A stretch of DNA of 32,918 nucleotides. It comes from an uncultured Actinomycetes bacterium. GTDB lineage: Bacteria; Actinomycetota; Actinomycetes; Nanopelagicales; Nanopelagicaceae. The translations under genes and the position numbers were made by a program. Positions 1-32,918 of this stretch are shown here, piece after piece. How positions within the stretch are numbered: position 1 is the stretch's first letter; every line of letters begins with the position of its first letter. The notes below the pieces were generated by a model that saw only the letters and a list, made by a program, of their open reading frames with translations, was not told where the DNA came from and searched no databases. The stretch spans positions 1-32,918 of the forward strand of contig CAIKCJ010000045.1 in NCBI GenBank assembly GCA_903825945.1, in the 5' to 3' direction.

Positions 1-225
1 CACAAAAGTGACCTATGCTTTTTCGATGAAGGAAGAATTATGGGAAATGCCATGATTACGGGAGAGTGGAGCGATGCCGACTAATTCTGAGCGTGATTTG
101 ACCTCGCTTTGCCATAGATTTGCCATAGTAAAAGCGACACAAAACGATACAACTTGGACGAAAAGCTCATGTATTTACGCTCAAGTTACGCATGAAAACC
201 TTGGAGAGTAGAAAATGTGCGAATG
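1..225. other. Probable right-end segment of an integrated element; no clear gene
   Basis: No convincing gene is visible. One frame is open from the window edge to a stop at 82-84 (27 codons) and another to a stop at 53-55, so the end of a truncated upstream gene is possible, but neither peptide is recognisable. The stretch also holds a 10-bp direct repeat at 108-117 and 119-128. It lies directly left of a 3' tRNA fragment that looks like an attachment site, so I infer it belongs to an integrated element whose body lies outside the window. Confidence 0.35.
108..128 (+). repeat. Tandem 10-bp direct repeat TTTGCCATAG
   Basis: TTTGCCATAG occurs at 108-117 and again at 119-128, one base apart, so the period is 11 bp, about one helical turn. 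Same-face spacing roughly 100 bp from a putative attachment core resembles arm-type sites bound by tyrosine integrases or excisionases. The repeat is seen directly; the role is inferred. Confidence 0.5.
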
Positions 226-226
226 T

Positions 227-271
227 CTCCTAAGCGGTAGGTCGTCGGTTCAACTCCGATCTGGGACACCA
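227..271 (+). mobile_element. 3' half of a tRNA-Arg(CCU) gene, putative attachment site
   Basis: The stretch folds exactly as a tRNA 3' half. It has a seven-base anticodon loop CTCCTAA (227-233, anticodon CCT), the 3' anticodon strand GCGGT (234-238) and a five-base variable loop. The T arm follows (244-248 pairs with 256-260 around TTCAACT), then the 3' acceptor strand CTGGGAC (261-267), A and an encoded CCA (269-271). The bases just upstream (AATGT) cannot pair with GCGGT and no D arm or 5' acceptor is present, so there is no functional tRNA gene here. A copy starting at the anticodon loop is typical of the distal att site left by an integrase that targets a tRNA gene. The intact tRNA would lie left of this window. 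Confidence 0.75.
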
Positions 272-288
272 TTTCAGGAACCCCGCCG

Positions 289-1116
289 TTAACTCAATCT
301 CGTGAGAGAGACCACGACATCTGTTTTTCGACTAGCGCCGCCACTAAAAATTCCTTTGAGCGGGGATACGTCGTGATAGTCGCGACCTTTGGCAACCACA
401 ACGTGATCTTCTGCAACGGGCCGACCATTCGTTGGATCAAATGGCAACCATTGTCCAACCCAAGCCTCAACCCACGAATGTGATTCACCGATAACTGTCT
501 CACCGATATTTCCATCACCGGTGTAGAGGTAGCCTGAGATGTACCGAGCAGGTATCCCAGCAGAACGCAGGATTGAAAGCGACACGTGTGAGAAATCCTG
601 ACAGACGCCCGCACCCTTGTGCCATGCCTCTGATGCAGGAGAGTAGACATGAGTTACACCTGCTGTGTACGTGATTTTCTCGCGCATGATTGAGTTTAAA
701 TATGTCACGGCACCCAACGGTGTTTGCTGCTGTCTTAAATCAAACCCTGCCGTAAATTCGTCAACAAGATTTGAATGGTGCAGGTACTCATCGAATTGAT
801 CTAAGAAGTGATCGCCCTTGAGACTATCCCAAGAAATTTCTTCCGGTTCTGGCTTTTGTCCGTGGGTTTCAACGATACTGTCGACAACAATCTTGAGAGT
901 CGTGTGAGGCAGCTGAACATCAAAAGCTTTCACCTGAGTCTCAAAGTAATCACTGTACTCAAAGAGTGATGCAGCAGGAGAGACGTTGAATTTGTGCTGA
1001 ATCAGATATTGACCTTCACCATTCATGGGCGTCATACGCGCCTCATTGAATGAGGCAAGGACTTCAGATTCATATTGGAAACCGGTGGAGTGAACTACGT
1101 GTAATCGCCAGGCCAT
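289..1116 (-). CDS. Transglutaminase-like cysteine peptidase
   Basis: The protein has the two-part layout of bacterial transglutaminase-like proteins. The N-terminal beta domain begins with the family signature WRLHVVHSTGF. The core carries the papain-like triad: Cys in GVCQDFSH (about residue 172), His in GESHSWVEAW (about 213) and Asp in FDPTNGR (about 227). I take the ATG at 1116 because it restores the usual MxWRL start and overlaps the stop of the upstream gene as TAATG; a TTG twelve bases upstream is the alternative. It is the last gene of a three-gene operon with an ATP-grasp and an alpha-E protein, a combination recurrent in bacteria and proposed to make or process a peptide or amide conjugate. 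The substrate is unknown. No signal peptide is visible, so it is probably cytoplasmic. Confidence 0.9.
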   Translation of the reverse strand: MAWRLHVVHSTGFQYESEVLASFNEARMTPMNGEGQYLIQHKFNVSPAASLFEYSDYFETQVKAFDVQLPHTTLKIVVDSIVETHGQKPEPEEISWDSLKGDHFLDQFDEYLHHSNLVDEFTAGFDLRQQQTPLGAVTYLNSIMREKITYTAGVTHVYSPASEAWHKGAGVCQDFSHVSLSILRSAGIPARYISGYLYTGDGNIGETVIGESHSWVEAWVGQWLPFDPTNGRPVAEDHVVVAKGRDYHDVSPLKGIFSGGASRKTDVVVSLTRLS

Positions 1117-2009
1117 TAATTGCTCCAAACAATAGAGCCGACTGGGCGGAAAAAATTCGCCTTGATTGCGAGCGAGGTTGATTCAACGGCGTGCGGTGTC
1201 GCCGTAATAATTCGAACCATCTCATCGGGATCGTCATTAATGAAATGTATCTGACTACCAAGCAGGCCAATTGGGCGAAGCATGGACTCTGATGGCGCAC
1301 CATTAATTTTCGCAATTTCTTTAAGAGCAGATTCGGCACGTCGACCAGCTTCGGAGAGTGAACGAGGAAATGCAGCATCTTTAATAAGAAAGGCACGAAC
1401 TCGATCGGCGCTCAGCGGGACACGTGCCCGTAAGAACGTGCTTAATCCACCCACCGCACGCAGAGTTGTAGCAGGGCCTTGTTCGCGCCACTCCTTTTCA
1501 ATCTCCATTGCCAATAGTCGACTGACTAAGTCCATACGCTCAAGGTTGCGTCCTAGTTCAAAGAAGTGTGACGCCTCATCCGATGGCGCAAGCCATTCAT
1601 AAATACCATGAGAGACGGCAAGGCGATCGAGGATCTCTTTGAGAGAGCGACCTGGGGATGCAACATCAAAATTTTCGGCAGCAACATTCAGGCGATTGAT
1701 TGATTCATAAAAATCGGAAGGGAGTGTGTCGCGGATCGATCTGGCGTTGGAGCGCACTCCATGAAGTGCTCCGCGGATAGTCGATGGATTGGATTCATCA
1801 CCATAAACGACTTCTACCAAAGTCCGAGCATTAAATGAGTTAGTTTCTAGCCCTAATCCATGAGTCAGTAGCGCACAACCACGAGCGATGTGCGAACGTT
1901 GATCCTGAATGAGAAGTTGGTGGAACTCAACAAGAAGTCGGCTTAGCCCCTCGGAGCGCTCGAGATATCGTCCAAGCCAGAATGAAGATTCGGCTAAACG
2001 ACTAAGCAT
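1116..2009 (-). CDS. Alpha-E domain protein (DUF403)
   Basis: The 297-residue protein opens with MLSRLAESSFWLGRYLERSE, the hallmark start of the all-helical alpha-E family, and its length is normal for that family. A second copy of the FELGRNLERMD type lies near residues 150-165, consistent with internally repeated helical hairpins. The biochemical function is not established. The family is almost always encoded beside a circularly permuted ATP-grasp protein and a transglutaminase-like peptidase, as here. The start overlaps the ATP-grasp stop by eight bases and the stop overlaps the next start by one base, which implies translational coupling and a stoichiometric complex or pathway. No signal or membrane segment is seen. 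Confidence 0.9.
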   Translation of the reverse strand: MLSRLAESSFWLGRYLERSEGLSRLLVEFHQLLIQDQRSHIARGCALLTHGLGLETNSFNARTLVEVVYGDESNPSTIRGALHGVRSNARSIRDTLPSDFYESINRLNVAAENFDVASPGRSLKEILDRLAVSHGIYEWLAPSDEASHFFELGRNLERMDLVSRLLAMEIEKEWREQGPATTLRAVGGLSTFLRARVPLSADRVRAFLIKDAAFPRSLSEAGRRAESALKEIAKINGAPSESMLRPIGLLGSQIHFINDDPDEMVRIITATPHAVESTSLAIKANFFRPVGSIVWSN

Positions 2010-3597
2010 GCTTCACCACCAGAGGCGCATCTAACTGTTGTTGTTGTTCTTCCTGTTGTCGCATGCGACTTGGTGGCAGAACCTCTGGGCCAATTTCTTG
2101 CGGAACTATTTCTCGTGTTAGGGGATCGCTCTGTAGGTCTTGTTCTGGAGGATCCACTTCTTCTTTCTCATCGATAGTCTCATCGGCAAGAACCCACGTA
2201 TCTTTACTTCCGCCGCCTTGACTTGAGTTCACTACGACATTTCCTTCAACCAAAGCAACGCGTGTTAAGCCACCGGGAAGGACCCAGACCTCCTTGCCAT
2301 CATTGACAGCAAAGGGGCGAAGATCAACATGGCGAGGTGAGAGTGAGCCATCATCTTGAATGGTGGGGATGGTGGAGAGTGCAATCAGTGGCTGGGCAAT
2401 CCAACCCCGCGGATTAAGGATAATTTCGTCGGCAACGATCGCTAATTGCTCTTTAGTGGCTGTCGGACCGATTGTGATTCCGTATCCACCGGAGCCTGCG
2501 ACAGGTTTGATGACGAGCTCATCCAGCCGCGAGAGAACATCATGGAGTACATCGTCATCTCGCAAGTCGTAGGTATCAACGTTGGGAAGTATTGCCTTCT
2601 CGTTAAGGTAGTACTCAATAAGTTTTGGAACATATGAGTACAAGGCTTTGTCATCGGCAACGCCATTGCCAACTCCATTAGCAATAGAAACGTTGTTTGC
2701 ACGAGCCGCATTGAGAACTCCAGGAATTCCCAAAAGACTGTCAGGTTTAAAGTGAACGGGATCGAGGAAATCATCATCGATTCGTCGGTAGATAACGTGA
2801 ATCTCTTCTGAGCCTTGAGTGGTGCGCATAAATACTTTGTTATTTCGACAGTAAAGATCTCTGCCTTCGACAAGTTCGACACCCATCCGTCGCGCAAGGA
2901 ATGCGTGTTCGAAGTGAGCGGAGTTAAAAACGCCAGGAGTCAGCACAACAATGTTTGGGTGCGAGACACCAGCAGGCGCTGCAGCTATGAGCGCTGCGAT
3001 AAGACGCTTGGGATATTCATCGACAGATCGAATGGAGTATCCATTGAAGAGTTCGGGCACGACGTGAGCCATGGTGCGTCGGTTTTCCATGACATAGGAG
3101 ACACCGGAAGGCGAACGCAGGTTATCTTCAAGGACGCGAAGTGTTCCGTGTTGATCGCGAATAAGATCCACACCAGCCACGTGGATGTGAACTCCGTTAG
3201 AAGGTTTAATCCCATGTGCTGCGCGATGGTAATGCTCAGAACTTTGAATAAGGGATTGTGGAACTATGTGATCGCGAAATAAATGTTGTTCGCCGTACAC
3301 GTCATCCAAAAAAGCTTCGAGGGCTGTGATCCTCTGTTTGATGCCGGCTTCCAGATGCTGCCACTCTTGGACTTCGATAATTCGGGGGATTAAATCGACG
3401 GGGAGCGGGCGTTCAACTCCTGAGAGCGTGAAGGTGATGCCTTGCATCGATAGATAGAGATCGCGCTGCTTAGCGTGGGAGATAAAGCCGGCGCGGCCGA
3501 CGGATGCAATGGTTTGCCAGAGGTGGGCCAGTTCGGGGCGAGGGGCACCATCGATGAGGTACTCATCGAGCGGGTTAAGAAATGCTGTCGCCTTCAT
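2002..3597 (-). CDS. Circularly permuted ATP-grasp family protein
   Basis: Recognised by family signatures of the circularly permuted ATP-grasp type 2 group: GVHIHVAGVDLIRDQHG, VLEDNLRSPSGVSYVMENR, YRRIDDDFLDP, and the glycine-rich loop VIKPVAGSGGYGITIGP near residues 365-380. These proteins are predicted ATP-dependent carboxylate-amine ligases, so it probably catalyses amide or peptide bond formation; the substrates are unknown. It is the first gene of a coupled operon with the alpha-E and transglutaminase-like genes. The last 60 residues (about 472-531) form a charged, proline-rich and glutamine-rich tail (MRQQEEQQQQ) beyond the usual core, probably disordered. Upstream, TAGACA ends seven bases before the ATG, a near miss to the TANNNT box seen at other genes here. 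Start choice is fairly secure. Confidence 0.9.
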   Translation of the reverse strand: MKATAFLNPLDEYLIDGAPRPELAHLWQTIASVGRAGFISHAKQRDLYLSMQGITFTLSGVERPLPVDLIPRIIEVQEWQHLEAGIKQRITALEAFLDDVYGEQHLFRDHIVPQSLIQSSEHYHRAAHGIKPSNGVHIHVAGVDLIRDQHGTLRVLEDNLRSPSGVSYVMENRRTMAHVVPELFNGYSIRSVDEYPKRLIAALIAAAPAGVSHPNIVVLTPGVFNSAHFEHAFLARRMGVELVEGRDLYCRNNKVFMRTTQGSEEIHVIYRRIDDDFLDPVHFKPDSLLGIPGVLNAARANNVSIANGVGNGVADDKALYSYVPKLIEYYLNEKAILPNVDTYDLRDDDVLHDVLSRLDELVIKPVAGSGGYGITIGPTATKEQLAIVADEIILNPRGWIAQPLIALSTIPTIQDDGSLSPRHVDLRPFAVNDGKEVWVLPGGLTRVALVEGNVVVNSSQGGGSKDTWVLADETIDEKEEVDPPEQDLQSDPLTREIVPQEIGPEVLPPSRMRQQEEQQQQLDAPLVVKHA

Positions 3598-3688
3598 CGC
3601 CCATGTCTATGACCCATTTGTTTCACGCGAGTAAAACGAGGGTCTCACCCATGTAAATGATTGACTCGGGCTCACAACAAAGCAGGTT

Positions 3689-4516
3689 TTAAAAGACGAC
3701 TGTCCGATCTCCAACGATGAAGATGCGATCTTCGGCGTACAGCTTGACCGCCTTGGACAGGACGCGACGTTCAATATCGCGTCCTAGTGCAACGAGATCT
3801 TCGGGGCGAGCGCTATGGGTTACATGCGCTACATCTTGTTCGATGATTGGGCCTTCATCGAGATCGGCTGTGACAAAGTGTGCCGTCGCACCGATGATCT
3901 TGACGCCACGTGCGTGGGCCTGGTGATACGGCTTGCTACCTTTAAAGCCGGGCAAGAATGAGTGGTGAATGTTGATGATGCGACCATCGAGTGCGCGGCA
4001 AAATTCTGGGGTCAAAATCTGCATGTAGCGAGCTAGTACGACGAAATCGATATCTTCAGCTTCGATCAATTTAAGGATCATCGCTTCAGCAGCTTGCTTA
4101 TCTGTGCCGAGGTAAATAAATGGCAGACCATGTGATTCGACTAGCTCGCGTAAGTCTTCGTGATTCGACATCACGGCTGGAATTTCGATAGGTAGCTCGC
4201 CAAGTTCGTGGAGATACATCAGATCGCGCAAGCAGTGGCTCTCTTTGGTGACGAGTACCAAAGCGCGCTTCTTTACTTGAGTTTCGCGAATATGCAGCGT
4301 TGGGTGCAGATGGGCCAAGCCAGTTGAGATAGCCGCGGTGGCCTCAACCAAAGTCTGAGTTGTTTGAAAGCGAGTGCGCATCACGAATAGATCGGTGTCG
4401 CTATCGGTGAATTGTTGGTTCTCGATTATGTTGCCGTCGGCAGCGAGTACCGCGCTGGTCATTGAGTGCACAATGCCCGGTTGGTCTTTGCACTGGAGGG
4501 TAACTATCAGATCCAT
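3689..4516 (-). CDS. purU: Formyltetrahydrofolate deformylase
   Basis: PurU hydrolyses 10-formyl-THF to formate and THF and so balances the one-carbon pool. The 275-residue protein has an N-terminal ACT domain (residues 1-80, CKDQPGIVHSMTSAV) and a formyltransferase-fold domain. That domain has the catalytic Asn-His in NIHHSFLPGFKG, ARGVKIIGATAHFV, and the Asp of LDEGPIIEQD. Length is normal for PurU. The ATG at 4516 lies six bases downstream of TAGACT (4528-4523 on this strand) with no Shine-Dalgarno sequence, suggesting a leaderless message. It is transcribed away from the small ORF at 4558. A second folate enzyme, 5-formyl-THF cyclo-ligase, lies about 3.6 kb away. Confidence 0.95.
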   Translation of the reverse strand: MDLIVTLQCKDQPGIVHSMTSAVLAADGNIIENQQFTDSDTDLFVMRTRFQTTQTLVEATAAISTGLAHLHPTLHIRETQVKKRALVLVTKESHCLRDLMYLHELGELPIEIPAVMSNHEDLRELVESHGLPFIYLGTDKQAAEAMILKLIEAEDIDFVVLARYMQILTPEFCRALDGRIINIHHSFLPGFKGSKPYHQAHARGVKIIGATAHFVTADLDEGPIIEQDVAHVTHSARPEDLVALGRDIERRVLSKAVKLYAEDRIFIVGDRTVVF

Positions 4517-4522
4517 TCACCA

Positions 4523-4528
4523 AGTCTA
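4523..4528 (-). promoter_or_regulatory. -10 box TAGACT for purU
   Basis: TAGACT ends six bases before the purU ATG on the minus strand, with no Shine-Dalgarno sequence between. This fits a leaderless transcript. Confidence 0.55.
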
Positions 4529-4545
4529 ACTTGCTTGAGCGGGGC

Positions 4546-4551
4546 TACACT
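4546..4551 (+). promoter_or_regulatory. -10 box TACACT for the 46-residue ORF
   Basis: TACACT ends exactly six bases before the ATG at 4558. It forms a divergent pair with the purU box. Confidence 0.5.
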
Positions 4552-4557
4552 TATTTC

Positions 4558-4698
4558 ATGACTTCACAGGACAAAGATCAAAAACCAATCATCCCTGTGA
4601 AGACCAGCGATGAATCAACGCCTGATCCGCGTGATTATGAAGATTCTTACTCTCGGGATGCGCAGATAGCTGCAGATAAGCCACCCCATCACGGGTAG
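4558..4698 (+). CDS. Small hydrophilic protein, 46 residues
   Basis: This short ORF reads ATG to TAG with 46 codons. The product is polar, rich in Asp, Lys and Pro (it contains PDPRDYEDSYSRDAQI and ends in PPHHG), with no signal peptide, membrane segment or cysteine. I recognise no family. Support for it being real is a well-formed TACACT box six bases before the ATG, as at several neighbouring genes, and a position filling the gap between purU and the zinc-ribbon gene without overlap (20 bases from the convergent stop). It is probably disordered in solution. A chance ORF cannot be excluded. Confidence 0.5.
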   Translation: MTSQDKDQKPIIPVKTSDESTPDPRDYEDSYSRDAQIAADKPPHHG

Positions 4699-4718
4699 TT
4701 ATCTCGGATAGAGAGTCG

Positions 4719-4916
4719 TTACTCAGATCCACCGCTACTTGGGCGGGAATCGGTTTTGTAGAAGCCAGAGCCTTTAAAGACAATCCCCACGTTGGAGTAG
4801 ACCTTACGGACCTCGCCACCACATTCTGGACAGACCGTGATTGGGGCGTCAGAGAAGGATTGGACCAGTTCAAAGGCGTGGCCACATTTCGCGCAGGCAT
4901 ATTGATAGGTCGGCAT
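4719..4916 (-). CDS. FmdB-family zinc ribbon protein
   Basis: The 65-residue protein starts MPTYQYACAKCGHAFELVQS and has a second knuckle CPECGG, giving a CxxC...CxxC zinc ribbon, followed by FKGSGFYKTD and a short Ser/Gly-rich tail. This is the classic FmdB putative regulatory protein layout. The family's function is poorly defined. In Actinobacteria it often lies near 5-formyl-THF cyclo-ligase and the Glp/SepX genes, and both are within 6 kb here. TACACT (4928-4923) ends six bases before the ATG, so the message is probably leaderless. It converges with the 46-residue ORF. Confidence 0.9.
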   Translation of the reverse strand: MPTYQYACAKCGHAFELVQSFSDAPITVCPECGGEVRKVYSNVGIVFKGSGFYKTDSRPSSGGSE

Positions 4917-4922
4917 GGCCTA

Positions 4923-4928
4923 AGTGTA
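4923..4928 (-). promoter_or_regulatory. -10 box TACACT for the FmdB-like gene
   Basis: TACACT ends six bases before the ATG at 4916 on the minus strand, and no Shine-Dalgarno sequence fits between them. Confidence 0.55.
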
Positions 4929-4998
4929 AAGAAGTGAGAGGATAGGTTCTAATCGAGCTCTCCATCTGGCTCCATCTGCGCCGAAAGGGTCTACATCT

Positions 4999-5640
4999 GT
5001 GAGCAAACGTCTGGGTACTTCGCCAAAGATCTCCTCGCTTGTAGCCCTGCTGAGTCTTACTGGCCTCTTGGCCCTGGGTTCCCTCGCCCTAGGCGCCGAT
5101 TCTGCTTTTGCTAATGCGGTCGCTTCTTCATCCCCTGCCGTTGGCGCTGTCCTAGCTACTGCCCCAAATGCGGTCTCGGTGACGGCTACAGGCAGTCTGC
5201 TTGATCAGGGCAACACTCTGACAGTGACCGACCCGAATGGCATAGAAGTCGATGATGGTTCCATCACAATCAGTGACACCACAGCAGTTGTCGGACTCAA
5301 GCCTCTGACGGCAACCGGTATTTACACCGTCGCGTACACACTTCTTAGTGCGACCGATGCTCCACTCACAGGAACATTCACATTTCTCTTTAATGCTCCG
5401 GCCGCAATTTCTTCGCCGAGCGCAACACCAACTTCGACAGTCACAACGCCAACAAAACTTCCGAAGAAAGCCGCTGGCACATCGTCGTCAGCCAATATCT
5501 CAATCATTGTTCTTTTTGTGATTGCAACAGGAGTTGCACTCTTTCTTATTTGGTATGCGCGAATGATTTGGAATGAAAGCCGCAGTCAAAAGCGCAGGAA
5601 GAAGAAGAGCACGCCACGCACCAAAAAGAGTAGCGAGTAA
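4999..5640 (+). CDS. CopC-like membrane-anchored protein lacking histidines
   Basis: The protein has an N-terminal signal (hydrophobic 12-32, probable cleavage after AFA at 38) and one CopC-type beta-sandwich (about 39-132, SSPAVGAVLATAP to GTFTFLF). A Ser/Thr/Pro linker, one membrane helix (about 167-188) and a very basic tail (RRKKK) follow. Known CopC proteins bind Cu(II) through the N-terminal His of the mature chain and a DxH motif late in the domain. Here these positions read Asn39 and DAP (120-122), and the protein contains no His and no Cys at all, so classical copper binding looks impossible. The start is a GTG. The downstream CopD-CtaG gene begins 12 bases after the stop, so both probably serve the same membrane process. 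Confidence 0.85.
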   Translation: MSKRLGTSPKISSLVALLSLTGLLALGSLALGADSAFANAVASSSPAVGAVLATAPNAVSVTATGSLLDQGNTLTVTDPNGIEVDDGSITISDTTAVVGLKPLTATGIYTVAYTLLSATDAPLTGTFTFLFNAPAAISSPSATPTSTVTTPTKLPKKAAGTSSSANISIIVLFVIATGVALFLIWYARMIWNESRSQKRRKKKSTPRTKKSSE

Positions 5641-5652
5641 TACCGGTCGCAT

Positions 5653-7566
5653 ATGCACTTATTTGTAGCCTCATCGCTCTCATCCCACAACCACGCCCTG
5701 ACTTCCAATCGCTTGGTCTCATCCTTGATTCCGATTGTGAAAGACCTCAACCTCATCAGTTTTCTGACGGCTATAGGAGTGCTCTATGCGATGGGATTTT
5801 TGGTTACAGAAGTTAAGGGTGCACTCACAACAGAATCACTCCGCCTTCGCTCATTAGCTGTACTTGCCACAACTATTTGGACAGTGACGGTTGTTGGTGG
5901 CTTTATGCTCGAACTAGCCAATCTGCTTGGCTCCGGATTCTTGGCCGCATTTAGCACTAGTGCCATTCATGATTTCATCACCCAATCGAGTCTTGGTCGT
6001 GATTACTTATTCCAAGTAATTGTTGGAGTAGCTGTTCTGATCGGCCTCACGCGTGTGACAAAAGTACGTGGTACGTACTTCGCGCTCGTCCTGACCGTCA
6101 TTGCCCTCATCGCTCCCGTTTTTCAGAGCCACGCCAGCAATGCTGGTAACCATGGGTTGGCGATCGGATCACTGCTCTTCCATGTGCTCTTTGCATCACT
6201 CTGGGTGGGTGGCGTCATCGGGTTAATCGTTGTTGCCCCAGCTACACGTGAACGAGCACTGCCGCGCTTTAGCTCGCTGGCATTGTGGTCTGCGATCGTG
6301 GTCGGTATCAGTGGTGTTCTCAATGCATGGACTCGACTTAATTTTGTTGCTGGTTGGCAGACCCTTTATGGGCTCCTTGTAATTCTCAAAATAGTTCTCT
6401 TTGTAGCGCTTGTCCTCATCGGTGCAAAGCATCGCTCATATATTGCATCAACCATGAGCGGATCACGGCAAGTGCTCCGGCTGCTCATCAACGAATCAGT
6501 CGTCATGATCGCTGCTGTTGCACTAGGAGGCTGGCTAAGCAGTATCGCACCTCCGACTTCGCCAAGCGCCCTAAAACTTGAAGGCAATCCGGCTATCGCA
6601 ATTACTGGAATCGCAATGCCACCAGCGCCTAATCTCACGCGCATATTTACAGCATGGTCACCTGACGGAACAGTGATTGGGTTCCTGTTAATTATTACCG
6701 CGCTTTATATTAAAGGCGTCAGAGTCTTGAGCAAGCGAGGGGATAAGTGGCCGGTTGGTCGCACGGTCTCATTTGCACTGGCCGTTGCGGCAGTGGATTT
6801 CGCAACGAGTGGTGGCCTTGGGGTCTATGCCCACTTTGCCTTCTCTGATCACATGATCGCCCACATGGTGTTGGGAATGATTGCTCCTATCGGCTTTGTG
6901 CTCAGCGCACCGATTACTTTGGCTCTACGCACTTTGCCTCAGGGTCGCACTCCCGATGAGCGCGGAATTCGCGGCACCCTCATTGCACTAATTCACTCTC
7001 GCTACTCGATGGTGATCACCAATCCCATAATCGCGCTCGCGCTCTTTGATAGCTCACTCTTTGTTCTCTATATGACGCCGCTCTTTGGAAAGTTGATGCA
7101 GAGCCATAGTGGGCATCTCTTTATGGATCTCCACTTCTTGCTCGCTGGTTATCTCTTCTTCTACGTCATTGTCGGAGTGGACCCCAACCCGAAGAAGATT
7201 CCCCATATTGTGCGGATCATCATGCTCTTTGCAGCAATGGCGATCCATGCCTTCTTCTCTGTAGCCCTGTTGTCTTCGTCAACGTTGATAGATGGCGGCT
7301 ACTTCGCTTCGCTCAATCGGCCATGGGCCACCAATTTGCTGGCAGACCAGCACTCGGGTGGAGCGATTGGTTGGGCCATGGGTGAGATTCCAATTTTGAT
7401 AGCGCTTATCGCCACCTTCATTCAATGGGTTCGAGATGATTCCCGTGAGGCTAAGAGAAGCGACCGAGCGGCAGATCGTGCCGAAGCAATGGGTGTAGAT
7501 GATGAGTTGGCTAAGTACAACAAGTACTTAGCATCACTCAATGCTCGGGATAAAAACGAGTTATAA
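5653..7566 (+). CDS. CopD / CtaG fusion, cytochrome oxidase copper assembly membrane protein
   Basis: A 637-residue multi-pass protein that joins two families. The first half (about 30-300) resembles the CopD copper-transport domain, including the helix region SHASNAGNHGLAIGSLLFH and FASLWVGGVIGL. The second half (about 330-610) is CtaG_Cox11-like (caa3 oxidase assembly), with FSDHMIAHMVLGMIAP, HFLLAGYLFFYVIVGVDPNP and the conserved DQHSGGAIGWAMGEIP. Such fusions are common in Actinobacteria and are thought to deliver copper to the terminal oxidase. The soluble charged tail is about 50 residues. It follows the CopC-like gene in the same operon. It overlaps the convergent 5-formyl-THF cyclo-ligase gene by 29 bases, which is unusual but fits a compact genome. 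No clear ribosome binding site precedes the ATG, so the start is slightly uncertain. Confidence 0.9.
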   Translation: MHLFVASSLSSHNHALTSNRLVSSLIPIVKDLNLISFLTAIGVLYAMGFLVTEVKGALTTESLRLRSLAVLATTIWTVTVVGGFMLELANLLGSGFLAAFSTSAIHDFITQSSLGRDYLFQVIVGVAVLIGLTRVTKVRGTYFALVLTVIALIAPVFQSHASNAGNHGLAIGSLLFHVLFASLWVGGVIGLIVVAPATRERALPRFSSLALWSAIVVGISGVLNAWTRLNFVAGWQTLYGLLVILKIVLFVALVLIGAKHRSYIASTMSGSRQVLRLLINESVVMIAAVALGGWLSSIAPPTSPSALKLEGNPAIAITGIAMPPAPNLTRIFTAWSPDGTVIGFLLIITALYIKGVRVLSKRGDKWPVGRTVSFALAVAAVDFATSGGLGVYAHFAFSDHMIAHMVLGMIAPIGFVLSAPITLALRTLPQGRTPDERGIRGTLIALIHSRYSMVITNPIIALALFDSSLFVLYMTPLFGKLMQSHSGHLFMDLHFLLAGYLFFYVIVGVDPNPKKIPHIVRIIMLFAAMAIHAFFSVALLSSSTLIDGGYFASLNRPWATNLLADQHSGGAIGWAMGEIPILIALIATFIQWVRDDSREAKRSDRAADRAEAMGVDDELAKYNKYLASLNARDKNEL

Positions 7567-8098
7567 GAGTTGGGGTCGCAGCGGCGTTGAGCTTCTGATC
7601 ATGCTCTTGCCTCGGAAGTAATTCACTCGAGAGCTCGCCGGCATGGATTAAACCGATCTTCCAAGCGCTTAATCGTGCTAGGGCGCGATCGTAGGAGCCG
7701 CCACCTTGCCCCATTCGGGTTCCACTGCGATCTACTCGAAGAGATGGAACGATCACGCAATCAATCTGACTCTCATCAGCCATAGCGTCGCCAATTGGCT
7801 CAAGAACCTTCCCATTTTTTCGAAGCCTGTGTGTCGAACCAGACCACTGGACCCACTCAAGATCCTTATCTGGAAGCATGCGTGGCAGAACTAAAACTTT
7901 TCCGGCCGCGAGAAGCTCCTCATTGAGATCATCTGTCCGAGGCTCGTATTCGTATGCGATGTATGTTGCAATCATCTGGGCACTCTGAAATTCGCTGGTT
8001 TGTGCGACGTGCAACCAGGATTCTTCTGTAAAGCGCAGTGCGCGGTCAGCTCGGAACTCCTTGCGGAGTTTATTTTTTGCGTCCGACTGGTTGCTCAC
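7538..8098 (-). CDS. 5-formyltetrahydrofolate cyclo-ligase
   Basis: The enzyme converts 5-formyl-THF plus ATP to 5,10-methenyl-THF and so recovers stored folate. The 186-residue length fits, and the diagnostic C-terminal motif GTRMGQGGGSYDRAL (about 126-140) is present, with the N-terminal basic KNKLRKEFRADRA. The start is GTG at 8098, six bases after TAGGCT (8110-8105), suggesting a leaderless message. It is divergent from the MoeA-like gene. In many Actinobacteria this gene is followed by galU and then glp; galU is absent here. Confidence 0.93.
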   Translation of the reverse strand: MSNQSDAKNKLRKEFRADRALRFTEESWLHVAQTSEFQSAQMIATYIAYEYEPRTDDLNEELLAAGKVLVLPRMLPDKDLEWVQWSGSTHRLRKNGKVLEPIGDAMADESQIDCVIVPSLRVDRSGTRMGQGGGSYDRALARLSAWKIGLIHAGELSSELLPRQEHDQKLNAAATPTLITRFYPEH

Positions 8099-8104
8099 AT
8101 CGTT

Positions 8105-8110
8105 AGCCTA
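8105..8110 (-). promoter_or_regulatory. -10 box TAGGCT for the cyclo-ligase gene
   Basis: TAGGCT ends six bases before the GTG start at 8098 on the minus strand; no Shine-Dalgarno sequence is present. Confidence 0.5.
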
Positions 8111-8155
8111 ATTTATGAGGAGCGATCAATGCGAGCTATTACTAGGCACGCCAAG

Positions 8156-8161
8156 TAGTGT
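8156..8161 (+). promoter_or_regulatory. -10 box TAGTGT for the MoeA-like gene
   Basis: TAGTGT ends six bases before the ATG at 8168, the same geometry as at other first genes in the window. Confidence 0.5.
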
Positions 8162-8167
8162 TCAACT

Positions 8168-9136
8168 ATGAATGTGGAAGTTGTTGCACCCCAAGTAAGC
8201 GGCAATGCCGCATCTGTTTCTGCTATTTCGGTCTCAGCCTTGGCAGAAGCACTCCTTGAGATTGCTCGCCCACTAGAAGCCTTCGATATGCCACTTCTCG
8301 ACGCACACGGTGCGACCTTGGCCGAGGATATTTTTGCCGGCGAACGATTGGTACTTCGCAAGGGATCTCGTATTCGTTCCACCCAGATTGGATTAGCAGC
8401 ATCGATCGGTCTTTCTCGTCTGCCAACCCAGCCGCACCCACGAGTCGTGGTGATCTCAGCTGGAGATGATCTAGTTGAGCCCGGTCATCCGTTGGTAAGC
8501 GATGAGGAAGAGTTTGAGACTAATTCTTGGCTGCTGACTACAGCGGTCAAAGAAGCTGGCGCGGTGGGTTATCGAGTTCACACAATTCCCGAAAATCATG
8601 CCCAGCTCAAAGCGATCATTGAAGACCAGCTAGTGCGGGCCGACTTGATGGTTATTAGCGGTGAAAGTCACGATGGCTCTGTCGAGTTAATCGAAGCCGT
8701 TCTGCGCGAGATGGGGAGCATTACCAGCGTTATTCCATCACTTGAGGGCAGCTCGCGCCATAACTTCGGCACGATTGGTGAGGATAAGGTCCCAGTTCTC
8801 ACGCTTCCTGGAGATACCGTTTCTGCCTTCCTTTCATGCGAACTCTTTATTCGCCCCATGATTAGGCGCATGTTGGGAGCCTCCAGCATCTATCGCCCCA
8901 CCATCAAGGCGAGGATTACTTCCAATGTGGAATCTCCGATCGGGGAGACTTCCCTCATCAGGGCCACGTTATCGGATGCTAATGAAAATGGCGCTCGCAC
9001 AGTCACGCCGCTCTCGCATCAAGGGGAGATCTTTACCCTCTCTGATGCACATGCACTCATTGCAATTCCAGCAGATTCACCCGGAGCCCTCGTAGGCGAA
9101 GCGGTTGATGTGCTTGTGTTGGATCGAATCAGTTAG
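8168..9136 (+). CDS. Reduced MoeA/gephyrin-like protein (Glp type), probably non-catalytic
   Basis: The protein matches molybdopterin molybdotransferase MoeA but has only 322 residues where about 400 are usual. After DAHGATLAEDIFAGERLVLRKG (about 45-66) the chain runs directly into IRSTQIGLAASIGL. The segment that in MoeA carries domain II and its conserved acidic motifs is therefore missing. The MPT-binding domain is recognisable (SAGDDLVEPG 97-106, FETNSWLL), but the GGxSxGxxD motif reads SGESHDGS (164-171) and LPGNP reads LPGDT (213-217). Catalysis of molybdate insertion is therefore unlikely. The next genes are a RimJ-type acetyltransferase and a SepX/GlpR-like membrane protein. In Corynebacterium and Streptomyces this cluster encodes a gephyrin-like FtsZ-binding protein and its membrane receptor. 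I infer a cell-division scaffold. Confidence 0.8.
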   Translation: MNVEVVAPQVSGNAASVSAISVSALAEALLEIARPLEAFDMPLLDAHGATLAEDIFAGERLVLRKGSRIRSTQIGLAASIGLSRLPTQPHPRVVVISAGDDLVEPGHPLVSDEEEFETNSWLLTTAVKEAGAVGYRVHTIPENHAQLKAIIEDQLVRADLMVISGESHDGSVELIEAVLREMGSITSVIPSLEGSSRHNFGTIGEDKVPVLTLPGDTVSAFLSCELFIRPMIRRMLGASSIYRPTIKARITSNVESPIGETSLIRATLSDANENGARTVTPLSHQGEIFTLSDAHALIAIPADSPGALVGEAVDVLVLDRIS

Positions 9137-9148
9137 CGCAGCCACACG

Positions 9149-9721
9149 ATGCGCGAAGGCTGGCCTATAAAGATCACGGATCGTGAAATAACGCTTCGAC
9201 CTTTGCGCTACCGCGATAAAGCGCGATGGGATCGAGTTCGAGCAGCCAACGCACAGTGGCTCGCACCGTGGGAAGCGACTAGACCACCTATAGATCCCGA
9301 CCAACTCCTCCCAACTTTTTACGGAATGGTGAGCCATCTCAACCGCCAAGCGCGCCAAGGTCGAGGGCTCGCTTTCGGAATTTGGATCCAGGTTGATGGA
9401 GTGGATTACTTAGCTGGCCAAATCACTTTGGGTGGAATCGTGATGGGCGCTTACCGTGGTGCGCATATCGGTTATTGGATCGATCAACGATTTGCGAGTA
9501 AGGGATATGTCACCCGAGCAGTCCGCGCGCTAACAGAGTTCGCTTTCACGGATCTGAAATTACATCGAATCGAAATCAATCTTCGTCCAGAGAATGCTGC
9601 ATCGGCTCGAGTCGCCCAGAAAAGTGGATATGTTTTTGAGGGAGTGCGTCCTCGCTTTTTACATATCGCAGGAGAATGGCGCGACCACCTGACGTACGTC
9701 GCAGAAAACCCTAATCTTTAA
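9149..9721 (+). CDS. GNAT acetyltransferase, RimJ/RimL type
   Basis: A 190-residue GNAT-fold protein with the RimJ/RimL-like elements ITLRPLRYRDKARW, the acetyl-CoA loop region YWIDQRFASKGYVTRAVRAL (motif A, about 112-131), and HRIEINLRPENAASARVAQK with SGYVFEG (about 143-172). The family acetylates N-termini of ribosomal or other proteins; the target here is unknown. The start is 12 bases after the Glp-like stop, so it is in the same operon. It sits between glp-like and sepX-like genes, an arrangement conserved in Actinobacteria, which raises the possibility that it modifies a division protein. That is inference. Confidence 0.9.
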   Translation: MREGWPIKITDREITLRPLRYRDKARWDRVRAANAQWLAPWEATRPPIDPDQLLPTFYGMVSHLNRQARQGRGLAFGIWIQVDGVDYLAGQITLGGIVMGAYRGAHIGYWIDQRFASKGYVTRAVRALTEFAFTDLKLHRIEINLRPENAASARVAQKSGYVFEGVRPRFLHIAGEWRDHLTYVAENPNL

Positions 9722-9781
9722 GTTGAGAGTTCGCTAGGCTCAAAATGCGCTCAAATCCACCGATTTAACCCATATCTGACC

Positions 9782-9787
9782 TACAGT
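9782..9787 (+). promoter_or_regulatory. -10 box TACAGT for the SepX-like gene
   Basis: TACAGT ends eight bases before the ATG at 9796. Despite its place behind the acetyltransferase gene, the SepX-like gene could therefore have its own start of transcription. Confidence 0.4.
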
Positions 9788-9795
9788 TTCATTCC

Positions 9796-10563
9796 ATGGC
9801 CTCGGGTTTGATTTATCTCATCATCCTCATGATGTGGGGTGCCTACTTTGTTCCTCGCTGGATGTCACAACATGACACTACGTCGGGTCGAGCAACTGCG
9901 CGTTACAAGAGTGCAATGAAAGTAGTTGCATCAACTCCAAATATTCCAGAAGCAATTGATCCAGATAAAAAACTTCGAGAACTGCGCAAGCGCCAAACAA
10001 TTACAACGTCACTTCTGCTTCTCACTTTTACTGTTGCAATCAGTGCGCTTGCCGGAATTCTTCCACTTGCGATCACTCTCGTTCCACTTACTGCGACAGC
10101 AATTTATTTTGTACATATTCGCCGGCAAGTAGTTGCTGCACAATTAAAGAAGCGTCGCCTCAAGGCGCTGGCACAAATTAGCGCAGCAGAAGTTAAGCGC
10201 GATCCTTCAGCTCGTATCTCGCTCTCACCACGCGGTTATGTTGCAGGTACGCAATCAACAGATCATTGGATTCCACTATCAGAGCGCGTAGAGTCTCAAT
10301 CCATCACAATCATTCCGCGTGAAGATTCATTTGCACCAATTACAGCTGCAACCTGGTCACCAGTAGCAGTGCCACGACCTACATACACAACTGCTCCGAA
10401 AGCAATTCACTCCCAACGCACAATTGACCTCACAGTGCCTGGTGCATGGAGCGCAGAACAAGAGCGTATTGCAGCTCTTGAAACTCAATCACGTGATGAG
10501 ATCTTTGATCAGGAGTTAGCCGAGCAAGCAGCGGTAATTCGCGATCAAGCCGCCAACCAATAA
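9796..10563 (+). CDS. SepX/GlpR-like membrane protein, probable cell-division factor
   Basis: The N-terminus MASGLIYLIILMMWGAYFVP followed by RW matches the signature of actinobacterial SepX/GlpR proteins: one helix at 4-20, then basic residues and ARYKSAMKVV. Two further helices lie at about 70-88 and 90-108, followed by a basic juxtamembrane stretch (IRRQVVAAQLKKRRLK) and a polar cytoplasmic tail of about 140 residues. Family members act in division septum function in Streptomyces and as the receptor for the gephyrin-like Glp in Corynebacterium. The Glp-like and RimJ-like genes directly upstream make the assignment strong. The tail ends in an acidic, coiled-coil-like region (QERIAALETQSRDEIFDQEL). 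It converges with pmt, 21 bases apart. Confidence 0.8.
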   Translation: MASGLIYLIILMMWGAYFVPRWMSQHDTTSGRATARYKSAMKVVASTPNIPEAIDPDKKLRELRKRQTITTSLLLLTFTVAISALAGILPLAITLVPLTATAIYFVHIRRQVVAAQLKKRRLKALAQISAAEVKRDPSARISLSPRGYVAGTQSTDHWIPLSERVESQSITIIPREDSFAPITAATWSPVAVPRPTYTTAPKAIHSQRTIDLTVPGAWSAEQERIAALETQSRDEIFDQELAEQAAVIRDQAANQ

Positions 10564-10584
10564 CTGGAATAAATAGTCTGTGGT

Positions 10585-11907
10585 TTAAATCCAGGATGGA
10601 AACCACATCATGGATGACCAGTGAGAGTATGAAGTAATTCCTCCGGTAAAGAGCGGGAAAAAGTACAAGAAATTAACTGCGATAGCACCTATAAACAGCC
10701 ACGAAGCGACTCTCCGTCTCCTTGAGCTATAGCCAAATCTGTCAGGCTCTAAGAATTTAGAGAGTGCATAAACAATGATGAGAACGATAAATGGTTCAAA
10801 AGCAATGACATAAAAAGTAAAGACTGTGCGCTTTTGCCATTGAAACCAAGGCAGATATCCAGCAGCGAGTGAGAGCAGCAACAGCCCACTCTGCCACTCA
10901 CGTCGCGCAATCCAGTATCCAAAGGTAATCGCGATTGCGATAACGCCGGACCACCAGAGCAGTGGCGTGCCTAGTGCCAGCACTTCCTGCGAACACTTTG
11001 TGGCACCACATGTTGATGGCTCTTGGTAAAAGAACGCAGTGGGGCGACCCATGATCAGCCAACTCCATGGATTAGCAGAGTAGGTGTGGGGAGTAGTCAG
11101 ATGCGTATGGAAATTAAGAATCTCACCTTGGTAGTGCCACCACGACTTTAGAATATTTTTGCTCCAGCTCCGATCCCAACCGTTGGAGTTAGCAAACCAT
11201 CCAATCCATGAAACTACATAAACTGAGATTGGGAGAATAATATATTGTGAGAGTCGCAGCAGTAGTTTCTCTTTGATAGTCTGCTTTGCTGGTTTGTCTA
11301 CTTCCATCGCTCGATTGGTGCGGTAATCGACGTAGAGTGTGAAAAGTAAGTAGGCAAGAAGATAATAAACACCGCTCCACTTTGTGGCAGCTGCTAGACC
11401 TAAACTCCCTCCGGCGTACCAATGCGATGATCGCAGCAAGAAGAAGAATCCGAGCAAGGTGAAGAACATGAGAAAAATATCGAGTAGTGCAGTGCGCGAC
11501 ATAACTAAGTGGATGCCATCACTGAGTGTGAGAATTCCGGCAGCCAGACTTAAGAAGTAATTATTGAATAATCGCTTGGCCACATAAAAAATTAGAACGA
11601 CTGATGCGCTACCCACTAGTGCAGCACTGATTCGCCAGCCAAACTCGTGATATCCAAAGAGCTTGATTCCAGCGGCAATCATCCACTTGCCAATGGGGGG
11701 ATGAACAATGAATTGTGCGGCGCCGGTCTTTGGGTCTAGCTCGACTCCATGGTGGAGCAAGGAGTTGGCATTCTGCGCGTAATAGACCTCATCAAAGACA
11801 AAGCCCTTGGGGTACTGCAGGTGCCAGACGCGAAAAATCAGTGCGATGAGGCCCAGGGTTGCGGCGCTAAGCCGATCGCGGAGCAGTGTGCTGATCTGGG
11901 CTGTCAC
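10585..11907 (-). CDS. pmt: Protein O-mannosyltransferase
   Basis: A 440-residue GT-C glycosyltransferase of the PMT family that transfers mannose from polyprenyl-phosphate-mannose to Ser/Thr of secreted proteins in the membrane. Visible features are the catalytic Asp-Glu in FVFDEVYYAQNA (about 37-48), VHPPIGKW, DGIHLVMSRTALLDIFLMFF, AAATKWSG, and many hydrophobic helices. A C-terminal helix block ends in YSHWSSMMWFPSWI. The start is GTG, six bases after TACGCT (11919-11914). It is divergent from rsmI with 32 bases between starts, an arrangement common in Actinobacteria. The exported DMFase-like, CopC-like and small secreted proteins in this window are possible substrates only by guess. Confidence 0.93.
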   Translation of the reverse strand: MTAQISTLLRDRLSAATLGLIALIFRVWHLQYPKGFVFDEVYYAQNANSLLHHGVELDPKTGAAQFIVHPPIGKWMIAAGIKLFGYHEFGWRISAALVGSASVVLIFYVAKRLFNNYFLSLAAGILTLSDGIHLVMSRTALLDIFLMFFTLLGFFFLLRSSHWYAGGSLGLAAATKWSGVYYLLAYLLFTLYVDYRTNRAMEVDKPAKQTIKEKLLLRLSQYIILPISVYVVSWIGWFANSNGWDRSWSKNILKSWWHYQGEILNFHTHLTTPHTYSANPWSWLIMGRPTAFFYQEPSTCGATKCSQEVLALGTPLLWWSGVIAIAITFGYWIARREWQSGLLLLSLAAGYLPWFQWQKRTVFTFYVIAFEPFIVLIIVYALSKFLEPDRFGYSSRRRRVASWLFIGAIAVNFLYFFPLFTGGITSYSHWSSMMWFPSWI

Positions 11908-11913
11908 GGGTAA

Positions 11914-11919
11914 AGCGTA
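11914..11919 (-). promoter_or_regulatory. -10 box TACGCT for pmt
   Basis: TACGCT ends six bases before the GTG start at 11907 on the minus strand. Confidence 0.45.
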
Positions 11920-11939
11920 AAGCCTGCGAGAATAAGGCG

Positions 11940-12773
11940 GTGTTGATACTGGCTTGCGCCCCTCTCGGTAATCCCGGCGATGCGACCGATCGCCTCAAGA
12001 GAGCGCTGGTCGATGCCAAATATATTGCTGCAGAAGATTCCAGAAAGCTCTCCCGCCTTGCCCATGATCTGGGCGTGGTCTACACGGCCAAGGTGATCTC
12101 ATATTTCGAGGGCAACGAGGTGGCGCGCCTAGAGCAGCTGACCGAGATATTGCTCTCTGGTGATGATCTGTTAGTCATTACCGATGCTGGAGCCCCAGGA
12201 GTCAGCGACCCCGGTTACCGCCTGATTCGAGCCGCGCTGGCCAATTCGATTGATATCGCAGTTCTGCCCGGTCCAAGCGCTGTGACAACTGCCCTTCTGC
12301 TCTCTGGGCTACCTAGTGATCGATTCTGCTTTGAGGGATTCCCACCACGAACTGGCGGTGCACGAAAGAGCTGGTTTGAAGAACTAGCTCAAGAATCACG
12401 CACAATGATTTTCTTCGAGGCGCCTCATCGACTTAAAGAATCACTCCTTGATGCAGCCGAAGTATTTGGAGCAGATCGACCCGCTGCGATTTGTCGCGAA
12501 ATGACAAAGACCTACGAAGAGACAGTGCGTGGAACTCTCGCCGAACTATTGGCGTGGAGTGAAAGCAAAGAAATATTGGGCGAAATTACATTGGTCATCG
12601 GCGGATTTGATCGAAGCTCCCATACGTACTCGCAGGAAGATTTGGTTGGGTTGGTAGCCGCGCGTGAAAGCGCTGGCGAGGCTCGAAAAGATGCAATTGC
12701 GTCGATCGCCAAAGAGTTAAACCTGCCTAAGCGCCAAGTCTTTGACGCGGTCGTTGCCCTCAAGAATCGGTAG
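11940..12773 (+). CDS. rsmI: 16S rRNA (cytidine-2'-O)-methyltransferase
   Basis: RsmI methylates C1402 of 16S rRNA with SAM. The 277-residue protein has the tetrapyrrole-methylase fold, with an N-terminal LGNPGDATDRLKRAL, EDSRKLSRL, the glycine-rich ITDAGAPGVSDPGYRLI, LPGPSAVTTALLLSGLPSDR and FCFEGFPPR, all in the standard order. The start is a GTG, placing LACAPLGNPGD where the family usually has LAATPIGN. No Shine-Dalgarno is evident. It lies back to back with pmt. Its stop codon lies inside the TAGGAT box that precedes metG. Confidence 0.94.
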   Translation: MLILACAPLGNPGDATDRLKRALVDAKYIAAEDSRKLSRLAHDLGVVYTAKVISYFEGNEVARLEQLTEILLSGDDLLVITDAGAPGVSDPGYRLIRAALANSIDIAVLPGPSAVTTALLLSGLPSDRFCFEGFPPRTGGARKSWFEELAQESRTMIFFEAPHRLKESLLDAAEVFGADRPAAICREMTKTYEETVRGTLAELLAWSESKEILGEITLVIGGFDRSSHTYSQEDLVGLVAARESAGEARKDAIASIAKELNLPKRQVFDAVVALKNR

Positions 12774-12776
12774 GAT
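12771..12776 (+). promoter_or_regulatory. -10 box TAGGAT for metG
   Basis: TAGGAT ends six bases before the metG ATG, and its first three bases are also the rsmI stop codon. Confidence 0.45.
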
Positions 12777-12782
12777 TTAGGT

Positions 12783-14342
12783 ATGAGCGCTAAGACTTTC
12801 TACTTAACGACGCCGATTTACTATGTAAATGATGCGCCACATATCGGCCATGCCTACACAACTGTCGCTGGAGATGTGCTGACTCGTTGGCACCGTCAGC
12901 GCGGTGAGAACGTCTGGTTCCTTACCGGCACAGATGAGCATGGCGAGAAGGTCCTCAACACCGCTACAGCGAACGGTGTCTCGCCTCAGAACTGGTGCGA
13001 CAACTTAGTCGAGAACAAGTGGAAGCCAGTTTGGAAAGCTCTCAATATTGCCAACGATGATTTCATTCGCACCACCGAACCTCGCCATATGGAGCGAGTG
13101 CAACGTTTTATGCAGCAACTCAAAGACGCAGGCCATGTCTATGCAGGCAAATTTGAAGGCCCTTATTGCGTTGGCTGCGAAGAGTTCAAACTCCCTGGAG
13201 ACCTGGTTGAAGGAAATTGCAAAGTCCATGGCAAGCCATGTGCGATGCTCTCTGAAGATAACTGGTTCTTTAAGCTCTCGGCATTTGTTCCTGCACTTCT
13301 TGAGCACTACAAGAAGAACCCTGAGGCCTGCCAACCTGAGAGCGCTCGCAATGAAGTAGTTGCCTTCCTTGAAAGCGGGGTGCGCGATCTCTCGATCTCT
13401 CGCTCATCATTTGATTGGGGCATTCCAGTTCCGTGGGATACCGATCAAGTAATTTATGTCTGGTTTGATGCTTTGCTCAATTACGCAACGGCAATTGGTC
13501 TGGGCGATGATCCGGATTCGCAAGGCGGCAAAAAGTTTGCGCAGACCTGGCCAGCAGATGTACACCTAGTCGGTAAAGATATTTTGCGATTCCACGCGGT
13601 GATCTGGCCTGCGATGTTGATGGCAGCAGGGCTTCCTGTGCCAGGAAAAGTATTTGCGCACGGTTGGTTGCTTGTTGGTGGCGAGAAGATGAGCAAATCC
13701 AAGCTCACCGGTATTGCGCCGGAGACAATCACCGATCACTTTGGAGTAGATGCGTTCCGTTATTACTTCTTGCGCGCAATTCCATTTGGCAGCGATGGCT
13801 CTTTCTCTTGGGAAGATATGGGCGCCCGTTACACCTCAGAGCTCGCTAATGACTTTGGCAACCTAGCTTCGCGCTTGATCGCAATGATCGAAAAATATTG
13901 TGAAGGCGTAATTCCTGCTGTTGCACGCGATGAAAACTTGGCCACTATGTTGGAATCAACTGTGTCGAGTGCGGATTCGATGATGTGCGCCCTTGATTTC
14001 CAGGGTGGAATCGCAGCAATCATGGATTTCTGCAAGCGAGTCAATGGCTATGTCACAGAACAAGAGCCATGGGCGATGGCTAAAGATCCTGCCAACAAGG
14101 CTGCGCTCGAAGCTGTTTTGTACAACACGGCAGAAGCTATCCGAGCACTTGCAGTACTTCTTCATCCAGTAATGCCACAGACGACACAGTTCTTGTGGGA
14201 GTCACTCGGTGCACAAGCAACACTCGGTGATATTTCTACACAACATATTTCAGCGGTGAGTGCGTGGGGTCAACTTCCTTCCGGTTCTCGAGTCACTAAG
14301 GGTGCGGTCCTCTTCCCACGTTTGGAAGAGAAGCCAGAATAA
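12783..14342 (+). CDS. metG: Methionyl-tRNA synthetase
   Basis: A class I aminoacyl-tRNA synthetase that charges tRNA-Met. The 519-residue protein has the HIGH motif in NDAPHIGHAYTT (about 14-25), a knuckle with CVGCEEF and a second cysteine pair in GNCKVHGKPC (about 128-150), and the KMSKS motif in GGEKMSKSKLTG (about 300-311). A helical anticodon-binding domain follows. There is no C-terminal tRNA-binding extension, normal for the short type. The stop is immediately followed by the tatD ATG, so tatD is co-transcribed. Confidence 0.97.
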   Translation: MSAKTFYLTTPIYYVNDAPHIGHAYTTVAGDVLTRWHRQRGENVWFLTGTDEHGEKVLNTATANGVSPQNWCDNLVENKWKPVWKALNIANDDFIRTTEPRHMERVQRFMQQLKDAGHVYAGKFEGPYCVGCEEFKLPGDLVEGNCKVHGKPCAMLSEDNWFFKLSAFVPALLEHYKKNPEACQPESARNEVVAFLESGVRDLSISRSSFDWGIPVPWDTDQVIYVWFDALLNYATAIGLGDDPDSQGGKKFAQTWPADVHLVGKDILRFHAVIWPAMLMAAGLPVPGKVFAHGWLLVGGEKMSKSKLTGIAPETITDHFGVDAFRYYFLRAIPFGSDGSFSWEDMGARYTSELANDFGNLASRLIAMIEKYCEGVIPAVARDENLATMLESTVSSADSMMCALDFQGGIAAIMDFCKRVNGYVTEQEPWAMAKDPANKAALEAVLYNTAEAIRALAVLLHPVMPQTTQFLWESLGAQATLGDISTQHISAVSAWGQLPSGSRVTKGAVLFPRLEEKPE

Positions 14343-15218
14343 ATGTCCATCAATCCTGAGACAGTAAGCAGGCATGGACTCAAAGAAGAACGAGTTCAGG
14401 CGCCTCTGCCAGAGCCACTTTCTCGTCCGTGTATTGATGTGCATGCGCACATGGAGCTGATCGCGATGAGCGAGCCCGATGCTCCTGAAGTTTTGGCAAT
14501 CTTGGATCAGGCTAAAAGCGTTGGTATCGATCGAGTAGTGCAAGTCGGATATTCAGCAGAGCAATCGGCTTGGGGAGTGCGCTGCGCTGAGAGTTTTCCA
14601 GGCCGCGTCCTTGCTGCTGTAGCACTTCATCCCAATGAAGCGCCGGTTGTTGCAGACCTAGAAGCAGAGCTCGCAATTATTGAAGAGCTTGCCAAGCATC
14701 CACGCGTGCGTGCAATTGGTGAGACCGGTCTTGATTTCTTTCGTACCGAACCCGATCTACGCGATAAGCAGCTGTATTCTTTTAAGCGACATATTGCACT
14801 AGCCAAATCAGTTAACAAGGCGCTGGTTATCCACGATCGGGATTCTCACCGAGAAGTTCTAGACACCTTGCTTGAGGTGGGCGCTCCTAATACCGTTATT
14901 TTTCACTGCTATTCGGGTGATGCCGAGATGGCTCGCGAATGTGTTGCGGCTGGGTACATCCTCTCGTTCTCCGGAACGGTCACATTTAAAAATGCACCAG
15001 CGCTCCGTGAGGCGGTCGGGCTAGTTCCCATCGAGCAACTGTTGATCGAAACTGATTCGCCTTTTCTTGCCCCAATGCCACATCGTGGTTCACTCAATAC
15101 TCCAGCACAAGTTGCCAATGTGATCCGCTTTGTTGCAGATGTACGTGGCGAGAGTGTGGATTACCTCTGCGATAAAGTCACAGAAAACGCGCTTCGCTTA
15201 TTTGGAAGTTTTGATTAA
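14343..15218 (+). CDS. tatD: TatD-family metal-dependent hydrolase (DNase)
   Basis: TatD proteins are TIM-barrel metallohydrolases with 3'-5' exonuclease activity. The 291-residue protein shows the metal ligands in DVHAHME (about 34-40), Glu in IGETGLDFFR, His in VIHDRDSH, His in FHCYSGD and Asp in IETDSPFLAP, in the expected order. About 30 residues precede the first motif, slightly longer than in E. coli. The ATG follows the metG stop with no gap, and the TAA stop shares one base with the rsmA ATG (TAATG), a coupled chain usual for Actinobacteria. Confidence 0.93.
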   Translation: MSINPETVSRHGLKEERVQAPLPEPLSRPCIDVHAHMELIAMSEPDAPEVLAILDQAKSVGIDRVVQVGYSAEQSAWGVRCAESFPGRVLAAVALHPNEAPVVADLEAELAIIEELAKHPRVRAIGETGLDFFRTEPDLRDKQLYSFKRHIALAKSVNKALVIHDRDSHREVLDTLLEVGAPNTVIFHCYSGDAEMARECVAAGYILSFSGTVTFKNAPALREAVGLVPIEQLLIETDSPFLAPMPHRGSLNTPAQVANVIRFVADVRGESVDYLCDKVTENALRLFGSFD

Positions 15219-16060
15219 TGTCCACACTCTTGGGCGCAGCCCAGATTCGTGAGATAGCAGCTCGCATTGGAGTTACTCCAACAAAGAAACTTGGACAAAA
15301 TTTCGTTGTCGATGCCAACACTTGTCGTCGCATCGTAAAGATTGCTGACGTAGGTAGCGATGATGTCGCCCTAGAGATTGGCCCTGGGCTTGGTTCACTT
15401 ACTCTGGCGATGCTCGAGATTGCCCAGCACGTAGTAGCTGTAGAGATTGATTCACGATTGGCGCAGGAGCTTGCGAATACTGTCGTAACAAATGGATTTG
15501 ATTCCTCCGCGCTCACCGTCGTCAATGAAGATGCGATGAATACGAAGTCATTGCCGATTGATCCCACTGTTTTGGTTGCAAACCTGCCCTACAACATCTC
15601 CGTTCCGGTCCTTCTCCATTTCATGGAGAAGTTCCCAACACTTCGTTCTGGTGTGGTGATGGTGCAGAGCGAAGTCGCAGATCGCTTAGTTGCCAAACCC
15701 GGCACCAAGAATTATGGCTCTCCGTCAGTAAAGGCGACATGGTGGGCCGATATGAGTCCCGCAGGTGGAGTCGGGCGTTCGATTTTCTGGCCTGTTCCAA
15801 ATGTAGATTCTTCTTTGGTGAAATTTGTCAGGCATGCACCGGCGGGCGATGAGGCCACTCGCATACGCGTATTCGAAGTGATTGACGCTGCTTTTGCGCA
15901 ACGTCGCAAGATGTTACGAAGCGCCCTGAGCGAACTCTTTTCACGGCGCGGCCTCAAGGCCGAGGAGTGCATTGCTCGTGCAGGCATTGATCCCACCGCG
16001 CGCGGTGAGGTGCTCGTGTTGAGCGAATTTATGCAGATTGCGAATACGCTGACTCCATGA
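15218..16060 (+). CDS. rsmA: 16S rRNA dimethyladenosine transferase
   Basis: RsmA (KsgA) dimethylates A1518 and A1519 of 16S rRNA late in 30S assembly. The 280-residue protein has the N-terminal KKLGQNFVVDANTCRRIV, the SAM motif ALEIGPGLGSLTLAML (about 47-62), and the catalytic NLPYNISVPVLLHFM (about 120-134). The C-terminal AFAQRRKMLRSALSEL is also present. Both start and stop overlap neighbouring genes (one base with tatD, four bases ATGA with ispE). Confidence 0.96.
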   Translation: MSTLLGAAQIREIAARIGVTPTKKLGQNFVVDANTCRRIVKIADVGSDDVALEIGPGLGSLTLAMLEIAQHVVAVEIDSRLAQELANTVVTNGFDSSALTVVNEDAMNTKSLPIDPTVLVANLPYNISVPVLLHFMEKFPTLRSGVVMVQSEVADRLVAKPGTKNYGSPSVKATWWADMSPAGGVGRSIFWPVPNVDSSLVKFVRHAPAGDEATRIRVFEVIDAAFAQRRKMLRSALSELFSRRGLKAEECIARAGIDPTARGEVLVLSEFMQIANTLTP

Positions 16061-16977
16061 GGCGCAACGGCGTAGTTGTGAGAGTACCGGCCAAGGTCAA
16101 CCTGCAATTATCGGTTGGACCTTTGCAAGCCGACGGATTTCACGAGGTGACCACCGTATTTCAAGCCCTCGCGCTCTACGACGATGTCACGGTTAAATAT
16201 GCAGAGCCTGGTTCCGGAATCACACTTACGCTTTCGGGTTCGACTACTAAAGGCGTTCCTACCGATTCAACCAACTTGGCTTATCGCGCTGCGCAATTGA
16301 TGATCGATACACATGATCTTGACTCAGATATCGCTATTCATATCAAAAAAGAGATTCCTGTCGCTGGCGGAATGGCGGGGGGTAGCGCCGATGCCGCGGC
16401 GGTCATCGTGGCTATCGATGCGCTCTTTGATCTAGGACTCTCTCGCGACACCATGGAAAAACTTGGTTCGCAATTAGGAAGTGATGTTCCGTTTTCCATC
16501 ACTGGTGGAATTTCCATAGGCCGAGGTCGTGGAGATGAGATCACACCTGTACTTGCCCGCGGAAGTTATTTCTGGGTACTAGCAATGTCATCCCAAGGTC
16601 TCTCAACCCAAGCGGTGTATGAAGAGTGCGATCGATTGCGCACCGGTTTAGATATTGCTCGGCCGCTCGTCAATGACGCGATGCTTCAGGCGCTTCGTGC
16701 CGGAGATGCAGTTGCACTCGGAAAGTCGCTGACGAACGACCTTCAGGCAGCTGCCTGTTCGCTACGCCCGGCGCTTCGACTAGTCTTAGATGTCGGCCAT
16801 GATTACGGCGCTCTTGGAAGCATTGTCTCTGGATCTGGTCCGACAGTGGCATTTTTGGTTGAGGATGAAGAGAAAGCCCTAGATTTGACGGTGGCTTTGA
16901 GTGCCAGCGGGGTTGTGGCAGGAATCGCTCGAGCTATTGGACCTACTCACGGAGCGCGAGTTGTAGAAACCCTCTGA
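16057..16977 (+). CDS. ispE: 4-diphosphocytidyl-2-C-methyl-D-erythritol kinase
   Basis: IspE phosphorylates CDP-methylerythritol in the non-mevalonate isoprenoid pathway. The 306-residue GHMP kinase shows VRVPAKVNLQLSVG at the N-terminus, the ATP loop IPVAGGMAGGSADAAA (about 101-116), LGSDVPFSITGG, and GSGPTVAFLV near 265-274. The start overlaps the rsmA stop as ATGA. The rsmA-ispE order is widely conserved in Actinobacteria. A tRNA-Gln gene follows 19 bases after the stop. Confidence 0.96.
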   Translation: MRRNGVVVRVPAKVNLQLSVGPLQADGFHEVTTVFQALALYDDVTVKYAEPGSGITLTLSGSTTKGVPTDSTNLAYRAAQLMIDTHDLDSDIAIHIKKEIPVAGGMAGGSADAAAVIVAIDALFDLGLSRDTMEKLGSQLGSDVPFSITGGISIGRGRGDEITPVLARGSYFWVLAMSSQGLSTQAVYEECDRLRTGLDIARPLVNDAMLQALRAGDAVALGKSLTNDLQAAACSLRPALRLVLDVGHDYGALGSIVSGSGPTVAFLVEDEEKALDLTVALSASGVVAGIARAIGPTHGARVVETL

Positions 16978-16996
16978 CTTAGTGGACAATTCAGGT

Positions 16997-17071
16997 TCCG
17001 CCATTGTGTAGTGGCTAGCACATGGGCCTTTGAAGCCCAGGGTCCAGGATCGATACCTGGTGGCGGAGCCA
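16997..17071 (+). tRNA. tRNA-Gln (UUG anticodon)
   Basis: A complete cloverleaf: acceptor TCCGCCA pairs with TGGCGGA, the anticodon arm is TGGGC-CTTTGAA-GCCCA (anticodon TTG), and the T stem is CCAGG/CCTGG. The discriminator is G and CCA is encoded. The T loop reads ATCGATA where almost all tRNAs begin with TT, so position 54 is A. Confidence 0.92.
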
Positions 17072-17136
17072 AGCTTGCTAAAACTAAGCAAGACCGCCCA
17101 AGTATCACCGCAACACCGGATTGTTAGGGGGAGAGA

Positions 17137-18570
17137 GTGCCTTCTCTAGATCTGGCTGTTGTACTCGCGGCTGGCGAGGGAACTCGCATGAAATCCACTA
17201 CGCCCAAAGTTCTGCATCAGATTGCTGGGCGTTCAATTTTGACTCACGTTCTCTCGGCTGTTGAGCCACTTGGCGCAGTCGACCTGCGAGTAGTTGTGGG
17301 CTCCTCTCGGGAGGCGGTCGAAGCTCATTTGGCGCAGATCGCTCCTAGCGTGACTATCGTCTTTCAGGCCGAGCGCAACGGAACAGGTCATGCGACGCAA
17401 TTAGCTCTCGAGGGTGCTCCAGCCACTGGTTCTGTGATGATCTTGGCTGGCGATACACCTCTGCTTCGTAGCGGCACACTCCAAGAATTTATCGATGCCC
17501 ACCACAAGTACGAATCTGCAGCATCTGTGCTGACATCAGTTGTACCTGATCCATTTGGATACGGCCGAATTGTTCGCGGCGACGGCGGTGAGTTGGTTGG
17601 GATCGTCGAAGAACGTGATGCAACTGAAGAACAACGTGAGATTGATGAGATCAACACCGGTGTCTACATCTTTGACATCGCTGCGCTCCGCGCTGGAGTT
17701 GCAAAACTTAAGAGCGCTAATGCGCAAGGCGAGCTTTATCTCACAGATGTTATTGCTCTGATTAAAGAAGATGGCAAGAACGTGGTCGCGATTTTATCCA
17801 ACGACTACACCGAGACTCTTGGGATTAACGATCGCTCGCAGCTCGCTGAATGTGGAGCGATCATGCGCGATCGCATTAACGATGATTTCATGCGCGCAGG
17901 TGTGACGATCATCGATCCAGCAACAACATGGATTGATGCCACCGTAGTTATTGAAAACGATGTAACCATTCATCCAGGTACGACGCTGACGGGTGTAAGC
18001 ACAATTGCACGAGGCGCGGTTATTGGTCCGCGCACGACTCTTAACAACGTTGTCGTTGCAGAGCGCGCTACTGTCCTTGAGTCTTATGTCAGCGAAGCCA
18101 CGATTGGCGCAGCGGCAACTGTCGGACCCTTTTCATTTATTCGCCCAGGCACGGTACTTGCAGCCAACACCAAAGTTGGGGCATATGTAGAGGTCAAGAA
18201 CTCCACGGTCGGCGAAGGCTCCAAAGTCCCACATCTTTCATACGTAGGAGACGCCACAATCGGTACCGGCAGCAATATTGGCGCTGCAACCATCTTTGTG
18301 AATTATGACGGGGTCGAAAAACACGCGACCACAGTGGGCAACGATGTGCGCATCGGCAGCGACACCATGTTGGTAGCCCCGGTTTCCATCGGAGACGGTG
18401 CCTACACGGCAGCCGGCTCAGTGATTACCGAAGACGTGCCAGCCGGCTCGATCGGAGTAGCTAGGGCAAAACAGAGAAATGTCTTAGGGTGGGTACTGCG
18501 AAAGCGGTCTGGAACTAAATCGGCTGAGTCGGCTAAAAAAGCTGGCGCTACAGATGGGAATAACCAATGA
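17137..18570 (+). CDS. glmU: Bifunctional GlcNAc-1-P uridyltransferase / GlcN-1-P acetyltransferase
   Basis: GlmU makes UDP-GlcNAc for peptidoglycan. The N-terminal pyrophosphorylase has AVVLAAGEGTRMKSTTPKVL (about 7-26), QAERNGTGHATQ, LAGDTPLL and INTGVYIFD. The C-terminal half is a left-handed beta-helix of hexapeptide repeats with GPFSFIRPGT, VPHLSYVGDATIG, and FVNYDGVEKHAT. The C-terminus has a basic, Ala/Lys-rich tail. The GTG start is set by a strong Shine-Dalgarno (AGGGGGAGAG) just upstream. The prs ATG overlaps its stop by four bases. Confidence 0.97.
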   Translation: MPSLDLAVVLAAGEGTRMKSTTPKVLHQIAGRSILTHVLSAVEPLGAVDLRVVVGSSREAVEAHLAQIAPSVTIVFQAERNGTGHATQLALEGAPATGSVMILAGDTPLLRSGTLQEFIDAHHKYESAASVLTSVVPDPFGYGRIVRGDGGELVGIVEERDATEEQREIDEINTGVYIFDIAALRAGVAKLKSANAQGELYLTDVIALIKEDGKNVVAILSNDYTETLGINDRSQLAECGAIMRDRINDDFMRAGVTIIDPATTWIDATVVIENDVTIHPGTTLTGVSTIARGAVIGPRTTLNNVVVAERATVLESYVSEATIGAAATVGPFSFIRPGTVLAANTKVGAYVEVKNSTVGEGSKVPHLSYVGDATIGTGSNIGAATIFVNYDGVEKHATTVGNDVRIGSDTMLVAPVSIGDGAYTAAGSVITEDVPAGSIGVARAKQRNVLGWVLRKRSGTKSAESAKKAGATDGNNQ

Positions 18571-19547
18571 GCGAACTTCGTCTAAGTTCAGAAAAGCGCC
18601 TGCGCATTTTTACAGGTCGTGGTTATCCTGAGTTGGCAGAAGATGTTGCCGCAGAACTTGGCATTCCGATCACTCCAACATCTGCATATGACTTTGCTAA
18701 TGGTGAAATTTTTGTTCGATTCGAAGAATCAGTTCGCGGCAGCGATGCCTTTGTTATTCAAAGCCACGCAGCTCCAGTGAATAAGCAGATCATGGAACAG
18801 CTGATCATGGTCGATGCACTCAAGCGCGCATCTGCAAAGAGAATTACAGTCGTTGCGCCGTTCTACGGTTATGCCCGTCAGGACAAGAAGCATCGCGGAC
18901 GTGAGCCAATTTCAGCTCGCCTCATGGCAGATCTCTTCAAGACCGCTGGCGCCGATCGTTTGATGGTTGTCGATCTTCACACTTCACAGATCCAGGGCTT
19001 CTTTGATGGTCCAGTCGATCATCTCTTCGCACTCCCACTTCTCACCAATTACGTAGGCAGCAAGGTCGATCGCTCTCGCCTGACAATCGTTTCTCCGGAT
19101 TCTGGTCGCGTGCGTGTAGCTGAGCGCTGGTCAGATATGTTGGGTGGAGTTCCTATCGCATTCATTCACAAGACTCGCGATCCTCGTATCCCTAACGAAT
19201 CGGTCACTGGCCGCGTTGTGGGAGATGTAAAGGGTCAGACTTGCGTGGTTATCGATGACATGATCGATACCGCTGGCACGATCACCAAAGCTGTCGACGC
19301 TCTCTTCGAAGAGGGTGCGAACGAGGTAATTGTCGCTGCCACCCATGCTGTCCTCTCAGGCCCCGCCGTGGAGCGCCTCAAGGCCTCTCGTGTCTCAGAG
19401 GTCGTCGTTACTAACACGCTGCCAATCCCAGATGAGGCCAAGTTTGACCGCCTCACAGTGCTCTCCATCGCTCCGCTCTTGGGCCGTGCGATCCGCGAGG
19501 TCTTCGAGGATGGCTCCGTAACCAGCCTTTTTGACGGTCATAGTTAA
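18567..19547 (+). CDS. prs: Ribose-phosphate pyrophosphokinase
   Basis: Prs makes PRPP for nucleotide, His and Trp synthesis. The 326-residue protein is of normal length and has ANGEIFVRFEESVRGSDAFV, RQDKKHRGREPISARLMADL (about 107-126), the metal site DLHTSQIQGFFDGPVDHL and the PRPP loop VVIDDMIDTAGTITKA (about 228-243). It is translationally coupled to glmU through ATGA. The glmU-prs-rplY-pth order is typical of Actinobacteria. Confidence 0.97.
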   Translation: MSELRLSSEKRLRIFTGRGYPELAEDVAAELGIPITPTSAYDFANGEIFVRFEESVRGSDAFVIQSHAAPVNKQIMEQLIMVDALKRASAKRITVVAPFYGYARQDKKHRGREPISARLMADLFKTAGADRLMVVDLHTSQIQGFFDGPVDHLFALPLLTNYVGSKVDRSRLTIVSPDSGRVRVAERWSDMLGGVPIAFIHKTRDPRIPNESVTGRVVGDVKGQTCVVIDDMIDTAGTITKAVDALFEEGANEVIVAATHAVLSGPAVERLKASRVSEVVVTNTLPIPDEAKFDRLTVLSIAPLLGRAIREVFEDGSVTSLFDGHS

Positions 19548-19569
19548 AGCCCGCTAACCTAGCGTCTTC

Positions 19570-19620
19570 GTTCCGGCGAGGGATAGTAATATCCGTAATC
19601 GACGGTGTCTCCCTTGGAAC
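19570..19620 (+). promoter_or_regulatory. Two-part inverted repeat in the rplY leader
   Basis: GTTCC (19570-19574) pairs with GGAAC (19616-19620), and AGGGA (19579-19583) pairs with TCCCT (19610-19614), giving a nested stem around about 26 unpaired bases. No T tract follows, so it does not look like a terminator. It ends 33 bases before the rplY ATG and could be a leader structure sensed by L25 or another factor. The pairing is seen; the role is inferred. Confidence 0.35.
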
Positions 19621-19653
19621 GTGTTGTGTCCGTTCAATTTAAGGGAGTTCCAC

Positions 19654-20241
19654 ATGGCTGAGATTTCAATCAATGGCGCAAAGCGCACTTCATTCGGTAA
19701 GGGCGCATCACGTCGTGATCGTCGTGCTGGTCTAGTTCCTGGCGTTATCTACGGCCACGGTGCAGAGCCACAACACATCTCACTTCCAGCTCGCGAGCTA
19801 GCAATTGCCCTTAAGCAATCAAACGTCCTTCTCGATGTTGTTGTCGATGGAAAGACCGAGCTCACGCTTCCTAAGTCAGTTGTGAAGAACCCACTTACAC
19901 AGATCCTTGAGCACATCGACCTCGTGATCGTTCGTCGCGGTGAGCGCGTTACGGTTGAAATTCCTGTTCACACAACAGGTGAGCACGATCGCGATGGAAT
20001 CCTTGAGCACAACAACAACCAGATCGAAGTTGAAGTTGAGGCAACCTCAATTCCTTCATTCGTTACTCTCGATCTCACAGGTTTGGCTGCAGGACATAGC
20101 AAGTATGCAAAGGATGTTGTCTTGCCTGCGGGTGCAAAGCTCATCTCTGATCCTGATCTCATCGTTGTTCACCTCTCTGAAAAGGGCGGAGCAACAGCAG
20201 AAGAGACCGCTGCAGCTGCAGCCACAGAAGCTGCCAATTAA
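19654..20241 (+). CDS. rplY: 50S ribosomal protein L25, CTC form
   Basis: bL25 binds 5S rRNA. The 195-residue product has the L25 core in the first 95 residues (KRTSFGKGASRRDRRAGLVP, YGHGAEPQHISLP) and the CTC-type beta domain (about 96-185), followed by an Ala/Thr/Glu-rich tail. I use the ATG at 19654 because it follows a good Shine-Dalgarno (AAGGGAG) and starts MAEISI, as homologs do. An upstream in-frame GTG at 19621 would add 11 unlikely residues. It is separated from prs by a 106-bp leader. Confidence 0.95.
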   Translation: MAEISINGAKRTSFGKGASRRDRRAGLVPGVIYGHGAEPQHISLPARELAIALKQSNVLLDVVVDGKTELTLPKSVVKNPLTQILEHIDLVIVRRGERVTVEIPVHTTGEHDRDGILEHNNNQIEVEVEATSIPSFVTLDLTGLAAGHSKYAKDVVLPAGAKLISDPDLIVVHLSEKGGATAEETAAAAATEAAN

Positions 20242-20272
20242 TTTCGCAGCTCAATAAAGAAGTAGATTTACT

Positions 20273-20836
20273 ATGGCTGATCGCTGGGTAGTTTTCGGAC
20301 TCGGAAATCCCGGCGATCAATATGCCAAGACTCGCCACAACATTGGTCAGATGGTTATTGACTACATGGCGAGCGGTTCAAAATTTTCAGCACACAAATC
20401 ACGCACCGAGATCGCAGATATCCGCGTTAATGGCGCTGGCGTAACGGTAGCTAAATCAAAGCTCTACATGAATGAATCAGGTGGCCCTGCAAAGGCCTTG
20501 GCTGATTTCTACAAAGTCTCAGCGGCCAATCTCATTGTGATTCATGACGAACTCGACATTGCCTTTAACACCATTCGCATCAAAAAAGGTGGCGGGGACA
20601 ATGGTCACAATGGCCTTAAAGACATCACTAAACATTTCGGTGGCCCTGATTACTTCCGTATCCGCATGGGAATTGGTCGCCCAGCAGGACCTCAAGATCC
20701 TGCAGATTATGTACTCAAGCCATTTTCGAGCACCGAAAAGAAAGAGCTCGATGATTTCGTTGCTCGCGGTGCGCTAGCGGTAGAACGGTTGATCGAAAAA
20801 GGCCTTGAAATCGCACAGCAAGATTTCAATCAGTAA
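20273..20836 (+). CDS. pth: Peptidyl-tRNA hydrolase
   Basis: Pth releases peptides from drop-off peptidyl-tRNAs. The 187-residue protein shows the signature VFGLGNPGDQYAKTRHNIGQ (about 7-26, with the catalytic His), LYMNESGGPAKAL, VIHDELDIAFNTIRIKKGGG and DNGHNGLKDI. All key residues are present. It lies 31 bases after rplY and is probably in the same transcript. Confidence 0.96.
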   Translation: MADRWVVFGLGNPGDQYAKTRHNIGQMVIDYMASGSKFSAHKSRTEIADIRVNGAGVTVAKSKLYMNESGGPAKALADFYKVSAANLIVIHDELDIAFNTIRIKKGGGDNGHNGLKDITKHFGGPDYFRIRMGIGRPAGPQDPADYVLKPFSSTEKKELDDFVARGALAVERLIEKGLEIAQQDFNQ

Positions 20837-20913
20837 AGGCGGTACTAGAAATCAATAGCCACCCACCCAGAAAACTCGTAGGGATCAAACCAACTGATGA
20901 AGAGATCCGTGAG

Positions 20914-21297
20914 TTGCTCCAGCGCTCCAAAAATGTTGCTGTTGTAGGCGCCAGTGACAATCCAGAGCGACCTGTCTACGGTGTGAGCGAATGGTTATTG
21001 GATAAAACCGACTACAACGTCTTCTTTGTTAACCCACGATTGCAGACTCTCTTTGGTTACCCCGTATATCCCACCCTCATGGATGTTCCCGAGTGGATCG
21101 ACATTGTCGATGTCTTTCGCAAATCCGATGATGTTCCGTCGGTTTTGGAAGAATCAATAACTGCTCGGGCCAAATCTATCTGGATGCAATTGGGCATCAG
21201 CGATGGCGCATCAGTTATGCGCGGAAATAAAGCGGGGCTTGATATGGTTGAAAACCGATGCATCAAAATTGAATACGAGCGCTTACTTCTTCTCTAA
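20914..21297 (+). CDS. CoA-binding (Rossmann) domain protein; true start uncertain
   Basis: A single CoA-binding domain protein of the YccU type, with NVAVVGASDNPERPVYGVSE near the start, VFFVNPRLQTLFGYPVYPTL, DIVDVFRKSDDVPSVLEESI, and IWMQLGIS. Family proteins usually begin about 15 residues before the glycine loop. The frame is open upstream to 20809 and reads convincingly as KPTDEEIREL immediately before the TTG at 20914, yet no ATG, GTG or TTG occurs there. Either the TTG is used and a typical N-terminal helix is lost, a rare start such as ATC at 20851 is used (about nine bases after an AGGCGG), or the sequence has an error. It overlaps the convergent msrB stop by 15 bases. Confidence 0.75.
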   Translation: MLQRSKNVAVVGASDNPERPVYGVSEWLLDKTDYNVFFVNPRLQTLFGYPVYPTLMDVPEWIDIVDVFRKSDDVPSVLEESITARAKSIWMQLGISDGASVMRGNKAGLDMVENRCIKIEYERLLLL

Positions 21298-21696
21298 AAC
21301 GAGTGAGACGGAGTTGATGCACCAACGCTCATCTGTAGGCACGTCATAACCTTCACCCTTAAATACGTGACCTAGATGTGAGCCACACTTGGCACAGAGC
21401 ACTTCTGTGCGAACTCGTGGTGCGAGCGAGCGATCCTCTTTAAGAACCACAGCATCATCCGCGCTTGGTGCATAAAATGATGGCCAACCGCATCCTGAAT
21501 GAAACTTCGTTTCGCTTTTAAAGAGTTCATTTCCACATGCCTTGCAACGATAGCTACCGACTGTGTCTGTATCGGTGTATTCACCGGTAAATGGGCGCTC
21601 TGTTGCAGCACGGCGCAACACCTCGTAGGAAAGCGGATCCAACTTTGCTTTCAGGGCCTCTTCATCGATCTGTACCGGAAATTGCTCGTTACTCAT
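21283..21696 (-). CDS. msrB: Peptide methionine (R)-S-oxide reductase
   Basis: MsrB reduces the R form of methionine sulfoxide in proteins. The 137-residue protein has the two zinc CxxC pairs (CKACG and CAKCG), CGWPSFY, GSHLGHVF, and the catalytic Cys in RWCINSVSLVL near the C-terminus, as in selenium-free MsrB. I use the ATG at 21696 rather than a start 83 codons upstream, because MSNEQFPVQ is a normal family start and the upstream extension overlaps the divergent nitroreductase gene. TAATCT ends seven bases before this ATG. Confidence 0.94.
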   Translation of the reverse strand: MSNEQFPVQIDEEALKAKLDPLSYEVLRRAATERPFTGEYTDTDTVGSYRCKACGNELFKSETKFHSGCGWPSFYAPSADDAVVLKEDRSLAPRVRTEVLCAKCGSHLGHVFKGEGYDVPTDERWCINSVSLVLEKK

Positions 21697-21703
21697 GAGC
21701 ACA

Positions 21704-21709
21704 AGATTA
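21704..21709 (-). promoter_or_regulatory. -10 box TAATCT for msrB
   Basis: TAATCT ends seven bases before the msrB ATG and supports the short start. It faces the divergent nitroreductase box 30 bases away. Confidence 0.5.
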
Positions 21710-21738
21710 CCCAAAGAGCGCAAATACCCAACCATTAG

Positions 21739-21744
21739 TAGACT
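21739..21744 (+). promoter_or_regulatory. -10 box TAGACT for the nitroreductase gene
   Basis: TAGACT ends six bases before the ATG at 21751, with no Shine-Dalgarno sequence. Confidence 0.55.
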
Positions 21745-21750
21745 GCTGCG

Positions 21751-22329
21751 ATGAAGAAAAAAGCCAACACAGCGGTAGATATCCACCCACTTATTTCCGA
21801 GCGTTGGAGTCCTCGCTCTTTTGATGCAACTGCAGAGCTCGGCGTCCCTGACCTGACTGGAATCATGGAGGCAGCTCGCTGGGCTCCTTCTTCTATGAAT
21901 TCTCAACCATGGCGCTTTGTTATCGCCCGCCGCGGTGACGCTCACTTCGCGACATTGATCGACTCGATGTCTGGCTTCAATAAGGTTTGGGCTCCAAAAG
22001 CTTCAGCCCTCATCATGGTTCTCGCCGATACAACCGATCAGTCTGGCGAGCCACGCCTTGGCGCGCTTTACGACGCAGGGCTGGCAGCCTCACTCCTCAC
22101 TGTCGAAGCTCATCACCGTGGACTCGTTGTTCACCAAATCGGTGGCTTTGAGCATGCGCAAGCGGTTGCTGCATTTAACCTTCCTGCCAACCTGACCCCG
22201 ATCGTTATCTTGGCTGTTGGGAAGCAAGCTCCTGCGGACGCACTCGGAGAGGCAACTCTTGTCGAGCGTGAGATTGCAGACCGAGTTCGCAAACCTCTCG
22301 ATGAACTTATTGTTGGCGGATCGCTATAG
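21751..22329 (+). CDS. Nitroreductase-family FMN oxidoreductase
   Basis: The 192-residue protein has the FMN-binding start ISERWSPRSFD and EAARWAPSSMNSQPWRFVIA (about 34-53) and the later GALYDAGLAASLLTVEAHHR, all typical of the NADH-dependent nitroreductase family. The substrate cannot be predicted. No signal or membrane segment is seen. It is divergent from msrB, sharing a 54-bp intergenic region with two facing -10 boxes. A shared redox-stress role is plausible but inferred. Its stop codon lies inside the TATAGT box of the next gene. Confidence 0.9.
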   Translation: MKKKANTAVDIHPLISERWSPRSFDATAELGVPDLTGIMEAARWAPSSMNSQPWRFVIARRGDAHFATLIDSMSGFNKVWAPKASALIMVLADTTDQSGEPRLGALYDAGLAASLLTVEAHHRGLVVHQIGGFEHAQAVAAFNLPANLTPIVILAVGKQAPADALGEATLVEREIADRVRKPLDELIVGGSL

Positions 22330-22330
22330 T
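22325..22330 (+). promoter_or_regulatory. -10 box TATAGT for the small secreted protein
   Basis: TATAGT ends six bases before the ATG at 22337 and contains the nitroreductase TAG stop. Confidence 0.55.
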
Positions 22331-22336
22331 CGATCT

Positions 22337-22786
22337 ATGAAACGTAATAAAGGCCTTGTAGCAGTAATTGCTGCAGGGCTTTTATTTTGGACCACGCCAG
22401 CGATGGCGATGGGTTCTGGCAATCCCTATGAAGATGCCCAGGTTGGTTTGGATTATGTCGTGTACCAGCCATATGTCACTGCCGGTTTAGGGCTTGCTCA
22501 TTTTGGTATGACTCCCTGCAAGAACAACCATGATGAGCAGATAGCTGCGCGATATGGCAGCAGTAAAAGAGGGTTTGTCCTCGTTGAGAATTCGAACATC
22601 TGGCGCTGTTTGGCTGCCCCCACAAACATTCAAGGCGGTGTGCGAACCACTCTCACCAAATCATCGGCAGATATGCTCACAGGGACCACTATTTCGATTA
22701 TCTCAATCGGTTTAACAACGCGTGAGATTACAAGCATTGTGGCCAACTTGAAGCCACGTTACATAGCAAACCACCTCAGCAAATAA
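22337..22786 (+). CDS. Small exported protein of unknown function
   Basis: The product is 149 residues. MKRNKGLVAVIAAGLLFW is a typical signal peptide with a likely cleavage after PAMA (about residue 24). The mature part includes YEDAQVGLDYVVYQPYVTAG, GMTPCKNNHDEQIAARYGS, a second Cys in NIWRCLAAP (possible disulfide), and ISIISIGLTTREITSIVANL, which looks like a folded beta/alpha end. I recognise no family. I use the ATG at 22337 because it gives a clean signal peptide and lies six bases after TATAGT; the longer frame overlaps the nitroreductase gene. It converges with the membrane protein gene at 22802. Confidence 0.75.
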   Translation: MKRNKGLVAVIAAGLLFWTTPAMAMGSGNPYEDAQVGLDYVVYQPYVTAGLGLAHFGMTPCKNNHDEQIAARYGSSKRGFVLVENSNIWRCLAAPTNIQGGVRTTLTKSSADMLTGTTISIISIGLTTREITSIVANLKPRYIANHLSK

Positions 22787-22801
22787 AGGCGTTAATTAGT
22801 T

Positions 22802-23461
22802 TTAGTGCAGAATGTTTACAGCACGTGCAATTACTAGACCAACAGTCACAAGTGAAGTGGCGCTCTGAATCATCATCAGAAACTTGGCCCAACGACTAAG
22901 CGGTAGTACATCTGTTGGGCTAAATGCACTGGCATTAGTGAACGATGTGTAGAGATAGTCAAAGAATCCTGGGTGCCAATGATCTGGCGCGTACTCCGTA
23001 GATGTCATTTGTGGGAAGAGAAAATCTGGATATGGAATGAGTGCCTCTGCGCGCGCACCAGGGCCGCCACGATCAAACTCCCAGTACCAGAGGCTAAAGA
23101 CCACAATATTTGTGAGCCAGATTGATCCACCAAATGCCAAAAGGTTGGTTGGGCTTTTTACGGTCGAGTGAATAATTCCATCAACGAGGCGAATTGCTGA
23201 TGCAACGTTGCTGATTGTCATTACTCCGGCAAGCGTTACTCCAAGCCACCAACTTGATTTGTGGTGTTGATTGATTCGGCCAGGTCTAATCGAAAAGAGC
23301 GCCAACATGAGTGCTGCTTCGACACCACAAATGTAGGGCTGAATCTGAAGTGACATTGAAGCCGGCAGCAAATACTGCAGAACGATGACTACTGAGACAA
23401 CGAATGAAACCGGCCAGCGATGTTCACCGATATGGGGCTTATGCCAATGTGGAGTACTCAC
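22802..23461 (-). CDS. Multi-pass membrane protein with channel-like C-terminus
   Basis: The 219-residue protein has about five hydrophobic segments (about 18-36, 40-58, 72-92, 109-128, 195-217). The stretch DYLYTSFTNASAFSPTDVLP, followed by a helix LLMIQS-like (LMMIQSATSLVTVGLVIARA), recalls the pore-loop plus last helix of two-helix ion channels. There is no GYG selectivity filter, so potassium conduction is doubtful. I do not assign a function. The start overlaps the upstream gene by four bases (ATGA), so it is coupled to the DMFase-like exported protein, and the two probably work together at the membrane. Confidence 0.65.
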   Translation of the reverse strand: MSTPHWHKPHIGEHRWPVSFVVSVVIVLQYLLPASMSLQIQPYICGVEAALMLALFSIRPGRINQHHKSSWWLGVTLAGVMTISNVASAIRLVDGIIHSTVKSPTNLLAFGGSIWLTNIVVFSLWYWEFDRGGPGARAEALIPYPDFLFPQMTSTEYAPDHWHPGFFDYLYTSFTNASAFSPTDVLPLSRWAKFLMMIQSATSLVTVGLVIARAVNILH

Positions 23462-25134
23462 TTAAGTCCCTTCCCTACTTGAGGCATCTGCCAGCGATTG
23501 AGAACTGCCAACGTTGTTGCCTGGACTGTCGCTTGGCCCGCTGCGCCATACATTGTGTCTACGCATGAAGGACTTAGATTGCAGGACCATGTGGTGAGAC
23601 CTGCATTAAATACTGCAGAACCTGAAGGCGTTGTGTACCAAGAAGTTTGACCGACTGGTTGGTTTCCCAACACTGCATCCTTCTTCGCATCGCGCCAATG
23701 TAAATTACCGGAGAAGATCACATGGACATTAGTAGGGCTTGCGACGTTATTTTTCACCATCTCGGCTTCAGTATCACTCGATAGCTGATCGATCACAGAG
23801 TTGGCGGGAATCTTGAGCCACTGCGGGATCGAGATGGCTTTGAGATCACCGTATGCATGCACTGCATCTGTGATTTCTCCCGTAATCAAATTAGGGGGAG
23901 TGTTTAGACGATTATTTCCAAATTCGATTGTGATGTCCGAAAGGTTGGTGTCGGGATCTTCGGTAGAACTGCGATACATCACGAGATGGCGATTAGGGCC
24001 ACTCGGAGATGGTTCTAATCGGGTCTGCCAGAAGGCGGTGTTGCCACCGAACACAGCGATGTTGATTCCTTGATTGCGAGCTGCAATAAAGGATTGGAAG
24101 ATGCGATGAGTGAAATACTCAGCGTGACCACCGATGATTACGCCGTTGTAATGCGTGAGCAGTGAAGGCGATTGATCAATATCTAGATCGCTTACTTCAT
24201 CGATATTTATTCCATTTTTCTCAGCAAATTGAATAAATGGAATCGCGTCACGCTGGACTGAATAAGCACCGCTGCCAACTAGTGGTCGATCAAAAGATGC
24301 AACGCGACTACGTTCATCCGAATCAGCCTGACCATCTGCGCCAAGTCCCTGATAGGCAGAGCGGCCGCCGAAGCTGTTGTACATCTGCCAGGTGAATGTT
24401 GATTGCATCATCACGAGCTTGGATGAACCGAGCGGGCTGCGAACAATAAGTGGAGCAGCATTCTCGATGACACCGAATGGTGAGAGCGACATGATGAGGT
24501 AAAAACCTGGAGTCCAGTTCTTCCCAACGGTAAATGTCAGATTCGTTGGCCATTCTGCTTCGGTGTAACGAGTGGCAGTGTGCGAAGTGGTAACGCCAAG
24601 CTTCTTCACATTGATCGGACCAGAGCGCCAAACTTCGCGCGCACCAGAGCCGGCGTAATAACCAATACGCCAAGCAGCGAAATAACGTGGACCGACTGGA
24701 ATCGGATTTTTCTGCGACTCATATAAAGAGGCGTGAATGGCAACTTTGGCACCGCACGAGACCGAGGTTTTGTTCAGCCAGAGGGCGCTGCCGGCTGCAT
24801 TAGAGAGCTCTAGGTTGCTCCAGTCTGCTGCTGTCATAGCTACGCCAGGCTGAAGATTCTCTTGAGCAACCCAATCTGGAGCCAAGGTTGGGCAGGTGCT
24901 CGCCGGCAGGGTCGCAAGATCGGCCGGCAGCGTGGTCGATAGCGAGTTGGCATAGCTTTCCATCGGGCGATAGGGAATATCGGCGTGAGTTTTGAGAGCA
25001 GGGAAGGCTGCCGGAATTTGGCTTCGCTTAACCACCAGGTAGGAGCCACCAGCGCCCAGAATGAGGGCAGCGATTGCGACAGCGCTAATAATCGCCGTTA
25101 GGCGTGTCTTTTGAGGGCCCCATGTTAATTTCAT
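23458..25134 (-). CDS. Membrane-anchored N,N-dimethylformamidase beta subunit-like protein
   Basis: The 558-residue protein has an N-terminal anchor (about 12-34) and a long extracytoplasmic part. Signatures of the DMFase beta-subunit-like family are FAAWRIGYYAGSGAREVWRS, FTWQMYNSFGGRSAYQG, RVASFDRPL, YNGVIIGGHAEYFTHR and NIAVFGGNTAFWQTRLE, with a late NAGLTTWSC. Some family members hydrolyse amides with a non-haem iron site; whether this one is active is unknown. Cysteines (such as STCP, SVSCG, WSCNLSPSC) suggest disulfides outside the cell. TAGAAT ends eight bases before the ATG. It is coupled to the membrane protein downstream. Confidence 0.75.
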   Translation of the reverse strand: MKLTWGPQKTRLTAIISAVAIAALILGAGGSYLVVKRSQIPAAFPALKTHADIPYRPMESYANSLSTTLPADLATLPASTCPTLAPDWVAQENLQPGVAMTAADWSNLELSNAAGSALWLNKTSVSCGAKVAIHASLYESQKNPIPVGPRYFAAWRIGYYAGSGAREVWRSGPINVKKLGVTTSHTATRYTEAEWPTNLTFTVGKNWTPGFYLIMSLSPFGVIENAAPLIVRSPLGSSKLVMMQSTFTWQMYNSFGGRSAYQGLGADGQADSDERSRVASFDRPLVGSGAYSVQRDAIPFIQFAEKNGINIDEVSDLDIDQSPSLLTHYNGVIIGGHAEYFTHRIFQSFIAARNQGINIAVFGGNTAFWQTRLEPSPSGPNRHLVMYRSSTEDPDTNLSDITIEFGNNRLNTPPNLITGEITDAVHAYGDLKAISIPQWLKIPANSVIDQLSSDTEAEMVKNNVASPTNVHVIFSGNLHWRDAKKDAVLGNQPVGQTSWYTTPSGSAVFNAGLTTWSCNLSPSCVDTMYGAAGQATVQATTLAVLNRWQMPQVGKGLK

Positions 25135-25142
25135 TGGTCGGG

Positions 25143-25148
25143 ATTCTA
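25143..25148 (-). promoter_or_regulatory. -10 box TAGAAT for the DMFase-like gene
   Basis: TAGAAT ends eight bases before the ATG at 25134 on the minus strand; no Shine-Dalgarno is visible. Confidence 0.45.
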
Positions 25149-25203
25149 CCTGTAGCCTTGACCTCTGCCCTGTTCGAGCAATCGACTCAGGTCAGTGAAG
25201 TAG

Positions 25204-25276
25204 GCCCCCATAGCTCAGTCGGTAGAGTGTTTCCATGGTAAGGAAAAGGTCATCGGTTCGATTCCGATTGGGGGCT
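25204..25276 (+). tRNA. tRNA-Thr (GGU anticodon)
   Basis: Acceptor GCCCCCA pairs with TGGGGGC, and the anticodon arm is TTTCC-ATGGTAA-GGAAA (anticodon GGT). The T arm is TCGG-TTCGATT-CCGA, extended by an A-T pair. The discriminator is T and CCA is not encoded. It stands 14 bases before tRNA-Met, and the pair precedes rpmG, as often in Actinobacteria. Confidence 0.93.
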
Positions 25277-25290
25277 CGAACACCACCCTT

Positions 25291-25363
25291 GGCGGGGTAG
25301 CTCAGCTGGTAGAGCATGCGGCTCATAATCGCAGTGTCGTCGGTTCAAGTCCGATCTCCGCTA
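25291..25363 (+). tRNA. tRNA-Met (CAU anticodon), elongator type
   Basis: Acceptor GGCGGGG pairs with CTCCGCT (with wobble pairs), the D arm is GCTC-AGCTGGTA-GAGC, and the anticodon arm is TGCGG-CTCATAA-TCGCA. The anticodon stem lacks the three G-C pairs of initiator tRNA and the acceptor is paired at position 1, so this is an elongator. Ile(CAU) with lysidine is less likely. CCA is not encoded. Confidence 0.9.
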
Positions 25364-25407
25364 CGTGTCGGACTCAATTCGGAGCAATCTGGAACAGTCC
25401 GAAATAG

Positions 25408-25427
25408 CTCGCTCAGGCGGGATTTTT
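25408..25427 (+). terminator. Possible rho-independent terminator after the tRNA pair
   Basis: CTCGC (25408-25412) pairs with GCGGG (25417-25421) across a four-base loop, followed by ATTTTT. The stem is short and contains one G-T pair. It may end the tRNA-Thr/tRNA-Met transcript or act as an attenuator before rpmG. Confidence 0.5.
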
Positions 25428-25506
25428 CGTGAGAAGAAGCCCGATTTAGCCAAATGCCCGCTATGAAGTAATGTTTGACCCTCAGTTACCACAAAGGAGC
25501 ACGACC

Positions 25507-25677
25507 ATGGCAAGTAAGAGCGCGGATGTCCGCCCAAAGATCACTATGGCCTGTGTCGACTGCAAAGAGCGTAACTACATCACCAAGAAGAATCGCCGCA
25601 ACGATCCAGACCGCATGGAACTAAAGAAGTTCTGCCCACGTTGCAAGAGCTCAACAGTTCACCGCGAAACTCGCTAA
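25507..25677 (+). CDS. rpmG: 50S ribosomal protein L33
   Basis: The 56-residue protein has [32 protein letters not shown] and a second CPRC knuckle, so it is the zinc-binding (C+) form of bL33. I choose the ATG at 25507, which follows a strong Shine-Dalgarno (AAAGGAG); an earlier in-frame ATG adds an atypical leader peptide. The hadA-type gene begins three bases after its stop. Confidence 0.96.
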
Positions 25678-25680
25678 CTC

Positions 25681-26064
25681 ATGCTTAACCCCGACCTCGT
25701 CGGGCGTACCGTTCCTGGTACGACTAGCACCACCATTTCACAAGAATCTATCGATGCTTTTGCGCGCTCACTTGGCGAAACAAATACCGAGGTGGCGCCG
25801 CCTACATATGCAATAACCATCACTCTTGAACAATCCCAATCTCTGCTCCAGTCATCGGGGCTTGATTGGAGTCGCGTTGTTCATGGCGATCAACGCTTTG
25901 TCATTCACCAGCCACTCGTAGCGGGCGATGTTGTTCGCTGTGATTCAACTATTGAGAGCGCTCGCGTTGTTGCCGGAAACGAAATCGTCACAGTCCGCGC
26001 TGATCTCCTTAAAGAGTCGGAATGCGTCGTCTCAACCTGGTCTACATTGGTATTTCGCGCATGA
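25681..26064 (+). CDS. (3R)-hydroxyacyl-ACP dehydratase subunit, HadA type
   Basis: A 127-residue hotdog-fold protein of the MaoC N-terminal (UPF0336/HadA) group, with LVGRTVPGTTSTTISQESID near the start, APPTYAITI, and VVHGDQRFVIHQPLVAGDVV (about 63-82). Such proteins pair with a MaoC-like subunit to form a dehydratase of the fatty-acid elongation cycle. The paired subunit follows directly with ATGA overlap. In Mycobacterium the same order (rpmG-hadA-hadB) is found. Mycolic acids are not implied here, since many non-mycolate Actinobacteria have these genes. Confidence 0.85.
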   Translation: MLNPDLVGRTVPGTTSTTISQESIDAFARSLGETNTEVAPPTYAITITLEQSQSLLQSSGLDWSRVVHGDQRFVIHQPLVAGDVVRCDSTIESARVVAGNEIVTVRADLLKESECVVSTWSTLVFRA

Positions 26065-26462
26065 GTACTTTCGCAGTTGGCCAAGAGCTAACCCCAACAA
26101 CTTTCGTTATCAACCGCGCCAAGCTCGTTGACTATGCCAATGCCAGTGGCGATCAGAATCCCATCCATCAGAGCGAAGTGTTCGCGCGCTCTGTTGGTCT
26201 AGAAAACGTTATAGCCCACGGTATGTACACAATGGGACTGGCCGGCCAATACGTGAGTGCAATTGCTGGCAATAGCTCGCGCGTAAAAGAGCTATCTGCG
26301 CGATTTACAAAACCTGTCGTAGTGCCCGCCGACACCGATGTAGAACTCATCGTGAGCACTACTGTCATCGAAGTGAATCCCGATAGCGCTCGCCTAGAAA
26401 TTACTGCCACGTGTAATGGCGTAAAAGTATTAGGCATGGCTAAAGCCCTAATCTCACTTTAA
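26061..26462 (+). CDS. MaoC-like (3R)-hydroxyacyl-ACP dehydratase subunit, HadB type
   Basis: A 133-residue hotdog protein carrying the hydratase motif with the catalytic Asp and His in YANASGDQNPIHQSEVFARS (about 27-46), then VIAHGMYTMGLAGQYV. I use the ATG at 26061 because it overlaps the HadA stop as ATGA and starts MSTFAVGQ; a longer in-frame start at 26022 would lie inside hadA. It supplies the catalytic residues to the HadA-type partner. Its stop lies inside the TAAGAT box ahead of murB. Confidence 0.88.
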   Translation: MSTFAVGQELTPTTFVINRAKLVDYANASGDQNPIHQSEVFARSVGLENVIAHGMYTMGLAGQYVSAIAGNSSRVKELSARFTKPVVVPADTDVELIVSTTVIEVNPDSARLEITATCNGVKVLGMAKALISL

Positions 26463-26465
26463 GAT
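26460..26465 (+). promoter_or_regulatory. -10 box TAAGAT for murB
   Basis: TAAGAT ends seven bases before the murB ATG and includes the stop codon of the preceding gene. Confidence 0.4.
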
Positions 26466-26472
26466 TTCAGAT

Positions 26473-27492
26473 ATGACGCAGTTATCTGATCTCACCACAC
26501 TGCATGTGGGCGGAGCTGCGCAACGCATCATCTATGCCACCACAGAAGACGAGCTCATTGGCGCAGTTCGTGAATGCGACGAAACAGGTACGCCACTTCT
26601 TCTCCTTGGCGGGGGGTCGAATGTACTTGTGGGGGATCAAGGTTTTGCCGGCACTGTCGTAGTTGTGCAGACCCAAGGTAATTCATACGAAATCGATGCC
26701 TGCAGCGGTGGAATGCTCCAAGTTGCAGCCGGTGTTAACTGGGATGAATTTGTCGTATTCACTCTAGAGAATAATTTAGCTAACCTCGAATCTCTCAGTG
26801 GAATTCCCGGAACTATTGGCGCAGCTCCTATTCAAAATATTGGTGCCTATGGACACGAGGTAGGCGAAGTTATTGCACGCGTTCGTGCATACGATCGCCT
26901 CAAGAAAGAAGTGCATACATTCACTGCAAGTGAGTGCGGCTTTGAGTATCGATCATCTCTATTTAAGAACGAGCCAGAGCGTTATGTAATTTTAGATGTT
27001 ACATTTCAATTGCGTCGCGGCGAGCTTTCGCTACCTGTGCTCTATAAAGAACTCGCTGATGCGCTTGGTGTAGAAGTTGGCGCGAGAGTCCCCACTCAAC
27101 AGTTGCGCGAAAAGGTATTAGAGATTCGAGGAAACAAAGGCATGCTTTATTCGAGCGCTGATCAGAACTGGTCTGCTGGATCTTTCTTCACTAATCCGAT
27201 TGTCAGTGCGCAGGTTGCTACATCACTTCCGAGCGATGCGCCTCGATTTGCCCAACCAGATGGCCGCGTAAAACTCTCTGCTGCTTGGCTGATGCAGAAC
27301 GCTGGCATTACAAAGGGAATGAACCACGGCGGTGCAAAAATTTCAGATAAGCATGTTCTGGCGCTAACTAACTCCGGCAATGCAACCGCACAAGAGCTCA
27401 TTGAGCTGGCACGACTTGCGCACGAAAAAGTAAAAGCGCACTTCGGAATCGATCTGACCCCAGAAGTGCGCCTGATTAACGCTGCTTTATAA
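26473..27492 (+). CDS. murB: UDP-N-acetylenolpyruvoylglucosamine reductase
   Basis: MurB reduces UDP-GlcNAc-enolpyruvate to UDP-MurNAc with NADPH and FAD. The 339-residue protein has the N-terminal TTLHVGGAAQRI, the FAD loop LLGGGSNVLVGDQGF (about 43-57), SGIPGTIGAAPIQNIGAYGH (about 113-132), EYRSSLFK, and GSFFTNPIVS with the active-site Ser (about 236-245). It ends with HVLALTNSGNATAQ. It lies behind the dehydratase genes and converges with the aminotransferase gene, five bases between stops. Confidence 0.95.
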   Translation: MTQLSDLTTLHVGGAAQRIIYATTEDELIGAVRECDETGTPLLLLGGGSNVLVGDQGFAGTVVVVQTQGNSYEIDACSGGMLQVAAGVNWDEFVVFTLENNLANLESLSGIPGTIGAAPIQNIGAYGHEVGEVIARVRAYDRLKKEVHTFTASECGFEYRSSLFKNEPERYVILDVTFQLRRGELSLPVLYKELADALGVEVGARVPTQQLREKVLEIRGNKGMLYSSADQNWSAGSFFTNPIVSAQVATSLPSDAPRFAQPDGRVKLSAAWLMQNAGITKGMNHGGAKISDKHVLALTNSGNATAQELIELARLAHEKVKAHFGIDLTPEVRLINAAL

Positions 27493-27497
27493 GTACT

Positions 27498-28709
27498 TTA
27501 CTTAGCTTCACCTAATAGCTTTTGAACGCGAGTGATTCCTTCGACGATATCGCTATCGCTGAGTGCATAAGAAAAGCGCAAGTAACCAGATGGACCAAAT
27601 GCTTCACCTGGAACTGCCGCTACTTCTGCTTCATCCAAAATAAGTGCAGCAAGCTCTGCCGATGTCTGTGGACGCTTGCCGCGAATCTCTTTGCCGAGCA
27701 AGCCTTTGACTGATGGATAAACGTAGAAAGCACCTGTTGGAGTTGGGCAGACGACGCCTGGGATTTCGTTGAGCATTCCCACGATTAATTTGCGACGGCG
27801 ATCAAATGCAACACCCATCTCGTGGACAGCTGTTAGGTCGCCAGAAAGGGCTGCAATGGCTGCGCGCTGAGAAACGTTAGATACGTTGGATGAAAGATGT
27901 GATTGCAGGTTGGTTGCTGCCTTAATTACATCCTTAGGTCCGATCATCCAACCTACGCGCCATCCGGTCATTGCATATGTCTTAGCAACACCGTTAAGAA
28001 TGATGGTCTGGTCGGCAAGCTCTGGAACAACGACAGGCAAGCTTGGCGCAGTAGCTCCGTCGTAGAGCAGGTGCTCATAAATCTCGTCGGTGATTACCCA
28101 GATGCCATGCTCCAGCGCCCACTCACCAATTGCTTTGACCTGCTCACGTGAATAGACAGAGCCAGTTGGGTTTGAAGGAGAGCAGAAGAGCAGTGCCTTG
28201 GTGTTAGGTGTACGAGCTGCCTCTAGCTGCTCGACAGAGACCAAGTAGTTCTGAGTTTCATCTGCAAATACTTCGACTGCGACGCCGCCAGCGAGCTTGA
28301 TGCATTCTGGATATGTGGTCCAGTAAGGCGCAGGAAGAATTACTTCATCACCAGGATTGATGATGGTTGCAAAAGATTGATACACCGCTTGCTTGCCACC
28401 GTTGGTGACAAGAACCTGATCAGCAGTAATGAGATAGCCAGAATCGCGCAGTGTCTTTGCAACGATCGCATCGCGTAGTTCGGGAAGTCCTGGGGTTGGG
28501 GTGTAGCGATGGTTCGCAGGGTTCTTGGCAGCCTCGACCGCAGCAGCCACGATGTAGTCAGGGGTAGGGAAGTCAGGCTCGCCAGCACCGAAGCCGATTA
28601 CTGGCTTTCCAGCAGCCTTGAGGGCTTTCGCCTTGGCGTCTACAGCCAGGGTGGCTGATTCAGCGATCGCGGCGATACGGGTAGAAACTCGGTTTTTTGG
28701 GCTGCTCAT
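27498..28709 (-). CDS. PLP-dependent aminotransferase, aspartate type
   Basis: A 403-residue class I aminotransferase. It has [17 protein letters not shown] (about 39-55), [49 protein letters not shown], the PLP lysine in [20 protein letters not shown] (about 239-258), and a C-terminal Arg in YLRFSYALS. It is probably aspartate aminotransferase (aspC) by fit to the actinobacterial locus beside secE-nusG, but other substrates are possible. CATACT precedes the ATG by seven bases, off the TANNNT pattern. It points away from tRNA-Trp. Confidence 0.9.
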
Positions 28710-28898
28710 GAGAGGAAGTATGCCAAATATTCGCCTGCGGCGAGCAGGGCTCGATCAGCTCTTCTCGCTGGGCGCAGGGTCGGGAATCTGGTTTGGTTCA
28801 TCTTGATCTGACCCCTAGACTTGCCGGTCTGGCGCTTGCAAAAGGTCATGATGACCCCTGTCTTCTTGAGGTCTTCATCATCTCTTATTTGCGTCCGA

Positions 28899-28972
28899 AG
28901 GGCAGTAGCTCAACTGGCCAGAGTTCCGGTCTCCAAAACCGGCGGTTGGGGGTTCAAGTCCCTCCTGCCCTG
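28899..28972 (+). tRNA. tRNA-Trp (CCA anticodon)
   Basis: Acceptor AGGGCAG pairs with CTGCCCT, and the anticodon arm is CCGGT-CTCCAAA-ACCGG (anticodon CCA). The T arm is GGGGG-TTCAAGT-CCCTC with one G-T pair. The discriminator is G and CCA is not encoded. It lies 53 bases before secE, the usual actinobacterial order. Confidence 0.94.
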
Positions 28973-29025
28973 CTCTGAATGAACGTGCACTTAACAGAAG
29001 TAAACAAGAAAAGAGGTAGTACATC

Positions 29026-29259
29026 GTGAGTGATGTAACTGACGAGAAGCACAGCACCGAAGAAGCTAAAGGCATCTTTGGTCGCATCGGGCTTTTCTAT
29101 CGCCAAGTCCTTGCCGAACTACGCAAGGTTGTCTGGCCTACCCGCAAGCAGCTCACGACCTACACAGCGGTTGTACTCGTCTTCGTAGGTTTCATCATTG
29201 CAGTTGTTTCTATTCTCGACACGGCTCTCACCAAGCTTGTCTTCTGGATCTTTGGATAG
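29026..29259 (+). CDS. secE: Preprotein translocase subunit SecE
   Basis: SecE is the small clamp subunit of the SecYEG channel. The 77-residue protein has the conserved FYRQVLAELRKVVWPTRKQL (about 25-44) and one membrane helix (about 48-70). The N-terminus is short and charged. The start is GTG, preceded by an AGAGG-type Shine-Dalgarno. nusG follows nine bases after its stop in the same operon. Confidence 0.96.
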   Translation: MSDVTDEKHSTEEAKGIFGRIGLFYRQVLAELRKVVWPTRKQLTTYTAVVLVFVGFIIAVVSILDTALTKLVFWIFG

Positions 29260-29268
29260 GACGCCGTT

Positions 29269-30090
29269 ATGTCAGTAGAGAACCCATTTTTTGAGGAGAG
29301 CGTTGCTCCAGTAGCAACAGAAACTCCAGTTGATGCATTCGAAGCTGCGCTCGCAGCTGAAGCAACAGAATCTCCAGCACAGGTCAACGACGATGTCGTT
29401 GTAGCCGAAGAAGCACCAGCAGCAGTTGCTGATGTATTCGGTGATGCGACAGCAACAGATGCTGCGATCTCTGAAGAGAGTTCACTTGAGGATTCTGAAG
29501 AAGTTATCGATGAGAGTGATGAGAAGGCAGAGTTCCGTCGCGCACTTCGCAACGCACCTGGCGACTGGTATGTCGTTCACTCATATGCTGGTTACGAGAA
29601 GAAGGTCAAGGGCAACTTGGCGAACCGCGTAGCAGCGCTCAATATGGAAGATTACATCTTCCAGGTAGAAGTACCTGAAGAAGAAGTTACCGAAATCAAA
29701 AACGGTCAACGCAAGAATGTTAAGCGCAACATATTTCCTGGCTACGTCTTGGTCCGCATGGATCTCACAGATGAGTCATGGTCATGTATCCGCAACACTC
29801 CTGGCGTCACAGGTTTCGTAGGCAACGCGCATCATCCATCCCCTCTCACACTTGCAGAGGTTGAGAACATCTTGGCTCCGCGACCTGCAAAGGCCGGCAG
29901 CAAGGTTGATATCAAGGTTGTTGATTTCGCAGTTGGAGAATCAATCACCGTCATGGATGGTCCATTTGCAACGCTTCCAGCAACGATCTCAGAGATCATG
30001 CCAGAGCAAGCAAAGCTCAAGGTTCTTGTTTCTATCTTCGGTCGCGAGACCCCAGTAGAACTTGGCTTCAACCAAGTCCAGAAGCTCTAA
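29269..30090 (+). CDS. nusG: Transcription termination/antitermination protein NusG
   Basis: NusG binds RNA polymerase and links it to Rho or the ribosome. The 273-residue protein has an acidic, Ala-rich and probably disordered N-terminal extension of about 95 residues, usual for Actinobacteria and absent from E. coli NusG. The NGN domain follows ([19 protein letters not shown] from about 97, [23 protein letters not shown]), then a C-terminal KOW domain ([20 protein letters not shown]). It lies between secE and rplK as expected. Confidence 0.96.
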
Positions 30091-30145
30091 GAGCCCTTAA
30101 GAAAATAATTTTTCTACAGAAAAAACGAGAGAGAGAAAAGAAAAA

Positions 30146-30574
30146 ATGGCACCAAAGAAGAAGGTAACTGCACTTATCAAGTTGCAGATCCAGGCAGGCG
30201 CTGCCACACCAGCTCCACCAGTGGGTCCAGCCCTTGGTCAGCACGGTGTAAACATCATGGACTTCGTTAAGGCGTACAACGCTGAGACAGAGTCACAAAA
30301 GGGTCAGATCATCCCTGTAGAAATCACTGTCTACGAGGATCGTTCTTTCACATTCATCACCAAGACACCTCCAGCATCACGTTTGATCCTGAAGGCAGCT
30401 GGCGTTGAAAAGGGTTCACCAGTTCCACACAAGACCAAGGTTGCAAACATAACCCAGTCACAAGTTGAAGAGATAGCAAAGCTCAAGATGGCTGATCTCA
30501 ACGCAAATGACTTGGCTGCTGCTAGCTTGATCATCGCTGGTACTGCTCGCTCAATGGGAATCACAGTTTCCTAA
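30146..30574 (+). CDS. rplK: 50S ribosomal protein L11
   Basis: uL11 binds the GTPase-associated region of 23S rRNA. The 142-residue protein has [20 protein letters not shown] (about 10-29), [36 protein letters not shown] and the C-terminal [11 protein letters not shown]. The ATG follows a purine-rich Shine-Dalgarno (GAGAGAGAAAAG). The 108-bp gap to rplA contains a hairpin, noted separately. Confidence 0.97.
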
Positions 30575-30612
30575 TCACCACAAAAATAAAAATTTAAAGA
30601 TGGAAAGTGGGA

Positions 30613-30627
30613 GGAGCTCGCTGCTCC
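30613..30627 (+). promoter_or_regulatory. Hairpin between rplK and rplA
   Basis: GGAGC (30613-30617) pairs perfectly with GCTCC (30623-30627) across TCGCT. No T run follows, so it is not a terminator. It could be part of an L1-sensing or RNA-processing site before rplA. Only the pairing is seen. Confidence 0.3.
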
Positions 30628-30682
30628 GTTAAACCACAACTCCACTTAACTAAACAGTTGAAAGACTGAAAAAGGAGAAGAA

Positions 30683-31393
30683 ATGAAGCGCAGTAAGAAA
30701 TATGTAGAGGCAGCAGCAAAGGTCGATGCCAAGGCTGTTTACTCACCTCTTGCAGCTGTGAAGCTTGCAAAGGAAACAACTGTCACTAAGTACGATTCAT
30801 CAGTCGAGGTAGCTCTCGTCCTCGGCGTGGATCCAAAGAAGGCAGATCAGGCAATTCGCTCCACTGTTATTTTGCCTCACGGAACAGGTAAGACTGCTCG
30901 CGTGTTGGTATTTGCAGGCGGAGAGCGCGCTGAAGAAGCTCGCGCAGCTGGTGCCGATATCGTCGGTGCTGATGAATTGATCGAAGAAGTGTCTAAGGGC
31001 CGTTTGGACTACGACGCTGTTGTGTCTACTCCAGAGCTCATGGGTAAGGTCGGTCGCCTCGGAAAGGTTCTTGGACCTCGCGGTTTGATGCCTAACCCAA
31101 AGACAGGCACAGTGACACTCGATGTCGCTAAGGCTGTTAACGACATTAAGGGCGGAAAGATTGAGTTCCGCGTTGATAAGAACTCAAACCTCCACTTCCT
31201 TATCGGCAAGGCTTCATTCACAGCTGAGCAATTGGCTGAGAACTACGCAGCTGCTATCGAAGAAGTTATGCGTGCCAAGCCAAGCTCTTCTAAGGGCCGT
31301 TACCTCAAGAAGGCTTTCATCTCGACAACAATGGGCCCTGGAATCGCAGTGGACACCACAGTTGCTCGCGAGGGCGGACCTTCAATTCAGTAG
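30683..31393 (+). CDS. rplA: 50S ribosomal protein L1
   Basis: uL1 binds the L1 stalk of 23S rRNA and in many bacteria represses its own operon. The 236-residue protein is full length, with [30 protein letters not shown], the conserved [20 protein letters not shown] (about 121-140) and [20 protein letters not shown] clear Shine-Dalgarno (AAAGGAGAAG) precedes the ATG. A 293-bp leader region with strong structure follows before rplJ. Confidence 0.97.
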
Positions 31394-31453
31394 TAGTACC
31401 AGTCCTAAAACTAGTTTTAAGCCGTAATTAACGCTGAACTACCAGTAAGTCAC

Positions 31454-31497
31454 GGGGTAGGACGTTTTGACCTATGAGGTCAGGTGTCCTACCCTTT
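31454..31497 (+). terminator. Long hairpin after rplA (terminator or leader domain)
   Basis: GGGTAGGAC (31455-31463) pairs with GTCCTACCC (31486-31494) perfectly, and inside it TGACCT (31468-31473) pairs with AGGTCA (31477-31482) around a three-base loop. A short T run (31495-31497) follows. It could partly terminate the rplKA message, or form the first domain of the rplJ leader. Confidence 0.6.
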
Positions 31498-31499
31498 GT

Positions 31500-31635
31500 C
31501 TATCACCAAAGACTGCAGGTCTTTTCTGGTGACCTTAATGGGTCGCTAGGAGTTAATTCTCGAAAGAGAGCCCGCATAGGTACACACGAAAACCTCGTGC
31601 GCACTTATGCGCCGGGGATTTTTTATTTTCTGAAG
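31500..31635 (+). ncRNA. Ribosomal protein L10 leader with attenuator
   Basis: The region between rplA and rplJ has the features of an L10 leader, to which the L10-L7/L12 complex binds to repress rplJL. A nested hairpin pairs TCACCA (31503-31508) with TGGTGA (31527-31532) and AAGAC with GTCTT inside it. GACCTTAATGGGTC (31531-31544) then offers a competing short stem. A long stem, 31574-31589 with 31595-31610 (14 of 16 pairs), ends in GGGG and a T-rich tract (31619-31630), as in a rho-independent attenuator. The rplJ ATG is 52 bases downstream of the tract. Confidence 0.8.
31571..31630 (+). terminator. Attenuator terminator in the rplJ leader
   Basis: The stem 31574-31589 / 31595-31610 has a five-base loop and two A-C mismatches, and is reinforced by CCC/GGGG flanks. 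ATTTTTTATTTT follows directly. Transcription into rplJL would depend on this hairpin being prevented by the upstream fold when L10 is scarce. Confidence 0.75.
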
Positions 31636-31686
31636 CAATTCAGTTCTTAAAAGTCCAAGGCGTGGTGAAGAGTAGAAAGGGAGCTA

Positions 31687-32346
31687 ATGGCTCGTTCTGA
31701 TAAAGAAGCAGCTGTTGCTGAGCTAACGGAAGATTTCCGTACCGCCAGCGCAACTGTTCTCACTGAGTACCGCGGACTTACCGTGGCTCAGATGAAACAA
31801 CTTCGCCGTTCACTTGGTTCAGATACCAAGTATTCAGTCGTGAAGAACACCCTTACCAAGATCGCTGCAAAGGGAGCTGGCGTAGATCTTTCTGATGATC
31901 TACTTGTCGGTCCTTCTGCAATCGCGTTTGTTAAGGGCGATGCAATCGATGCAGCAAAGAGCCTTAAGAACTTCCAGAAGGAGAACCCGGCACTTGTTAT
32001 CAAGGGCGGAATCTTCGATGGCAAGGCTGTAACAACTGCAGAGATCATGCAGCTTGCTGATCTTGAATCTCGTGAGGTTCTATTGGCAAAGCTCGCTGGC
32101 GCAATGAAGGGCACAATGGCCAAGGCCGCTCGCACCTTCGACGCCTTGCGTATCAAGTTGGAAGCGGGATCGCCTGCTGAAGCATCTTCTGATGTTGCAG
32201 CTCCAAGCGAAGCTCCTGCTGCTGACGTAGTCGCTGAGGCACCTGCAGCTGATGCAGTTGTTGAAGCTCCTGTTGTTGATGAAGCAACTCCTGTTGTTGA
32301 GGCTGAGGCACCTGTTGCTGAAGCAACCGAAACCCCAGCTGAATAA
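31687..32346 (+). CDS. rplJ: 50S ribosomal protein L10
   Basis: uL10 anchors the L7/L12 stalk. The 219-residue protein has [34 protein letters not shown] (about 20-37), [16 protein letters not shown] and [20 protein letters not shown] (about 135-154). A long Ala/Glu/Val/Pro-rich tail (about 160-219) with repeated APAAD/EAPV units extends past the ordinary L10 core, probably flexible. A Shine-Dalgarno (AAAGGGAG) precedes the ATG. Expression is probably controlled by the leader upstream. Confidence 0.96.
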
Positions 32347-32366
32347 AAGAAAAGGACCAAATAAAA

Positions 32367-32750
32367 ATGGCTAAATTGTCACAAGAAGATTTGTTAGCTC
32401 AATTCAAGGAACTCACACTCGTTGAGCTCTCTGAGTTCGTCAAGGCTTTCGAAACTGAATTCGATGTAACTGCTGCAGCTCCTGTAGCTGTTGCTGCTGC
32501 TGGCGGAGCTGCTGCTGGCGGAGCTGCTGAAGCTCAAGATGAGTTCACACTCATCCTGGAAGATGCAGGTTCACAGAAGATTGCAGTGATCAAGGAAGTT
32601 CGCGGAATCAATTCAAGCCTCGGCTTGAAGGAAGCGAAGGACCTCGTAGATGCAACTCCTGCAACCCTCATCGAAAAGGGTTCAAAGGAAGCTGTAGACA
32701 AGGCAAAGGCTGCTCTCGAAGCTGCTGGCGCAAAGGTCACAATCAAGTAG
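32367..32750 (+). CDS. rplL: 50S ribosomal protein L7/L12
   Basis: bL12 forms the stalk dimers that recruit translation GTPases. The 127-residue protein has the N-terminal dimer domain ([20 protein letters not shown]), an Ala/Gly-rich hinge (about 35-53) and the C-terminal domain with [20 protein letters not shown] (about 71-90) and [18 protein letters not shown]. It follows rplJ by 20 bases with an AAAGGA Shine-Dalgarno. A strong terminator lies just beyond its stop. Confidence 0.97.
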
Positions 32751-32760
32751 TTTTACCTGG

Positions 32761-32794
32761 AAAAGCCGGCCCCCGAGTGCGGAGGCCGGTTTTT
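32761..32794 (+). terminator. Rho-independent terminator after rplL
   Basis: CCGGCC (32766-32771) pairs with GGCCGG (32784-32789), with an inner CCG/CGG stem, followed by TTTTT (32790-32794). It probably ends the rplJL transcript. Confidence 0.9.
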
Positions 32795-32822
32795 CTCGCT
32801 TATAGCACCAAATCACCCTCAA

Positions 32823-32853
32823 TTGGACAGAAACGCACAGGGTTGGGTACTCT
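32823..32853 (+). promoter_or_regulatory. Candidate promoter for a downstream gene (probably rpoB)
   Basis: TTGGAC (32823-32828) and TACTCT (32848-32853) are 19 bases apart, an acceptable but long spacing. rpoBC usually follows rplL in Actinobacteria, but no start of that gene lies inside the window: the GTG near 32896 runs into a stop after a few codons. Confidence 0.35.
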
Positions 32854-32918
32854 CAGCGTTCGCAAATTTTCACAATCTAGAGGTTAGGCATATAGCGGCC
32901 GTGACCCCTCGATAGACC

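Follow-up and report, generated by a model that had tools for sequence, protein, structure and literature searches.

The closest described counterpart of the protein analyzed here is Glp of Corynebacterium glutamicum (Cgl0883; PDB 8bve and 8bvf), a MoeA-derived divisome protein. According to PMC10522489, Glps are marked by prolines in their hinges, and in C. glutamicum both FtsZ and GlpR need the same loop in domain IV of Glp; low conservation of the active site has also been reported in a study of Glp.

The window (the whole stretch of 32,918 nucleotides analyzed) encodes a protein which falls into the same phylogenetic clade as C. glutamicum Glp, and shares with it the hinge prolines, a glpR gene located two genes on and the predicted fold of domains I, III and IV. 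In contrast to C. glutamicum Glp, it lacks domain II (residues about 40-150), does not keep the FtsZ-loop residues M361, Y369 and L370, and has remodelled domain III motifs. The neighbouring GlpR/SepX-like protein resembles GlpR of C. glutamicum and SepX of S. venezuelae (as described in PMC10522489 and PMC8748795) in its location beside glp, its N-terminal and long second hydrophobic stretches, and its putative cytoplasmic loop and tail. It also matches NF050099, under the cut-off. The first loop of the window GlpR is 46 residues long and basic (pI 10.6), whereas that of C. glutamicum spans residues 27-218 with a pI of 4.05 (PMC10522489).

The protein lacking domain II is hereafter called reduced Glp. 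In a literature search confined largely to non-subscription papers we recognized no description of such a form; the strings "Nanopelagic" and "moaC" do not occur in the main texts of PMC10522489 and PMC11733289, nor "domain II" and "truncat" in the text of PMC11733289.

Gene content and architecture of the locus

Three genes follow one another on the plus strand: those of the reduced Glp (MoeA/gephyrin-like, 322 aa; 8168..9136), of a RimJ-like GNAT acetyltransferase (190 aa; 9149..9721), which separates glp from glpR at the reduced loci inspected, and of a GlpR/SepX-like membrane protein (255 aa; 9796..10563). A gene for 5-formyltetrahydrofolate cyclo-ligase (MTHFS; 7538..8098, minus strand) forms the conserved upstream flank. 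The open reading frames were confirmed, and the Glp-like, RimJ-type and SepX/GlpR-like identities proposed in the first-pass annotation agree with the best-scoring NCBIfam models, each of them under its curated cut-off.

In the first protein, Pfam models detected MoCF_biosynth (residues 95-233) and MoeA_C (247-318), both over cut-off, and a match of only 22 residues, under cut-off, to MoeA_N, which comprises domains I and II. The best NCBIfam model was Glp_gephyrin (245.4 bits, E = 8.3e-73, model positions 138-403 of 403), followed by MoeA_actino (172.2 bits). The curated cut-offs of these models (475 and 560, respectively) were not reached, because about one-third of the model is absent from the protein. 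With an E-value of 8e-73 and the same architecture found order-wide, this arrangement is not due to chance. The second protein is a GNAT whose top NCBIfam model is RimJ (E = 7.9e-19, under the curated cut-off). The third was assigned to no Pfam family; in the profile search which the annotation had named as able to refute its homology to SepX/GlpR, it matched SepX_GlpR_2 (NF050099) with E = 2e-27, but its score of 96.7 bits stays short of the cut-off (150).

We aligned 67 reduced Glps (picked by length, 280-339 aa) with 21 full-length Glps and 10 MoeAs. This alignment agrees with the Pfam and NCBIfam results and with the earlier description of a 322-residue MoeA-type protein devoid of domain II: the four-domain architecture of MoeA is incomplete, and over the stretch equivalent to positions 40-150 of C. 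glutamicum Glp most of the reduced sequences show gaps. The excision junction, placed from the alignment, is A57|G58 (8336..8341, plus strand). The MoeA catalytic set (D59, T100, D142, E188 and D228) was taken from the titles of E. coli MoeA mutants, and we take D259 and PGNP to be further elements of the active site. The catalytic residues of a molybdenum insertase are not retained. Unlike MoeA, the gephyrin E domain and Cnx1E, the reduced Glps have neither domain II nor D59, T100 and D142 (gaps in 67/67), and the E188 column is D in 64 of 67. What persists of PGNP is P298 (67/67) and P301 (57/67), and some acidic residues of domain III stay as well.

The motifs GGxSxGxxD and PGNP of the Mo-insertases are replaced by SGExxDxS and PGD(P/T). 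In the window these are SGESHDGS (8657..8680), a remodelled former molybdopterin-site motif, and LPGDT in place of LPGNP (8804..8818), both on the plus strand and both as first noted. Equivalent motifs (SGE(S/R)xDxSF-like and LPGD) recur across the reduced clade, and they are therefore not sequencing errors.

The reduced glp gene is under strong purifying selection, with a dN/dS of about 0.07 (0.064 versus L192 and 0.069 versus L193; remoter pairs were saturated). For glpR, values of 0.10-0.14 were obtained. In a structure model of the window Glp (pLDDT 88.4), 299 residues align to 8bve; the monomer superposes more closely on MoeA, Cnx1E and gephyrin (rmsd 2.1-2.8) than on the open C. glutamicum Glp (3.5; VIA-align), despite its higher sequence identity to the latter. 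We counted this poorer fit against the scaffold explanation proposed below.

Phylogeny and distribution of reduced Glps

Trees were built on shared columns, one with 21 of the 67 reduced rows and a more careful one with 8. The Glp clade, with the window protein inside it, is separate from canonical MoeA (SH-aLRT 99 in the 21-row tree; 100/98 in the careful one), and the window protein is orthologous to Glp. The reduced Glps form a single clade (100; 100/100), and their domain loss therefore represents one change with a single origin. This clade joins the full-length Glps of genera g6 and g40 (96; 100/98). Long-branch warnings were raised for C. glutamicum in the 21-row tree, and for L143, E. 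coli MoeA and the canonical MoeAs in the 8-row tree.

The Glps of the sister genera g6 and g40 (L125-L128) are thus nearest in the tree and have the same flanking gene families, but they are 404-405 aa long, retain the active-site signature in full (10/10) and have moaC adjoining glp. An ancestor of the family would have possessed a glp-moaC-mogA-rimJ-glpR locus encoding a Glp of full length, its active site still intact. The gene would have been inherited vertically as Glp, and both the excision of domain II and the departure of moaC-mogA from the locus may be placed on the stem of the reduced clade.

In a sample of the order, the Glp model was matched in 196 of 201 genomes, and only 4 of these (genera g6 and g40) reach the full-length cut-off; the five that lack a match have completeness values of 72-89%. 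Among the matches listed with coordinates, seen for part of the 196 and re-inspected in 32 chosen genomes, reduced Glps begin at about model position 138, excepting fragmentary and MoeA-only cases. All 108 near-complete genomes have a match, two of them (G125 and G140, both MoaC-positive) through MoeA-like pieces only, which was counted against the scaffold explanation. In a sample of 296 genomes from the class, 221 score above the Glp cut-off; the remaining 75 comprise 28 of this family and 47 from outside it, and the one inspected among the latter (G040) encodes a full-length protein (L143).

The glp gene is linked to glpR. The latter gene lies two genes downstream of glp in the window and in 20/20 reduced loci, and 34 of the 37 genomes of the family gave a match to GlpR. 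A scan of named contigs yielded 550 relatives, including Ca. Planktophila versatilis and a Ca. Nanopelagicales bacterium. The best 80 of the 550, which as top matches to a reduced query measure conservation rather than frequency, all encode reduced proteins (301-347 aa). The order MTHFS(-)-glp-rimJ-glpR is present in 73 of these 80, in line with the retained module suggested at the outset, and glpR was found in the 75 that reach that far. In the seven incomplete loci the contig ends beside the missing gene: the five without glpR stop 0-177 bases past rimJ, and the two without MTHFS start 213 and 238 bases before glp. Neither moaC nor mogA was found in any of the best 80.

Molybdenum cofactor genes and the active site

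The first-pass annotation left it open whether the genome carries a complete moeA. We found that another contig (C47) of the same 1.26-Mb assembly encodes a separate MoeA of 386 aa with an intact signature (DTEEDDPGNP), together with MogA, MoaE and MoaC (profile matches) and, as read by eye, MoaA- and ModA/ModB-like proteins. With this second MoeA, the case named as contradicting the earlier reading, a complete pathway with the reduced Glp as its only MoeA, is not what this genome contains. Also on C47, a 793-aa protein with neighbours of 175 and 289 aa looks, by eye, like CODH-type subunits.

The family sample comprises 37 genomes, the present one among them. In 23 of the 37 the reduced Glp is the sole match to PF00994 (MoCF) and MoaC is not matched; 11 of the 23 are at least 90% complete with at most 5% contamination. 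Since these genomes lack a second PF00994 protein, they also yield no match to MogA, and the reduced Glp is therefore retained where molybdenum cofactor (Moco) synthesis appears to be gone. Twelve of the 37 have three or four PF00994 proteins, 11 of them with MoaC, and two have none. In the order sample, MoaC was detected in 61 of 201 genomes and in 40 of the 108 near-complete ones.

Given the separate MoeA and Moco genes in this genome, and the 23 family genomes without a MoaC match, a role of the reduced Glp in molybdenum chemistry is unlikely; where Mo insertion is still required, it would be carried out by the separate MoeA. An active or cryptic Mo enzyme was accordingly rejected as a candidate, three catalytic columns being gapped and MoaC unmatched in the 23.

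The neighbourhood of full-length Glps was analyzed in 40 loci selected from the listed matches, seven f4 loci being included deliberately. In 29 of these moaC lies nearby, and none of the 29 has lost more than one of the 10 active-site residues; the 10 loci without moaC nearby keep 4-8. The remaining locus (L134, 10/10 residues) was left unlabelled, its contig edge holding a moaC fragment (G049:C81:2-184), and the "no moaC" label of C. glutamicum comes from the locus-tag order in the part of PMC10522489 used. Mapped on the tree, the moaC label changes 4 times, and branches with good support contain just 2 independent pairs (p 0.5), too small a number for testing, so the link between neighbourhood and active site is a pattern and is not significant. 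In seven MoaC-containing genomes of the class (G041, G043, G044, G049, G050, G052 and G058) the only PF00994 proteins are Glp and a MogA-type protein beside moaC or its fragment.

We tentatively suggest that many Glps of Actinomycetes could be working Mo-insertases moonlighting in division, and that scaffold-only Glps arose several times, where moaC-mogA left the locus. As parts of the same tentative proposal, the C. glutamicum group may have got there through point changes, and the Nanopelagicales lineage by cutting out domain II and rebuilding its domain I/III surface, maybe binding its partners in a novel manner; the reduced Glp would then be a natural separation-of-function mutant. The low active-site conservation reported in the Glp study mentioned above perhaps stems, at a guess, from its sampling. 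The combined neighbourhood and active-site pattern makes the question "moonlighting or repurposed?" directly testable in laboratory species that are harmless.

Features bearing on a probable division role of the reduced Glp and its putative GlpR partner

The reduced proteins carry the hinge prolines that characterize Glp. At hinge 2 (LPTQPHPR in the window; 8420..8443, plus strand) both prolines, at C. glutamicum positions 182 and 184, occur in every reduced Glp (67/67) and every full-length one (21/21), and together in none of the 10 MoeAs. At hinge 1, P at position 17 is present in 61/67 and 21/21, respectively.

The domain IV hairpin (8969..9001, plus strand; alignment uncertain) is the equivalent of the FtsZ-binding loop M361-Y369 described in the relevant part of PMC10522489, and is only weakly conserved. 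In the reduced Glps conservation is lowest in domain IV, with mean pairwise identities of 0.36 for the domain, 0.32 for the hairpin and 0.22 for the FtsZ-contact positions (0.30, 0.24 and 0.17 in 21 thinned rows); full-length Glps gave 0.46, 0.44 and 0.34. The domain I remnants show identities of 0.76 and 0.68 (0.71 and 0.62 in the thinned set) versus 0.48 and 0.49 in full-length Glps. The published loop is not preserved: position 361 is S in 31 of the 67, and the commonest states at Y369 are a gap (24), L (18), P (9) and R (7), with Y not among these four. Among the 40 full-length loci, M361 is shared with C. glutamicum only by the seven f4 Glps, and the loop thus marks that group rather than every Glp. 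Since the domain bearing the FtsZ-binding hairpin is the least conserved, FtsZ binding in the manner of C. glutamicum is not established, and we counted both the weak conservation of domain IV and the replacement of Y369 against the scaffold explanation.

The FtsZ tail was examined at 37 loci. In the reduced lineage all 16 tails end in P-D-F-M, and the residue three positions ahead of P is I in 15 of them and L in the other; among the remaining 21, to which G036 of this family belongs, LDVPDFL predominates, and M occurs in 2. This shift from LDVPDFL to mostly IDVPDFM is compatible with co-evolution.

We consider it probable, on comparative sequence grounds, that the reduced Glp is a vertically inherited Glp that has turned into a pure scaffold in division, paired with GlpR. 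Its remainder (domains I, III and IV and the hinge prolines) would form a MoeA-type homodimer, docking on membrane GlpR and connecting that protein with the FtsZ ring; we infer the dimer, the binding of GlpR and of FtsZ, and the role in division. An unlikely variant is that the protein acts with GlpR at the membrane but has given up binding FtsZ by the groove of domain IV; the surface that it conserves would be that of domains I and III, newly exposed by the loss of domain II. The retention of glpR beside the reduced gene, the replaced Y369, the variable hairpin and the domain I remnants, better conserved than in full-length Glps, speak for this variant; however, the equivalents of the pocket residues V338, L360 and F414 are mostly hydrophobic, and the FtsZ tail is both kept and altered in the same lineage, as co-evolution would allow. 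It is considerably more doubtful that the rebuilt domain III pocket (SAGDDLVEPG, SGExxDxSF, LPGDP) has acquired a novel ligand or partner and that the protein works outside division. Decay alone would not yield altered motifs that are themselves strongly conserved, but this conservation may be structural, as domain III packs in the dimer, and glpR lies downstream in every examined reduced locus reaching that far.

Two further explanations deserve almost no credence. A Mo-insertase that remains active without domain II could point to the retained P298 and P301 and the residual acidic residues of domain III; against it stand the absence of D59, T100 and D142 from all 67 aligned reduced proteins, the change of E188 to D in 64 of them, the separate intact MoeA of this genome, and the 23 family genomes without a MoaC match, a second PF00994 protein and hence a MogA match, which are hard to square with it. 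A pseudogene or assembly artefact, for which nothing was found to speak, was rejected, because the same architecture recurs in single-contig genomes (e.g., G060-G064 and G066), the gene is under purifying selection, and long ORFs are intact in 80/80 fetched contigs.

The division scaffold favoured above bears on two earlier proposals. The first, that the lineage dropped molybdenum chemistry and kept the scaffold role, holds for the loss of domain II and the active site, while a scaffold role identical to that in C. glutamicum stays unsupported. The second, that the minimal division partner is visible here, agrees with the homology and the preserved module, but the FtsZ-contact positions and the hairpin are the least conserved parts, and this proposal keeps its conjectural character. 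If the scaffold explanation is true, the reduced Glp shows what parts of a repurposed enzyme persist, in small genomes, when only its second job remains, and structural and binding studies would gain a minimal protein.

GlpR/SepX proteins have three membrane helices and two disordered cytoplasmic regions. By hydropathy, the window GlpR comprises an N-terminal hydrophobic stretch (1-20), the basic loop, a hydrophobic stretch with room for two helices (67-109) and a tail of 146 residues. The tail contains the motif WxPxxVPxPTY (10354..10386, plus strand), whose W187, P189, P193, P195 and Y197 are invariant in 32 aligned GlpRs. The motif recurs at 12 of the 17 outgroup GlpR loci inspected, a count which took in only ORFs already containing PxPTY; VPxPTY was not seen in the f4 GlpRs looked at (tails DDEDPxFEHL or alike). 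Because one and the same loop of Glp is required for both FtsZ and GlpR in C. glutamicum (PMC10522489), we considered the idea, and it is only an idea, that VPxPTY might mimic VPDF of the FtsZ tail. In the window GlpR, the middle hydrophobic position of the motif is R.

Active-site retention in full-length Glps

Among the 40 full-length (domain II-containing) Glp loci chosen from the listed matches (L125-L144 and L302-L321), all 29 Glps linked to moaC, a molybdenum cofactor (Moco) gene, carry 9-10 of the 10 active-site residues, and the 10 Glps without moaC in the locus retain 4-8 of them. The linkage and the retained residues suggest that in many Actinomycetes the Glps may be moonlighting proteins. 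In seven class genomes (G041, G043, G044, G049, G050, G052 and G058; completeness 72-100%) MoaC was found, and the sole MoeA-type match in a PF00994 search was Glp.

Two of the full-length Glps without moaC, those of L143 (genome G040) and L132 (G047), retain 4 and 6 of the 10 residues, respectively. Judged from sequence, these would be Glps decoupled from Moco with domain II still present.

MoeA proteins at other loci

A search with the Glp model revealed, among the matches listed, no reduced Glp and only MoeA-like matches in the near-complete genomes G125 and G140 of the order. Another contig of the window's genome (C47; L172) contains a cluster of molybdoenzyme and Moco genes, including a separate MoeA and a 793-aa large subunit, CODH-like as read by eye. 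In locus L190, which also encodes MoaC, MoeA lies within a 641-aa ORF (332-2257), possibly a fusion.

C-terminal tails of GlpR and FtsZ

The GlpR tail motif WxPxxVPxPTY (window positions 10354-10386) is conserved in 12 of the 17 outgroup loci examined (L035-L052); GlpR tails of family f4 read DDEDPxFEHL or similar. In the reduced-Glp lineage, the FtsZ C-terminal tail LDVPDFLK has mostly become IDVPDFMK (L113-L124, L165-L171).
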